Virus record (IMG/VR): IMGVR_UViG_3300011270_000003
Span: 1 to 51,669 of that record
Source: a virus
Strand: one strand, 5' to 3'
DNA: 51,669 bases
Shown here: piece by piece, positions 1 to 51,669 of the stretch
Position numbering within the stretch: the stretch's first letter is position 1
Layout: the number at the start of each line of letters is the position of its first letter
Translations under genes and position numbers: made by a program
Notes under the pieces: model-generated
What the model saw: only the letters and a program-made list of their open reading frames with translations
Database searches by the model: none
Told to the model about the DNA's origin: nothing

Positions 1-123
1 ACTTCCCAGTAGTGCTCCACAATCAGCTAGAACTCTGGCCAAGAGGATACTATTCGAAGCTAGACGTAGGACGCTCACCGAGTGGATTAAACTTTATGAT
101 CCCAATACCGGAAGAATTCACGG
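1..123. repeat. Left copy of 123-base terminal overlap
   Basis: Bases 1-123 are identical to 51547-51669. The repeat lies inside the DNA polymerase reading frame, and joining the two ends restores one continuous 672-codon gene. This is what a circularised assembly leaves behind, not a genuine terminal repeat with its own packaging signals. Confidence 0.95.
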
Positions 124-1093
124 GAGGTTTATTGCTATCGGTGCATGGACACATAGGATGGCGCATCAAGCCCCTAATATGGCCAATATTCCCAACGAAC
201 TTGACATTCAGGGAAAAGTCAAGCTCTTGGGAGGAGAAATGCGTTCTTGTTTCTCAATCCCTAAGGGTCACTTGCTCGTTGGCGTTGACGCAGAAGGTAT
301 TCAGCTTAGAATATTTGCTCATTACTTAAATGATCCTGTCCTAATAAAAGCTATTGTGGAAGGACGTAAAGATGACAAGACTGATCCACATTCGTTCAAT
401 CAACGGGTGCTTGGTAGTGTATGTCGAAGCAGGCAAGCTGCCAAAAGATTTCTATATGCTCTTTTCTTGGGTGCAGGACTTTCTAAACTGGCTGAAATTC
501 TTGAGTGTAAAGTACCCCAAGCGGAAGAAGCACTTAGTAGGCTTATGGGCCAGTACACCGCCTGGACCGAACTTAAGCAAGGGCAAATTCAGAAAGATGC
601 TAGGCGCGGCTACTTTATTGGATTGGACGGTCGTCACGTCAGGGTACCTGGTGAAACAGTATCAGAACGTAGACACTTGATGATGAGTGGCTATCTTCAG
701 AACGGTGAATCAGTAGTAATGAAACACGCCACAATACTGTGGCTGGATAAAGTGTCGAAGCGTTTACGCGAGACGGAGGAGAAGCGATATGGACACATAC
801 CACTCTCTAATGATGTGGCAGGGAATATCGAAAGTAATATTCGCAGTGGCTATTATCCTTCTGCTGAATTATTTATCTCATCTGATAAACCGATCCTAGT
901 CAACTTAGTTCATGATGAATGGCAAATAGAAATGCCCACCAATGATCTAGAAGAAGCTCGTTGGATGGCTGAAACAGCGTCAGACTCGCTGAGAAAGGTA
1001 GGTGAAATGTTCGGACTTAAGTGTCCTCTAGCAGGAAGTTATATGAATGATGGTAAAGAAACAATAGGAACAAATTGGAAGGTAACTCATTGA
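1..1093 (+). CDS. DNA polymerase, family A (T7 gp5-like), C-terminal part
   Basis: This is the 3' part of the replicative DNA polymerase. The reading frame is open from base 2, and the N-terminal part is at 50624-51669. Joined across the 123-base overlap the protein is 671 aa, close to T7 gp5 (704 aa). Numbered on the joined protein, the polymerase motifs are visible: motif A GVDAEG with Asp404, the O-helix KRFLYALFLGAG with Lys456 and Tyr460, and motif C VHDE with His612 and Asp613. The fingers entry WTHRMAHQAPNMANIP matches the family. It copies the phage genome with the primase-helicase. The stop at 1091-1093 overlaps the next gene. Identification is firm; only the split is artificial. Confidence 0.96.
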   Translation, partial: LPSSAPQSARTLAKRILFEARRRTLTEWIKLYDPNTGRIHGRFIAIGAWTHRMAHQAPNMANIPNELDIQGKVKLLGGEMRSCFSIPKGHLLVGVDAEGIQLRIFAHYLNDPVLIKAIVEGRKDDKTDPHSFNQRVLGSVCRSRQAAKRFLYALFLGAGLSKLAEILECKVPQAEEALSRLMGQYTAWTELKQGQIQKDARRGYFIGLDGRHVRVPGETVSERRHLMMSGYLQNGESVVMKHATILWLDKVSKRLRETEEKRYGHIPLSNDVAGNIESNIRSGYYPSAELFISSDKPILVNLVHDEWQIEMPTNDLEEARWMAETASDSLRKVGEMFGLKCPLAGSYMNDGKETIGTNWKVTH

Positions 1094-1644
1094 TAGAACT
1101 TTATAAAGAAGATGCCCCCAGAGGTGCAAAAAAGACCAGAGAAAGATTTATTAAACGCTATCCATATTTGAAAAGTCGTTTAGAAAAAGCAAACTGTTAT
1201 CTTTTACATGAAGAAAAACTAACACCTATATTCACCACAGCCGTACTAAACCTAGCAAAAAGCAATGATAATTGGTTTTGTGTAATATCTTCAGGACTAT
1301 CTGCTGCAACAGGATACCCCACTATAACAGGAGATGGAACTAATAACCGAGTTATACTAGCAGTGGCTGAAGACTCTGCAAATCTTGGAGAATTGGCAAT
1401 TTATCGTTTAGATACTCCCATTGCTTTATCGAGAGCTGCAGCTTTATTTGATGAAGGAGATCCAAATAACGAAGCAAGAGATACCTTTTTAAATTGGAAA
1501 GAACCTTTAATTAGTCCAGTAGAGTCACGTGGTCGGGAATATAGAAAGGAAACAAAAGGAACAGGAAAACCTACTGGAAAACGTGAGCCTAGAATTAAGA
1601 AACTTCGACCTACAATAATAGATTTAGATGAGGAGAATAAATAA
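1090..1644 (+). CDS. Hypothetical protein, 184 aa
   Basis: I do not recognise this protein. The best start is TTG at 1090, overlapping the polymerase stop (TTGA), with AAGG at 1079-1082 seven bases upstream. A second in-frame TTG at 1075 lacks a ribosome binding site. The N-terminus is basic and helical. The middle (SGLSAATGYPTITGDGTNNRVILAVAE region) looks like a small alpha/beta domain, and the last 35 residues are Lys/Arg-rich and probably disordered. It is translationally coupled to the polymerase, so a replication or nucleic-acid role is possible, but nothing in the sequence proves it. The next gene starts at its stop codon. Confidence 0.75.
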   Translation: MIELYKEDAPRGAKKTRERFIKRYPYLKSRLEKANCYLLHEEKLTPIFTTAVLNLAKSNDNWFCVISSGLSAATGYPTITGDGTNNRVILAVAEDSANLGELAIYRLDTPIALSRAAALFDEGDPNNEARDTFLNWKEPLISPVESRGREYRKETKGTGKPTGKREPRIKKLRPTIIDLDEENK

Positions 1645-1808
1645 TGAAGTACAGAGTACATATTGAATATGAAGTACCTATGTTTGCTGAAGTAGATGTA
1701 GATGGTTATCATGTAGATGACGCAGCTAAGTTAGCTATTAAAGAATTCGAGGACAATAATCCAGAGGCTCTTGAAGCTACGGTAGTTCGAGTTGAAGAAC
1801 TCCGATAA
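1644..1808 (+). CDS. Small hypothetical protein, 54 aa
   Basis: A short ORF starts at ATG 1644, touching the TAA of the previous gene (TAATG), and its own TAA overlaps the next ATG the same way. AGGAGA lies at 1630-1635. The product is acidic (KYRVHIEYEVPMFAEVDVDG, then a helix DDAAKLAIKEFED and a final strand), suggesting a small beta-alpha-beta fold. It resembles small uncharacterised phage proteins of the replication block. No function can be assigned. Confidence 0.7.
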   Translation: MKYRVHIEYEVPMFAEVDVDGYHVDDAAKLAIKEFEDNNPEALEATVVRVEELR

Positions 1809-2323
1809 TGGCTACTGATAACGTTTACCTACAGGGTAAAGCTAAATGGGTTAGAGTTTCTGTACCAGACATGTACGGTAAGTATGCTATGGTACTTTAT
1901 CCTAACGAAGAGTCTTTAAATAAGATCAAGAAATTGAAGGAGATTAAGACTGTAAACGGAAAACAATATGAAGGTATTAAGAATAGATTAAGACGAGATG
2001 AAGATGGAGATAGTATGTCTTTCTCTTGTCCTTCAGAGAAGATGGTCAAAGGTGTACGTAGATTATATGCTGCACCTATGATACTTGATGAAAACAATCT
2101 ACCGATAAGTACTGGCGTAGGTAATGGTTCTGAAGTTACTATTAAATTAGAAACCTATAGTTACAATCCTCCTGGTAATAAGATGGGAGGAACAGCAGCT
2201 AGGTTAGTTTCTGTTAGAGTAGATAAATTAGTCCCTTACGATCCGAAGATATCGGATAATTTGAGAGACCCGAAGGAAATCAGAGGCTTCAATAAGGTGC
2301 CTGCTGATAACCCTTTATTCTAG
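1808..2323 (+). CDS. Probable single-stranded DNA-binding protein
   Basis: The 171-aa product fits the small SSB-like family found in the replication blocks of podoviruses (DUF2815/gp2.5-like role). It opens with YLQGKAKWVRVSVPDMYGKY, then VLYPNEESLNKI, a polar KNRLRRDEDGDSMSFSCP stretch, and ends GNGSEVTIKLETYSYNP followed by an AARLVSVRVDKLVPYDP strand, consistent with an OB-fold. Such proteins coat unwound DNA and help the polymerase and recombinases. Its place directly after DNA polymerase supports this. The acidic C-terminal tail typical of T7 gp2.5 is not obvious here. Assignment is by family resemblance, not by a diagnostic catalytic motif. Confidence 0.65.
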   Translation: MATDNVYLQGKAKWVRVSVPDMYGKYAMVLYPNEESLNKIKKLKEIKTVNGKQYEGIKNRLRRDEDGDSMSFSCPSEKMVKGVRRLYAAPMILDENNLPISTGVGNGSEVTIKLETYSYNPPGNKMGGTAARLVSVRVDKLVPYDPKISDNLRDPKEIRGFNKVPADNPLF

Positions 2324-2332
2324 GAGTTAAAG

Positions 2333-2635
2333 ATGAATAAGTTCTGGTTAGCTTATGACCCCAGCTACGGTTATATCCGTGGTGGGGAGAAGATTACTGA
2401 TGATCTGAATGGCTGGAAGACGTTAGATGCAGTCGTAACTTCTGCTAAGAAGCATTCTTCTAAGCATCGTAATGATGTCTTCATTCTAGAAGCGACTAAG
2501 TTAGTCTCCTTTCCGTTCCCGACGGATATGTTGGTTACCGACTTGGTTGTTGCGAATGATAACTCATCGACGCCTACACAGACCGACGGTGACGGTACTG
2601 GCGTAGTTACTATGAAGACTACACTAGCTGCCTAA
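2333..2635 (+). CDS. Hypothetical protein, 100 aa
   Basis: ATG at 2333 follows the SSB-like gene by 9 bases, with AGGAG at 2324-2328. The protein starts NKFWLAYDPSYGYIRGGEKITDD, has a short alpha/beta core (KTLDAVVTSAKKHSSKHRNDVFILEATKL in sequence order), and a Thr/Asp/Gly-rich C-terminal tail. I recognise no family. Codon use matches its neighbours. A pair of strong hairpins follows the stop. Confidence 0.7.
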   Translation: MNKFWLAYDPSYGYIRGGEKITDDLNGWKTLDAVVTSAKKHSSKHRNDVFILEATKLVSFPFPTDMLVTDLVVANDNSSTPTQTDGDGTGVVTMKTTLAA

Positions 2636-2645
2636 TCTTACAACA

Positions 2646-2702
2646 GTTGAACTAAGAAGTTCAACAAAAGGAAAGGGAACTCTTATCTCCGTGGGAGTTC
2701 CC
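2646..2702 (+). promoter_or_regulatory. Two tandem intergenic hairpins
   Basis: Two perfect stems lie between the stop at 2635 and the next ribosome binding site. One is 8 bp (2646-2653 with 2658-2665, loop AAGA). The other is 8 bp (2675-2682 with 2695-2702). Neither is followed by a run of T, so RNA processing or mRNA stabilisation is more likely than intrinsic termination. Confidence 0.6.
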
Positions 2703-2724
2703 TATTCCTACCAAGGAGGATAAT

Positions 2725-2922
2725 ATGAAAAGACCTCCCATCGATAACAAGGTAAAGAAATCTGATGGTCCTTTACCAATGACTTATCATCAGAGAATGA
2801 TTGAACGTCAGACTAAATTAAATATTCAACGTAGATTTGAATATGATAATTTACAAGAATTCTATGCTCAACGGAGAAAGCTATGTCCAAACGTAAACAT
2901 ACATACGAATGGAGATATTTAG
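2725..2922 (+). CDS. Small basic hypothetical protein, 65 aa
   Basis: ATG 2725 is preceded by AAGGAGGA, one of the strongest ribosome binding sites in the window. The product is rich in Lys, Arg and Gln (TYHQRMIERQTKLNIQRRFE) and is probably one long helix. The function is unknown. Its 3' end overlaps the next gene by 40 bases. Confidence 0.65.
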   Translation: MKRPPIDNKVKKSDGPLPMTYHQRMIERQTKLNIQRRFEYDNLQEFYAQRRKLCPNVNIHTNGDI

Positions 2923-3041
2923 ATTTCGCTAGACCTACAAAAATAATCAGGTCTTCAGGAAAAGGAAGAAAGAAAAGAATTAAAGTTATCTTCAGATATT
3001 CCAGGGATTGGTTTAAAGTTCCTATTTACGAGGTAATGTAA
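2883..3041 (+). CDS. Very basic small protein, 52 aa
   Basis: ATG 2883 lies within the previous gene in another frame, and GGAGAAAG lies just upstream. The product (SKRKHTYEWRYLDFARPTK, then GKGRRKKRIKVIFRY) is strongly basic and may bind nucleic acid. The stop TAA at 3039-3041 overlaps the next ATG (TAATG). It is too short for a confident family assignment. Confidence 0.55.
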   Translation: MSKRKHTYEWRYLDFARPTKIIRSSGKGRKKRIKVIFRYSRDWFKVPIYEVM

Positions 3042-3172
3042 TGACTAACGTAGAAGTTAAACATCCAGGCATCTATGAGAATAGATGGAAAACTAAGTAC
3101 CATTTCTTAGATCTTACGATCAAACGAACTAACAGACGTAATAAATACGTCATATCTAAAGGTGATCTATGA
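3041..3172 (+). CDS. Small basic protein, 43 aa
   Basis: ATG 3041 overlaps the previous stop, and its own TGA overlaps the next start (ATGA at 3169). The product (TNVEVKHPGIYENRWKTKYH, then LDLTIKRTNRRNKYVISKGDL) is basic. The chain of stop-start overlaps supports it as a real coupled gene. Function unknown. Confidence 0.5.
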   Translation: MTNVEVKHPGIYENRWKTKYHFLDLTIKRTNRRNKYVISKGDL

Positions 3173-3480
3173 ACGAGAAATTCTATGCTGCAATCAACAT
3201 TAAAACACCTAGTATTAAAGACTCAACAGGTATTCCTGGAAACTGTAAAGCAACGTTAGCAGATATTCATGCATACGCAGCTAAACAGTTGTCATCAGAT
3301 CATCTCATTACTAAGGTGATGATTTGTGAAGTAATTGAAGTAGTAGAACGAGCTTCTCCTCCAATTACTATTCGACCTGCAGTCGAAAGAGCTACAGATA
3401 ATACTGGCAGAGAATGGCCAGCAGATCAATCCGAGAAGAGTGAAACCTCCACTACCGATAGGGACTATTCCCACGGATGA
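3169..3480 (+). CDS. Hypothetical protein, 103 aa
   Basis: The start at ATG 3169 overlaps the previous stop. Residues 1-65 form an alpha/beta region containing CKATLADIHAYAAKQLSSDH and a strand MICEVIEVVE. The last 40 residues are polar and disordered. The ribosome binding site is weak, so translation probably depends on coupling. It is the last gene before the 1-kb gene-free structured segment. I recognise no family. Confidence 0.6.
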   Translation: MNEKFYAAINIKTPSIKDSTGIPGNCKATLADIHAYAAKQLSSDHLITKVMICEVIEVVERASPPITIRPAVERATDNTGREWPADQSEKSETSTTDRDYSHG

Positions 3481-4487
3481 GGATAAATGATCTCTTTCGT
3501 GATAAGCGATCCTATGTGAAAGATGTACGGAAGGGTCTGGGTACAGAGGCAAGCATCTGCCAGGTAGTAACGTACTAGTCATTCGGACAGCATAGTCGGA
3601 GCGCTAAGCAGGCCCGTGTATCCTTACATGGAGGCTAAAACATAAGGAAGTAGGACTGAACCGATATCAAATCTAGTCCTCCGGTGACAGACGTGATCAG
3701 TCAGCTTAGTCTCTACAACCAGGATATCAGGATCAGAGTCCAATCTGATGAGACGGCAAAGGATTAGTGGAATATCCGTAGTCATCTATCTAATAGATAG
3801 AGAAACAAAAGCAGGACTAATATTAGTATCCTAAGGAGATGTGTAACTCCTTACAGTAACTCAGACTTAATTGGTATAAATAGAAGGTTCAAATCCTTCC
3901 TGAGTGAAAGTACGATCTAGTATTAGGACAAGTAGGATCTAAACCTTGATATGGCCACGGTGGCAGACAAACAACGGTACGCTCATGAGGACACCAGATA
4001 GGTGTCGAACTCGGAATTGGTTTAGAGCGAGTACCATGTGATCGGATGCGCTGGATTGCAACTCCAGAGATGTTGTAAGACCGAACAACCTGTGGTCTGT
4101 ATTCAACAAGGATGTTGATCTGAAAAGACTGAGCAATAGCATCATTAACTAAGTAGACACTCTTCTGAAGAGTTGATCTTAGACTGTTTGACTAGCGCTT
4201 CCATTAGGCGTGAAAATGTCATCTGGAATGATGTCTCAGTATCGAAGACTCTACAGAGATCGCCGATCTGTGATGAACAGATGAATGATCTAAAGAGATG
4301 CAGTGGTTAAGTACACTGGTATAACCGGGGACTGGGAAACGAACCAGCCGGAACGCCCGTTATAAAACTACTCAACGGGAGTAAACCTGGAACAAACACA
4401 TCAGACCTCTCGATGTAGAGAAATAAGAACCAAGGTCTCGACGGTTGTCTACCGTAGGGAGACTTCTAGAGTCTCATGTCCGAGACT
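3481..4487 (+). ncRNA. Candidate large structured noncoding RNA (about 1 kb)
   Basis: No credible protein is coded here on either strand, but the DNA is crowded with perfect hairpins. Examples: 3493-3498/3518-3523, 3525-3529/3571-3575, 3548-3551/3558-3561, 3614-3620/3625-3631 (7 bp, loop UCCU), 3652-3657/3675-3680, 3732-3737/3744-3749, 3990-3995/4001-4006, 4103-4108/4113-4118, 4257-4261/4265-4269, 4301-4305/4314-4318, 4356-4361/4374-4379, 4435-4439/4459-4463 enclosing 4442-4445/4451-4454, and 4470-4475/4482-4487. A tRNA-shaped element sits at 3859-3905. Large ornate RNAs of the GOLLD and ROOL classes occur in phage genomes, often near tRNAs, and this segment has that character. I cannot show that it belongs to either class. 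Transcription is probably read-through from the rightward operon, as I see no strong promoter at its start. The ends are approximate. Confidence 0.6.
3859..3905 (+). ncRNA. tRNA-like element lacking an anticodon arm
   Basis: The acceptor-like stem is ACTCAG 3859-3864 with CTGAGT 3900-3905 (6 bp). A D-like arm follows (TTA 3867-3869 with TAA 3877-3879, loop ATTGGTA including the conserved GG). Then comes a three-base linker ATA (3880-3882), and a textbook T arm (GAAGG 3883-3887, loop TTCAAAT, CCTTC 3895-3899). The whole anticodon arm and variable loop are missing. It is embedded in the structured segment and cannot decode. It may be a structural module or a processing signal for RNase P or RNase Z. 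Confidence 0.65.
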
Positions 4488-4508
4488 TTAACTAATGGAG
4501 GTGCAATC

Positions 4509-4553
4509 GTGTTACATGATGTGCACTCTGGACAAATCAAACAACCGCCTTAA
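4509..4553 (+). CDS. Possible leader peptide, 14 aa
   Basis: A GTG at 4509 is preceded by GGAGG (4497-4501) at ideal spacing, and opens a 15-codon frame ending at TAA 4553 (MLHDVHSGQIKQPP). It is followed 4 bases later by a 7-bp GC-rich hairpin and then by the ribosome binding site of the next gene. The arrangement recalls attenuator leaders. A ribosome stalling at the terminal Pro-Pro-stop is conceivable, but this is inference. Confidence 0.35.
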   Translation: MLHDVHSGQIKQPP

Positions 4554-4556
4554 GTT

Positions 4557-4576
4557 TGGGGGCACATATGCCCCCG
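4557..4576 (+). promoter_or_regulatory. GC hairpin between leader peptide and membrane protein gene
   Basis: GGGGGCA 4558-4564 pairs perfectly with TGCCCCC 4569-4575 around loop CATA. No T-run follows, so it is not a standard terminator. It lies 27 bases before the ATG at 4603 and could modulate translation or mark an RNA cleavage site. Confidence 0.55.
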
Positions 4577-4602
4577 TTAGTCCATTTATAATGGAGGTTA
4601 CA

Positions 4603-4860
4603 ATGTATCATGGATACCCTCCTTTCGGACCTCAATCCAACCCTCTGGCAGATTTAAGAGCTGCCATAGACTACTACAAAGGTTTAGAAAAGGAGTTGAA
4701 GGATCAGAATAAGAAACCAGAACCACCTAAGAAGAAGGATAAGTGGTTGGAAGTAGCACAGACATTTGTAACAATGGCTGCATTCGCTCCAATCGTAGGT
4801 TTTGGACAACTAATATTATACTTACAACTTGCACATCAAGTAAAAGGAATGATACCATAA
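4603..4860 (+). CDS. Small membrane-anchored protein, 85 aa
   Basis: ATG 4603 is chosen because GGAGG lies at 4593-4597. An upstream in-frame ATG at 4495 has no ribosome binding site and would read through the hairpin. The N-terminus is Pro/Gly-rich (MYHGYPPFGPQSNPL). A charged helix follows (LRAAIDYYKGLEKELKDQNKK), then a Lys/Pro linker and a hydrophobic segment (FVTMAAFAPIVGFGQLILYL) near the C-terminus, so the protein is probably tail-anchored in the inner membrane. The stop overlaps the presumed ATA start of the nuclease gene. Function unknown. Confidence 0.65.
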   Translation: MYHGYPPFGPQSNPLADLRAAIDYYKGLEKELKDQNKKPEPPKKKDKWLEVAQTFVTMAAFAPIVGFGQLILYLQLAHQVKGMIP

Positions 4861-5714
4861 AAACAATCTATACTCTGGTTACCGATATACAGTATTTATT
4901 GACGACCAGAGGCTGGTTCACAGATGAGCTAGCCCTGGATTTATCTAATAACATAACCAAAAGATTACAATCTCAATATAACGATATCGATAAACCATCT
5001 TTAAGAATGTCTAAACTAGGACCTGTCTGTCCTAAAGCTTTATGGCATTCGATACATACACCAGAGTTAGCCGAGCCTCTACCACCATGGGCAGAGTTCA
5101 AATACTCCTTTGGACATATAATAGAGGCTCAGGCTATATCTCTTGCCAAAGCTTCAGGACATACAGTTACGGGAGAGCAGGATGAACTTGTTCTCGATGA
5201 TATCCGCGGTCATAGAGACTGCATTATCGACGGCTACATTGTTGATGTTAAATCTTCCTCTAGCCGTGGGATGGACAAATTCAAAAGGAAATATCAAACA
5301 ACGCTTGACGATTGGGGCTATCTATCTCAACTTGACGCTTATATGGGCGCTAGTGCTAACGACGATCTGGTATTGGTAAAAGACACAGCATATATATTAG
5401 CTATTGACAAACAATTAGGACACATGGTATTATATGAACATTCATTTAGAAAAGAGCATATCCATCAAAGGATTAGATCGTGCAAAGAAACAATTGGACT
5501 TAGCAGAGCTCCGTCTTGTACATGTGGAATATTACCTGAGGGAAAGTCAGGCAATTATAAACTCGATGTTAAAGCTAGCTACAGTCAATACAAACACTGT
5601 TGTTTCCCAAGACTACGAACTTTCCTCTACTCAGATGGACCAAGATACCTTAGTCACGTAGAAAGGAAACCTGATGTCATCGAGATTAACAGAACTGGAC
5701 AAGTCATACACTGA
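4857..5714 (+). CDS. PD-(D/E)XK nuclease, Cas4/RecB-like
   Basis: The 285-aa product has the RecB-family nuclease core: GHIIEAQ (Gly86, His87, Glu90), GHRDCIIDG with Asp121, then VDVKSSSS with Asp130 and Lys132. Cys58 in LGPVCPKALW, and a C-terminal SCTCG plus YKHCCFP, give a Cys set like the iron-sulfur ligands of Cas4/AddB-type exonucleases. It probably acts on DNA ends in recombination or host DNA breakdown. No ATG, GTG or TTG occurs before the conserved N-terminus. The likely start is ATA at 4857, overlapping the previous TAA (ATAA) with AAAAGG 4842-4847 upstream, giving MKTIYTLVTD, a typical beginning for the family as I recall it. CTG or TTG codons further in remain possible but would trim the N-terminus. 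Confidence 0.8.
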   Translation: MKTIYTLVTDIQYLLTTRGWFTDELALDLSNNITKRLQSQYNDIDKPSLRMSKLGPVCPKALWHSIHTPELAEPLPPWAEFKYSFGHIIEAQAISLAKASGHTVTGEQDELVLDDIRGHRDCIIDGYIVDVKSSSSRGMDKFKRKYQTTLDDWGYLSQLDAYMGASANDDLVLVKDTAYILAIDKQLGHMVLYEHSFRKEHIHQRIRSCKETIGLSRAPSCTCGILPEGKSGNYKLDVKASYSQYKHCCFPRLRTFLYSDGPRYLSHVERKPDVIEINRTGQVIH

Positions 5715-5862
5715 CTTCTTGCTTCAACCTAAGTCTACACAGAGCGATCCTCTTGTGGACAGAGATTGTGTTTTATTAGATGGTTCTTGTGACTGTCCTA
5801 AACCTATTAGAGATTGTAAATATTTACAAGATATAGAAGAGAACGAGGAAGAAGATATCTAA
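5674..5862 (+). CDS. Small acidic protein, 62 aa
   Basis: ATG 5674 is preceded by AAAGGAAAC and lies inside the nuclease 3' end. It contains four Cys close together (RDCVLLDGSCDCPKPIRDC), possibly a metal site, and ends in a run of Glu/Asp. The 3' end encloses the presumed ATA start of endonuclease I. Function unknown. Confidence 0.6.
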   Translation: MSSRLTELDKSYTDFLLQPKSTQSDPLVDRDCVLLDGSCDCPKPIRDCKYLQDIEENEEEDI

Positions 5863-6202
5863 GAAAACGAGAAATAAATCTGAAGAGAATATAGCCAATC
5901 AGTTACGTCGAGCTAGGATTACATTTGAATACGAAACTGAAAAGATTCCTTATGTCTTAGCTCGACACTATCTTATAGACTTTAAACTATATACCCCTCT
6001 GGGAAAGATATATATTGAATATAAAGGCTATCTAAGACCAGAGGATAAATGCAAATTAATAGCAGTTAAGAAACAGCATCCTAATATGGATCTAAGAATA
6101 GTCTTTTATGAATATAAAGAGAAACAAGTTAAGTGGGCTATGAAGAATGGATTTAGATATGCCATCGGGAATATTCCAGAGGAGTGGTTACTAGGCTTAT
6201 GA
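5855..6202 (+). CDS. Endonuclease I (T7 gp3-like Holliday junction resolvase)
   Basis: The 115-aa product aligns by eye with T7 endonuclease I: SEENIANQL (Glu10), FEYETEKIPYVL, Asp42 in LIDFKLY, then IYIEYKG with Glu55 and Lys57, QHPNMDLRIVF, and the ending IPEEWL. These are the catalytic Glu/Asp/Glu/Lys positions. The enzyme resolves branched DNA before packaging and helps degrade host DNA. There is no ATG, GTG or TTG between the upstream in-frame TAG (5834) and the conserved region. ATA at 5855, with GAGGAAG at 5845-5851, gives MSKKTRNKSEENI and a normal length for the core. T7 gp3 is longer at the C-terminus. Confidence 0.88.
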   Translation: MSKKTRNKSEENIANQLRRARITFEYETEKIPYVLARHYLIDFKLYTPLGKIYIEYKGYLRPEDKCKLIAVKKQHPNMDLRIVFYEYKEKQVKWAMKNGFRYAIGNIPEEWLLGL

Positions 6203-6375
6203 GGTATGTTATGGCTATAATAGATATTGTAGATAGATTCCTTCATAGACTTATATGGTTTAGTTTAGGTATTATCACAGCATTAATATATGTTAATAGT
6301 ATGTCTACTTGTTTAGGTAGAGCCTGTGTCTTAATGTACTCAACTCCATTTTACATTCATAAGTTATTACGATGA
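6199..6375 (+). CDS. Small membrane protein, 58 aa
   Basis: ATG 6199 overlaps the TGA of endonuclease I (ATGA), with GAGGAG about 13 bases upstream. A hydrophobic segment WFSLGIITALIYVNSM forms one transmembrane helix, followed by two Cys. An upstream in-frame GTG at 6184 has too short a spacing to the GGAG. Function unknown. Confidence 0.6.
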   Translation: MRYVMAIIDIVDRFLHRLIWFSLGIITALIYVNSMSTCLGRACVLMYSTPFYIHKLLR

Positions 6376-6506
6376 GCAAGAACAGACACCCAACTAATAA
6401 ATTAGAAAGATTAAAGATAAATGAGAAGAAGAAAGTCCGGCGAGAGAGGCGCTTCCACCTCCAGCGACCCTCGACAGGAGAAGAAGATGACCAAGCCCTT
6501 GTCTAG
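6372..6506 (+). CDS. Small basic protein, 44 aa
   Basis: ATG 6372 overlaps the previous stop (ATGA). The product (SKNRHPTNKLERLKINEKKK, then VRRERRFHLQRPSTGEEDD) is highly basic with an acidic tail. It overlaps the start of the next gene by 20 bases. The coupled arrangement supports it; the function is unknown. Confidence 0.5.
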   Translation: MSKNRHPTNKLERLKINEKKKVRRERRFHLQRPSTGEEDDQALV

Positions 6507-6798
6507 AGAAGATGTCATTGCGGTTAAATACGAAGATTCTAGAAAAGAATATCCTAAACAATTAGAGTTAAAGACGACTGTAGGACATCTTAAAGATCTA
6601 TTACTTCAAGAGATGATGCTGAATAACTGGATTACAGATGATGAAGAAGTAGTTCATTTTGTATTTGGAAAGATAGCTCCTATGTGGGAGAATGCTAAAT
6701 CTCTTAATGGATATTTAAACTTGGAGATACCTTTTACAATTACATTAAACAAACAAGAACAAAAGAAATCAGAGGTTAAGTTTAGAACATATGAGTAG
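6487..6798 (+). CDS. Hypothetical protein, 103 aa
   Basis: ATG 6487 is preceded by AGGAGAAGAAG; the upstream in-frame ATG at 6421 lacks a ribosome binding site and would add a basic stretch that belongs to the overlapping small gene. The product mixes helices (HLKDLLLQEMMLNNWI) and strands (NLEIPFTITLNKQEQKKSEV). I do not recognise a family. It ends 8 bases inside the HNH-like gene. Confidence 0.65.
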   Translation: MTKPLSREDVIAVKYEDSRKEYPKQLELKTTVGHLKDLLLQEMMLNNWITDDEEVVHFVFGKIAPMWENAKSLNGYLNLEIPFTITLNKQEQKKSEVKFRTYE

Positions 6799-7024
6799 AA
6801 ACTATGCAAAAGAAACAAGATGGGAAGATAGTCCAGCACAAGTTAGACGCCGTGAAGCTCGTAATCAAGCTAGAACGCATGCTGAACGACTTGGAAGAGT
6901 TACAAAAGGCGATCATAGAGAACTGGACCATATTGGGTTCCACCGCACGGGATCGCTTGATGATGTACCGACCAAGGTGGTTTCTCGTCACGCCAATAGA
7001 ATACGGCAACCACCTAGACATTAA
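6791..7024 (+). CDS. Small HNH-like phage protein
   Basis: The 77-aa product matches the family of tiny phage HNH-type proteins: RRREARNQARTHAERLGRVT, KGDHRELDH, then a loop, DDVPTKVVSRHANR and a basic tail. The conserved pattern is RN-AR, G-V-KGD, DH and S-NR. ATG 6791 is chosen because the frame carries this pattern and GAGG lies 18 bases upstream. The other frame (from 6804) is also open through this stretch but shows no family features. Such proteins may nick DNA or help packaging; whether this one is an active nuclease is unclear. Confidence 0.6.
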   Translation: MSRNYAKETRWEDSPAQVRRREARNQARTHAERLGRVTKGDHRELDHIGFHRTGSLDDVPTKVVSRHANRIRQPPRH

Positions 7025-7077
7025 ATTAGTTCCTTTAAATAGCACTCGCACAAGTGCTCGTGCACAGGAGACTACCA

Positions 7078-7586
7078 TGTGGTACAATAACGAAGAAGAT
7101 GTCACTGCTCAGAGCAAGAACTACTTCCTCCGAGAGATCAACACTATCGTTACTAAGAAGCAGGAAGAAGCTGCTAAGCGTTTTGGACTGAACGATCCTA
7201 AGCCTAAGACTCTGGCTGAAGCTGTAGAATGGTTGAAGACTGGTAAGTTTCGTATTGGAGATGAAGATCACGACCTGAATGATTTTTATTACCACAGTGC
7301 TTACCAGTTAACTGACTGGTTACATTGGATCGATCCTACTGTAGTCCGAGATGAGGATGGTTACAATCAGTACGTAGCTAAACTTAGTGAAGAGACTAAG
7401 AGGATTGAACGTATCGTTGTAGCCTGTCGTTTAGACGCAGAAGGTTATGATTACGACAGAGATAACGGTGCTGATTACAATGTCATCATCGATGCAATCG
7501 AAGAGTTAGAGAAGTGGGACTGGACTCCTCCGGCTAAGGTGATTCCTCTGGTGGCCACATCTGATGATATTGCAGAAGCAGCTTAA
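7078..7586 (+). CDS. Hypothetical acidic protein, 169 aa
   Basis: ATG 7078 follows CAGGAGAC, a good ribosome binding site. The frame is open upstream to 6804, but that part overlaps the HNH-like gene, so a fused 260-aa product is less likely. The protein is helical and acidic. An N-terminal helix pair (SKNYFLREINTIVTKKQEEA) is followed by FYYHSAYQLTDWLHWID and a C-terminal AIEELEKWDWTPPAKVIPLV. It is the last gene of the rightward operon, before the terminator. A hairpin (AGCACT/AGTGCT, 7039-7056) precedes its start. I recognise no family with confidence. Confidence 0.7.
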
Positions 7587-7608
7587 ACTATCTTCGTCGA
7601 GAGAAGAT

Positions 7609-7629
7609 CATCAGGCCAGGCCCCTGATG
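7609..7629 (+). promoter_or_regulatory. Intergenic hairpin
   Basis: CATCAGG 7609-7615 pairs with CCTGATG 7623-7629. It lies between the stop at 7586 and the terminator, next to a smaller stem at 7592-7607. It probably helps stabilise the mRNA 3' end. Confidence 0.45.
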
Positions 7630-7679
7630 TAAGAAACGTACAAGGGGTTATGTAAGCCGCACACATCCCACATGACTAA

Positions 7680-7713
7680 GCCTCGGTAAGCGAAAGCCTA
7701 CCGAGGCTATTTT
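7680..7713 (+). terminator. Rho-independent terminator of rightward operon
   Basis: A GC-rich stem of at least 9 bp (GCCTCGGTA 7680-7688 with TACCGAGGC 7699-7707, closed inside by GC-GAAA-GC) is followed by TATTTTT. It sits between convergent gene blocks and ends rightward transcription. The other strand lacks a T-run of similar quality. Confidence 0.9.
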
Positions 7714-7755
7714 TATGTCTAAATGAGATTTTAACTCTTATTTCTGTTGTGAACG

Positions 7756-9879
7756 TTATTTCAATTTACTTAACCTCTCTGCAGCTTCTCTAGCATTCTT
7801 AGTCATAGTTCTCATTTCATTTGGCCGTAACTGACTTTTATAATTTCGAACTGTTCCTACGCCTAATCCAAAATAATCTGCAATCTCTTCTACACTTTTT
7901 CCTGAGTCTAACATTTTAGTAAATTCTCCTTGACGACTACCAATAGAAGCCATAGCAGGAGAAGTATCTATTTTATTACCTTTCTCATCAAAGATAAGTT
8001 GATAAGATCTAGGTATATCTTCTGTCTTTGTAGCAAGAGATACACGTCTTTCTAACTCAGACATACCTGCTCTCTTCTGAGTATTTCTAGCTTCTACTTC
8101 CGATGCTAATTGTCTATATATTCTTTCTTTAGGAGATTCTGTAACTCCTTCCTTACGCATTCTAGCTGCGAATGCTTTTACAAATGATGCAGGAGCATCA
8201 GAAGGAACATTGAAAGCAAACCCTTCTTTGTTCTGAACCCAGTGTTGTAATTCATGAAGAATAGCGTCATGAACTTCTGTAGCATCTATAAGATTTTTAT
8301 TTAATTTAATAGTATTTTGACCACTCATAAATCTAGCTTCTGTAGTATCACTTACAAGATTTCTTTCAACTTTTATATTTTTAGCTTCTGGATATACTTT
8401 ATAAAATTCAGGATGATCTAATACATCGCCTAGTTTGGCTATATTCCAACTACTCTTATTTTTAAAAGCATTTAAATTTACAGAAGAAGGTAAATCACTA
8501 ACTTCTTGTCTAAGCATTCCTTCAGCACCATGTTCTACTCCAGTCAAAACTTTAACTTCTCCAGGAGATAAACCTTGTTTAAGAAGACCCTGAGCATATA
8601 ACTTCTTACCTAGAGAAGGAGCTACAAACATTCCTAAAGTATTAGGAATTGGACGAGCGGGAGTATTAAGCATTGAAGTAAAATCAAATAACTTAGGAGC
8701 TATTGTTTCAATCTCTTCATCTGTCAAAGCACCTTCATGACCTCTATCTGAGATCATTTTAAGAGCTCCCATTAAATTTTGAGCACCACGTAATAACGGT
8801 TCACCGATTGTTCTTACCGGAGATGTTCCAATAGCTTCACCAGCTCTTGTTGCCATTCCTTCCTGTCTACTACCACGATAATTACTTATATCTTTTCCAG
8901 TTCTTTCTGTATAACTCAGATGTCCTGTTACACCTGGTTTAACAGCTTCACGTTGACGTCTAGCTGCTTGTTCAAATGGATCAGACATAATAGTACTATC
9001 AGGTTCCATAGTCATCTTACGTACAGAACCTGGTTGGTCTGTATCTTCAAACAACTTAGATAGATCTAGACTAGGATTATCTTGTCCAGTCTTCTCCCAA
9101 CCTTCTAAAGAACTCTCGACCATATGGTGGGTAACTATACCTAACTTCTTATCTTTGTTAGCTAAGATCGCTTCTCTGATACCTTCGAATGCTCTGTCTT
9201 TAAATTGATTATATGATTCTCCACCAGGCACTACTTCATCTGGTTTCTTTTCTGCATAGTTCTGCAGAATATCATTATTACCTTCACAAGGTTTACCTTC
9301 GAAATTACCTACATTCCAAGTCTTTAATTTATCACTTATCGTGATAGGTATTCCAAGCTCTTTACCGATGATCTGGGATGTCTCTTTAGCTCTAGCTAGG
9401 GGAGATGATACCAGAGCCTCTAAACCTTTACCACGGAGCTCCTCAGCAGCTTCTAGGGCATGTTTACGGCCTTCGGCGCTTAACTTAACATCATCATTAG
9501 TTCCACGAATCTTGTCTTCTTCATTCTCTTCCGTAGTACCATGACGTATAATATGGATATCTTTAGGTTCTTCTAAATGTGTTTTATAACCTAGAACATT
9601 ACCTTTTTGTTTATCTGTAGCTCTTTGTAAAACATCAGACATCCCTTCTGCATAAAAAGGATATTCATTACGTCTATCTTCAACTTCACCCTGAAGATTA
9701 AAATCCAGACTTTCTTTATTTAATTTACCAGGTAAACCTGCATAATAATCATTTGGACTAATTTGGTAGACATCTGTCTTAGGATCATAATTAGGACTTT
9801 GAATTAATTTATGACTGTCTGCGACAGCTTCATATTCATTATCAAACCAACGACCATCACCGTAAGAAATACCCATCAT
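7756..9879 (-). CDS. Polyvalent internal virion protein: phosphatase + zincin-like + HTH
   Basis: This 707-aa protein carries three recognisable parts. Residues about 107-260 form a histidine phosphatase (phosphoglycerate mutase-like) domain, with IIRHGTTEENE (catalytic His113), SSPLARAKETSQIIG and VTHHMV (His251/His252). Residues about 485-610 resemble the zincin-like domain of phage polyvalent proteins: HPEFYKVYPEAKNI, a HELQHWVQNKEGFAF site (His542, Glu543, His546), and a downstream SEVEARNTQKR with a possible third ligand Glu. Residues about 655-685 (SGKSVEEIADYFGLGVGTVR) form a helix-turn-helix. It is the last gene of the leftward late operon, after three internal virion proteins, so it is probably packaged and injected with the DNA. 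Substrates are unknown. ATG 9879 overlaps the previous stop. Confidence 0.75.
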   Translation of the reverse strand: MMGISYGDGRWFDNEYEAVADSHKLIQSPNYDPKTDVYQISPNDYYAGLPGKLNKESLDFNLQGEVEDRRNEYPFYAEGMSDVLQRATDKQKGNVLGYKTHLEEPKDIHIIRHGTTEENEEDKIRGTNDDVKLSAEGRKHALEAAEELRGKGLEALVSSPLARAKETSQIIGKELGIPITISDKLKTWNVGNFEGKPCEGNNDILQNYAEKKPDEVVPGGESYNQFKDRAFEGIREAILANKDKKLGIVTHHMVESSLEGWEKTGQDNPSLDLSKLFEDTDQPGSVRKMTMEPDSTIMSDPFEQAARRQREAVKPGVTGHLSYTERTGKDISNYRGSRQEGMATRAGEAIGTSPVRTIGEPLLRGAQNLMGALKMISDRGHEGALTDEEIETIAPKLFDFTSMLNTPARPIPNTLGMFVAPSLGKKLYAQGLLKQGLSPGEVKVLTGVEHGAEGMLRQEVSDLPSSVNLNAFKNKSSWNIAKLGDVLDHPEFYKVYPEAKNIKVERNLVSDTTEARFMSGQNTIKLNKNLIDATEVHDAILHELQHWVQNKEGFAFNVPSDAPASFVKAFAARMRKEGVTESPKERIYRQLASEVEARNTQKRAGMSELERRVSLATKTEDIPRSYQLIFDEKGNKIDTSPAMASIGSRQGEFTKMLDSGKSVEEIADYFGLGVGTVRNYKSQLRPNEMRTMTKNAREAAERLSKLK

Positions 9880-11993
9880 TCAGGCTTTCTAGTCTTATAC
9901 TTTTCTTTGACTGCTGCTTTAAAAGCATCTTCATTCTGTTTCTGTTTAGCTATGGAATCATACATCTGTTGAGGTAAACCCTTCATAACTTCCGGATTAA
10001 GAGCTCCAAACTTCTGTAATTCACCTAACATATATGAGTTAATATCTGTACCTTCAGTCTCAGCTATAGATTTAATATTATGGAGACCATAGTTAATTCG
10101 GTTAACGTTCTTTCTAATACTATCGAATGCACTTACATTAGGAAAGTCAGCTACAAGCCTATGATTGACGGTATCCCAGCCAATAGATCCTTGTCCTGTC
10201 CCGCCTATACCTCCTCGTTCAAAATGAGGAGTTACTCCTAATGCTGTTTGAGCAGCAGATAACTGTCTAAGTTCCCCTGCAAATATCTCTTGACCGAAAG
10301 ATTGTGTAGCCCAAGATCTATAGTTCTGCCACAAAGGATTATTAACACTACTTCCAGACAATCTCCATATCTCTTTAGCCATATCTGTAGAAGTCATTCT
10401 ACCGAAGACAGATAAATTAGATCCATTCTCTTTCTCAAACTTAGATACTAAACCTAAGTTTTGAGAACTATAAGCATCTCTAATAAGATTTACTTTAACA
10501 TTATCGGGAGTCTTAGGATCAGCAATACGTTCTACATTATGAATCATCTCATCTATAGTCTTAGCTTTAGTAGCTGCAGGAATATCTTTAGCAGCATTAA
10601 CCTGATCTACACCAACTTTCATATTAGTGGTAGAAGTTCCAGTCATCTGTTTACCTGCAAAATCTTCTAACCAAGTCTTAACTCCAGGAGAACCGCCTAA
10701 GTTCTTATTTATAAAATATTGAGATACTTCTTTAGCGAAAGGATCTCCACCTACAGCTACAAGAGCAGACTGAGTTCTGAAGAATCCTCCCATAGTAGTA
10801 TCATTCATAAGACTAAGTTTAGACGTAGATGTAATAGCATTATAAGCATTAGTAGCTGAATGTATTTGACCATATTGACCATTAGACAATAGATCAGATA
10901 TACGATCAAAGTATTCTAGTTTAGAATTAACTCTCTTTCCTGCATCGTCTGGACCTAATATAGTGAATAAAGATTTACCATTGATACCTAATTTAGGATC
11001 ATTGATATCTCTTTCCATAGATGTCTTAGCAGCATTCTTAAGTAACTGTATCTTTTGTAAAGCTACTTGAGCTTGTTCAGGAGTAAGAGTTGCATTCTGA
11101 AGAGACTTCAGAACTGTGTCTGAAGCTTCAGGCTGAGAAATAGAATGTGCATAAGTATCTGATGCTTTATGTAGAAGTTTATCAGCTAAATCAGGAGCAG
11201 TTTCTTTCTCATCTTTTATAGTCCATTCTTTACGCTGGTTCTGTTGTTGGTCTACTGTGTAATTATACTTATAAGCATTTAATCTAGCTGCTGACACTCT
11301 ACCTTCATCATCAGATATCTCACCTCTGAGTAATCTATTCTTAAGAAAAGCTGCCTGTTCATTTCCAGATCTAATTTCTTGTTCTAAAGTAGAAAGTAAT
11401 TCATCATGTTGTTTCTGTTTACCTGCGTTAGCAGCATTTAGATCTCCTATAAGAGAGTTAGCATAAGCATTGGCTACATTCTTACCAGTAATACGTTCAG
11501 ACTCTCTATCTATATAATCTCTATATTGAGGCCACTGTTGTCTAATATCTTTAAGAACTTTAAACTGTCTACCTAACTTATCTGATTCAGTTATTTTTCC
11601 ATTGTTTCTTACATCTTGAAACATCTGAATAGCATTAATACCTTGATGAATATCAGAAGGAACTGCAGCACTACCTTGTGCTGTTAAAACATCTGTAGAT
11701 TGATTACCTTGAGTGTTCTGAGCTACTTGAGTACCACCTTCAATAGCCGCCTTAGTAGATTCTAAACCAGAGATATTTTCTTCGTCGATAGAAGTCATCT
11801 GTTTAGTTATGTCATCTTTAATATACCCCTTAATACCAGTATCAGCTAACTTACCAGTATCTTCTAAAGCAGTTCCTATTGTTTTGAAAAGAGTACCTCC
11901 AGACTTATCAGGAGTAGGTTCTTGAGCAGGTCTAGATAAATGAAGATAAAAAGGATCTGAAACCTGAGGTACTTGTGGATTAACAGGAGCCAT
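9876..11993 (-). CDS. Internal virion protein (T7 gp15-like position)
   Basis: The 705-aa product is mostly helical and rich in Ala, Gln and Asn, with a Pro-rich N-terminus (MAPVNPQVPQVSDP). The segment TLFKTIGTALEDTGKLADTG, then a repeated helix pattern, recalls the gp15 class of ejection proteins. It lies between the giant internal protein and the polyvalent protein and overlaps both by 1-4 bases, as in T7-like virion operons. It probably forms part of the DNA ejection conduit across the host envelope. The assignment rests on position and composition, not on a catalytic motif. Confidence 0.65.
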   Translation of the reverse strand: MAPVNPQVPQVSDPFYLHLSRPAQEPTPDKSGGTLFKTIGTALEDTGKLADTGIKGYIKDDITKQMTSIDEENISGLESTKAAIEGGTQVAQNTQGNQSTDVLTAQGSAAVPSDIHQGINAIQMFQDVRNNGKITESDKLGRQFKVLKDIRQQWPQYRDYIDRESERITGKNVANAYANSLIGDLNAANAGKQKQHDELLSTLEQEIRSGNEQAAFLKNRLLRGEISDDEGRVSAARLNAYKYNYTVDQQQNQRKEWTIKDEKETAPDLADKLLHKASDTYAHSISQPEASDTVLKSLQNATLTPEQAQVALQKIQLLKNAAKTSMERDINDPKLGINGKSLFTILGPDDAGKRVNSKLEYFDRISDLLSNGQYGQIHSATNAYNAITSTSKLSLMNDTTMGGFFRTQSALVAVGGDPFAKEVSQYFINKNLGGSPGVKTWLEDFAGKQMTGTSTTNMKVGVDQVNAAKDIPAATKAKTIDEMIHNVERIADPKTPDNVKVNLIRDAYSSQNLGLVSKFEKENGSNLSVFGRMTSTDMAKEIWRLSGSSVNNPLWQNYRSWATQSFGQEIFAGELRQLSAAQTALGVTPHFERGGIGGTGQGSIGWDTVNHRLVADFPNVSAFDSIRKNVNRINYGLHNIKSIAETEGTDINSYMLGELQKFGALNPEVMKGLPQQMYDSIAKQKQNEDAFKAAVKEKYKTRKPE

Positions 11994-14900
11994 TACCTAC
12001 CTCTTCCTTGATATAGTTGAGTAGTAGAATTGTATGCACGCATATAGTTCTCTTTCTGAGAGTAGGGAATATCTTTAAGATAGAAATCCCAATTAAGACG
12101 TTCTATTAATGTTTCATTATCTTTTGCAGCTTCAGCTATAGCCTCATGATACTTCTCTTCTGGATATCCAGATATAACTAAATAAGCATTAGCTTGAGCA
12201 AACTCTGATCTAGCTAATTCAGGATTCATTTCTTGATCTCTTAAAGCTCTGTGAAAGTATCTAATAAATTCTTTCTTACCCGTATCTTCCAAAGCTTTCT
12301 TATCTTTCAAAGACCACGTTACTCTTTGAATATCTGCAGCTTGTTGAGATTGCAATCCAGATAAACCCATAAATATAGCATTAGCAGGAGATGTACGATC
12401 TATGAAGGTTTCATTACGAGACATCCATCTACCTGTATTAATAGCTGCCATTGTCTTCCAAGCAGCACTATAAGAAGATATAATTTTAAGAGGTTCTGTA
12501 AATGTTTCCATAGTCATAGGAAATGCTTCATTATCTTGTCTAATCATAGACATCATAGCAGTTCTGAAACCATTAGAATATTGAAATGCTCCTGCTAGCG
12601 TAGAGAAGGAAGCACCGCCTAACATATTCCACCATGGTTTATCGCCTGTAAAGACGTCTCTGAAGACATCCATTCCAGGAGCACCATATCTCTGACCTAC
12701 GTCATAAACATTACCAGTGGCCATCTGTCCTAGCGCTGCAGGCAATCCTTCCATGAAAGTAGTCTGCCACCATTTATCTCCTACAACATAACCATTCTCT
12801 AGAGCTGTCTTTCTAAAGTATTGATCAAATGGAATAGTTGTAATACCAGTAGCTGTGGGAACACCAAAGGCAATAGCAAATGTACCAAATAATCTAGCTC
12901 TATTAATAGCAGCTTCAGTACCTGTACCCCCCATACGACTGCCAGTAAATAGTTCTGCTAATCTAAGTTGATAACCCATAAATTGAGACGGGAAAGAACC
13001 TATACCATACTGTATTCTAGACTTAGAAGCTCTGGACATATTACCCGATAGTAAGTCAGCTCTGTCCAGGATGGCTGCCCTATCCGCATTTGTAATACGT
13101 CCAGTAGGATTTCTATCTCTGAATTCTTTATAAGCTATGTAGTGAGCTCCGAATCTAGAATGTTGTTCTGATCCTCTGAAGAAGGCTGTACCTAAGTCTA
13201 AGAACTGTTGAGCACCATTAGATATTAACTTAGGAGCATAATGATTATCATATAAGATATGAGAAGAACCGACATTAAACATACCAGACTGGTTGCCTAA
13301 CATTCTAGCTTCTGTAAACTCACCTGGTTTAAACCCAAACTTAGAAGCTATACTATCAAGCTTGGCTATCCAATCAGGATATTCATTAAGTCGACCAAAC
13401 TGATGTAATAAAGCTGCTACACCTCCTTGAGTCGCTCTACCCCAACCAGCAATACCAGCCATAGTCACATAATTCATAGATTGAACTAATATTTGAGCAG
13501 GAGAGAATAGACCAATCACAGCATTGTAAGTTACATAATGCATAAGATCTATAGGTTTAGTTAAATTGGCTACTGTCCAAGATGGAGCTAGAATAAGACC
13601 TCTTGTCAGTTGATTACCACCTGGACCAAACTTCTTATACATAGCATCTGCTAAATCCTGAGACATTCGATCTAACATATTTTGTACTTTAGACGGAGTA
13701 CCTATAAATTGTTTAATCTTAAATCTAGCATCTTCTAATTGTCTTACTTGAAGTATATCAGCATCATTCTTAAATTCAGCATGATTGAAATGCCAGAAAG
13801 GAGAAGACTTCCAGGAATCTGGATTATCTAATTTAAGTAAAGACTCTGCTTGCTTAAGCCAATGTTCTACAGAAAAGATCTTATAATCATCCATAAATGT
13901 AGAATTAACTATATCTTTAATACCTCTATTAAGAGTAGGAATAGGATCTACTAACTGAGCAGGTTCGTATTTCCATAGAGGATTACCATGAGTTCCTTCA
14001 TCTCGCATAGTATAAAGATCATAAGCATCTCGCTCTTGAGTATATTTAATTTGATGTACTCTAGCATCTGAACCTTCTCTAGTACCATCCTTAAACCTAG
14101 GACCACCTGTTTTAGTCGTACCGTAGTAGTCTCTTTTAAACAAACCAGGATCTTGACTAGCTATAGTACTTCCTTTGGGAATTACTTGAATAGGTTCTCT
14201 TTTATTAAGACGAGCAGGAATTAATTCACCTTCTGGAGTACGTGTAGGATTAAACCAACTTTGTATCTCTTTCCAAGGTATAGCTGGTATACGAGACTCA
14301 GCTACAGTTTTAGCTGCTGTGGAATCTCTGTTAAGTAAAGCTATCCTGACTTCATCTAAAGCTTGAGCTACATCTCTACCCATTGCTCTATTGAGCATAG
14401 GCATAATGGTAGAATCTCCTTCATAAATAAACTTTTTATAGGCATTATCCCAACCTACTCTAGCCTGTTTAATATAGTGATCGTAATCATAATCAAAATG
14501 ACCGCCTCCACGACGTGATAGATTACTAAATGGTAATGGATTATTTTCAGCTCCTCTTACGTTAGAAGTAATTATGTATCTAATACGGGAGTTATCTCCA
14601 TTAAGAAATCCTTTTAGAGGTCTAGACTCAGGATCCCATATTCTAAAGACAGATCTAGTACCTGCAGCAATATCATCTCTAACTTGATTGACGAACTTAG
14701 GATTAAAACCTCTTCCACCTACAACACCAATCTTCTCTTCACCTAAAGAAGTCCCTAATATTAGAATAGAATCAGAACCTATAGGAAAGATATTCTGTTT
14801 AATAGCTGGGAAGAAACCTGATTTAATCTCTTCTCCACCTTGATTTAACATAGAGACTTGCCAGTGTTCAGTACCTAGACGAGACATATTTCTATATAGA

Positions 14901-16981
14901 CCTATATCACGTAAGACAGCATCCATTTCAACTAGACGTACAAATGAAAAGTAAGCCTGTATTTCTCCATCTGATGGAGGTCTGCCAAAGAAAGTCTGAT
15001 AATGATCGCCTACCTCAGCAGGAGATTGATAGAAATATCCTCTTTCTCCAGTTAAAGGATCATTAGCACGTCGACTGTAATTAACAACACTAGCCCACTG
15101 ATCATATTGTTGTCTTTTAGTAGTACCTGAAATACTCCATTTAGCTAAAGCTCTAATACTTTTCATCTCTTCTTTAGCAACTGCCATCAAATTAGCACCA
15201 CCATAAGCAGCTACTTTACGATTAAGTCTCTGTTCTAAAGACAGAGTTTCATCTGGAGTTCTTAAGAATCCCAAGAAAGCATTAACATAACTATCTGGAG
15301 CTTTAGATACGGTAGTAGACATTAAAAAATCTCTAGATACTTGAGATGTCTCATTAAGGGGTTTACTTAATTCAATGTAATATCCAAATCCTTGTTGTTT
15401 AATCTGAGGATTGATAAGACCATACATTCTAGCAAAGCCTTCAGCTTCTTCTTTATTAACAAAATACTCTGCGGTATGTCTACCTACTTGTAAAACAATA
15501 TCATGTACGTTAGGGACTTGTCTTCCTAACTGAACTACTATCTCTCTGGTTCCCGTTATTTCATTATATCTTAATCCTTCTAAATTTAAGAAAGAATTAA
15601 TATTTATAATAGAACTATCTATTCCTGGATAATCATTTAAAAACTCTTGTTTGACAGCTCTAATAGCATCTTGAGTAGCTACTACCTCAGGTATACGTTC
15701 TACTTTCATACGAGTACGTATAGCTTCTTCAAGATTAGCTCTAAATGTTCTAGCTCTCTCTAATACACGATTAACTATCTCTTGACCGTAACGACCATGA
15801 GTAGCTCTCATATTATCTTCTTGAGCTTTAAGATGAGATGTTAACTCATCTAATGCCTGGGCTTCTGGAGCTCCTGCTCCAATCCTAGCAGCCATTACAT
15901 CTGCAGTAGCTTGGTGTACTGCTGCTTCTCCTAAATCACCTGCAGCAGCATTAGCGACTACTTGTGGAGGAGCTTTCTCAGTTCCTATAGAAGATTGAGC
16001 TAACTTCTTAGTTATATCTTGTAACTCTCTTCGATCTAGTTCTTTAGTAGCTAGACCTCGTACAATCTTTACAGTTCCTTTGCCAACGCCATAAATACCT
16101 GAAATATCTCCTAAAGTAAAAGCATTACTGAGAACAGTATCTGTTAAAGATTGACCTTCCACAGCATGAGCAAACTGTACAGCAAGACCAGGATCTTTAT
16201 TTCCTAATCTTTCCATATTAGAATCAAACCATTCTTTAAATTGTGGTAAAGGTAACCTTAATCCTTCAGTAGCTAATTGATTTAACTGAGTTCCCAGTAA
16301 TCCTTGAAACATAGATTCTCCAGATGGAGTAGCCATCCTAAGATTATACTCTACATAACCAGGTATAAATTCTTTAGCTCTATCTATTATATCTCCAAAG
16401 TAAGATTGAGATTTAGATCTACCTTCTGCATTCTCTCTACCAGTCCTAGCATACTCTTTCTTAGTTAGATATTCACTACCTACTGCTTCAGTAGCTTCTA
16501 CTAATTCAGGTTGCTGTTGATAAACAGTATCATACCATGAACCAGGAAAGCCTGGAGCTTGACGTAAAGTATCCATATATTTCTTAGAATAATTAACTTC
16601 AAAGACAGATCTAGGATCTGCAGGAGGAACATTAATGAAGTTCTGTAGCTTATCTAAATCTTCAGAAGTTAAAGCACTACCTTTAGATCTAGCTAAGTCT
16701 TGAATACGATCATACTTTTGCATAGTACGTTGATAATCTAAAGTAGACGCAATCTCTCTACGAGTTTGATTCTCTTGACCATTAAGTATAGACCTATAGT
16801 AAGTATCATAAGGTTTATTAGGAACTTGGTCTAATAAACCAAATGTAGCTTTAGAAGCTCTTTTAGTTACTACATCATCAGGAAGATTAGGCTGAGGATC
16901 TCTAGCTAAAGATAAATCAATTAAAGGAGCTTGTTGATCTTGACCAGTATCTTGTAGAGAGATGGGAGCTGTTTCAGCCAT
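11993..16981 (-). CDS. Giant internal virion protein (T7 gp16-like), 1662 aa
   Basis: The largest gene in the window occupies the place of T7 gp16, the ejection protein that enters the host first. Long helical stretches dominate. Hydrophobic runs near LAPSWTVANLTKPIDLMHYV and AQILVQSMNYVTMAGIAGWG (about residue 1150-1200) suggest membrane interaction. I see no lytic transglycosylase signature, so wall cleavage during entry must come from elsewhere or from a domain I cannot recognise. The gene overlaps its neighbours at both ends by one base (TAATG-type junctions). Family-level assignment is by size, position and composition. Confidence 0.75.
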   Translation of the reverse strand: MAETAPISLQDTGQDQQAPLIDLSLARDPQPNLPDDVVTKRASKATFGLLDQVPNKPYDTYYRSILNGQENQTRREIASTLDYQRTMQKYDRIQDLARSKGSALTSEDLDKLQNFINVPPADPRSVFEVNYSKKYMDTLRQAPGFPGSWYDTVYQQQPELVEATEAVGSEYLTKKEYARTGRENAEGRSKSQSYFGDIIDRAKEFIPGYVEYNLRMATPSGESMFQGLLGTQLNQLATEGLRLPLPQFKEWFDSNMERLGNKDPGLAVQFAHAVEGQSLTDTVLSNAFTLGDISGIYGVGKGTVKIVRGLATKELDRRELQDITKKLAQSSIGTEKAPPQVVANAAAGDLGEAAVHQATADVMAARIGAGAPEAQALDELTSHLKAQEDNMRATHGRYGQEIVNRVLERARTFRANLEEAIRTRMKVERIPEVVATQDAIRAVKQEFLNDYPGIDSSIININSFLNLEGLRYNEITGTREIVVQLGRQVPNVHDIVLQVGRHTAEYFVNKEEAEGFARMYGLINPQIKQQGFGYYIELSKPLNETSQVSRDFLMSTTVSKAPDSYVNAFLGFLRTPDETLSLEQRLNRKVAAYGGANLMAVAKEEMKSIRALAKWSISGTTKRQQYDQWASVVNYSRRANDPLTGERGYFYQSPAEVGDHYQTFFGRPPSDGEIQAYFSFVRLVEMDAVLRDIGLYRNMSRLGTEHWQVSMLNQGGEEIKSGFFPAIKQNIFPIGSDSILILGTSLGEEKIGVVGGRGFNPKFVNQVRDDIAAGTRSVFRIWDPESRPLKGFLNGDNSRIRYIITSNVRGAENNPLPFSNLSRRGGGHFDYDYDHYIKQARVGWDNAYKKFIYEGDSTIMPMLNRAMGRDVAQALDEVRIALLNRDSTAAKTVAESRIPAIPWKEIQSWFNPTRTPEGELIPARLNKREPIQVIPKGSTIASQDPGLFKRDYYGTTKTGGPRFKDGTREGSDARVHQIKYTQERDAYDLYTMRDEGTHGNPLWKYEPAQLVDPIPTLNRGIKDIVNSTFMDDYKIFSVEHWLKQAESLLKLDNPDSWKSSPFWHFNHAEFKNDADILQVRQLEDARFKIKQFIGTPSKVQNMLDRMSQDLADAMYKKFGPGGNQLTRGLILAPSWTVANLTKPIDLMHYVTYNAVIGLFSPAQILVQSMNYVTMAGIAGWGRATQGGVAALLHQFGRLNEYPDWIAKLDSIASKFGFKPGEFTEARMLGNQSGMFNVGSSHILYDNHYAPKLISNGAQQFLDLGTAFFRGSEQHSRFGAHYIAYKEFRDRNPTGRITNADRAAILDRADLLSGNMSRASKSRIQYGIGSFPSQFMGYQLRLAELFTGSRMGGTGTEAAINRARLFGTFAIAFGVPTATGITTIPFDQYFRKTALENGYVVGDKWWQTTFMEGLPAALGQMATGNVYDVGQRYGAPGMDVFRDVFTGDKPWWNMLGGASFSTLAGAFQYSNGFRTAMMSMIRQDNEAFPMTMETFTEPLKIISSYSAAWKTMAAINTGRWMSRNETFIDRTSPANAIFMGLSGLQSQQAADIQRVTWSLKDKKALEDTGKKEFIRYFHRALRDQEMNPELARSEFAQANAYLVISGYPEEKYHEAIAEAAKDNETLIERLNWDFYLKDIPYSQKENYMRAYNSTTQLYQGRGR

Positions 16982-17478
16982 TATCCGCCCGTACCCATTC
17001 CCATACCCATACTCCCTAATTTAGAAATACTTGAACCAAAACTGGAGATACCTAGAGCAGTAGCTTCTTTACCTTTAGCATTAGCTTCAGCAATTCTAGC
17101 AGCACTTATATCCATATTAATATCAAATATATTTCTACCAATCTGAAGATTCTGACTAATACCTAACTGATTAGTCGTTGCTTGTCCCTGTACCTGTGCT
17201 AAACCTCCTTGTAAACCTGATCCGAATTGAGCCCCTGAAACTGTAGCATTTTCAAGACCCATGGATCGAGCTCTTTGAGCATTACGAGTTACTTCTAAAG
17301 AAGATCTCTGAGCACTTAATTCCATGGCTTGTCTACGCTGTTGATCAGCTTTCATTTCAAGCATGGTTATTCCTTTGGATGCTTCAGCTTCTTCTTTCTG
17401 AGCATGCATAGCATTTAAACCACCAATTACCTGTAATCCTGTTCCTATTGCCTGTGCACCAAATGCTGCCATTAACAT
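16981..17478 (-). CDS. Internal virion protein (T7 gp14-like)
   Basis: The 165-aa product begins with a glycine-rich amphipathic segment (AAFGAQAIGTGLQVIGGLNA), followed by a long Gln/Glu/Ala helix (KADQQRRQAMELSAQRSSLE), and ends in a Gly/Met tail. This is typical of the smallest ejection protein, which is thought to pierce the outer membrane. It lies directly between the tail nozzle gene and the giant internal protein, matching T7 order. ATG 17478 has AGGAAAG upstream; a second ATG six bases in is possible. Confidence 0.75.
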   Translation of the reverse strand: MLMAAFGAQAIGTGLQVIGGLNAMHAQKEEAEASKGITMLEMKADQQRRQAMELSAQRSSLEVTRNAQRARSMGLENATVSGAQFGSGLQGGLAQVQGQATTNQLGISQNLQIGRNIFDINMDISAARIAEANAKGKEATALGISSFGSSISKLGSMGMGMGTGG

Positions 17479-19929
17479 TTACATTCTTTCCTGTGTGTTA
17501 TCCATTACAGTCCAACCCATTATATCGAATGGTTTTCCATCTACGGATATAACTTGAAACTGTAAAATTAATCCTTTACCTCTTATTTTATGTTTACGAA
17601 ACAACTTACTAAAGTTAAGAGTATTAAGAAAATTATTAATTGTTTGAGGGACTCCCCATCTATGAGAGTCTCTACTTATAGCATAATCCCAGATACCTTG
17701 TATCTTATAGGCAGTATTATTAACATTATTAGAATAGACATAAACATAAGTAGGTTGAAACTTAACTATACCTTTACCACTTAACTTATATCCAGTAATA
17801 AAATTACTTACATAATTCAAAGGAAATCCCGAAGTATTCCAATCTACAAATGTAGTATCTCTTTCTTCGGAGAAGGTAAAGAAGTAATTATTCTGACTAG
17901 GATTAGCTTGCGAAGTTATATATTTAAATACAGGAGTGGGAGATGTACTACCTCCTGGACCAGCTACATAATTTATACCATGTATGTATGGAGAAGTAGA
18001 AGACGTAGCTATCTGATATGGATAGAAAGCTTGAGTAGCTATATTAAAATTAATAATACTGTCGAACTGATATCTATCAGTTATACTAGATTCGTTTGTA
18101 CTTCTGAAACAGAATTGAACTATGTAATCTAAAGGATGATAGTCTCCTCTTGCAAACTTCTTGCTTTGCAGAGGTATGTTTGCGTAGAAGGATAGAATAG
18201 TTCCTAGACATAGATTTCTAACGTCCAGATTAATATCAGGGCTACGAATAGAACTGGAGTTTTGTCTGACTGTAACATAGTAGATACCTTCTTCATTCCA
18301 GAACATAGGCCAACCTTGAACATTAACGGATTTAGTTGAGGATATACTCTGGATGCTAGATATCTTACTTACAGAGTAATCATTAGCTTGGAAGGCTACT
18401 CCTGATCCTCCGGATATAAAATATACACCATTAGAAGCCCTAACAATAAGACCAGTTTGAATAGGGAATAATTCGTATATAGCTCCAGCACCTTGTATAG
18501 TTATAACACCTCCATCTGTAGGTAATATATCAAATAATGTTTGAGAAGTAGGATCATTAACTTGATAACACTTACCGAATTGAGTTGGATTAGTTACTGT
18601 CTGAGAGAAATAAATATTCTCTGTCCAAGTATAGTAGGGCTCATCTCCAGCCGATTGTTGAGAAGCATTTACTCCTGTGTAGAATATTCTACCTTGAAAC
18701 CATGCGCCTGTAGACGGTCTTACAGTTGTTATTACATCAGTTAGACTAGGAATACTGGATACTTGAGCTCGTAATTGTTTAAATGCGTTTAATATATATG
18801 TACCTTTTGGAGCCGCATCTACGTTCTGTTGAACATTCTGGAATGTAGACGAAGGAGTAAAAGCATTATTAATATCTTTATATAGCCACCATATATCTGA
18901 ATTAGATGGATAATTACCTAGAGCAGAAAACCAAGTATTTATAAAACCAACATTAACTAAAGATAATGATATGGTCTGATTAGGAGCTGGAAAGAAATTA
19001 CCTCCTGACCAAGATCCTGCATTTGTTCTATGACAATCATAATCTATATGCCCAACTTGAATAGTTACTGTAGTAAACGGAGTTACGTAAGAACTGACAA
19101 TACCCTGTACAGTAGCAGTAAGATTAACATTTCCATTATTATCTCCTACAATACCCGCTTGATAAGAGAATTGAATTACACTTCCATTTGTAACTGCTGT
19201 TGTATTAACTTGAGAAGTAATAGCTAAAACGATAGTATCACCTATACATATAGTACTATGATTATTTAACTTACCTGTAGCAGTCCAAGCAGAGCCTGTC
19301 GTCCATCCTTGATTAGTAAGATTGTATTGATGTTCAGGATTTAGTACAGTAGGTCTGAAATTATCTGCTACCCCAATTTCAGGAATACCAAATACATCTC
19401 TAATCCTAAGATTAATTATAGTCGGTGTTATAAATGAATTTACAGAATTATACGTACAGAATAGAGTATCTATTGCAGGATGAAATATAAACAAATAACC
19501 ATTACCATCTGTAAATTGACATTCTACTTGACCTACTTGGGTAGTAGTTAATGTATTTCCTGCAGATAGAAAAGGATATATACTAAAAGTAGACGCCAAT
19601 TTAGTTGAAGATAATGGATTAGTTAAAGTAGCGCTAGTAGATCTAAAGAAGAATATATTAACACCTACTTGTAGAACTATTATCTGAGTAAGACCATCTC
19701 CACCTACATTATTCCACTTATAAGTATTAACAGCAGCATTAGTTCTATCGATACCAGAACCTATAGCATTTGCTTCAAAATCAAAACCTTCTCTACGTAA
19801 GACATCTCCGATAATAGTAAAAACGCAGTTCTCGGTTTGAGTACATGCGTTTTCAGGAAAGTTCAAACCAGTAAATTCAGTCTTAAGACCGCCAGTAAAG
19901 TTATTCTGTACGCTAGGATTTATTGCCAT
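17479..19929 (-). CDS. Tail tubular protein B (tail nozzle)
   Basis: The 816-aa product starts NPSVQNNFTGGLKTEFTGLN and continues TENCVFTIIGDVLRREGFDF, the usual opening of T7 gp12-type nozzle proteins. It is beta-rich throughout, with many Asn, Thr and Tyr, and its length is close to T7 gp12 (794 aa). It forms the distal hexameric tail tube. It sits downstream of the tubular A-like gene and upstream of the internal proteins, as expected. Its ATG region overlaps the small gene at 19920-20222 by 10 bases. Confidence 0.88.
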   Translation of the reverse strand: MAINPSVQNNFTGGLKTEFTGLNFPENACTQTENCVFTIIGDVLRREGFDFEANAIGSGIDRTNAAVNTYKWNNVGGDGLTQIIVLQVGVNIFFFRSTSATLTNPLSSTKLASTFSIYPFLSAGNTLTTTQVGQVECQFTDGNGYLFIFHPAIDTLFCTYNSVNSFITPTIINLRIRDVFGIPEIGVADNFRPTVLNPEHQYNLTNQGWTTGSAWTATGKLNNHSTICIGDTIVLAITSQVNTTAVTNGSVIQFSYQAGIVGDNNGNVNLTATVQGIVSSYVTPFTTVTIQVGHIDYDCHRTNAGSWSGGNFFPAPNQTISLSLVNVGFINTWFSALGNYPSNSDIWWLYKDINNAFTPSSTFQNVQQNVDAAPKGTYILNAFKQLRAQVSSIPSLTDVITTVRPSTGAWFQGRIFYTGVNASQQSAGDEPYYTWTENIYFSQTVTNPTQFGKCYQVNDPTSQTLFDILPTDGGVITIQGAGAIYELFPIQTGLIVRASNGVYFISGGSGVAFQANDYSVSKISSIQSISSTKSVNVQGWPMFWNEEGIYYVTVRQNSSSIRSPDINLDVRNLCLGTILSFYANIPLQSKKFARGDYHPLDYIVQFCFRSTNESSITDRYQFDSIINFNIATQAFYPYQIATSSTSPYIHGINYVAGPGGSTSPTPVFKYITSQANPSQNNYFFTFSEERDTTFVDWNTSGFPLNYVSNFITGYKLSGKGIVKFQPTYVYVYSNNVNNTAYKIQGIWDYAISRDSHRWGVPQTINNFLNTLNFSKLFRKHKIRGKGLILQFQVISVDGKPFDIMGWTVMDNTQERM

Positions 19930-20222
19930 ACATCAACGATTTCTTTAACTTTCATACCTCTTCGTTCAACATATTCTTTAACATGCTTTATAAGAAGATT
20001 AAAATTAGTAAAAGATAGACCTTTAAGAGGACCAGGTAAGAAGCCATGTTCATACTTTAGAGTCCATAGATTGTTCTGAAGTAAGACAGCATGAAGATTA
20101 TTATTAGCATCCACTAGGCTATCATTAGCTTTCTTTCCATCTGTTATTTCTAACACCAGAATTCTATCATCTGATGTCATCTTAGTTCTATCCGGCGAGA
20201 TAGCCGCCAAGGAAGCGATCAT
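19920..20222 (-). CDS. Hypothetical protein between tail tube genes, 100 aa
   Basis: The product contains ILVLEITDGKKANDSLVDAN, NNLHAVLLQNNLWTLKYEHG and a C-terminal helix FNLLIKHVKEYVERRGMKVK. It overlaps the tubular A gene by 35 bases and the nozzle gene by 10. Position suggests a tail or tail-assembly role. I recognise no family. Confidence 0.65.
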   Translation of the reverse strand: MIASLAAISPDRTKMTSDDRILVLEITDGKKANDSLVDANNNLHAVLLQNNLWTLKYEHGFLPGPLKGLSFTNFNLLIKHVKEYVERRGMKVKEIVDVWQ

Positions 20223-21333
20223 TTGTATCCCTCATTCCTGAATATCCACCTGTTCCAGCACGTCTACCGAAGTTAGGCAATTGATTAAAATACGTAGGTT
20301 TACCTGTTAAAGATTTAGTCTTCTCTACATTAACCCATTGACGCTTAGACTCTTGCTCAGCCTTTTGATGAGGCATCTGCTTAAGTTCATAGAAAGCTAG
20401 AGACTTAGCTTCATTTAGTAATAGTTGGAATTGTTTACCATCCATCACAGGAATAAAGTTATCTTCCATTAAGAAAGTAGGGACTAACTGACCATAACCT
20501 TGAGTCTTAGATGCTTGTAAAGTACTATCTTGTGAATCATCGAAAGAATCAAAGACTACATAGAAATTCTCTAACACAGTACAATACTGAGGTTGATGAT
20601 CATTTCTATAATAAAATAAGAAGTTCTGTTCATTAACTCTAAAGTCAAAAGAATTAACATTAGTATCTGTAGGATTGAAACTACTAGTCATATCTAAGAA
20701 CTGTTTAACTGGAACTATAGTTACATATTGATAACCAGGAATAGCTCCTAGACCTGCTGTAGACTGTATATTCCATGCACTAAATGTACCTGAACCACCT
20801 ATAGTAGTCACATTAACAATCAAAGTAGTTCCTATATAACTGAATACAGTACCAGCCATTACATTAACACCTCCATTAGCTATACCTACTTGTTGTCCTG
20901 CAAATGCTGGTAAAGTACTAGAAGCGACTGTAAAAGTCTTTAAACCTGTACCGACAGTATTAGAAGTTGTAGATGTAGTCTTCCAAACATTAGTAATTAG
21001 ATCTGTATTAAGTCCATGACTAAAAGCCCCGAACTGACTTGTAAACTGAGTACCTTGAAAAGGATTAGTATTGAAATACTTAATCCATTCCATTTTAGCA
21101 ATGTTATCAGGTCTAGTCATCATGACTGGTTGAGTAGCATCAGTAAATGGATTTAACTGAAATAACTCACATTGATCAGGTAGACCAGCTCTATTAATTA
21201 CATTGAAGTAAGTAGTCTCAACTATAGTCGCTACTTGCATAGCTTCAGTAGTATCTCCTATAGAGTTCACCTCATCAGAAGACATAGCACTTAATATATT
21301 CTGCACTAATTGAAGTAGAGTCATCTTTTGCAT
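20188..21333 (-). CDS. Tail tubular protein A-like (head-tail adaptor)
   Basis: The 381-aa protein opens MTLLQLVQNILSAMSSDEVN, then SIGDTTEAMQVATIVETTYF, the N-terminal signature of gp11-type adaptors in podoviruses. It is about twice the length of T7 gp11 (196 aa). The extra part is a Gly/Thr/Val-rich insert around residues 120-210 (GTGLKTFTVASSTLPAFAGQ) resembling a beta-sandwich. It should form the ring joining the portal to the nozzle. ATG 21333 overlaps the upstream holin-like gene; MTLLQ three codons in is an alternative start. Confidence 0.8.
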   Translation of the reverse strand: MQKMTLLQLVQNILSAMSSDEVNSIGDTTEAMQVATIVETTYFNVINRAGLPDQCELFQLNPFTDATQPVMMTRPDNIAKMEWIKYFNTNPFQGTQFTSQFGAFSHGLNTDLITNVWKTTSTTSNTVGTGLKTFTVASSTLPAFAGQQVGIANGGVNVMAGTVFSYIGTTLIVNVTTIGGSGTFSAWNIQSTAGLGAIPGYQYVTIVPVKQFLDMTSSFNPTDTNVNSFDFRVNEQNFLFYYRNDHQPQYCTVLENFYVVFDSFDDSQDSTLQASKTQGYGQLVPTFLMEDNFIPVMDGKQFQLLLNEAKSLAFYELKQMPHQKAEQESKRQWVNVEKTKSLTGKPTYFNQLPNFGRRAGTGGYSGMRDTNDRFLGGYLAG

Positions 21334-21722
21334 TATGATTTAAATATCCTTGCTACAGATACTGCACCTGAATAGATGAAGTAGAATCCTACTACAGCCA
21401 TTAAGACTTGCCATTGATCTGGAGTGACAGGATCAGTAACTCCCATCTTTAATACTTTATCCCAAAGAAAGATCTTAGTAATGTAGGCAGCAGGACCTAC
21501 TGCTAGACCTGCTCTGACCCACATATCTAAACTACTATGTTGACTATCTGCCAACAGAGCAGCTCTTTTAGCTTCGAGAGTATTTATTCTTTCCTGAGCA
21601 GCAGTCTTATCTTCTTCAGTCTGAGCTTTAAGAAGAGCTATCTTCTCGTTAGCAATAGCATTAGTTACAGTGCTAATCGTAGTAAATAAGCCAGGAAGGA
21701 TTAAACCGAGTAAGCTCAACAT
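21333..21722 (-). CDS. Holin-like membrane protein, 129 aa
   Basis: Three hydrophobic stretches are visible: residues about 2-20 (SLLGLILPGLFTTISTVTNA), about 67-85 (WVRAGLAVGPAAYITKIFLW) and about 105-122 (VLMAVVGFYFIYSGAVSVAR). A Lys/Glu/Ala helix separates the first two. This matches three-TM holin-type proteins seen in alphaproteobacterial phages. It lies one gene downstream of the lysozyme and overlaps both neighbours by one base. It probably helps release the lysozyme through the inner membrane. Confidence 0.65.
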   Translation of the reverse strand: MLSLLGLILPGLFTTISTVTNAIANEKIALLKAQTEEDKTAAQERINTLEAKRAALLADSQHSSLDMWVRAGLAVGPAAYITKIFLWDKVLKMGVTDPVTPDQWQVLMAVVGFYFIYSGAVSVARIFKS

Positions 21723-21955
21723 TAGGTTGAAGCAGGAGCGGTAGTGACTGCTACCTTAGACAGAGATGACCATAAGCCGACAACTACGGCAGAAGCAGCA
21801 GTACCGATGCCACTGATTACAGCATCACCATTCCAATATTGCATTCCGTAATGAGCGACTAAGAAGCCACCTGCAGCAGCAATAGCAGCTCTAACCCAAC
21901 CACCAAGCTGAGTAGGACCTACTAGACTAGAGAGAACGTTAAGTACATTGTTCAT
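21722..21955 (-). CDS. Holin-like small membrane protein, 77 aa
   Basis: The product has a motif LVGPTQLGGWVRAAIAAAGG, then hydrophobic segments FLVAHYGMQYW and ISGIGTAASAVVVGLWSSLS. It resembles the small putative holins of the Pam3 gp28 type. Its gene abuts the lysozyme stop. With the 129-aa protein it forms a lysis cassette. Which of the two is the true holin, and whether one is an antiholin, cannot be told from sequence. Confidence 0.65.
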   Translation of the reverse strand: MNNVLNVLSSLVGPTQLGGWVRAAIAAAGGFLVAHYGMQYWNGDAVISGIGTAASAVVVGLWSSLSKVAVTTAPAST

Positions 21956-22534
21956 TTATTTTCCTTTTCTAAATATTCTTGTTAGTATGCTAATAAAAGT
22001 ACTCCAGAAGCTCGTAGGAAGCTCACTGGTAGGTTTTTTAGAGGTGTCAGGTAGGGTAGTAGCCGGAGATAAGAAAAGCTTCTCCTCGGCCTTCCTACGT
22101 CGAATTAGACCTGCTAGAACTTTTCCACCTGCTTTGTTGTACAAAAGAAGATGATCCGCAGCTTCTGTATACTTACCTTTGTTAAGAAGAGTAAGAACAG
22201 AAGAGTGTCCTAAAGCTCCAGTATTAAAATGGAAAGAAACAAGAGCATCGAACTGATTTTGATTAAGAGGAACTTTAACAAGATTACTTACTTCTTGTTC
22301 GACTCGTCCGAGATCTTGTCCGAGGATTGCATCTGCCTCTTCTTTCGTAACTCGCATTCCCAGAAACACACTGGGAGGACCAGCAGCACTAGTATGCCCA
22401 ATACCGATAGTAAGAGTACCATGAACTGTATCTCCTATATCTACCACATGATCGTTATAATCATCGTACGATTGAAGAATTATACCTTCAAAAGGTTCAA
22501 TCAGATTTAGACGACCGTTTAGACTTGTCTTCAT
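21956..22534 (-). CDS. Endolysin, GH24 lysozyme (T4/P22 type)
   Basis: The 192-aa enzyme shows the GH24 pattern: NLIEPFEGIILQSYDD with catalytic Glu16, then GTLTIGIGHTSAAGPP, LNQNQFDALVSFHFNTGALG and GLIRRRKAEEKLF. It cuts the peptidoglycan glycan strands at the end of infection. The N-terminus is not a signal or SAR sequence, so it should depend on the holins just downstream. The C-terminal 30 residues (SELPTSFWSTFISILTRIFR) are amphipathic and basic, as in endolysins that disturb the outer membrane. This last point is inference. Confidence 0.9.
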   Translation of the reverse strand: MKTSLNGRLNLIEPFEGIILQSYDDYNDHVVDIGDTVHGTLTIGIGHTSAAGPPSVFLGMRVTKEEADAILGQDLGRVEQEVSNLVKVPLNQNQFDALVSFHFNTGALGHSSVLTLLNKGKYTEAADHLLLYNKAGGKVLAGLIRRRKAEEKLFLSPATTLPDTSKKPTSELPTSFWSTFISILTRIFRKGK

Positions 22535-22634
22535 TTAGTTTCTTTATTTCCTCTTGTAATTTCTCTACTTGAGCCATTAGAGCTGCTATTTGAAATGCAT
22601 ACTCACCTAATAATGCTTTGACTTTCTGTTCCAT
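22497..22634 (-). CDS. Small coiled-coil protein, 45 aa
   Basis: ATG at 22634 overlaps the TAA of the tail fibre gene (TAATG). The product is MEQKVKALLGEYAFQIAALM, then AQVEKLQEEIKKLNEDK, a clear heptad helix, and its 3' end overlaps the lysozyme start by 38 bases. Such tiny genes between fibre and lysozyme are common in these phages. It may be a fibre chaperone or a lysis accessory; neither is shown. Confidence 0.6.
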   Translation of the reverse strand: MEQKVKALLGEYAFQIAALMAQVEKLQEEIKKLNEDKSKRSSKSD

Positions 22635-24160
22635 TAAGCAGCACTCGTAAAGTTAGTCCAAGTAGTAGAACCAGTCGTATTGACATATAAACGAGTAGAA
22701 GTAGAAGAACCTGTAGTATTAAGATATATAGATCCTTGAGCAGCACTTATAGTAGGAGCACCTGCACCAAAATATATACCAAAGTTTGAACCACTTCCGT
22801 ATAGATAAGAATTAGTTGAATCGCCTCCAGATACTGGAGCAGTAGTACTACCAATTTTAGATTTACCAGTAGTTGTTAGATTACCACTAGCATCGATAGT
22901 AAGATTGCCAGCGCCTAATTGAAGAGTTCCACCAGTTGCAGAAGAACTAAGTTGAGCAGAGCCACTTGTAGCACCTGCGAGATTTAAAGTACCTGCTGTA
23001 GTTCCAATAACACCTATTTGAACAGGTTGGGTAATAGTTAGTAAAGTAGCTGTGGAATTTGATTGCAATCCCAGAGAACCACTGGTTATACCGTTTAAAG
23101 AGATATTCCCACTTGATACTGCCGTAGCTCCTGAAACAATAGTTCCAGTATTTCCTATGCCAAACCCTGGAGATGCAAACGCATTTCCACTAAATGTTGT
23201 AGCAGAGAAATCAACACCAGATGTAACAGAACCACTTACTGTTTTAATAAGAGTACCTGAACTCTTAACAGGGAATTGATTAATACCATCCCCGAATTGA
23301 ATCCCTCTATTCCAACCTATAGCTCCACCTTGATTAACTATACGGACAGCAGAATCATTACGTGAACCTGAAACTGCATCATTACTCGGTTGTACAATTG
23401 ACATGCCCCATTTATCTAAGACAGTGGAGCCTGCTACGGCGGTTACATTAAATTCATGTCCACATACCTCTCCTATGTTAGTAGCAGCCGCGTTTAAAAT
23501 GGCTACTGAATTACCACCAAAGAAGGAACCTTTCTCGGTACCTATTCCTCCACCATCGCTAGAAACAGCTTGCATTGTAAATGAACCACCAACATAAAAT
23601 CTACTTGTATTTGTAGCTGAAGTCGGTGAAGTTAATTGACCAACTACTGTAAGAGATTGACGAGACCCTTTAGTAACAGACCCACCAAAATTATGATAGA
23701 AGTTAAAAGCAGTTGCTAGATTACCTATACCGCTTGCATCTAGATTATCCACACCAACGGATAAAGAATTAAAAGTATTAGATGTAGTAAAAACTGAAGG
23801 ACTTGTAAGAACTTCTATTATACCTGCATTGAAATTCTGTATTCCAGACCAAGTATTAACTCCGTCTAGAAATGGAACAGTATGTCCAGATGTACCTGTA
23901 AGAGCAGTAACTATAGTTATAGTTCCTGGAGTTGTAACATCAACTAACCTAGCTGGAGAATTGATTGTACTGGGGAAAGGAAGATTAACTATCTGAAAGT
24001 TATTCATATCCAGAGTAGCTAACATCTGATTAGGAGTAGTGCCATCTCTAGATAATGTATTATTAATAGCAGTAGTAGTTAGAGCATTATTATTATTTAT
24101 GGTAGCGAGTAGACTATTATCTATATTAGCTACACTACCTAGAGTGACTTTATCTGTCAT
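22634..24160 (-). CDS. Tail fibre / receptor-binding protein, 508 aa
   Basis: The N-terminus (VTLGSVANIDNSLLATINNN, then LSRDGTTPNQMLATLDMNNF) is the virion-attachment region found in fibres of alphaproteobacterial phages and prophages, as I recall it. The middle and end are Gly/Ser/Thr-rich, with short beta repeats (SGSLGLQSNSTATLLTITQP; SGSAQLSSSATGGTLQLGAG). The end GSIYLNTTGSSTSTRLYVNT is a common fibre tail. It probably trimerises and binds a surface receptor. There is no visible intramolecular chaperone or enzyme motif. Confidence 0.8.
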   Translation of the reverse strand: MTDKVTLGSVANIDNSLLATINNNNALTTTAINNTLSRDGTTPNQMLATLDMNNFQIVNLPFPSTINSPARLVDVTTPGTITIVTALTGTSGHTVPFLDGVNTWSGIQNFNAGIIEVLTSPSVFTTSNTFNSLSVGVDNLDASGIGNLATAFNFYHNFGGSVTKGSRQSLTVVGQLTSPTSATNTSRFYVGGSFTMQAVSSDGGGIGTEKGSFFGGNSVAILNAAATNIGEVCGHEFNVTAVAGSTVLDKWGMSIVQPSNDAVSGSRNDSAVRIVNQGGAIGWNRGIQFGDGINQFPVKSSGTLIKTVSGSVTSGVDFSATTFSGNAFASPGFGIGNTGTIVSGATAVSSGNISLNGITSGSLGLQSNSTATLLTITQPVQIGVIGTTAGTLNLAGATSGSAQLSSSATGGTLQLGAGNLTIDASGNLTTTGKSKIGSTTAPVSGGDSTNSYLYGSGSNFGIYFGAGAPTISAAQGSIYLNTTGSSTSTRLYVNTTGSTTWTNFTSAA

Positions 24161-24663
24161 TAGAAATATATCACATAAGATTCGGAGCCAGACGTAACGT
24201 TAGTTAACCTGACCCAAACATATTTAGAAGTACCAGTAGTGATCGTTCTACTTGCTTGTGCAGTATCAAAACTACCACCTGAACCCGCAGCTAAAGTAAC
24301 TGTACTAGCTCCACCACTACAAATAAGAGTAGTAATATAATCACCTACGACAGCTCCAGCAGTCACTAAATTTACCCCTGCTACGATATTAGCAGCCGTA
24401 TCAAATGTAGCCGTAAGACCAGTAGAAGTGCTTATAGTGATGATTCCCGTTAGAAGTCGTTCTGCTGTAAGCGTTTGAGCAGCATTAGACGTAATACTGA
24501 TGGGCGCACCTGCACCTTCAATGTAGTTAGTTCCCAAAGGATTAGAAGGGAAGGTAATTGCTCCTACTGTAATAGGAGTCTTTGTGGCACGAACTCTAGT
24601 ATTGTTGATACTATCGTCCAATCCTGCCATATCGATAAGTCGAGCTTGATCAACAACAGCCAT
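24160..24663 (-). CDS. Probable virion surface protein, 167 aa
   Basis: After a short N-terminal helix (AVVDQARLIDMAGLDDSINN) the protein is a Thr/Ala/Gly-rich beta domain with repeated ITISTS, TLAAGS and TITTGTSKYVWVRLTNVT strands. It abuts the tail fibre gene and probably forms part of a fibre or decorates the head. No family signature is certain. Confidence 0.6.
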   Translation of the reverse strand: MAVVDQARLIDMAGLDDSINNTRVRATKTPITVGAITFPSNPLGTNYIEGAGAPISITSNAAQTLTAERLLTGIITISTSTGLTATFDTAANIVAGVNLVTAGAVVGDYITTLICSGGASTVTLAAGSGGSFDTAQASRTITTGTSKYVWVRLTNVTSGSESYVIYF

Positions 24664-24682
24664 TTATATTCCTTTCAATATA

Positions 24683-24703
24683 GTGGGGGTCCGAAGACCC
24701 CAC
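24683..24703 (-). terminator. Hairpin with UUCG loop between capsid-proximal genes
   Basis: Read leftward, GTGGGGTC pairs with GACCCC(C)AC around a TTCG tetraloop, with one bulged base. Only ACTATATT follows, so it is a weak or partial terminator, perhaps reducing transcription from the capsid genes into the fibre and lysis genes. Confidence 0.5.
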
Positions 24704-24718
24704 ACTACGTTATTATAT

Positions 24719-25432
24719 TTAGAAACTAATGTTTCCATAGATTGTGTACCTAAGACGAAGCTTAAGTAATCCATTAGTAAATGCACCTGTAGCAATAGTG
24801 CTAATCCATGCCGAATTAGGCAGTGGAGTAATAGCATTAGTCACTAAAGGAACATTGCCTAACCAAGCACCGCTAGTACCTACTGCAGTTGCAGTATCCC
24901 ATCGCAGACCGGTAGTAGAAGGTACAGTAAATGTAACCCTCTGACCAGCGACCATATTAGCGATAGCTAGAGTGGTGATTAATTGAGCACCTGCATTAGG
25001 AGTAGCCTGTACAAACGTAGAATTAGGAGTACCTGGTGAGGTGACTGCTAATCCGACTGCAATGCTAGTACCACCTGTAGCTGTAATTAAGTTTTCAACA
25101 GTAACTTCCTCAAAGAAGATGTTAGTATTGGTAAAGACTAAATTACCGCCAGTTGTAGTAACAATCGGAGCAGAGATTTGTAAAGGAATTTGAACGTTGG
25201 GAGAAGTGATTCCCGCTGCAGCAAACGTACTCGTTCCTACGAACGAAGTAGGTGGAGCTGCAATGAGAGGAGTATTACCAGAGCCCTGTTGCATAGGGAC
25301 TAAGGGAATTAACTGTTCAACTTCTCTAGTTTCACCGTAGACGAGATAATCACCTCCAGTGTCAGATACGGCCTTCTGAGTGCCGTATTGGATGGGAAGA
25401 CCATCCTGATTATACCAAAAGCCAGCAACCAT
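24719..25432 (-). CDS. Probable head or fibre structural protein, 237 aa
   Basis: The protein starts MVAGFWYNQDGLPIQYGTQK and becomes a Thr/Ala/Ile-rich beta protein (VQIPLQISAPIVTTTGGNLV; LRWDTATAVGTSGAWLGNVP). It lies directly downstream of the major capsid gene, the usual place of a decoration protein or adaptor. The final LLKLRLRYTIYGNISF strand may mediate assembly. The role is inferred from position. Confidence 0.6.
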   Translation of the reverse strand: MVAGFWYNQDGLPIQYGTQKAVSDTGGDYLVYGETREVEQLIPLVPMQQGSGNTPLIAAPPTSFVGTSTFAAAGITSPNVQIPLQISAPIVTTTGGNLVFTNTNIFFEEVTVENLITATGGTSIAVGLAVTSPGTPNSTFVQATPNAGAQLITTLAIANMVAGQRVTFTVPSTTGLRWDTATAVGTSGAWLGNVPLVTNAITPLPNSAWISTIATGAFTNGLLKLRLRYTIYGNISF

Positions 25433-25447
25433 GATGTTACCTCCTTG

Positions 25448-26407
25448 TTAGCTCGGCACGACGCCGGTAGCGGTTAAGATGGTGACCATGTTTTCAGGCC
25501 GGTAGAGCTTGAATCCATACTCGGTGATAGTCAGATATTCCTCTTGCTGGAGATCTTTATTGAACTCCGAGTAGACGGTAGGCATCTGTCTGAAACCTCC
25601 AACCCATGGTAACGTATCACCAGGAGCTGCGGAGAAGAAGTAATTAGCAACACCACTGGTTACAGCAGTACCACTAATTGTTTCTGAAGCGATAGAGGGA
25701 AGATAGTTAGATACGTAGAGATCGAATCCATAAAGATTAAACCTAAACTTAAATCCACTAACTGCACCTTCTTTCACTACACCTTCCCACATAGGCATCG
25801 GGGAGAGTAAGTTAACAAGATTGGCTTGAGTCTGAATCGTATAAGCGACACTAGGATCAATAATACCTACTAAGTTAGTAAGCGGCACGTTAGCCTTGGT
25901 TAAGGCATACTGTGCACGAGCGAAGTCTGGTAGAGCCAGACCAGTATTGACACCTGTGGCGACGAAACGATGGTCAGCCAAGTTGATGATGTTGGGGTTA
26001 GAAGCAGTCTGTCCGTTATTAGCCTGAGCGAGAATACGTGTTTCCACGCCTTCCATTAAGACTCGATGTTGTCGAGGCACGAAGGCAGCGATAACATCAG
26101 CAGCATAGTAGCTGTCTCTCTTAAACTTCTCTGAGATGGCATTAGCAGAATATTTATACTGATCGAAGGAGAAGGTAAAATTACCAGTATCCATCGCAGA
26201 GTATTTAATTGCTTGACCTTCAGTAAAGTCTTGTTCAGTAGCTTCACCAATCGACGGAATATTTAATGTATAGCCATCGGGGAAGTCAGATAAAATACGG
26301 ACAAACTTCATAGCATTCAGTTCATCTAGTAAGAGCTCTTTGATCTGACGAGACCAAAGATTAGTTCTAACTAGGAACTGAGTATTGGCATCCATAAAAC
26401 CTGCCAT
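25448..26407 (-). CDS. Major capsid protein
   Basis: The 319-aa product has the HK97-fold capsid features of podoviruses: an N-terminal helix FLVRTNLWSRQIKELLLDEL, a beta E-loop-like region FPDGYTLNIPSIGEATEQDF, the spine helix YAADVIAAFVPRQHRVLMEG, and a P-domain ending FRQMPTVYSEFNKDL. It follows the scaffold gene by 31 bases, and its codon use is more GC-rich than the fibre genes, as is common for highly expressed proteins. It builds the icosahedral head. Confidence 0.88.
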   Translation of the reverse strand: MAGFMDANTQFLVRTNLWSRQIKELLLDELNAMKFVRILSDFPDGYTLNIPSIGEATEQDFTEGQAIKYSAMDTGNFTFSFDQYKYSANAISEKFKRDSYYAADVIAAFVPRQHRVLMEGVETRILAQANNGQTASNPNIINLADHRFVATGVNTGLALPDFARAQYALTKANVPLTNLVGIIDPSVAYTIQTQANLVNLLSPMPMWEGVVKEGAVSGFKFRFNLYGFDLYVSNYLPSIASETISGTAVTSGVANYFFSAAPGDTLPWVGGFRQMPTVYSEFNKDLQQEEYLTITEYGFKLYRPENMVTILTATGVVPS

Positions 26408-26438
26408 ATGAGTTTGTTCCTTTTAGTTTTAGTTATGT

Positions 26439-27197
26439 TTATCCAAATCTATGATAATCTCCATCTTTAAATTCTTCACCTAAAGCTTGAGCATCATTAT
26501 GCATTTGGACGGCTATGTCTTTAGTAAACCAACTACTAGGATTTTTCTTCTTCAAATCTTGATAGTAAGCCCAAGTACGTTTTTCTACTGTAGGTCCAGT
26601 CGTAGTTGTTCTCTGTTGAGATTGAGGAGGAGCACGAAAAGGATCTTGCCTAATCTGTTCGTCTAGACCTAGAGATCTAAGTAAGACCTTAGGTTGAGTG
26701 CGAGCCATACTATTGAATTCCTCTCTAGTGAGTCCTAGTTCATTTATTTGTCTATTGACTGTGTTCTGATAATCAGAACCATATTCTTTTATAATTTTAT
26801 CCTTTACAAAGTTAGCATTATCTTGCTGACGTTTAGTTGTCTCATTCTCTAAGATTTTATTAGAAATGAGAACATCTAACTGTTTAGGATCAAATTGGGG
26901 CTGTATTTTATCGTCTTTCACTATGGGTTGTTCGCTACTTGAACGTTGAACTGACATTTGGTCTAACAGTTCTTCTATCTTAGCCCTAGCATTATACTGC
27001 TGGTTAAGATCCATATATTCTTGTCTAGAAGCATCTAAACGCTTCTCTAATATAGATATATAAGAATCTGATACATGTTTACTTTTAGCCAGGTCTTCCT
27101 TGGTCTTGAATTTCCTGTTTTCTCCTACCAATTCTTGATAATAATCTTTAGTATCATCAATTGCTGGAAGGCTTGTCTCGTCTAGAATATCGGTCAT
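26439..27197 (-). CDS. Capsid scaffolding protein
   Basis: The 252-aa protein is highly charged and helical, with a coiled-coil stretch (SYISILEKRLDASRQEYMDL) and Gln-rich spacers. The C-terminal segment (FTKDIAVQMHNDAQALGEEF) would be the capsid-binding part. It lies between portal and capsid, matching T7 gp9 order. It templates prohead assembly and leaves before packaging. Confidence 0.8.
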   Translation of the reverse strand: MTDILDETSLPAIDDTKDYYQELVGENRKFKTKEDLAKSKHVSDSYISILEKRLDASRQEYMDLNQQYNARAKIEELLDQMSVQRSSSEQPIVKDDKIQPQFDPKQLDVLISNKILENETTKRQQDNANFVKDKIIKEYGSDYQNTVNRQINELGLTREEFNSMARTQPKVLLRSLGLDEQIRQDPFRAPPQSQQRTTTTGPTVEKRTWAYYQDLKKKNPSSWFTKDIAVQMHNDAQALGEEFKDGDYHRFG

Positions 27198-27349
27198 TAT
27201 TCTCTCCTAGGTAGGGTCGTACCTTTTATGTAATCTTGAAACTCTAATGCGAAATAAATGAAACCAATAAGGAATGTTTTATCTTCGTAGGTTAGAGGTT
27301 CTCTGCTGTGTATTAATTTCTCCGCAATTTTCAATGCTTCGGTCTTCAT
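27197..27349 (-). CDS. Small protein between portal and scaffold, 50 aa
   Basis: The ORF starts at ATG 27349, overlapping the portal stop (ATGA), and ends at TAA overlapping the scaffold ATG (TAATG). The product is a helix pair (TEALKIAEKLIHSREPLTYE, then FLIGFIYFALEFQDYIKGTT). Small genes at this position are frequent in podoviruses. Function unknown. Confidence 0.65.
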   Translation of the reverse strand: MKTEALKIAEKLIHSREPLTYEDKTFLIGFIYFALEFQDYIKGTTLPRRE

Positions 27350-29157
27350 TGAGGTTGTCCTTGAGGTTGAACTTGAGGTGGATTCTGTCCCATATCGAAG
27401 TCGTTACCTAAACCTGTTGCAGTCATGGTAGACTGATGCATCTGCTCTTCTAGAGCTTGAGCTTGCTTCTGACCATCTGCTTGTTCAGCGAGAGCTACGT
27501 AGGGGGTTACTACTTCGAAGTCTTCTAAATTAAATGTCTTTTCTAATATCTTAGCAAGTTTAACTCCTGAGAAGTGAGGTTGAACTGTAGGCCATAGATT
27601 GGATTGAGTGAGATTAGTAAGATTCTGAATAAGCTCTGCTTGTTCTGCGAAGTGTCTCGCAGCTACAGGTTTAATTCGTCCTATGCCTGTTATATCGTCG
27701 ACTGTAAGGGTCTGGAAGGTAGCTAATTTAAACTCGTCATCAAATACCTTAATCGTCGTAGCACCTACCATATTGCGTCTAGCGAGCTCTAAGAGGGCAT
27801 TTAAAAGAGGTTCTTCCTCTTGTTCCTCGAACTGTTTAATCTTGTTTTGATAGATACGTGCAGAAGCATTCTCTAAACGTTGTACTTCGTATTTAGTTTT
27901 TTCTCCTGGACTTCGGAACCCCATTGCTTCTCGTGGAGCTCCTGCCATCTGTTCCATGAGCTGTTCTAGACGTTCTATCTTCATGTCGCTTTGCATTACG
28001 TTGACTTCGGGTACTAATAGCTCTACGTCTCCTTCATCAGATACAAATATCTTTTCACCTGGTTGCCATGTAAAATCTTCTACGAATCCTTTAACCTTCT
28101 GTACCGGGAATGTAACTAAATCCCAGACATCTGCTCCCATGTTTTCAATATGATCCATTCGATACTGCATACCGACTAGATTATCTAATGGTCCCATACC
28201 CCATAGGTTATCTTGCTTCTTACGCCACGGAACATGAAATATAGGAGCATAACCGAAGTATGATGGACCTGGTTCGTTCGATATTAACTTATGGCGATCT
28301 ATTACTGTAATTACCCTATTCTTTTCGAATATGTCATTGATGTAATCATAATAATCGCCGTAGAAAGTTAATATCTCTACGAAATCTTGTAATAAATAAG
28401 CTCTGAATGAAGTAAATCCATCCATTGCATAGAGATGATCTCTCTGGATCCAATCTCCTTGGAACGTTCTAGCATGGAATCTAATGTTCTTAAGATAATC
28501 AAATAACTCCATGTAACGCTGTCTATTTTCATCAGTAGATACCCTCTGGAGATAATCTCTTAATTCTCCCATAGATATGATACTACGAACAAGCTTAGGA
28601 GATTGATAGAAGTTCTCTGCTGTAGGATTGAAGACAATATCAAGAGGAGAGATCCGTCTGACTGCTGGACCTACGTATCCTACTTGTGTCTTATCTGGTA
28701 GTTGTACTCTTTGGTCTACCCATTCGACAGTACCAAAGCAATTACCAAAATCTATATAATCCATGATAATCTTATCCATCTCATGCTTAAAAGATGGTTG
28801 AGAGACTACCCAAGCCATGTAGTTGGTTATAGCATCTCGTTTATCTCTGGAGTTAGAATCTCGTTCATTTGCTTCCCACGTTAACCATTTACGTTGGGGA
28901 AAGAGGGTCGCTGTATAATTGCTGTACAAGTTATCTCTAATCTGACATAACTTCGGTACAGTCGTTTTGTTCTTCCACGGTAGTTGATTATTAGTGGTTT
29001 GGGTTGTATCCGTGGCATAAACATATCGACGAACCTCTTCCCAGTCATTCTTCTTTACCTGACGTAATGTCTCCCATTGTACCCACTTCTCAGTGATACG
29101 GGTAGCTAACATATCTGGTTGTATTACATTATGAAGTTCTAGTACTTTACCAGTCAA
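27346..29157 (-). CDS. Portal protein (head-tail connector)
   Basis: The 603-aa product matches the podovirus portal family in length and composition. Features include KWVQWETLRQVKKNDWEEVR and PWKNKTTVPKLCQIRDNLYS at the N-terminus, GPLDNLVGMQYRMDHIENMG in the middle, and the crown region GRIKPVAARHFAEQAELIQN. A Gln/Pro-rich tail closes it. Twelve copies form the vertex through which DNA is packaged and ejected. The gene overlaps the terminase by 4 bases. Confidence 0.88.
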   Translation of the reverse strand: MTGKVLELHNVIQPDMLATRITEKWVQWETLRQVKKNDWEEVRRYVYATDTTQTTNNQLPWKNKTTVPKLCQIRDNLYSNYTATLFPQRKWLTWEANERDSNSRDKRDAITNYMAWVVSQPSFKHEMDKIIMDYIDFGNCFGTVEWVDQRVQLPDKTQVGYVGPAVRRISPLDIVFNPTAENFYQSPKLVRSIISMGELRDYLQRVSTDENRQRYMELFDYLKNIRFHARTFQGDWIQRDHLYAMDGFTSFRAYLLQDFVEILTFYGDYYDYINDIFEKNRVITVIDRHKLISNEPGPSYFGYAPIFHVPWRKKQDNLWGMGPLDNLVGMQYRMDHIENMGADVWDLVTFPVQKVKGFVEDFTWQPGEKIFVSDEGDVELLVPEVNVMQSDMKIERLEQLMEQMAGAPREAMGFRSPGEKTKYEVQRLENASARIYQNKIKQFEEQEEEPLLNALLELARRNMVGATTIKVFDDEFKLATFQTLTVDDITGIGRIKPVAARHFAEQAELIQNLTNLTQSNLWPTVQPHFSGVKLAKILEKTFNLEDFEVVTPYVALAEQADGQKQAQALEEQMHQSTMTATGLGNDFDMGQNPPQVQPQGQPQ

Positions 29158-30740
29158 GTCACACCACCGAACTTACTATGAAATTGAAACACTATTTGAG
29201 CATCTTTCTTCATTCTAAATATATCTAAGGGAACTACAGCAAAGTCTACGGCTGCAGCTAAGGCATCTTTTATGTCATCGTGAGCAGGATTAGTAAATAT
29301 AAGCTCTTCTTCTAATGTTTGACAATTACCTCCGGCATAATGCCACATTTGAAGATTAGAATACTTAGGCTCTAAAGTAGCTTGTATTCTTTCTTCTTTA
29401 GATCCTTGCCATCGGCTAGGACGATATTCTTCTACAGAGAGAGACAAACCAAAAGGTCTAATATAATTGTCTTTAAGATCTCTTACTATGACTTGTTGAG
29501 CGACAGAGACTTCTGCTCTTAGTTTATGAAAAGCCCACTTCTCATGTAGTTTTAATATTCTGTTAAAGTAATCAGATATCTTATCTGTCTTAAATCTGTC
29601 TATATCTAGGATGTAGTAGTTGCCTTTACCATCTACTCCTACGACTACTATCGCTGAGTGATCCGCCCTTTTCCCAGACGAATACGCGAAATCGACGGCT
29701 GCGACGACGTTGAGACGTTCGTTCTTAAAGAACCATCTTCCATCTTTCTGTCCGAGGAAGGCTGGGTTGTAGTACTGGAACAAATCTCGTTTAATTGCGG
29801 ACGAATCGATGTCGTGCGGATCGTTATAGTATTGGGCCCTAAAGTGTACCTTGTTGATGTACTGTGCTCTTTTTGTGGCCAGGATTTTACTGTCGAAGCC
29901 AAACCAGCGTCCGTCTGTTCTTTGCTGTCTAGGCCATAGGAATTCGCCAGTGCCGTCGCCCACTGATTCAACCTGTCGTTCAAATACCTCGAATAAAGGT
30001 GTTGCGTTGGAAACATTGCCCAATTCATCGTAATCTTCAATCTCCATATCTTGTAGACTAGAATATAAATCTTTAGGATGGTATCTAGTCCCGACCACCC
30101 ATTCTCTTGCATTTACTGTTTCAATAGATGATAACAGTGAATATTGACTTTGTACTTTCTCTCGGCCATCTTCTAAGTAAGCGTTAGACTCTACAACCAC
30201 GTCATCAAGAGCAGCAATGTCGCAATGTAAACCGACAATGTTACTAGTAAGACCTGCAGTAAAGATCGAAGGATCTCTGACCGATTCGGCTCTTCTAAGA
30301 GGATGGTCAATAGAGATTTCTCTTTCTGTCCATTTCTCACGTTTAGCTTCCTCTTTCTCGACCATATCTGGCCAATAGATTCTATACGTATCGTTAGTTA
30401 GAATATCTTTAATAAACTTAAGTTGTTTAATAGCTAAGTTAGAAGTACTAGATATTAATAGAATTCTTAGAGTAGGGTCTTTAGTTAATTCCCAGACTAA
30501 TCTATAAGCTAAAAGAGTAGACTTCATATGATCTCTAGGTAAGAGTAGAAGCTGATGAGACTTAGATTCTTGTTTACACCACCAACTAATTACTTCTCTA
30601 TGAACGTTACCTAAGACTCTCTTAGGATGGACTAACTTAATAAACTCTTCTAAAGAAGACTCAGCAAGGAACTTACGATCTGCTCTTACGTCAGATAACT
30701 TAACCTTAGATTTATTTAGACTACCTTTAGGTCTACCCAT
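29154..30740 (-). CDS. Terminase large subunit
   Basis: The 528-aa packaging motor has an N-terminal ATPase with a degenerate Walker A LLLPRDHMKST (Lys73) and Walker B CDIAALDD (Asp179, Asp180), and the coupling segment WVVGTRYHPKDL. The C-terminal RNase H-like nuclease follows: VAAVDFAYSSGKRADHSAIV (Asp350), ILDIDRFKTD, and DIKDALAAAVD near the end. It cuts concatemers and drives DNA into the prohead. I see no obvious small terminase gene next to it; one of the small upstream proteins may fill that role. Confidence 0.92.
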   Translation of the reverse strand: MGRPKGSLNKSKVKLSDVRADRKFLAESSLEEFIKLVHPKRVLGNVHREVISWWCKQESKSHQLLLLPRDHMKSTLLAYRLVWELTKDPTLRILLISSTSNLAIKQLKFIKDILTNDTYRIYWPDMVEKEEAKREKWTEREISIDHPLRRAESVRDPSIFTAGLTSNIVGLHCDIAALDDVVVESNAYLEDGREKVQSQYSLLSSIETVNAREWVVGTRYHPKDLYSSLQDMEIEDYDELGNVSNATPLFEVFERQVESVGDGTGEFLWPRQQRTDGRWFGFDSKILATKRAQYINKVHFRAQYYNDPHDIDSSAIKRDLFQYYNPAFLGQKDGRWFFKNERLNVVAAVDFAYSSGKRADHSAIVVVGVDGKGNYYILDIDRFKTDKISDYFNRILKLHEKWAFHKLRAEVSVAQQVIVRDLKDNYIRPFGLSLSVEEYRPSRWQGSKEERIQATLEPKYSNLQMWHYAGGNCQTLEEELIFTNPAHDDIKDALAAAVDFAVVPLDIFRMKKDAQIVFQFHSKFGGVT

Positions 30741-31018
30741 TAATCTACCGACATGCCATGTATTTTAATATATTCAAGAACCTTATCAAATCTACGTTCA
30801 AATAAAGTAAGACGTTCTGCTTGATTATCTAACCGTTGAGTTTGTACAGCCATGTCAATTACTACTTTATTTAAGCCTTTTAATTCTGTTTTTATATCGT
30901 GCACATCTTCTTTAATTTGTGCAGCATCTATAGTTTGTTTCCAATAGAAACCTGCTACAGTAAACAAAATAGTAGCTGTGGTTACTATAGTCCCTAGACT
31001 TATTTCCCAGACAATCAT
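30740..31018 (-). CDS. Membrane-anchored coiled-coil protein, 92 aa
   Basis: A single N-terminal transmembrane helix (ISLGTIVTTATILFTVAGFY) is followed by a long helix with heptads (IKTELKGLNKVVIDMAVQTQ; RLDNQAERLTLFERRFDKVL). This is the topology of i-spanin (Rz-like) proteins and some holins. No Rz1-like lipoprotein is visible in an overlapping frame. It overlaps the terminase ATG by one base. A lysis accessory role is an inference. Confidence 0.6.
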   Translation of the reverse strand: MIVWEISLGTIVTTATILFTVAGFYWKQTIDAAQIKEDVHDIKTELKGLNKVVIDMAVQTQRLDNQAERLTLFERRFDKVLEYIKIHGMSVD

Positions 31019-31021
31019 AGA

Positions 31022-31336
31022 TCAAGTAAATTTACCTACTGCTATAGCAGATACGTTAGCACCTGTGGTAATAGACCAAGCTCCTGATTTAGAATACATT
31101 CTGAAAAACAAAGTAGTTGTTGAAGATGGTGTTATCGTTGCTGTTATTAAAGTTGTAGCTCCATCTATAAGCGCTAATGTAGTTGCTGCTGCTGCACCGC
31201 TGACTGTAATACTATCAAGGTAATCACCTACTTTACCAGTAGTATTACCTTGAGTAGCAGAAAGTACAACGGTAGCCCCTGCACCTATAGTATTAAAAAA
31301 CCCCGGCACACTAGGATCTGACATATATTGAACCAT
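31022..31336 (-). CDS. Probable virion-associated beta protein, 104 aa
   Basis: The protein is Thr/Ala/Gly-rich (ATVVLSATQGNTTGKVGDYL; TITPSSTTTLFFRMYSKSGA) and resembles the beta domain of the 167-aa protein encoded at 24160-24663. It probably belongs to a fibre or head decoration. Function not certain. Confidence 0.55.
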   Translation of the reverse strand: MVQYMSDPSVPGFFNTIGAGATVVLSATQGNTTGKVGDYLDSITVSGAAAATTLALIDGATTLITATITPSSTTTLFFRMYSKSGAWSITTGANVSAIAVGKFT

Positions 31337-31342
31337 TAGATA

Positions 31343-31477
31343 TTATTTTCCTCTTCCGACAGCTTGACTGCCTTTATGTTTTGAATTCCAAATTCGAGCT
31401 GCTTTACCTTGTGCAGCCTTACGAGACATACCTTTACGAATAAAGGAGTCTCTTATCTTCTCATACCCCGCGGGCAT
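31343..31477 (-). CDS. Small basic phage protein, 44 aa
   Basis: The product MPAGYEKIRDSFIRKGMSRK, then AAQGKAARIWNSKHKGSQAV, matches a small basic peptide type common in phages and prophages (KAA-IWN core). ATG 31477 is in a GC-rich patch and overlaps the upstream small gene by 17 bases. It may bind DNA. Function unproven. Confidence 0.6.
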   Translation of the reverse strand: MPAGYEKIRDSFIRKGMSRKAAQGKAARIWNSKHKGSQAVGRGK

Positions 31478-31619
31478 GCATACGCCTTGCTTGCGGCTTC
31501 TCTATGCTATTCCACCTAGTGCTTGCGGCTTTGACTGCTATTGCAGATCTATGCTTTCGGCTTAATTTAGCTGCTCTAGCATAACCTCCTATACTATGAA
31601 TGTTTTCTTGGTCTGCCAC
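31461..31619 (-). CDS. Small basic protein with GGxARAAKLS motif, 52 aa
   Basis: The frame contains SIGGYARAAKLSRKHRSAIA, then VKAASTRWNSI, a widespread small-protein motif in Rhizobiales genomes and their phages (GG-ARA-KLSP-RR-EIA-KAA-ARW). GTG 31619 is the likely start, with GGGGA a few bases upstream; it overlaps the end of the repeat-fibre gene by 26 bases. It is likely nucleic-acid binding. Function unproven. Confidence 0.55.
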   Translation of the reverse strand: MADQENIHSIGGYARAAKLSRKHRSAIAVKAASTRWNSIEKPQARRMHARGV

Positions 31620-33699
31620 CCATTTTCCCCATATCACTGAATGTTAATAATTTAGGTTTACTAGCTGCTTCTTGTCTCTTCCACCACTGAGCTACTTCTG
31701 CACTAACTTCTGCTTCAGTTATATATCTACCAGAAGATATAATTGCAGGAGGTGCAGGAGGTATTGGTAGATTAAGAACTAAAGCTTGAAACCATTGCTG
31801 ATCTATTGGTTTAAAAGTTCCAGGCAATGGCCAATCAGATTGATTGAACGGTTTAATCCCTACCGGAAGATAGATTACTAAATTCTGATTATGATCTCTA
31901 AACCAGTAAACTGGATAAGGATTTTTCCAATCTGTCTGAGAGAAGGGAAATGTATTGGATTGGAAGAAAGATAGAAGATTTTGTAACCATGTCTGATCGA
32001 TAGGTTTACTAACCACAGGAGTCGGAAAGTCCACATTCTGAAAGAATGGTGTCGGAAATGGTAACTGTACATTACCTGCTTCTGCCCAGAATTGTTGTAT
32101 TGGCTGATATGTTCTGGGTAAAGGCCAGTCCGTCTGAAAGAACGGAGGTGCCGTTGGCCCCATTAATATAGTTGGATTATAAATCCAAGTATATATCAAT
32201 CCAGGAAGTTGAGGTGGATTTCTCCAATCGAACTGTGCTTCAACAACTGTTGCAGTTAAAGTAGTTCCTAATAGATTTTGAATATTAGGATCTAAATACC
32301 AATACATAAATTTAGGATTGGGCCATTCAGTCTGAAAGAAAGGAACTCCTACAACAGGCTGAGCTGGACCTTGAGACCAGAAACGATCCCAGACTATTCG
32401 TTGTGGGTTGGGCCAATCATTCTGGACAAACGGGAAAGTTTCTGATTGATAAAATATGTTTAGACTTTGAGACCAAGTTTGTAATAGTGGCTGATAAGTC
32501 TTTGGTAATGACCAATCCGTCTGTTTAAAGGGTATTACTTGTTGAAAGCTTTGAGTCCAAGATTGATACCATATAACAGGAGAAGATAGAGGCCAATTAC
32601 TTTGTATAAATGGATTCTGAGTAATTGCAGTTAAAGAATTACCAGACCAAGTCCAAGTTTGATACCAAGTAAGATTCGGTATGTTATTCTGACTTAAATC
32701 TAAACCAAATGGTTGACCTTGAGGAGTCAGAGGTATTGGAAGACTGTTATTGCCTGTTTCCTGCCAAATATTAACATTGTAATATATTGGTGGAAATGCA
32801 TATGTATCTATCGGTCTAAACGGAGTAGGACGAGGTAATAAAACATTACCACGATCTTCTACACTTTGATACCAATAAGTTCTAGGAGGATTAGACCACG
32901 ATTGTTGAACACGTAAAGTCTGAGTTAATACTCTAGGAATAGGAAGAGTAGTTAATCCATTTTGTGTCCATTTCTGCCATTCTGAATAAGTAGTCCCTCT
33001 AGGAGGTAAATCAGATATGTTAGAAACAACTGGAGCAGTAGCTGCACCACTATTTGGTTTTAAAGCTAGAACATTAGCTATCCAACTATTAGTAGAACCA
33101 GAATTATTAACCCAAGTTCCTTGAATTGAGCCTGCTGAAGTTTGTGTTTGTTTCTCTGATCCTTCTGCTGAACTATTAGGATTAGGATTAAGACTATTAG
33201 TAAACCCACTACCAGCAGTAGCTGAACTACCAGCAGTAGAACAAGAATAAGCAGACCAAATAAGATCGCCATTGACGGTAGTTGTAATACCCGTACCAGC
33301 ATTAAAACTACCCGTATTAATTACATTAACTGTAGCTTTACCTTGATGCCCGTCTAATCCGGCTGATGGACCTCCTGTAGTACTCCATTCTTCTACCTGT
33401 ATAGCTCTGAATGATGTAGCAGGTGAATTATTTAGAGTAAATATCTTAGGACCATTAGTTATATTTACTGTAGCACAGACGGCTGCGGATTGTCCGCCTC
33501 CAGTTTCATCAGTATTATCTAAAACAGTATAGGTATTACCGCCAACATCATCTGTAATGCTAGGAGTAGATGTATCTCCCCAAGTAAAAGCAATTAATAC
33601 TGCATTACCCGATGTAACTGGATTAGTTAGTGTTGCAGTTAAAGTAGCTCCAGAAGCTGAATTTCCAGACCCAACGGATTGAACTAATGTCCATGTCAT
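31594..33699 (-). CDS. Repeat-rich tail fibre-like protein, 701 aa
   Basis: The first about 220 residues form a Thr/Ser/Gly beta domain. From about residue 235 to 650 the protein consists of roughly nine to twelve imperfect repeats of 35-45 residues built around PFxQTDWPxP (for example FIQSNWPLSS, FKQTDWSLPK, FVQNDWPNPQ, FFQTEWPNPK, FFQTDWPLPR, FSQTDWKNPY, FNQSDWPLPG), alternating with aromatic xxxWxQ segments. Similar Trp-Pro repeats occur, from memory, in Bradyrhizobium-type phage proteins. The tail ends with a helix EAEVSAEVAQWWKRQEAASK. It is probably a virion surface protein. The repeats probably form an extended beta structure. Confidence 0.7.
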   Translation of the reverse strand: MTWTLVQSVGSGNSASGATLTATLTNPVTSGNAVLIAFTWGDTSTPSITDDVGGNTYTVLDNTDETGGGQSAAVCATVNITNGPKIFTLNNSPATSFRAIQVEEWSTTGGPSAGLDGHQGKATVNVINTGSFNAGTGITTTVNGDLIWSAYSCSTAGSSATAGSGFTNSLNPNPNSSAEGSEKQTQTSAGSIQGTWVNNSGSTNSWIANVLALKPNSGAATAPVVSNISDLPPRGTTYSEWQKWTQNGLTTLPIPRVLTQTLRVQQSWSNPPRTYWYQSVEDRGNVLLPRPTPFRPIDTYAFPPIYYNVNIWQETGNNSLPIPLTPQGQPFGLDLSQNNIPNLTWYQTWTWSGNSLTAITQNPFIQSNWPLSSPVIWYQSWTQSFQQVIPFKQTDWSLPKTYQPLLQTWSQSLNIFYQSETFPFVQNDWPNPQRIVWDRFWSQGPAQPVVGVPFFQTEWPNPKFMYWYLDPNIQNLLGTTLTATVVEAQFDWRNPPQLPGLIYTWIYNPTILMGPTAPPFFQTDWPLPRTYQPIQQFWAEAGNVQLPFPTPFFQNVDFPTPVVSKPIDQTWLQNLLSFFQSNTFPFSQTDWKNPYPVYWFRDHNQNLVIYLPVGIKPFNQSDWPLPGTFKPIDQQWFQALVLNLPIPPAPPAIISSGRYITEAEVSAEVAQWWKRQEAASKPKLLTFSDMGKMGGRPRKHS

Positions 33700-35840
33700 T
33701 ATTGATTTCCTGGAGGTATCGGAGAAAGACCAGCTATAATTTCAAATCTAGCTTTAGCAGGTAAAGTATATGTAGCTCCTGTTGAGGGATCAATCCAAGG
33801 CCATTGAGTATAGCCCCAAAATGCTGGTTTAGAAGTTAAATATAATGATGCAGGAATAGGAAACGGACGTGTATTATCATTAGGACCTGAACCACTTATA
33901 CCATGCCAGCGTTGTTGCTGTGTAAACCAATCCCAATTACCTTGACGTAATTGACCATTTTCTGTACCTGGAGTGAATACAACTCCACCGGCTGCTACTT
34001 GAGTTTTACCAAAACACCACATATTGACTTCATTACCTTGAAGACTAGTAAGTTGTTCATATTGAAAACTTGTTTGTGTCTCTCCTGAAGGAGGATCATT
34101 GAACAATACTTGGCCATTAAAACCGAGTACACAACCTACAACATTGTTGTATTTGCTAAACCCTTGAATATTAGCAGGATCACGGTCTCCAAAATCTTTA
34201 TAAGGAAAGACACCAGAAGTATAAGTACGAAGAGGACCTGCAGCAGCTCTAAGACCAGTCAACCAACATCTAAAGACAGTAATATAAATCTGATTACCCC
34301 AGTAAGTATCGCAATTATAGTTTTGTGTATAATTACCTTCAAATAATTCCATATGTCCTGTTGTCATATGGCCTGCATTCATACCAGCTTCACCAAGACT
34401 CGGATAATTAGATCCAAATGAATCATCCATATAACAATATGCTATAACGTTACCTCCGCCGGAGGCTCGCATAACAATCTGTTTATTTCCAAACCAATGG
34501 ATATTGTTCTCTAGAAGATTATCAGCAGAACCATTATCTATTGAGAAAAGATAACCACCACCGCCAGGATTTACATCTGGTGATTCATGCATAAAAGAAT
34601 CACGTACTTCACATCGATAAGAGTTAACAAAACGAACCGAAGGACCATTTGCCCAGCAAGAATCTATATTTTTAACCCAACAATAAGATGCTAATCCTAC
34701 TATAAGATTTCCTTGACCATTAAGACCACCCCATATAAATAAATCTTCAACACCTGTATTAGTAGCAAAACCACTATTAGCTAAGTCCCAAGGTGTAAAT
34801 TGAGCAAGATATTGAGTACCATATGTAACATGGAATGGTGTTTTGAATGTAACTGTATTACCGACGACTGATTGAACTTCCATTACTTGACTTAAGGAAC
34901 GGTCAAGACGACAGAAGTAGCTTCTTGTGCCACCTGGAGTATTAGGAGCATTGTTATTTGGTCCCCAATATACATCTGGATGTTGGGGACAACCCACAGC
35001 CGAGGTATTAATATCTATTAAAGCAAGATCTCCAGGACTTACGCTAGGTGCACTAGCTAATGTACATGAAAATGCATCTTTTACGGCATCAGTAGTTAAG
35101 TTTATAGATGTTCCAAGTTGACTGGGATCACCGCCTAAACTCAGAATACCGAATTGGTTACCAAATGTATCTGCACGATCTGCTTTAACAAGTTGAGTAG
35201 CAGCAACATCTACTGCGTAAGAACCGGCTAAGCCTGATTGAAGAGTAGTATTAACTCCATTAATGCCGAAGTTTGCTGTTCCTGAACCTGGACCAGATCC
35301 TCTTAGAGTAATATTGGATACTCTCATACGAAGACCACCAACTGAAATACGGAAGACACCTGTATTTAATTTGACTACTTGATCAGATGTACAAGTATTA
35401 ATAGCATTTTGTATTACTGCTGTATCATCCAATCCTATACTTTGAGTACCTGATTGAGTTCCTGAAGTATTAACAGATGTTCCACTAGAAGAACCACTAC
35501 CATTATCAGCACAGAACTGGAATGAACTTCCTGATAGACCTGTAACAGAGACATAATAGTTAGTATTTTTACTAATTCCTGTTGGTAAAGCACCTGTTGT
35601 CTGGAAAGTGAATCTTTCACCACCAACAAAGGTATTAGTCATATGGACTAAACCAGGGGTTGCAATATCAATGGTGACAGTGGTCCCCGCTGCTGGAGAC
35701 AACGGAGACAGTGTTGTAAAAATAGTATTTCTAGTCGGAATACCTCCGTTGTAAGTTACACCTGGTTTCCATATAATTCTTCTATCAGATGGTATTATAG
35801 GTGGATTAGACGGAGCATATCTGAAAGTACTGGTGGGCAC
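33699..35840 (-). CDS. Tailspike-like right-handed beta-helix protein, 713 aa
   Basis: Residues about 1-130 form a beta sandwich with a Gly/Ser-rich FQFCADNGSGSSSG region. From about residue 140 the spacing VSNITLRGSG, VEDLFIWGG, VKNIDSCWANG, CEVRDSFMHES, NLLENNIHWFG, NVIAYCYMDDS and GCVLGFNG is that of a pectate lyase-type beta-helix, with many buried Asn and aromatic residues. Such proteins bind or cut surface polysaccharides. I cannot pick out catalytic acids with confidence. It is early in the late operon, between small fibre proteins and the Trp-Pro repeat protein. Confidence 0.75.
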   Translation of the reverse strand: MPTSTFRYAPSNPPIIPSDRRIIWKPGVTYNGGIPTRNTIFTTLSPLSPAAGTTVTIDIATPGLVHMTNTFVGGERFTFQTTGALPTGISKNTNYYVSVTGLSGSSFQFCADNGSGSSSGTSVNTSGTQSGTQSIGLDDTAVIQNAINTCTSDQVVKLNTGVFRISVGGLRMRVSNITLRGSGPGSGTANFGINGVNTTLQSGLAGSYAVDVAATQLVKADRADTFGNQFGILSLGGDPSQLGTSINLTTDAVKDAFSCTLASAPSVSPGDLALIDINTSAVGCPQHPDVYWGPNNNAPNTPGGTRSYFCRLDRSLSQVMEVQSVVGNTVTFKTPFHVTYGTQYLAQFTPWDLANSGFATNTGVEDLFIWGGLNGQGNLIVGLASYCWVKNIDSCWANGPSVRFVNSYRCEVRDSFMHESPDVNPGGGGYLFSIDNGSADNLLENNIHWFGNKQIVMRASGGGNVIAYCYMDDSFGSNYPSLGEAGMNAGHMTTGHMELFEGNYTQNYNCDTYWGNQIYITVFRCWLTGLRAAAGPLRTYTSGVFPYKDFGDRDPANIQGFSKYNNVVGCVLGFNGQVLFNDPPSGETQTSFQYEQLTSLQGNEVNMWCFGKTQVAAGGVVFTPGTENGQLRQGNWDWFTQQQRWHGISGSGPNDNTRPFPIPASLYLTSKPAFWGYTQWPWIDPSTGATYTLPAKARFEIIAGLSPIPPGNQ

Positions 35841-36214
35841 TAAATATCAGGTTCTCTAATATAACCGTTAAATTGAGAAGCTACTGCATTAGAGATGTGT
35901 GTATCTGTTACCAAAAGACCTTGAGCAGCCCTATTGGCTGTTGTTAAAGGAATTGTCCCTGATACTGTAGCATCAGCTATTACGGTAGTATCTGTAGCTA
36001 CTGAATTTGAAAATATCAATGTCCAGGGATTTACTCCTTGAGCATTTAGTGGAGATGTGAATATTTGTACTGCGAAATTAGCACGTTCCCTGTGAAAAGG
36101 GACAGTAGCTGGATTCTCAGTAGCAACTACCTGAGCATACGTAAGTAAAGCAGCTCCAACTCTACCTTGGAAAGTAGGATCTCCAGTTAGAACTGCGGCA
36201 TCACTAAAGGCCAT
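35840..36214 (-). CDS. Hypothetical virion-associated protein, 124 aa
   Basis: The product (SDAAVLTGDPTFQGRVGAAL; LLTYAQVVATENPATVPFHR; ANFAVQIFTSPLNAQ) is Ala/Thr/Val-rich with a helical first half. It abuts the tailspike gene and the 178-aa protein by single-base overlaps. The FHRERANFA segment recalls small proteins near fibre genes in related phages. Function unknown. Confidence 0.6.
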   Translation of the reverse strand: MAFSDAAVLTGDPTFQGRVGAALLTYAQVVATENPATVPFHRERANFAVQIFTSPLNAQGVNPWTLIFSNSVATDTTVIADATVSGTIPLTTANRAAQGLLVTDTHISNAVASQFNGYIREPDI

Positions 36215-36750
36215 TAGTACGGCTCGTAGATAATATGCACGTTAGCAGTAGTAGACGCACCGGTACCGGCAGACATGTTCAGAAGAATAGCCTGACCGAA
36301 GGTAACAGGAGGACCAGCAGCAAAGATAGCATTACCTATGAGGGTAAACTGCTGAGTAGGTGCTGCATTCCATCGTATGATACCACCGAAGGTGTTTAGA
36401 CCGACGTTGATCTTAGGAGATGTAATAGCATTAGATGCTTGAGGCTGAGTAGTAACAGCAGCAATAAAGGTAGTATTGATTGTAGGAGTAGCGTTAGACT
36501 GCATAGGACCGTCTGAATTAGGGGCAGCTAGAGCAGATGCACCGCCTGTCTGAGCAGTACTAATAGGGATATATGCAAATGCACCAATGGTAGATGCTGA
36601 TGCTGTACCTGAGATTAAGATTTCATTGATATCGGTGACTTGTGTAGTACTAGATCCGACCATAGCCATATAGCCTGAGGTAGTCGCTGCAGTAGCTAAA
36701 GCAGTAGCTGGGAAGGTTACACCGAATGTATTAAACGATCGTTTAGCCAT
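36214..36750 (-). CDS. Probable virion protein, 178 aa
   Basis: The product (AKRSFNTFGVTFPATALATA, then strands NEILISGTASASTIGAFAYI and FTLIGNAIFAAGPPVTFGQA) is a beta-rich Thr/Ala protein, ending VHIIYEPY. Overlaps of one base tie it to neighbours on both sides. A structural role is likely from composition and context only. Confidence 0.6.
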   Translation of the reverse strand: MAKRSFNTFGVTFPATALATAATTSGYMAMVGSSTTQVTDINEILISGTASASTIGAFAYIPISTAQTGGASALAAPNSDGPMQSNATPTINTTFIAAVTTQPQASNAITSPKINVGLNTFGGIIRWNAAPTQQFTLIGNAIFAAGPPVTFGQAILLNMSAGTGASTTANVHIIYEPY

Positions 36751-37088
36751 TAATAATTATTTCCTTGATTTGAATAGAAGGTCAGACCTTCTTCTTGTTG
36801 TTGAATATAAGTTTTATGTACATAATCTGGTAGTTTTGAACTGATACCACAGTTATCACAAATATATTTATCACAGTAAGAGCAGTAACTACGTTCTCTC
36901 GTACGAAGAGGATTTATAATTACTACTGTTCCACAGTGATTACAGTGATTAGTTTTAGTCTCGAATAGTTGACCCTCTCCGACAAGACCAGGAGAATAAC
37001 CTAGTCTTACAGCTTCTTCTGGAGTTAGACCAGGAGAAGCTCTATGGTCGACCATTAGATAGCCTTCATGAATCTGTTTCTGTCTCAT
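36750..37088 (-). CDS. Zinc-ribbon protein, 112 aa
   Basis: Two zinc knuckles are visible: CNHCGTVVI, then YCSYCDKYICDNCG. Seven Cys and one His in this stretch can hold two metal ions. The N-terminus IHEGYLMVDHRASPGLTPEE matches a family common in Rhizobiales phages near structural genes. The function is unknown; nucleic-acid or protein binding are both possible. Confidence 0.7.
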   Translation of the reverse strand: MRQKQIHEGYLMVDHRASPGLTPEEAVRLGYSPGLVGEGQLFETKTNHCNHCGTVVIINPLRTRERSYCSYCDKYICDNCGISSKLPDYVHKTYIQQQEEGLTFYSNQGNNY

Positions 37089-37215
37089 CTTTAATAATTT
37101 CTAAATGAGTTAGATTGTGATTCTTTAAATTCTCTTTTCCCCAAGAGAAGACCCAATCTAATTCTTCAAATACGATAGGAACTTTATAACCGTCTGTTAT
37201 AAGACTCCAAGTCAT
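37066..37215 (-). CDS. Small hypothetical protein, 49 aa
   Basis: ATG 37215 overlaps the TGA of the upstream gene (ATGA). The product is MTWSLITDGYKVPIVFEELD, then WVFSWGKENLKNHNLTHLEI and an acidic end. It overlaps the zinc-ribbon start by 23 bases. The stop-start coupling favours a real gene. Function unknown. Confidence 0.55.
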   Translation of the reverse strand: MTWSLITDGYKVPIVFEELDWVFSWGKENLKNHNLTHLEIIKDETETDS

Positions 37216-37571
37216 CTACTACGACCTAAGGCTTTAATAGAACCTACGGTACCAGCTTTACTTCTAGAGGCGTTCTTATAGGCTTTGTAGGTCTTGGTGT
37301 AGCCTCCACCTGACTGACCGAACTCTCCTGAGGGTTTACCATAGGCTGAGCCATGTGATTCTGCATCTGTGTCTGTAGTTCCTTCAGTATCTCCGGACTG
37401 AATGTCTTGTAACGTGAAGTATTGGTTGACTTCATAGCAGGGGAAATTCCTTCTTTGTTTATCTACATCGACTATAGGAAGTTTGTAACTATCGATACTA
37501 ACTCCAGATACTTTAGATAGACCTAAACTAGGAGGACTATCTCCGTATTCTTGTCCTGTTGAGTATGTCAT
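37212..37571 (-). CDS. Hypothetical protein, 119 aa
   Basis: The product begins TYSTGQEYGDSPPSLGLSKV and has one ordered patch (YKLPIVDVDKQRRNFPCYEV). A long disordered half rich in Gly, Ser, Thr and Lys ends AYKNASRSKAGTVGSIKALG. No family is recognised. It lies in the leader cluster of the late operon. Confidence 0.6.
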   Translation of the reverse strand: MTYSTGQEYGDSPPSLGLSKVSGVSIDSYKLPIVDVDKQRRNFPCYEVNQYFTLQDIQSGDTEGTTDTDAESHGSAYGKPSGEFGQSGGGYTKTYKAYKNASRSKAGTVGSIKALGRSR

Positions 37572-37798
37572 TAGTAGGCATCCTGAGCTGAAGAGTAATT
37601 ACCTCCAGAGTATCCTGAGTAGGATCCTGGATTAGTTAGACCCTGATTAGGATCTTGATTGACTGCGGGAGTCATTCCTCTACCTTCCTTACCAGGAGGC
37701 ATACTCATAGAACTAGGAGGAGCTGTCTCTGATCCTTGAGCAGGGAATGAAGAATGAATATTATTATGTTGTACTTTAGCTCCTCTAGATTTCTTCAT
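37571..37798 (-). CDS. Disordered small protein, 75 aa
   Basis: A basic start (MKKSRGAKVQHNNIHSSFPA) is followed by Pro/Gly/Ser/Asn-rich sequence (PPGKEGRGMTPAVNQDPNQG) and a Tyr/Ser end. It has no predicted fold. Single-base overlaps with both neighbours support translation. Function unknown. Confidence 0.55.
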   Translation of the reverse strand: MKKSRGAKVQHNNIHSSFPAQGSETAPPSSMSMPPGKEGRGMTPAVNQDPNQGLTNPGSYSGYSGGNYSSAQDAY

Positions 37799-38019
37799 TA
37801 CATAGGCATCCCAGAAGGACTACCACTGTCTGCTTGTCCTTGAAGAAGAGGAGATCCTATAGAAGATCTACCATGAGAGTTATCATGGGAACCTACGTCA
37901 GGTAGAGTTCCATGATTACCATGAGGATGAGAGATCTTATGGGCAGGATGTTTCTTAGCATCCATAGGAGAACCCATTATTCCATTATAACTATCTTGTT
38001 TGTTATGATCATAATTCAT
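37798..38019 (-). CDS. First gene of late operon, disordered, 73 aa
   Basis: ATG 38019 follows AAGGATA. The product is His/Asn/Gly/Ser-rich (MNYDHNKQDSYNGIMGSPMD; HPAHKISHPHGNHGTLPDVG) and is probably unfolded. It is the first gene after the late promoter at 38082-38110. Function unknown. Confidence 0.55.
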   Translation of the reverse strand: MNYDHNKQDSYNGIMGSPMDAKKHPAHKISHPHGNHGTLPDVGSHDNSHGRSSIGSPLLQGQADSGSPSGMPM

Positions 38020-38081
38020 ATTGATTAATATATCCTTTTATGTTATATTAAGTTTAATTAATACCTTGGCCAGGTCTTATC

Positions 38082-38110
38082 TCTATAACATACTTTAAAC
38101 CTAATGTCAA
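38082..38110 (-). promoter_or_regulatory. Late leftward promoter, sigma70 type
   Basis: Read leftward, TTGACA (38110-38105) and TATAGA (38087-38082) are separated by exactly 17 bases. It lies about 63 bases before the first ATG of the 30-kb late operon, with no other good candidate nearby. It would be served by the host polymerase. The AT-rich repeat region just upstream could hold activator sites. Confidence 0.7.
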
Positions 38111-38460
38111 GTTTTATTTTAATATATTATATAAAAAATACTCCGAGATATATTTTAGGTGTAATTCGTTGCTGCTTTGCCCACCCCCGACCCCCTATGG
38201 AGGGTTCGAAGAGGACTATCGATAGGATACTAATAGGATAATAATAGGATAATGGTAGGATACTTAGTAAGATCCTTATCTCGCTTAATATACCTTAATA
38301 TACTACGATAGTATACATACTAATATCCATTAAGTATCCTTATTAGTTACTATAATACTTAGTATACTATGAATATAATGTATACTATTAGTATCTTAAT
38401 GTCATAGATTAAGATTATTATGTATACACCGTAATATATGATTAGATATAACGATAGACA
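38111..38460. other. AT-rich noncoding region with repeats
   Basis: No gene is seen from 38020 to 38514. Besides the promoter and terminator, this stretch holds a GC patch of C-runs (about 38180-38196), the four-copy TAGGATA array (38223-38262), inverted GGATA copies near 38316-38341, and four GTATAC palindromes in very AT-rich DNA. Candidate roles are a replication origin or the control region for late transcription. Confidence 0.5.
38223..38262 (+). repeat. Iteron-like array, 4 x TAGGATA at 11-bp period
   Basis: TAGGATA begins at 38223, 38234, 38245 and 38256, exactly 11 bases apart, so each copy faces the same side of the helix. Just before it, AGGACTATCG (38213-38222) is the reverse complement of the last unit of the array at 40632-40660. 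Regular spacing suggests binding of a protein oligomer, as at iteron origins or cooperative operators. Confidence 0.65.
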
Positions 38461-38496
38461 ATAAAAAACCCCTAGATCATTTAAGACCTAGGGGTT
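38461..38496 (-). terminator. Rho-independent terminator of the leftward island
   Basis: Read leftward, AACCCCTAG (38496-38488) pairs with CTAGGGGTT (38475-38467), followed by TTTTT. It lies just after the stop of the 446-aa gene and separates the island from the late operon. Confidence 0.88.
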
Positions 38497-38514
38497 ATTA
38501 GTTTGGAGTAGAGA

Positions 38515-39855
38515 TTACTTCATTAGAGAGGCTAGATTAGTCTTAGGTGCTTTAACCTCAACAGGCTTAGCTTGTTGCTTGACCTGTTCGTTGTGTTTCT
38601 CTGCTAGTTTCTTAGCCTTCTCTTTCCTATCATTAGCCTCTGCTCGGATGTCCTCTTGGATGAGTGCATCGTAGAGAGGCTGTATGACCTTCCATATTCC
38701 ATCAGTCGCCATCTGAACATTGCCAAATGATCTGATGGCATGTGGATCAACTCGGAGAGCAGCAATGATGGCTGTCTCTCTTTTACGCCAATCAGAATGA
38801 CGTTGATCCATGAATGCTGCCTCGACTGCCCAGTGAGTAGTTAGCTCCTCGGGTGTCTTGATCTCAGGCAGAGTAGTCGTTGGTTTCTTAGGTGCTCTTG
38901 CTATTGTGGCAATGAGAGCATCGTAAGTTCCACCGTTTAGATTAGCCTGTAATGGATCAAGTCTAAGGAACTCCGATACCGTGTAAGTATCCACATTAGC
39001 AGGGTTGTTCTTATCCTGTATCCAATACGGAGTATTAACCTCATCTAGATCGACACGCTCTACATTATCGACCATGTGAGTAGTCGAGTTATAACCAACG
39101 AGTATCTTATCCATACTAGATAAGGTCTCATATTGGAAATAACACTGCATCGCCTGCTTAGCTAGGTTTGGAAGGCGAGACTTACGTACCTTCCATTTGT
39201 TGGTCTCGCTAAGTCTCTTAGTCGCTGACATAGAACGATAAGGTTCTTTCGCATTGGTGCGAGTAGTCTTATCGTTAGCCAAGGTCAGTTGATCAAGTAT
39301 CTCGACGATCTGCCGACCTTGCTTAGTATCCAAGGCTAGTTCTTTATAGAATGAACGGGGCTGGTCTTTAGTCTCAGCATCATTCACCTTAACACTAACC
39401 TTATACTTATCAGGCTTACGTTGAACATTGCCCTGACTGATGGGTCTTTCATCAGCATCGAGCAACACGCCATCTTTGATGAATGATCCAGGTATCGGAA
39501 ACTGAGATACCTTCTCATCACCAAAGACACGCTTGAAGTCCCACAACATGACGACTGGAGCACGCTTGATAACTTCGTATGCTTCGAGAGCAGCACGAGT
39601 ATGCTTATCAAACTCCACATCTGCGTCGAGTTCTCTTGCCAGTGTAGAGGCAAGAGAAGCAATGTGAATGCTACCTATCACGTCTGTCGTGTCGCCGCTC
39701 GACGGTTCCATATCCATGAGAGCAGCGAAAACATCATCTAAGTCAGATCCCGGTTCCATCAAATCAAGCTGTTCGGATATCTCAACATCCGACAGATTGA
39801 GTAAACGTCCACGAGATACCTGAAACTCAGACTTAACCTGTTCTACTGTAAACAT
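38515..39855 (-). CDS. Unknown protein of the leftward island, 446 aa
   Basis: I do not recognise this protein. It is soluble, highly charged and mainly helical. The N-terminus (MFTVEQVKSEFQVSRGRLLN) is acidic. Residues about 100-330 contain VVMLWDFKRVFGDEKVSQFP and an aromatic WKVRKSRLPNLAKQAMQCYF segment. The C-terminus is a Lys/Ala/Glu helix (ANDRKEKAKKLAEKHNEQVK) with a Pro/Lys tail. Its DNA is clearly more GC-rich than the flanking genes. It has its own promoter (40433-40460) and terminator (38461-38496), so it is expressed separately from the early and late blocks. GGAG precedes ATG 39855. A DNA-binding or host-control role is possible but only inferred. Confidence 0.75.
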   Translation of the reverse strand: MFTVEQVKSEFQVSRGRLLNLSDVEISEQLDLMEPGSDLDDVFAALMDMEPSSGDTTDVIGSIHIASLASTLARELDADVEFDKHTRAALEAYEVIKRAPVVMLWDFKRVFGDEKVSQFPIPGSFIKDGVLLDADERPISQGNVQRKPDKYKVSVKVNDAETKDQPRSFYKELALDTKQGRQIVEILDQLTLANDKTTRTNAKEPYRSMSATKRLSETNKWKVRKSRLPNLAKQAMQCYFQYETLSSMDKILVGYNSTTHMVDNVERVDLDEVNTPYWIQDKNNPANVDTYTVSEFLRLDPLQANLNGGTYDALIATIARAPKKPTTTLPEIKTPEELTTHWAVEAAFMDQRHSDWRKRETAIIAALRVDPHAIRSFGNVQMATDGIWKVIQPLYDALIQEDIRAEANDRKEKAKKLAEKHNEQVKQQAKPVEVKAPKTNLASLMK

Positions 39856-39917
39856 AGCAGTAACTCCGTTGATTGTGGATCGTCAGCATTGCCCTCATCT
39901 TGCCCGCAGTATGTTGG

Positions 39918-40121
39918 TTATTTGTTATGCCAAACTCTAATCCATCCGTATCCACGTTTTACCCATATACTCCAGAATACTCCTCCATATACAACGACTG
40001 TTTGAATTGCAGGGACGGGATAGTGAGGTTCCTCTAGCCCTGATTGGTAGTAATAACAATCAGAACATTGAACATTACAACTAGGATATCCTAGTGTTTG
40101 ACATAAACACATGTCTTTCAT
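39918..40121 (-). CDS. Small Cys-rich protein, 67 aa
   Basis: ATG 40121 follows AAGGATAAGG. Six Cys, most of them in CLCQTLGYPSCNVQCSDC, could bind a metal, and the second half is aromatic (VYGGVFWSIWVKRGYGWIRV) and may touch the membrane. It is the second gene of the leftward island. Function unknown. Confidence 0.6.
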   Translation of the reverse strand: MKDMCLCQTLGYPSCNVQCSDCYYYQSGLEEPHYPVPAIQTVVVYGGVFWSIWVKRGYGWIRVWHNK

Positions 40122-40125
40122 TGCC

Positions 40126-40305
40126 TTATCCTTTCCATATTGATTGAAAGACAGAAGTTAATTCAGACCATTGTTCCTCTACTTCAAAAGAGGAACGTCG
40201 ATCATTGATCAACTCTTCTGTCTCAACCATGATGGTTGATAAAGCTAAAGCAGCACGGGCAATGGCACGTAACTGCTCAACAGATGCACTATTGATATCA
40301 TACAT
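40126..40305 (-). CDS. Small helical protein, 59 aa
   Basis: ATG 40305 is preferred because AAGGAAAG lies 4-11 bases upstream. The frame is open back to 40434, but that extension starts within the promoter's -10 region. The product (MYDINSASVEQLRAIARAAL, then MVETEELINDRRSSFEVEEQ) is two helices. It is the first gene of the island. Function unknown. Confidence 0.6.
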   Translation of the reverse strand: MYDINSASVEQLRAIARAALALSTIMVETEELINDRRSSFEVEEQWSELTSVFQSIWKG

Positions 40306-40432
40306 TGCTCTTTCCTTTGCCTGGACGGGCAAGGTGGCGGCAATGCCTTCGATCCGATTAACGATGAGAAACAACGGGTTGTGTCTGAGACACAGCCATA
40401 TTCCAATGTGCTCGTTTCTTCTTATTGTCCCC

Positions 40433-40460
40433 ATTATAGACCAGCTAATTACTATGTCAA
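40433..40460 (-). promoter_or_regulatory. Strong sigma70 promoter of the leftward island
   Basis: Read leftward, perfect TTGACA (40460-40455) and perfect TATAAT (40438-40433) are separated by 16 bases. This is the best promoter match in the window. It drives the three-gene island ending at 38515. Confidence 0.88.
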
Positions 40461-40575
40461 GTGCAAATAGTCCTTATCTATCAATGATTTAACATGATGT
40501 GCTGTTCTGTCGCACATAAGACTTATATCACATCCATTCATCTGTTCTCTGTTTGAGCGTTACCGCTGTAACGTA

Positions 40576-40622
40576 CAAACCATGAACAAGAGTTCAAACC
40601 ATGAACAGAGGTTGTGACAACC
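40576..40622. promoter_or_regulatory. Possible operators: direct repeat and palindrome
   Basis: CAAACCATGAACA occurs at 40576-40588 and again at 40595-40607, 19 bases apart. It is followed by the perfect palindrome GGTTGTGACAACC (40610-40622). They lie between the two divergent early promoters and are likely protein-binding sites. Confidence 0.5.
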
Positions 40623-40631
40623 ATAGGTTGA

Positions 40632-40677
40632 TAGTCCTATTATAGTCCTACGATAGTCCTCCTTCGCTTACGCGAAG
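40632..40677 (-). repeat. Iteron-like array, 3 x TAGTCCT at 11-bp period, plus hairpin
   Basis: TAGTCCT starts at 40632, 40643 and 40654. On the minus strand this reads AGGACTA, related to the TAGGATA units at 38223-38262, and in opposite orientation. A 6-bp hairpin CTTCGC/GCGAAG follows at 40662-40677. The rest of 40678-40884 holds AT-rich sequence with no gene that I can support. Confidence 0.6.
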
Positions 40678-40884
40678 TATGATAGGTCGCATTGGTTCGC
40701 ACGTCATGGTCAGACTATACACATATGTACTACGTACTACTTAATCTAAGCTAACTAAGAGACGTGGTTACTATATGTAGGTGTATATGCAGGGCTGTCT
40801 TATCTATATATAGTAAGAAATAAGGCTTGTCAAGCTTTATTTTACATATAATGTAATAAAAGTTAAGATAGTCGAGTCATAGCC

Positions 40885-40912
40885 TTGACTTAACTATTAG
40901 TTGTGTTACAAT
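40885..40912 (+). promoter_or_regulatory. Rightward early promoter 1
   Basis: TTGACT (40885-40890), 16 bases, TACAAT (40907-40912). The sequence TTGACTTAACTAT is repeated exactly at the promoter at 43353-43380, and both are followed by similar GGGA-AAGCAA starts. It drives the first rightward genes and the block through to DNA replication. Confidence 0.8.
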
Positions 40913-40958
40913 AGTCATACTGGGAAAGCAATTGCTACTCAGGAACATGGAGAGAAAG

Positions 40959-41204
40959 ATGGCGGACGAGAGATTACCAGGATACATCAAGCTAGACTCA
41001 GTCACATGTAGGCGAGGTAGGCTAGGTGAGGCTACCTATGATGCTGAGGTAGTGTTACACCATACACATTACTTCATCAGTTCAGGCCATACTGATTACA
41101 AAGAGGCTAAAGCAGCAGCACAGAAGGTCATAGACGAGATAGAGCCTGCACTGTTGGAGTGTGGGCGTACTCTATTGAGTCAATACCCCGAAGCAAAGGA
41201 ATAG
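40959..41204 (+). CDS. Early protein with dsRBD-like pattern, 81 aa
   Basis: It is the first gene after the rightward early promoter. ATG 40959 is preferred because GGAGAG lies 5-10 bases upstream; ATG 40947 is an alternative. The core DAEVVLHHTHYFISSGHTDY, then KEAKAAAQKVIDEIEPALLE, has the strand-strand-helix spacing of double-stranded RNA-binding domains (G-x-S/T-x-KEAK-xAA). This match is by eye and may be coincidence. First early genes often act on host enzymes. Confidence 0.6.
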   Translation: MADERLPGYIKLDSVTCRRGRLGEATYDAEVVLHHTHYFISSGHTDYKEAKAAAQKVIDEIEPALLECGRTLLSQYPEAKE

Positions 41205-41241
41205 TATTTCTTCAACTAAGCTGAATGTGGGAGTTACAACT

Positions 41242-41562
41242 ATGTTAGCATATGTATCTGAGGTAGGTCGTAGACCTAGAAGACTTAACTACATCATCTT
41301 ACATCCGATTTCACGTGTAGTCACTAGATCACGTGGAGTAATACCTGGTTGTATTAAACCAGAGTATCAGAAGACATTCTTAGAAGAACATAATCTTAAG
41401 CAATGGCCTAAGTTTTTGAACGGTGACTACGATACAAATTTCTACTTTGATCAATACACAGAGATAACTAGGCATTACATAACTCAGAAACCTACTGCTC
41501 TGAGTTATGATCAGTTCAAACGTAAGAGAGATAATATAGGTCTTATTAGACCAATCTCTTAG
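41242..41562 (+). CDS. Hypothetical basic protein, 106 aa
   Basis: ATG 41242 is chosen because GGGAG lies at 41229-41233; an upstream in-frame GTG at 41227 has no ribosome binding site. The product contains YVSEVGRRPRRLNYIILHPI and a C-terminal YDQFKRKRDNIGLIRPIS. It is basic and possibly binds nucleic acid. It shows no recognised family. Confidence 0.65.
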   Translation: MLAYVSEVGRRPRRLNYIILHPISRVVTRSRGVIPGCIKPEYQKTFLEEHNLKQWPKFLNGDYDTNFYFDQYTEITRHYITQKPTALSYDQFKRKRDNIGLIRPIS

Positions 41563-41574
41563 GTTGTTCTCGAC

Positions 41575-41599
41575 ACTGTGCATCTACATGGTGCACAGT
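41575..41599 (+). promoter_or_regulatory. Leader hairpin
   Basis: ACTGTGCA 41575-41582 pairs perfectly with TGCACAGT 41592-41599. It lies 13 bases downstream of one stop and 25 bases upstream of the next ATG. No T-run follows. Confidence 0.55.
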
Positions 41600-41624
41600 A
41601 CGGGGCTAACTACGAGAGGTGATC

Positions 41625-42017
41625 ATGAACGAAAGGCTTAAGCAAAGACGAGCAAGAGCTAGAGATATTCAAGAGTATCATCTTGCGAGAGCATGGGAAA
41701 AGATTTTCGAAAGACAGAAACAAGGTGATCGAACTCTAGCAGCTAAGACTACACGTGCTGCTAAGTCACAATGTAAACGTTTATTCACCTCAGGTTGTAT
41801 GATTAAAGGTTATCGTCTAGTAACTAATATTGATTTAACTGATCCATATCCTGAGTGTATTTATGAATGCGTAATCTTACCTCAAGGTGAGAAACAACCA
41901 GGAGGTAGATCAGCATTCAGCAATAGAGAAGAAACACATCGTTTAAATCATGGTCTTAGAGGTAGACCTCATGTCTTTATCAAACCTGAATGGTTTGAAG
42001 TAGAGATGTATAACTAA
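41625..42017 (+). CDS. Hypothetical protein, 130 aa
   Basis: ATG 41625 has GAGAGG 5 bases upstream; GTG 41619 is an alternative. The N-terminal half is a strongly basic helix (RLKQRRARARDIQEYHLARA; RTLAAKTTRAAKSQCKRLFT). The second half (YRLVTNIDLTDPYPECIYEC, then HGLRGRPHVFIKPEWFEVEM) is a small alpha/beta domain. No family is recognised. Confidence 0.65.
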   Translation: MNERLKQRRARARDIQEYHLARAWEKIFERQKQGDRTLAAKTTRAAKSQCKRLFTSGCMIKGYRLVTNIDLTDPYPECIYECVILPQGEKQPGGRSAFSNREETHRLNHGLRGRPHVFIKPEWFEVEMYN

Positions 42018-42021
42018 TTAG

Positions 42022-42166
42022 AATAACCTAACAGGTTATATAGGATAACCTACGGCTGATGATCTAAGACCCCCTTCAGTTAGTAGGTTATTGGCTGTAC
42101 GGGCCGCCATAAGGAGAGATCAGAGCTACTCTGGATGCTGCCTCTGTGCGTACTCTCCACCTGTAC
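42022..42166 (+). promoter_or_regulatory. Structured mRNA leader with competing stems
   Basis: Four related arms are present. ATAACCT 42023-42029 pairs with AGGTTAT 42033-42039. TAACCTA 42046-42052 pairs with TAGGTTA 42084-42090. The first arm AATAACCTA 42022-42030 can instead pair with TAGGTTATT 42084-42092. A second hairpin follows: GGAGAG 42113-42118 with CTCTCC 42153-42158, enclosing CAGAG 42121-42125 with CTCTG 42142-42146. Its 3' side continues ACC-T-GTAC into the ribosome binding region of the gene at 42187. Confidence 0.6.
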
Positions 42167-42186
42167 TTACAAACACGGAGAATGTC

Positions 42187-42609
42187 ATGTCTTGGAAAGA
42201 TAATCTATCTGAGGTATCTTATTGGATATTTCTTACTCTAGCTGTAGCTCTAATATTTTCTATTACATATTCGTGTGCCGGAGCTTCTACATGTTGGTCT
42301 GATCCACATTCAGCAACAGATAAATATACGCGTAGGAACCCCAACCATGTGGGTGAAATGTGTTGGCACCCTACCTACCAGAAGAATAAAATAACTTACC
42401 AGCGAGCTTCCTACGGGCATGGCGAGCCCACCTACAAGCAGTCCTCCAATGCTGCTCTTACGATCTTAGCCAAACCTGTATTAAGACCAGCTACGATGAA
42501 AGCAATCAATGACTTTCTATTGATGCAAGGACTACAGAATGATCCAATGTTGAAAGACTATCTAATCAGAAAGATGCTTGAGATCCAACAGAGGAACATA
42601 GAACCATGA
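42187..42609 (+). CDS. Membrane-anchored hypothetical protein, 140 aa
   Basis: ATG 42187 follows ACGGAG with good spacing; the frame is open upstream to 42091, but that part overlaps the structured leader. One transmembrane helix (VSYWIFLTLAVALIFSITYS) is followed by CAGASTCW. Residues about 80-140 are helical (TMKAINDFLLMQGLQNDPML). A structured RNA element (42331-42415) lies within the coding sequence, so translation of the whole frame should be checked. Function unknown. Confidence 0.6.
   Translation: MSWKDNLSEVSYWIFLTLAVALIFSITYSCAGASTCWSDPHSATDKYTRRNPNHVGEMCWHPTYQKNKITYQRASYGHGEPTYKQSSNAALTILAKPVLRPATMKAINDFLLMQGLQNDPMLKDYLIRKMLEIQQRNIEP
42331..42415 (+). repeat. RNA element copy A (paired with 49749-49834)
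   Basis: CGTAGGAA 42331-42338 can pair with TTCCTACG 42408-42415. The 3' 30 bases (42386-42415) match 49805-49834 at 27 of 30 positions, and the 5' arm is also conserved at the second site. This copy lies inside the gene at 42187-42609; the other is a 5' leader. Confidence 0.6.
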
Positions 42610-43049
42610 GCAGCATTAACCCTTACTACTGTATGCAAGCTAACAAAGGCACGCATTGTTCTCTCAGTCAAGACGCAAGCAATAGACAACAGTGTGCGAC
42701 CTGTCATGACTATGAGCGTGAGCAAGCTGCTGATAAGGCTAGTCTATATGCTAAGAAGAATCTTTCATCTCCCATGGATCAAGATCCCTTAGCGATAATA
42801 GCCAATATATGTCTTTCACTCACCTATGGTGAGATGATTGAATTAGGTAAACAAATCTACAGTTGGTCTACTACTGAAGTAAGTGGTAAACCAATCAATG
42901 AAGAAGCTTTAGTTAAACTAATACATGAATGGAGTAAGAATTATGGGATGGATAATAACGTTAGTAGTAATAGCAACGCTCTTACCAATACTGTGTCTAT
43001 TATTGATGATCTTATTGAGTCCGAAGAACGAACAGGTGGAAGCTCCTAA
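42606..43049 (+). CDS. Hypothetical Cys-containing protein, 147 aa
   Basis: ATG 42606 overlaps the previous stop (ATGA). The first part has two Cys pairs (YCMQANKGTHC; CATCHDYE) that could bind a metal. The middle is helical (DPLAIIANICLSLTYGEMIE). The last 35 residues (VSSNSNALTNTVSIIDDLIE) are low in complexity and overlap a hydrophobic frame encoding the membrane protein at 42943. Function unknown. Confidence 0.65.
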   Translation: MSSINPYYCMQANKGTHCSLSQDASNRQQCATCHDYEREQAADKASLYAKKNLSSPMDQDPLAIIANICLSLTYGEMIELGKQIYSWSTTEVSGKPINEEALVKLIHEWSKNYGMDNNVSSNSNALTNTVSIIDDLIESEERTGGSS

Positions 43050-43107
43050 GCCATATGGAAGCAATCAACAATGGCAAGATCAAGACCACAAAAAGGACAC
43101 TACGTAA
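42943..43107 (+). CDS. Overlapping small membrane protein, 54 aa
   Basis: ATG 42943 has TGGAG 8 bases upstream. It encodes MGWIITLVVIATLLPILCLL, then LMILLSPKNEQVEAPKPYGS and a polar tail, a clear one-helix membrane protein. It overlaps the upstream gene by 107 bases and the downstream gene by 37. The strong hydrophobic segment is unlikely by chance in a shifted frame, but expression is unproven. Confidence 0.55.
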   Translation: MGWIITLVVIATLLPILCLLLMILLSPKNEQVEAPKPYGSNQQWQDQDHKKDTT

Positions 43108-43304
43108 ACATCTCTGGTAAAGGGAACTATACTATCACCAGAGTCTTCTGGGACGAAGGAGAACAGATATGTGTCATAGAAAATATGTGTCCTCCGGATA
43201 ATATAGAACCAGAGAGACATCGTAGAATATCTGCTGACATAATGGAAAGAACTAGGAAGTTCTGGCCTGAAGGTGGTTGGTTAGTCGATGGAGATTATAT
43301 CTAG
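43071..43304 (+). CDS. Hypothetical protein, 77 aa
   Basis: ATG 43071 follows GGAAG at a longer spacing. The product contains HYVNISGKGNYTITRVFWDE and ends RKFWPEGGWLVDGDYI, suggesting a small beta domain that may bind a ligand or protein. It precedes the second early promoter. No family is recognised. Confidence 0.6.
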   Translation: MARSRPQKGHYVNISGKGNYTITRVFWDEGEQICVIENMCPPDNIEPERHRRISADIMERTRKFWPEGGWLVDGDYI

Positions 43305-43352
43305 ATTATTTACATAAGTTGCAATAAAACCTACGATAAGAAGCTCTGACTC

Positions 43353-43380
43353 TTGACTTAACTATCTACTATGTTATAAT
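43353..43380 (+). promoter_or_regulatory. Rightward early promoter 2
   Basis: TTGACT (43353-43358), 16 bases, perfect TATAAT (43375-43380). It shares TTGACTTAACTAT with promoter 1 at 40885 and has the same spacer length. It lies in the only gap between 43304 and 43402 and restarts transcription for the downstream genes and tRNA. Confidence 0.82.
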
Positions 43381-43401
43381 ATTGACAATGGGAGAAGCAA
43401 G

Positions 43402-43575
43402 ATGGGTAAAGCAAGCAGACTGAAGTGGGAAGATATGTTGGATCATAGATGTCCTACTTGTTCATCCAGTCAGGGTTTCATGTGTGTTAATCCTGATGGC
43501 CTGGCAGTTAAGTACGTTCATCCAGAAAGGTTCAAACTCTATGAGCAAGAACAAGACAGACGAAAACAAGACTGA
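43402..43575 (+). CDS. Small CxxC protein, 57 aa
   Basis: ATG 43402 follows GGGAGAAG, 22 bases after the promoter's -10 box. A CPTC pair and a later Cys (HRCPTCSSSQGFMCVNPDGL) suggest a partial zinc knuckle. The tail is charged and helical (FKLYEQEQDRRKQD). Function unknown. Confidence 0.6.
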   Translation: MGKASRLKWEDMLDHRCPTCSSSQGFMCVNPDGLAVKYVHPERFKLYEQEQDRRKQD

Positions 43576-43687
43576 AGGTCTAATCTTAGGAACAGTTTCT
43601 CCTGAAAAGGAATGGTTGAAACAGAATCCTTCAAAGAAAGACAAACCAAATGTCCAAAAGAAGGAGACCAGTAAAACAAGCAAGTAG
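43541..43687 (+). CDS. Small Lys-rich protein, 48 aa
   Basis: ATG 43541 overlaps the previous gene and follows AAAGG. The product MSKNKTDENKTEGLILGTVS, then PEKEWLKQNPSKKDKPNVQK is disordered and basic. Longer in-frame starts upstream lack a ribosome binding site. Function unknown. Confidence 0.5.
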   Translation: MSKNKTDENKTEGLILGTVSPEKEWLKQNPSKKDKPNVQKKETSKTSK

Positions 43688-44033
43688 AAGAGCTTATCTT
43701 AAGAAGCATTCTACTAGATTTAATCCTATATGGAGGAAAATAGCTAACGACATTCCATTCGATCCTACATCTCTCAACATTAGAGAGAATGAGACGACAT
43801 GGAAGTCTGACTTTGCTCAAGGTATTGATGAATGGTATACCGTCAACTTAGGAAGCGGTAAATATAATCAAACAGTAATGAAATTTTCAGGTAATAAATT
43901 CTTCTTTGAAAACTATTATCAATCTAGTTTAGGAGTTATTAAACAAGTCAGCATAGTCTATCCTAATAGGGATATGGCTATGTTAAGATACAATACCAAC
44001 ACAATACACTGGCAGGGGGATACGACGGAGTAA
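43650..44033 (+). CDS. Hypothetical protein, 127 aa
   Basis: ATG 43650 lies in the end of the previous gene. The N-terminus is basic (SKRRRPVKQASRRAYLKKHS), the rest alpha/beta with many aromatics (SGNKFFFENYYQSSLGVIKQ; VSIVYPNRDMAMLRYNTNTI). It resembles small early proteins of podoviruses without a named family. Confidence 0.6.
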   Translation: MSKRRRPVKQASRRAYLKKHSTRFNPIWRKIANDIPFDPTSLNIRENETTWKSDFAQGIDEWYTVNLGSGKYNQTVMKFSGNKFFFENYYQSSLGVIKQVSIVYPNRDMAMLRYNTNTIHWQGDTTE

Positions 44034-44038
44034 ACCTA

Positions 44039-44254
44039 ATGGCTATTGGCATTTGTAAATGCGGACGTAGAACTGTCAAACACGACAACTGTGCATATAC
44101 TTTTAGATGGTTATGTGAAACATGTCGTTCAGATATTAATAAGAGAGAAGTTTGTACTTGTTGTCCTATAAATGTTTATCGTTGGTGTGATGGCGGAGAA
44201 AACTGTAAGAAAACTCTATTATATTTATTCAATTCACTGAAACGTAGTGCATGA
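44039..44254 (+). CDS. Cys-rich zinc-binding protein, 71 aa
   Basis: Ten Cys are arranged as CKCG, then C, CETC, CTCC, C and C, probably holding two zinc ions in a compact fold. ATG 44039 follows CGGAG. The stop lies inside the first of four tandem hairpins (44241-44278). Small zinc proteins early in infection often bind host polymerases or nucleases, but no target is evident here. Confidence 0.65.
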   Translation: MAIGICKCGRRTVKHDNCAYTFRWLCETCRSDINKREVCTCCPINVYRWCDGGENCKKTLLYLFNSLKRSA

Positions 44255-44350
44255 TCCTCAGATACCGTGCACTACGTTAGTCTCCTACAAACCCACATGT
44301 AGGAGCAGACTCCGGTGGGTTGAGTAATGCAGGTTACTCCCCACCGGAGT
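44241..44350 (+). promoter_or_regulatory. Three tandem hairpins after the zinc protein gene
   Basis: Three perfect stems follow each other: 11 bp (44241-44251 with 44268-44278, containing the upstream stop codon); 8 bp (44282-44289 with 44298-44305); and 11 bp plus 6 bp (44309-44319 with 44340-44350, enclosing 44322-44327 with 44334-44339). The third is followed by TCTTATT and could terminate partly. The stretch 44255-44623 holds no protein gene. Confidence 0.65.
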
Positions 44351-44357
44351 TCTTATT

Positions 44358-44420
44358 CCAGACTACCACGTACTAATTGCGTGAGGGTTGCCAAGCTTCC
44401 CGTGTAGTCTGGTTTTCTTT
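44358..44420 (+). terminator. Terminator-like hairpin directly upstream of tRNA
   Basis: CCAGACTA-C-CACG (44358-44370) pairs with CGTG-TAGTCTGG (44401-44412) with one bulge, followed by TTTTCTTT. The long loop is unusual for an intrinsic terminator. It ends two bases before the tRNA, so it may also serve as the tRNA's 5' processing leader. Confidence 0.65.
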
Positions 44421-44422
44421 CT

Positions 44423-44499
44423 GCCCATATAGGCCAATCGGTAGAGTCAGGGGACTTAAAATCCCCACAGTGTCAGTTCGAGTCTGACTATGGGCACCA
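44423..44499 (+). tRNA. tRNA-Leu (UAA) with short variable arm, CCA encoded
   Basis: The acceptor is GCCCATA 44423-44429 with TATGGGC 44489-44495, then A and encoded CCA. The 3-bp D stem GGC/GTC with loop CAATCGGTAGA is the class II type and matches bacterial tRNA-Leu(UAA). The anticodon arm is GGGGA-CTTAAAA-TCCCC with anticodon UAA. The T arm is GTCAG-TTCGAGT-CTGAC. The variable region is only ACAGT, whereas cellular tRNA-Leu has a long extra arm. It reads UUA, a codon very common in this AT-rich phage. Confidence 0.9.
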
Positions 44500-44506
44500 C
44501 ACCGAC

Positions 44507-44609
44507 TATAAGCGGACCGCTGTACCCTCTCAGACCAATCCTAGTACGAGTTGGTGTTGGTACTTGGATGTTGCTGATAGAAAGGTAAACACCCAGCGGT
44601 CCACCTATA
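44507..44609 (+). promoter_or_regulatory. Structured leader, copy 1 of AGC/ACC-loop element
   Basis: Stem 1 TATA 44507-44510 pairs with TATA 44606-44609. Stem 2 GGACCGCTG 44514-44522 pairs with CAGCGGTCC 44594-44602. Between them is the internal loop AGC/ACC. The same loop between different but paired sequences occurs at 46639-46721. The 3' side ends 2 bases before the ACGGAG of the next gene. Confidence 0.75.
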
Positions 44610-44623
44610 TACGGAGAATTAAC

Positions 44624-45004
44624 ATGCGTGAAGAATACGGACTAATAGTAGCCTTCGGCATGTTAGCTATACTTGTCTACTATATGATTAGAAACATTGT
44701 ATCTTATTATCAATTCATTCCTTACTTTTACAGGAAGAGACTTAAGAGGAAATATAATATGACCCCGGAAAGAGATAAAGAATTAGAGACTATCGTAGCT
44801 GATCTATTCCTCGAACAGGTAGATAAGACTTACCTAGAAGGGAAGATAACCAACGACGAACGATACTATCTATATGAAAAGTATGCTAAGGTGTGGTCTA
44901 TCGATGACCTTATACCACGTACAAAAGATAAACCTCCCTGGGATGAGGTATCTGTTCCTGAAGAACCAAAGAGAAAGTCTCTACAGGAACTATTCAACCA
45001 ATAA
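44624..45004 (+). CDS. Membrane-anchored protein, 126 aa
   Basis: ATG 44624 follows ACGGAGAAT. One N-terminal transmembrane helix (LIVAFGMLAILVYYMIRNIV) is followed by a basic linker, then a cytosolic helix domain (RDKELETIVADLFLEQVDKT; ITNDERYYLYEKYAKVW) and a Pro-rich end. An upstream in-frame start at 44564 lies within the leader hairpin and is disfavoured. Function unknown. Confidence 0.65.
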   Translation: MREEYGLIVAFGMLAILVYYMIRNIVSYYQFIPYFYRKRLKRKYNMTPERDKELETIVADLFLEQVDKTYLEGKITNDERYYLYEKYAKVWSIDDLIPRTKDKPPWDEVSVPEEPKRKSLQELFNQ

Positions 45005-45077
45005 TGACAGGTCTTACAACGCTCGCTCGCAAGAGTTCGCGAACAACGTCTCGTTAACACTCGACACGGAGAATACC

Positions 45078-46505
45078 ATGGCTACGGATTTACACAGAGG
45101 TTCACTTTTAGTCAAAGAGGCTACTTGGATCATACCAGAGGCTATGATGAAGATCCAAGTAGAGAAAAATAAAGGTGGTGCTGGAGCCATCATACATACT
45201 GGAACTGAACTTCAACTGGTCAGTTCTGATCATCTTACTATCGATAAGTGGATGAACCTTCAGAGCCAACTAAAGGATCAGAAGGCTATTTTCTATCTGT
45301 CTAATATCACCAACACTATTCCAGAGGAAGATAAACAGCCCATTGTGTTGTTAGCGGATACTGAGAATAATCCTCTTATTGTAGGCGTATTAGAAGGAGA
45401 ATTCCCTTCTTCTAATGATAGTTCTGCTCACACTCCTGAGTATAGAGCAGCACAGAAACTCATGCTCCGGTTCAAGAAAACATACAAACTCTTAGAAGGA
45501 GATATGACTAAAGTATGGGAAGATCTTAAGGATCCTTCCACTCACGAAGAGATTGTCTCGGGTCTTATTGGGCATCGTGGTGCTATTGGCTTGTTCCTTT
45601 CTACAGGTAATGCTATTTCCTTTGACAAAGATAATGGTTTAGGCGGTGATTTTAGATGGGGTTATGCTTCAAATGCATTCGGTTATACCGAACAGAATGA
45701 AGCAATGACCGACGGTATTAGAACTACTCCTAGAAATTTAGAAGCTAAGAATAAGTTAGCAGCTATTCTTGGGCATACTACTTCTATAACTCCACCTAAA
45801 GTAGAAGAAAAGGTGGAGAATGAGGAGTTTGAGTTAGTAGAACCTGGAGTTAATATCCAAGGTAAGAACAGTCTCAGAAACTTTTACGATAAGTTAGTCA
45901 GAGAAGGTAGAATTGCTGCTATTCCTGCTAACTTCAAAGATAGACCGAAGGTCCGAGCTAAGAAGATTGAAGGTAAACAGACAGCTAAGACTTTCGAAGA
46001 TGCTGCGAGGATGCTTCAAGATAAGAAACCTGTCGGACCTTCATCTCCTATCTCTAGCGCTACTGATACCAAAACAGAAGGAGAGACCTTACTCAAAGAT
46101 TCTCCGACAATCATCCCGACCATAGACGCAGAACAACGTCAAGACTTCTTGGATAACTTCATGAAAACCATCGATGTCAACAATCTAGAAATCATGGATA
46201 CACAGCAAGTAGCTGACTTCGAGAAAGACTGGCCTAGTCTGTCTCAACAGACGGGTATTCCTGAAGAGTTAGCTAATGGTCTGAGGATGACATTTGCAAA
46301 GAAGTGTGATCTTGCAGATACATATCCTAAGATTGCTGCTGTCGGTTGGCAGAACTTAGTTAATCACCATATTCGTTTATTAGCAGCCTACAACAAGGCT
46401 ACAGCAGATCTTAAAGCTGCTGAGGAATTACTTACTAAACCTGCTGATAAGGCTACTACTTCTGTTCCTGCTACAGGAGGAACTAAGAAGTTCGGTATTA
46501 AGTAG
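45078..46505 (+). CDS. Unknown early protein, 475 aa
   Basis: ATG 45078 follows ACGGAGAAT; the frame is open upstream, but without a ribosome binding site. The N-terminal half (LVKEATWIIPEAMMKIQVEK; IFYLSNITNTIPEEDKQPIV; PLIVGVLEGEFPSSNDSSAH) is an alpha/beta domain that I have seen in podoviruses without a firm function. Residues about 270-400 are Lys/Glu/Pro-rich and disordered, and the C-terminus (DTYPKIAAVGWQNLVNHHIR) is helical. It lies upstream of primase-helicase, so a replication accessory role is a guess. Confidence 0.7.
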   Translation: MATDLHRGSLLVKEATWIIPEAMMKIQVEKNKGGAGAIIHTGTELQLVSSDHLTIDKWMNLQSQLKDQKAIFYLSNITNTIPEEDKQPIVLLADTENNPLIVGVLEGEFPSSNDSSAHTPEYRAAQKLMLRFKKTYKLLEGDMTKVWEDLKDPSTHEEIVSGLIGHRGAIGLFLSTGNAISFDKDNGLGGDFRWGYASNAFGYTEQNEAMTDGIRTTPRNLEAKNKLAAILGHTTSITPPKVEEKVENEEFELVEPGVNIQGKNSLRNFYDKLVREGRIAAIPANFKDRPKVRAKKIEGKQTAKTFEDAARMLQDKKPVGPSSPISSATDTKTEGETLLKDSPTIIPTIDAEQRQDFLDNFMKTIDVNNLEIMDTQQVADFEKDWPSLSQQTGIPEELANGLRMTFAKKCDLADTYPKIAAVGWQNLVNHHIRLLAAYNKATADLKAAEELLTKPADKATTSVPATGGTKKFGIK

Positions 46506-46519
46506 GCTTGAGGGCCGTT

Positions 46520-46721
46520 ACCTGTGTAACCAATGCAGTGCAGACACAGGTCTGGGTAACCAGATTATAGAGCTGCATTTCAAATCAGGTCTACTTATAG
46601 GAGAGTGGTAGCCGTCTATCACTACCACTCTCCGGCTACTTATAAGCGGACACTATAGGGACCGAGGTCAGGCAATTACAGACCAAGGGTAACACTTTGC
46701 CTTATAGTGTCCACCTATAAG
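46520..46721 (+). promoter_or_regulatory. Long structured leader, copy 2 of AGC/ACC-loop element
   Basis: Three stems occur in order. ACCTGTGT 46520-46527 pairs with ACACAGGT 46544-46551. A perfect 12-bp stem pairs 46600-46611 with 46622-46633. The conserved element follows: CTTATA 46639-46644 with TATAAG 46716-46721, and GGACACTATA 46648-46657 with TATAGTGTCC 46703-46712, separated by internal loop AGC/ACC. CTACTTATA also occurs twice as a direct repeat (46591-46599, 46636-46644). The element ends against AGGAG of the next gene. Confidence 0.75.
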
Positions 46722-46733
46722 CAGGAGTCTAAT

Positions 46734-47453
46734 ATGTTAGAAATGTTCAAGCCGAAACAGACAACTATTCAAACATTGGACATGAGATCTCCTGCTGAGA
46801 TTAACTGGCATAAGTTAGGAGCTAAGCCATCATCTGCATGGTGGAAACTTGCAGAAAGAGAATGGCGAATTGAAGGCATGTATTGTACTCCTGACATCAG
46901 TACAATTGAAGATAACATGTATAATCTTCTATTCGTATGTGATGCTTTAATACAAGGAGAAAAGAAATTTAAACAGATAGAAGACAACTGCATCTTAGTA
47001 GCTAATTGTTTTACAGTTAACAACTTCGAATTCTGGTCTAAGGATTTAGGGACTGAAACGTTCCCCATTCCTTTAGAAACAGACAAGAAAGCTGTATTCG
47101 AAGAATGGGCTGATCTTAATACTAGTAGGTTAGCTCAACCTGCTAAGATCAAAGGACAATTATTAGCAGTCAGAGGAAATACTTTAATTTCTCTTGACAA
47201 AGACTATTCAAATACTATAATATATGAACGTAAGAAAGTACATATACACATACCTAATAGACAAATACATTATCTGGACAATGGTCACACAGATATTAAG
47301 ATGTGTGACATGGGTATGTGGGTATGGATGTATGTTGGAATACCTGCCTATTGGTCTGATATAATTGACATTGGATTTAGGTGTAAACCTGTCACGATTT
47401 ATAAGTCAAAAGCAATGATGAAGGAGCCATATTATTACTTCCCGACTAGTTGA
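46734..47453 (+). CDS. Hypothetical protein, 239 aa
   Basis: ATG 46734 follows CAGGAG. It is an alpha/beta protein with many aromatics (INWHKLGAKPSSAWWKLAER; NMYNLLFVCDALIQGEKKFK; VHIHIPNRQIHYLDNGHTDI). No motif is recognised. Its 3' end contains the AAGGAG ribosome binding site and presumed ATT start of the primase-helicase, overlapping it by 20 bases. Confidence 0.65.
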   Translation: MLEMFKPKQTTIQTLDMRSPAEINWHKLGAKPSSAWWKLAEREWRIEGMYCTPDISTIEDNMYNLLFVCDALIQGEKKFKQIEDNCILVANCFTVNNFEFWSKDLGTETFPIPLETDKKAVFEEWADLNTSRLAQPAKIKGQLLAVRGNTLISLDKDYSNTIIYERKKVHIHIPNRQIHYLDNGHTDIKMCDMGMWVWMYVGIPAYWSDIIDIGFRCKPVTIYKSKAMMKEPYYYFPTS

Positions 47454-49005
47454 AGTTCACATTCCATGTGAAGTCTGTGGTAGTTCTGATGCTAAGTCTA
47501 CCTTTGATGATGGACATGGGTTTTGTTTTTCATGTAATCATTATTTTCCGCCATTAACCTCTCCTTCAACCAAGGAGTTTACCTATGAATATTGTCCATG
47601 GCGTGGCGTCAATGCGGAAACTTTCCGCTTCTATGACGTCAAAACTAAGATCGATTCCGACGGTAAGCCGGTCTCGATTGGCTATCGCTATCCGAACGGT
47701 AGCTACAAAGTTAGACAGCTTGGCAGCAAAGATTTCTCCAGCCTAGGAGAGATTAGCAAAGCAGGTCTATTCGGATCAGATAAGTTCAACGCTGGTCAAC
47801 ATAAATATGTGACCATCACCGAAGGAGAACAAGATGCGTGTTCCCTTTACCAAGTACTACATCAACCTGTGGTTTCTATCCAGTCTGCTGTTACTAGCGT
47901 ACGTGATTGCACAGCATGTAGATCCTGGCTTAGTAGCTTCGATCGAATCTACCTCTGTTTCGACAGCGATGCAGTGGGGCGAGAAGCTACAGCAGCAGTT
48001 TCTAAGCTTTTCGACTATGGCAAAGTCTTTGATGTAAAACTAACATCAAGGAAAGATGCCAATGAATACCTTCAGAATGGTGAAGGTGAAGTACTCAGGA
48101 ACACATGGTTTAATTCCCGCAAATACTTGCCCGAGACCATAGTCTCTTCCTTCGACGACTTCAAAACTATTCTGAAAGGTAAAGTACGACACGGTATCCC
48201 CTATCCGTTCCCTACCTTAACCGAAAAGACGTATGGAATACGAACAGGGGAAATCGTTCTAATCACTGCTCCTGAAGGAGTAGGTAAGACTGAATTAATG
48301 TACAACCTCGAACATCATTTGTTAAAGGTAACAGATGATAACATAGGATGTATTCTCCATGAAGAAAGCCCTAGAAGGCACCTCCAAGCTATTGCTGGAC
48401 TTGAGCTCCAAAGACCCGCGCACCTTCCCGACAGCGGTCTCGAAGAAGATGAAATCTTTTCTGCTGTCTCCAAGGTTATTCGCATGGATGAGCGGTTGTA
48501 CCTTCATTCTAGCTTTGGGGGCGACTCTGCAGAGACACTCTGCGACACTATTAGGTTTCTCGTTTCTGCCTGTGGCTGTCGTTTTATTCTTTTCGGTAAC
48601 ATTTGCATGGCCATTCCTCTCTTGGCGGGAGAGAATGAAAGACAAGCTCTCGACCAAATCTCTACCAGATTAGAGATGATGGTCAAGGAATTAGATTTTG
48701 GATTAATAGTAGTAAGCCATGTCAATGATTTTGGACAAACAAGAAGCAGTAGGGCCATTGGGAAAGTATCCGATATTAGGATCGATCTTTCTCGCGATGT
48801 TACACAAGGAAGCAGAGAAACTTACATCACAGTCTCTAAAAATAGGTACTGCGGTAAAACAGGATCAGCAGGCATACTTACGTTTGATCCTGGAACATAT
48901 ACTCTATCAGAATTAAAAGCTGATAACGATAATGAAGTTCAGACGTCATCACAACAACAAAGGTCTTCGCCAGATAAGACGTGGGAAGACATACGAGCAG
49001 CTTAA
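47434..49005 (+). CDS. Primase-helicase (T7 gp4-like)
   Basis: The 523-aa protein has the full T7 gp4 order. It begins with a zinc ribbon HIPCEVCGSS with GHGFCFSC (Cys12, 15, 31, 34). A TOPRIM primase core follows with Glu130 in ITEGEQDA and Asp177/Asp179 in LCFDSDAVGR. The RecA-like helicase has Walker A APEGVGKT (Lys285, Thr286) and a later VVSHVNDFGQTRSSR. It unwinds DNA and makes primers for the polymerase. Two oddities stand out. First, no ATG, GTG or TTG lies between the upstream in-frame stop and the zinc ribbon; ATT at 47434, seven bases after AAGGAG, is the likely start. Second, the Walker B region reads RFILFGNICM, with Gly388-Asn389 where the family has Asp-His. The DNA from 47.6 to 48.0 kb is more GC-rich than its surroundings. 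Confidence 0.9.
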   Translation: MTSRLVEVHIPCEVCGSSDAKSTFDDGHGFCFSCNHYFPPLTSPSTKEFTYEYCPWRGVNAETFRFYDVKTKIDSDGKPVSIGYRYPNGSYKVRQLGSKDFSSLGEISKAGLFGSDKFNAGQHKYVTITEGEQDACSLYQVLHQPVVSIQSAVTSVRDCTACRSWLSSFDRIYLCFDSDAVGREATAAVSKLFDYGKVFDVKLTSRKDANEYLQNGEGEVLRNTWFNSRKYLPETIVSSFDDFKTILKGKVRHGIPYPFPTLTEKTYGIRTGEIVLITAPEGVGKTELMYNLEHHLLKVTDDNIGCILHEESPRRHLQAIAGLELQRPAHLPDSGLEEDEIFSAVSKVIRMDERLYLHSSFGGDSAETLCDTIRFLVSACGCRFILFGNICMAIPLLAGENERQALDQISTRLEMMVKELDFGLIVVSHVNDFGQTRSSRAIGKVSDIRIDLSRDVTQGSRETYITVSKNRYCGKTGSAGILTFDPGTYTLSELKADNDNEVQTSSQQQRSSPDKTWEDIRAA

Positions 49006-49032
49006 ACATATTATTAGAAGGTTGAGGGGGAA

Positions 49033-49746
49033 ATGAATGAAATAGACACTTGGGAAGATTTAGATTTCTGGAGATCAAAGGAGTGGGAAGATGTTCAGAC
49101 CAGATTGGATAGACTTGATATGGAACGTACATTCTATTGCCCAGGACGTTCTAATCTGTTTGCAAGCTTGGATCTTACTCCGTTTGAGCAAGTCAAAGTA
49201 GCAATCATAGGTCAAGATCCTTATCCTAATCCTCAATATTCCACAGGACTAGCCTTTAGTACTCCTAAGGATTGTATAAATAGGAAGGAATATCCGTTCC
49301 CTCCTACATTAGTTAATATTTTCAAAGAGTTACATAACGATCTTCACTATGAATATTTTGATAAAGAAGGAAAGAAATCTATCTTTCCTAAGTCTGGTAA
49401 TCTAGAGCCATGGGTTGAACAGGGAGTCTTACTGTGGAACGCGATACCGACGTGTCTACAATTCTTATCACTCTCACATCTTCACTGGCAGGAATGGCGG
49501 TCTCTTACGATAGAGGTAATCACTCGCCTGAACAGAAAAGGCATCTGCTTCGTACTATGCGGAGGTATAGCAAGAGAATTGACAGAGTTTGTGAACGAGG
49601 ATTACTCAGACTTGATAGAAGTAAGTCATCCTAGTCCTAGAGGTTTCTGTTCTGGAGAACATCCATTCTCTGGAAGTAGAGTCTTTAGTAGAGTTAATGC
49701 ATTTTTAGCTAAAGATAAGTTAGATCCTATAGATTGGAAACTATAG
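49033..49746 (+). CDS. Uracil-DNA glycosylase, family 1
   Basis: The 237-aa enzyme has the water-activating loop GQDPYPNP (Asp62), the GVLLWNAIPT strand with Asn136, and the DNA intercalation loop SHPSPRGFCSG (His199, with PRGF in place of the usual PLSA). It removes uracil from DNA. ATG 49033 follows GAGGGGGAA. Presence next to the primase-helicase and polymerase suggests use in phage replication, for example against uracil incorporated or formed by deamination. Length is normal for the family. Confidence 0.92.
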   Translation: MNEIDTWEDLDFWRSKEWEDVQTRLDRLDMERTFYCPGRSNLFASLDLTPFEQVKVAIIGQDPYPNPQYSTGLAFSTPKDCINRKEYPFPPTLVNIFKELHNDLHYEYFDKEGKKSIFPKSGNLEPWVEQGVLLWNAIPTCLQFLSLSHLHWQEWRSLTIEVITRLNRKGICFVLCGGIARELTEFVNEDYSDLIEVSHPSPRGFCSGEHPFSGSRVFSRVNAFLAKDKLDPIDWKL

Positions 49747-49748
49747 CT

Positions 49749-49834
49749 CGTAGGAAGGTCCGTAGTAAGTTTTATACATTTTGGCTACTACCCTAGCGGG
49801 GTATATAAAATAATTCACCAGTGAGCTTCCTACG
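49749..49834 (+). repeat. RNA element copy B, leader of the next gene
   Basis: CGTAGGAAG 49749-49757 pairs with CTTCCTACG 49826-49834, enclosing GTAGTA 49762-49767 with TACTAC 49786-49791. Bases 49805-49834 repeat 42386-42415 at 27 of 30 positions. It lies in the gap between the glycosylase stop and the GGAGG of the gene at 49853. Confidence 0.65.
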
Positions 49835-49852
49835 CAGTCCTGGAGGCATTCT

Positions 49853-50149
49853 ATGAGATGTCCTACACTAATATGGTTAGGTGTTCCTAACCTTGGAGTT
49901 CTTAAATATGAAATAGATATAAATAAAGATGGAGATTGTGAAGCTCTAGATAAGAATATAGCTGATGGATGTTATTTATTAAGATTTGAAGTTTCAACTA
50001 AAGTAAATGTAAATACTTTATGGAAATTATTTCAATCTGGTATTAAGTATAGAATTCTAAGAATAGATCAAGAACTTGATGGTTTAATTTATTACTTAGT
50101 ACAAAGAAATACGGAGGAAGAAGAAACATATGTCTATGACCACTACTGA
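49853..50149 (+). CDS. Hypothetical protein, 98 aa
   Basis: ATG 49853 follows TGGAGG. The product (RCPTLIWLGVPNLGVLKYEI, then a helix LWKLFQSGIKYRILRIDQEL and an acidic tail) is a small alpha/beta protein of no known family. It is coupled to the next gene by a 20-base overlap. Confidence 0.6.
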   Translation: MRCPTLIWLGVPNLGVLKYEIDINKDGDCEALDKNIADGCYLLRFEVSTKVNVNTLWKLFQSGIKYRILRIDQELDGLIYYLVQRNTEEEETYVYDHY

Positions 50150-50477
50150 AGATGAAAGACTAGATAAGGAAGAGGAAGTACGTAAGAGACGTAAGTCTTT
50201 AAAAGTAGTCATAGGAGGTAAAGAACCACCTGATAATGGAGAACCTAAAGTAGAAGATTGGTTGACCCCTATGAAGAGATTTACTATATTCTTAGCCTCT
50301 TCACCTAAGTTAGGTCTTGACTTATTAGAGTATCATGTTATAGTTAAGACTAAGAAATCAATTAAAGTAGCTGTCAACGAAGGACAAATAATACGTTGGG
50401 TAGACCCTAAGAAGTTCTGCAGAGATTTTGTTCTCCATGAAATTATCCAAATACCAGTAGAGGAGAAAGATGAGTAA
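50130..50477 (+). CDS. Hypothetical protein, 115 aa
   Basis: ATG 50130 follows AGGAAGAAG. A charged N-terminus (DERLDKEEEVRKRRKSLKVV) precedes an alpha/beta domain (YHVIVKTKKSIKVAVNEGQI; IRWVDPKKFCRDFVLHEIIQ). No family is recognised; position suggests a replication accessory. Confidence 0.6.
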   Translation: MSMTTTEDERLDKEEEVRKRRKSLKVVIGGKEPPDNGEPKVEDWLTPMKRFTIFLASSPKLGLDLLEYHVIVKTKKSIKVAVNEGQIIRWVDPKKFCRDFVLHEIIQIPVEEKDE

Positions 50478-50640
50478 CGTTATTGGACCTATTAATTCAA
50501 ATGATTGGTATACTATGCGACAATTACTTAGTGATGTTAAATGGATGAAGAACAGAGATTCTAATAAGTTTAAGTCTGCAATAGACAAGGAGAGTAATTA
50601 TTATAATAAATTAAAATCTCAATATGCAATTAATAATTGA
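50470..50640 (+). CDS. Small protein upstream of DNA polymerase, 56 aa
   Basis: ATG 50470 overlaps the previous gene, with AGGAGAAAG just upstream. The product (MSNVIGPINSNDWYTMRQLL, then SDVKWMKNRDSNKFKSAIDK) is helical. It overlaps the polymerase start by 17 bases, so polymerase translation is probably coupled to it. Function unknown. Confidence 0.6.
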   Translation: MSNVIGPINSNDWYTMRQLLSDVKWMKNRDSNKFKSAIDKESNYYNKLKSQYAINN

Positions 50641-51669
50641 TATTGAAGCAGATAAATTAGAAAATCCTACTAAGATATGGTGTGTCGTTCTAAAAGACAT
50701 AGCTACGGGGGAATATTATGTATTTAGAAATCTCCACGAAGATCAAACAGAAGTGGAGAAGTTTAAAGATTTGGTTAAAAAGTGTAAAAGATTGGTCGGT
50801 CACAACATTCTTGGTTATGATTACCCTGTCTTGTGTAATCTTATTCAGTTTTATGATTGCATTAATGTTACCGATATTATTGATACCTTTATTATTTCTA
50901 AGTTATGTAACTATTCGCGCAAGGGACATGGAATAGAAGATTACGGTCTTGAATTTAACTTACCTAAAGGAGAATTCAATGATTGGTCTAGACTTACTGA
51001 AGAAATGGTTACGTATTGTATTAGAGACGTCGATATCTGTGAGCGTATTTACCTTAGCTATCTTAGTGACATCGATAATCCTAAGTATAGGAATGCTATT
51101 ACTTGTGAACACAAGTTCCAAATCATTGCTAATTCTCTTCACGATAATGGGTTCTATTTTGATATTAAAAAGTGTAATAAACTACTTGAGAAAGTAACTT
51201 TAGAATTAAAGAATTTAGATGAAGATATACTTAAATCCTTTCCTCCTCATCTCACTTTAATTAGAGAGATTAATCCAGAGTTGACCAAACATGGGACTCT
51301 TCATAGAAAAGACTTCCGCTGGGTACAGAGTAACGATCTTTCGGAATACAATGGGGGATCTTTTTGTAGATGTATCTACCAAGAGTTCAATCCATCCTCA
51401 CATAGACAAATTGTGGATGTTCTTTCTAAGGCTGGCTGGAGACCAAGCGACAAAACCAAGACACACGTTGAAGCCAACAGACAAGGAATAGTTAGAGAAG
51501 ATCTTAGTAAATATGGGTGGAAGATCAATGAAGCGAATATCTCTTCACTTCCCAGTAGTGCTCCACAATCAGCTAGAACTCTGGCCAAGAGGATACTATT
51601 CGAAGCTAGACGTAGGACGCTCACCGAGTGGATTAAACTTTATGATCCCAATACCGGAAGAATTCACGG
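50624..51669 (+). CDS. DNA polymerase, family A (T7 gp5-like), N-terminal part
   Basis: ATG 50624 opens a frame that runs off the right end and continues at the left end (1-1093) once the 123-base overlap is removed. The N-terminal 3'-5' exonuclease is intact: Exo I DIEA (Asp6, Glu8), Exo II GHNILGYDYP (Asn61, Asp66), Exo III YCIRD (Tyr131, Asp135). This is a proofreading polymerase. The thioredoxin-binding loop of T7 is not evident. The ribosome binding site is weak; coupling to the overlapping 56-aa gene probably drives translation. Confidence 0.95.
   Translation, partial: MQLIIDIEADKLENPTKIWCVVLKDIATGEYYVFRNLHEDQTEVEKFKDLVKKCKRLVGHNILGYDYPVLCNLIQFYDCINVTDIIDTFIISKLCNYSRKGHGIEDYGLEFNLPKGEFNDWSRLTEEMVTYCIRDVDICERIYLSYLSDIDNPKYRNAITCEHKFQIIANSLHDNGFYFDIKKCNKLLEKVTLELKNLDEDILKSFPPHLTLIREINPELTKHGTLHRKDFRWVQSNDLSEYNGGSFCRCIYQEFNPSSHRQIVDVLSKAGWRPSDKTKTHVEANRQGIVREDLSKYGWKINEANISSLPSSAPQSARTLAKRILFEARRRTLTEWIKLYDPNTGRIH
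51547..51669. repeat. Right copy of 123-base terminal overlap
   Basis: Identical to bases 1-123. Circular closure at this overlap gives a 51,546-base molecule and a complete polymerase gene. Confidence 0.95.

Follow-up and report, generated by a model that had tools for sequence, protein, structure and literature searches.

GOLLD and ROOL, which form cages, are among the closest described counterparts of the RNA reported here, and tRNAs can sit in the linkers of GOLLD (PMC12286853). For the holding of a large RNA by the membrane protein encoded beside it, OLE RNA and its neighbour OapA offer a precedent (PMC11332333). In permuted tmRNA genes the parts run in the order T-arm, acceptor strand, loop, acceptor strand, D-arm, and permuted tRNA genes are found in algae and some archaea.

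We analysed the 51.7-kb IMG/VR virus record IMGVR_UViG_3300011270_000003 over its full length of 51,669 nucleotides (the window) and describe a segment, between genes for a gp2.5-like single-strand DNA binding protein (SSB) and a Cas4-like exonuclease (the nuclease), which very likely encodes a conserved, structured RNA (Table 1). Like GOLLD, this RNA is large, ornate, phage-borne, tRNA-linked and of unknown function (PMC12286853). It differs in that GOLLD is associated with whole tRNAs, whereas the present RNA instead carries degenerate or permuted tRNA modules, and in that GOLLD belongs to other host phages, whereas the present RNA has a fixed SSB-nuclease synteny. ROOL is likewise a large phage or prophage RNA found near tRNA islands, but the present RNA is longer and its motifs differ.

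Table 1 Features of the RNA locus in the window, with permuted-order tRNA-like modules from other phage records
Feature	Record	Positions	Strand	Remarks
gp2.5-like SSB	window	1808-2323	+	phrog_112, E = 1.4e-5; 5' synteny marker
Large structured noncoding RNA	window	3484-4593	+	alignment with L002-L005, consensus fold, covariation, no conserved frame
Hairpin A	window	3621-3648	+	conserved loop GGAGGCUAAAA on a fully covarying stem
Motif B	window	3680-3703	+	TCCGGTGRCAGACG; GAC/GTC in some members, GGC/GCC in others
Hairpin TAAGGAG/CTCCTTA	window	3832-3853	+	alignment columns 381-402; 6 of 7 pairs changed on both sides
Mini tRNA-like element	window	3859-3905	+	ACTCAG/CTGAGT stem, D-loop-like AATTGGTATAA, T-arm; normal order
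Perfect tRNA T-arm	window	3883-3899	+	GAAGG-TTCAAAT-CCTTC; the window's one T-arm match
Weak match to permuted tRNA model	window	3883-3984	+	T-arm through to D-arm-like TGGCAGACAAACAACGGTACGC
Anticodon-arm-like hairpin, then T-arm-like hairpin	window	4051-4089	+	CTGGA-TTGCAAC-TCCAG, then GTTGT-AAGACCGA-ACAAC; placed by eye, 7-nt loop
Hairpin with loop ending CATTA	window	4196-4210	+	CGCT-TCCATTA-GGCG, T-G closing pair; similar TCTCATTAG hairpins in 11 other members
3' motif and hairpin	window	4545-4575	+	CCGCCTTAAG at 4545-4554, GGGGGC/GCCCCC at 4558-4575; conserved in alignment
Small protein just 3' of the RNA	window	4603-4860	+	lysine-rich middle, one C-terminal hydrophobic helix
Cas4-like exonuclease	window	4857-5714	+	phrog_1990, E = 1.3e-20; 3' synteny marker
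Permuted-order module	L128	5089-5136	-	
Permuted-order module	L126	10499-10541	-	
Permuted-order module	L132	2049-2102	-	
Permuted-order module	L153	2953-3007	+	
Permuted-order module	L162	4356-4399	+	
Permuted-order module	L112	781-820	-	

Comparison of the window with Rfam 15 gave no match above threshold in the segment, the sole family match being a tRNA-Leu at 44423, and eight homologous loci gave none. The GOLLD model, which covers the conserved 3' region (RF02032, threshold 150 bits), had no match above cutoff in the window or 38 related records, where its best match had E = 0.11 and lay outside the region. ROOL (RF03087, 99.1 bits) had no match in the same set; control genomes were also silent, and the sensitivity of that model was not shown. 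The alpha-tmRNA model (RF01849, 50 bits) was not met, with a best E of 1.76 elsewhere and a positive Caulobacter control, and no group II intron was recognized by RF01998 or, in the window, by the whole of Rfam. Nor was a tRNA (29 bits, with anticodon arm and CCA end) recognized, the best match within the gaps of the clade reaching 27.2 bits (L050). The proposal in the sequence-only reading that the RNA might be a member of GOLLD or ROOL therefore failed for want of a match above cutoff, and its alternative of a new class stands. No description of this RNA, or of permuted tRNA domains within a phage RNA, was found in the open-access PubMed Central literature searched. The RNA belongs to the loose kind of large ornate phage RNAs and to no catalogued family, the permuted tRNA modules being what distinguishes it.

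No ORF of at least 100 aa covers positions 3481-4494, the interval from the stop codon at 3480 to the start codon (ATG) at 4603 has no credible gene, and stops number 20-37 per forward frame in the window copy and 19-32 in four close homologues (L002-L005). A protein-coding reading was rejected on these stops, present in all frames, and on the lack of any ORF in common among the homologues. The conserved stretch extends beyond position 4487 to about 4593 and takes in the 3' hairpin; the ends of the RNA were inferred from conservation and the flanking genes and were not mapped. Folding of the + strand beat dinucleotide shuffles (z = -4.1, with 0 of 20 as low), compared with z = -1.9 for the - strand. 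A sigma-70 promoter scan gave no match above the shuffled mean, and ARAGORN detected no complete tRNA in the segment.

Conserved structure was shown with the four close homologues, whose copies of the segment are 75-84% identical in nucleotide sequence and differ by indels of every length. Folding the five-sequence alignment gave a consensus of -235 kcal/mol, compared with -119 to -155 kcal/mol in 30 column shuffles that preserved column type, gaps and local composition, and 50 base pairs were compensated, compared with 7-19 in the shuffles. The hairpin at 3832-3853 was nearly wholly replaced through compensatory changes in L003 and L004. The reverse complement of the alignment also folded well (-200.5 kcal/mol, 46 compensated pairs), as expected because the helices consist of Watson-Crick pairs, and the forward strand was the better of the two. 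The nuclease gene of the same five phages, used as a control, folded below its shuffles and had no excess of compensated pairs (5 vs 2-18). MAFFT alignments of divergent RNAs are imperfect, and the loci are metagenomic assemblies. The earlier claim of a gene-free segment at 3481-4487 held, with no supportable protein and a conserved stretch that reaches further, and covariation, strand asymmetry, motifs in common and synteny across the clade all support the claim of a large ornate structured RNA. The feared outcome of homologues with conserved frames and no covariation did not materialize, given the stops in all frames and the 50 compensated pairs.

Distant homologues were reached through an exact scan for one conserved 16-mer, which led to divergent contigs with longer stretches in common and the same neighbour genes, and a search with an alignment of the nuclease gave 80 loci. 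The distance from SSB to nuclease was 1497-4172 nt (median 2327) in 50 non-redundant loci, compared with 30-683 nt outside the clade (18 loci), and in the nuclease tree the long-gap loci formed one side of a branch with 100/100 support. Gap length is an upper limit for the RNA because the longer gaps are partly small ORFs, which are also found in the upstream part of the larger gaps. The cultured Zobellviridae-type relatives phiM6, CRP-4, CRP-13 and T5S1 have a small SSB-nuclease gap without such an RNA. Synteny was also shown by a synteny-blind search of all viral contigs for a T-arm + D-arm pattern, which recovered a new member, L186, with its module between SSB and nuclease and relatives of the polymerase, SSB and nuclease around it. 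Matches to this pattern were mostly tandem tRNA genes in large phages and were therefore filtered by acceptor pairing. An RNA-less relative, L102, has a genuine tRNA-Arg (TCT) at 4903-4979 in the same gap, a hint of a possible origin of the large RNA by growth around a tRNA locus.

Short motifs are common to these gaps. Hairpin A had 20 matches, all in gaps and none in flanks, and in a 16-row alignment its stem gave a covariation score of 0.692, compared with 0.11-0.25 when slid. Motif B, searched with a relaxed pattern, was present in 17-18 loci with all 18 matches in an SSB-nuclease gap, and a pattern scan added three further contigs. By eye, the variable purine of motif B tracks a later pyrimidine nearly always (GAC with GTC, GGC with GCC), L063 being an exception. 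Both hairpin A and motif B occur in the window and so link its copy to the distant members; with hairpin A and/or motif B between SSB and nuclease and a T-arm on the coding strand (3883-3899), the window fulfils two criteria of the class, whereas the permuted cloverleaf module is strong in many members and weak in the window. In the 3' hairpin one pair was compensated to give GGGGGG/CCCCCC, and the commonest k-mers of the gaps were strand-specific. Further hairpin motifs, common to the gaps of L029, L043, L047, L070, L073, L075 and others, were CGCCAGATTAGCG, GGTCTCATTAGCC and, near the 3' end, CCACCTTAAG. A pairing of GGAGG in hairpin A with CCTCC before motif B fits the window and not all members, and is not claimed. 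The patterns for hairpin A, motif B and the T-arm were chosen after viewing the same gaps; the safeguards on the counts were flanks, reverse strand, shuffles and the independent member L186.

The tRNA-like character of the RNA was examined in the window copy and across the clade. The mini tRNA-like element has a 6-bp acceptor-like stem and a perfect T-arm without an anticodon arm, and the Rfam tRNA model scored 15.5 bits at 3858-3907, below its cutoff of 29. It is present in the window and L002, enlarged in L005 and absent from L003 and L004. The weak permuted-model match at 3883-3984 (17.1 bits, E = 1.5e-4) has 2 of its 5 acceptor pairs non-standard and could at best be a derived or decayed permuted module, a weak trace. 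Other members have equivalents of the hairpin pair at 4051-4089, with 25 occurrences in gaps and a single one in flanks. Perfect T-arms (5 bp, loop TTCRANN) numbered 61 on the + strand of 134 kb of gaps and none on the - strand; neither strand of the 386 kb of flanks had any, and there was no more than one in each of 20 shuffles. The tRNA-shaped fold noticed at the outset thus held, at 3859-3905, without an anticodon arm and below the tRNA cutoff, and the guessed tRNA association proved stronger than stated, with tRNA parts built into the RNA and recurring across the clade.

In 12 loci a T-arm was followed directly by a hairpin and then by TGGYG(A)AA...GG...CRC, corresponding to U8 and the D-arm of a tRNA, an arrangement with no occurrence in the controls. 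Sequence preceding the T-arm pairs with sequence following the D-arm in an 8-9 bp helix in L044, L051, L072, L029, L059 and L066, and in L044, L072 and L029 this helix begins about one base past the D-arm, like an anticodon stem after base 26. The parts therefore run anticodon-stem strand, T-arm, acceptor strand, cap, acceptor strand, U8, D-arm, anticodon-stem strand. Many members thus carry a cloverleaf in circular permutation, its acceptor stem capped, that is attached to the RNA through the anticodon stem. Across ten aligned permuted copies 99.2% of cells were paired and the covariation score was 0.629, compared with 0.04-0.10 when slid; the T-arm and acceptor helices are favoured in this score because the copies were picked by those pairings, and selection for the D-arm was by sequence alone. 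The covariance model built on these copies matched L066, L053, L063, L055, L023, L064 and L074, all outside the training set and on the forward strand, with E values between 1e-12 and 8e-9; T-arms of genuine tRNAs are among its weaker matches.

The two-piece (permuted) alphaproteobacterial tmRNA (RF01849) has the same part order as the phage module, but the phage acceptor ends are capped by loops as short as 2-6 nt and a single RNA has several tRNA modules. The permuted tRNA genes known from algae and some archaea share the permuted order of tRNA halves. They yield functional tRNAs, whereas the phage module has neither an anticodon loop nor room for CCA and, unlike them, joins the rest of the large RNA at its anticodon-stem position. 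The order T-arm, closed acceptor hairpin, D-arm was also observed in other, apparently unrelated and partly larger phages (Table 1), where neither Rfam nor ARAGORN, where run, called a tRNA at the modules of L128, L126, L132, L153, L162 and L112. In L128 a 6-bp helix, GGGACC/GGTCCC, occupies the anticodon-stem position. These may possibly be free-standing permuted tRNA-like genes.

The protein encoded just 3' of the RNA had no Pfam or PHROG match. Its co-occurrence with the RNA was shown by a mechanical ORF test within 4.3 kb upstream of the nuclease: a lysine-rich, membrane-helix ORF was present near the RNA in 50 of 53 RNA-bearing loci and in 1 of 26 RNA-less loci. The same test over an equal length downstream of the nuclease was positive in 11 RNA-bearing loci. 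Because the comparison is a single phylogenetic contrast (clade vs outgroup), the co-occurrence may reflect common descent only. The arrangement resembles OLE/OapA in that a large RNA is encoded beside a co-occurring membrane-protein gene (PMC11332333), but OapA is a four-helix CNNM-like protein, the phage neighbour is small and lysine-rich with one hydrophobic helix and no binding shown, and OLE is absent from the Rfam matches of the phage RNA.

The genome carries a T7-like replication module (DNA polymerase A fragments, primase/helicase, gp2.5-like SSB and Cas4-like exonuclease). Parts of a family A DNA polymerase lie at both ends of the record (2-1093 and 50624-51667), and this seeming split suggests a circularly permuted, near-complete genome. 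The closest cultured relatives of the nuclease, at no more than 39% identity, include Zobellviridae phages and Sinorhizobium phage phiM6, and a DNA similarity search against sequenced phages gave just a 34-nt chance match. The phages with the RNA are uncultured, podovirus-like soil phages whose closest cultured kin by nuclease are of Zobellviridae type. An alphaproteobacterial host is possible, inferred and not shown; no relatives of the nuclease were found in the bacterial and archaeal genomes searched, which leaves the phages without a link to a host or prophage. By ARAGORN and Rfam, the sole tRNA gene of the window is a complete tRNA-Leu(TAA) with encoded CCA at 44423-44499, and full-length tRNAs also occur elsewhere in the genomes of related phages. 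Two more stretches, 38020-38514 (495 nt) and 40493-40931 (439 nt), have no ORF of at least 50 aa. At 7756-9879 (-), beside tail/structural genes, a 707-aa protein contains a histidine phosphatase domain (PF00300, E = 3e-32), an unusual combination.

We propose that an RNA of about 1.1 kb would be made during infection and would work in trans, as an RNA or RNA-protein particle. Its body would be the conserved helices, and tRNA-shaped modules would hang off it: a mini tRNA, hairpins resembling an anticodon arm and a T-arm and, in many members, a permuted cloverleaf whose acceptor is capped. Having the tRNA elbow but no free CCA end, the modules would therefore not be chargeable. They would probably dock tRNA-binding factors (the ribosome, RNase P, tRNA enzymes or tRNA-attacking defence proteins), or alternatively may be rigid tertiary joints, and the lysine-rich protein may hold the particle at the inner membrane. 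That the RNA acts in trans as a separate molecule is an inference towards which we lean slightly; its transcription as an RNA of its own is likewise inferred. Whether the modules mimic tRNA towards a host factor and are not joints only is inferred, with function untested, and we see the evidence as balanced. Tethering by the basic membrane protein is inferred without binding or membrane data, and we rather doubt it. Taken whole, a new RNA class acting in trans, with modules that dock factors and a protein that tethers, is as likely to be wrong as right. Against this explanation, there are no expression data and the segment, on the same strand and between genes, could be part of a longer mRNA; further, the window copy retains only a weak trace of the permuted module and no promoter was found.

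The rival that we hold to be a real possibility is a cis-acting intercistronic region in an early or middle polycistronic mRNA that sets processing, stability or translation of the membrane-protein and nuclease genes, the tRNA-like pieces being processing or stability elements. It is favoured by the constant position of the segment on the same strand directly upstream of the same genes, by the conserved 3' hairpin near the ribosome binding site and by the lack of a clear promoter. However, a leader would not need such a size, so many independently conserved modules or capped acceptors, and a capped acceptor stem lacks the usual 5' leader and 3' trailer on which RNase P and RNase Z would act. 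We regard as unlikely an RNA nanocage or scaffold like GOLLD and ROOL, a homo-oligomer of many copies with tRNA elbows as architectural joints only. The size, phage setting and tRNA link resemble those of GOLLD and ROOL, which are cage-forming (PMC12286853), but there is no sequence or covariance-model relation to either, and RNA length varies greatly among members where a symmetric cage would constrain it.

A DNA-level element, such as an origin of replication or a site of recombination or packaging with hairpins that work in single-stranded form, would suit the position in a replication/recombination module between SSB and exonuclease genes. We consider it very improbable: T-arm loops occur on one strand only, the + strand folds better, and U8, the G18-G19 loop and the one-base N26 spacing would be useless in DNA. 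A graveyard of decaying tRNA genes could account for tRNA-like parts and has the real tRNA-Arg of L102 at the same intergenic spot in its favour, but it is contradicted by covariation, the helices being kept through compensatory changes, and decay alone cannot produce a permuted order; this rival is practically ruled out. Returning to the trans-acting RNA, a bolder version, which we think unlikely, would see a membrane-tethered RNA machine displaying arrays of uncharged tRNA mimics, permuted cloverleaves included. In this version the mimics would capture or mislead host tRNA machinery or tRNA-attacking defences while the basic single-helix protein holds the machine. If true, viruses would have an RNA-based effector of a new kind.

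Few bacterial or phage RNAs of such size and complexity have been described, and what GOLLD and ROOL do is still an open question. The present RNA adds a family of about 50 divergent members that occupy a fixed locus, come with a candidate protein partner and contain one interpretable part in the tRNA elbow, and its function is therefore testable. It is also an example of a phage RNA into which circularly permuted tRNA domains have been built.
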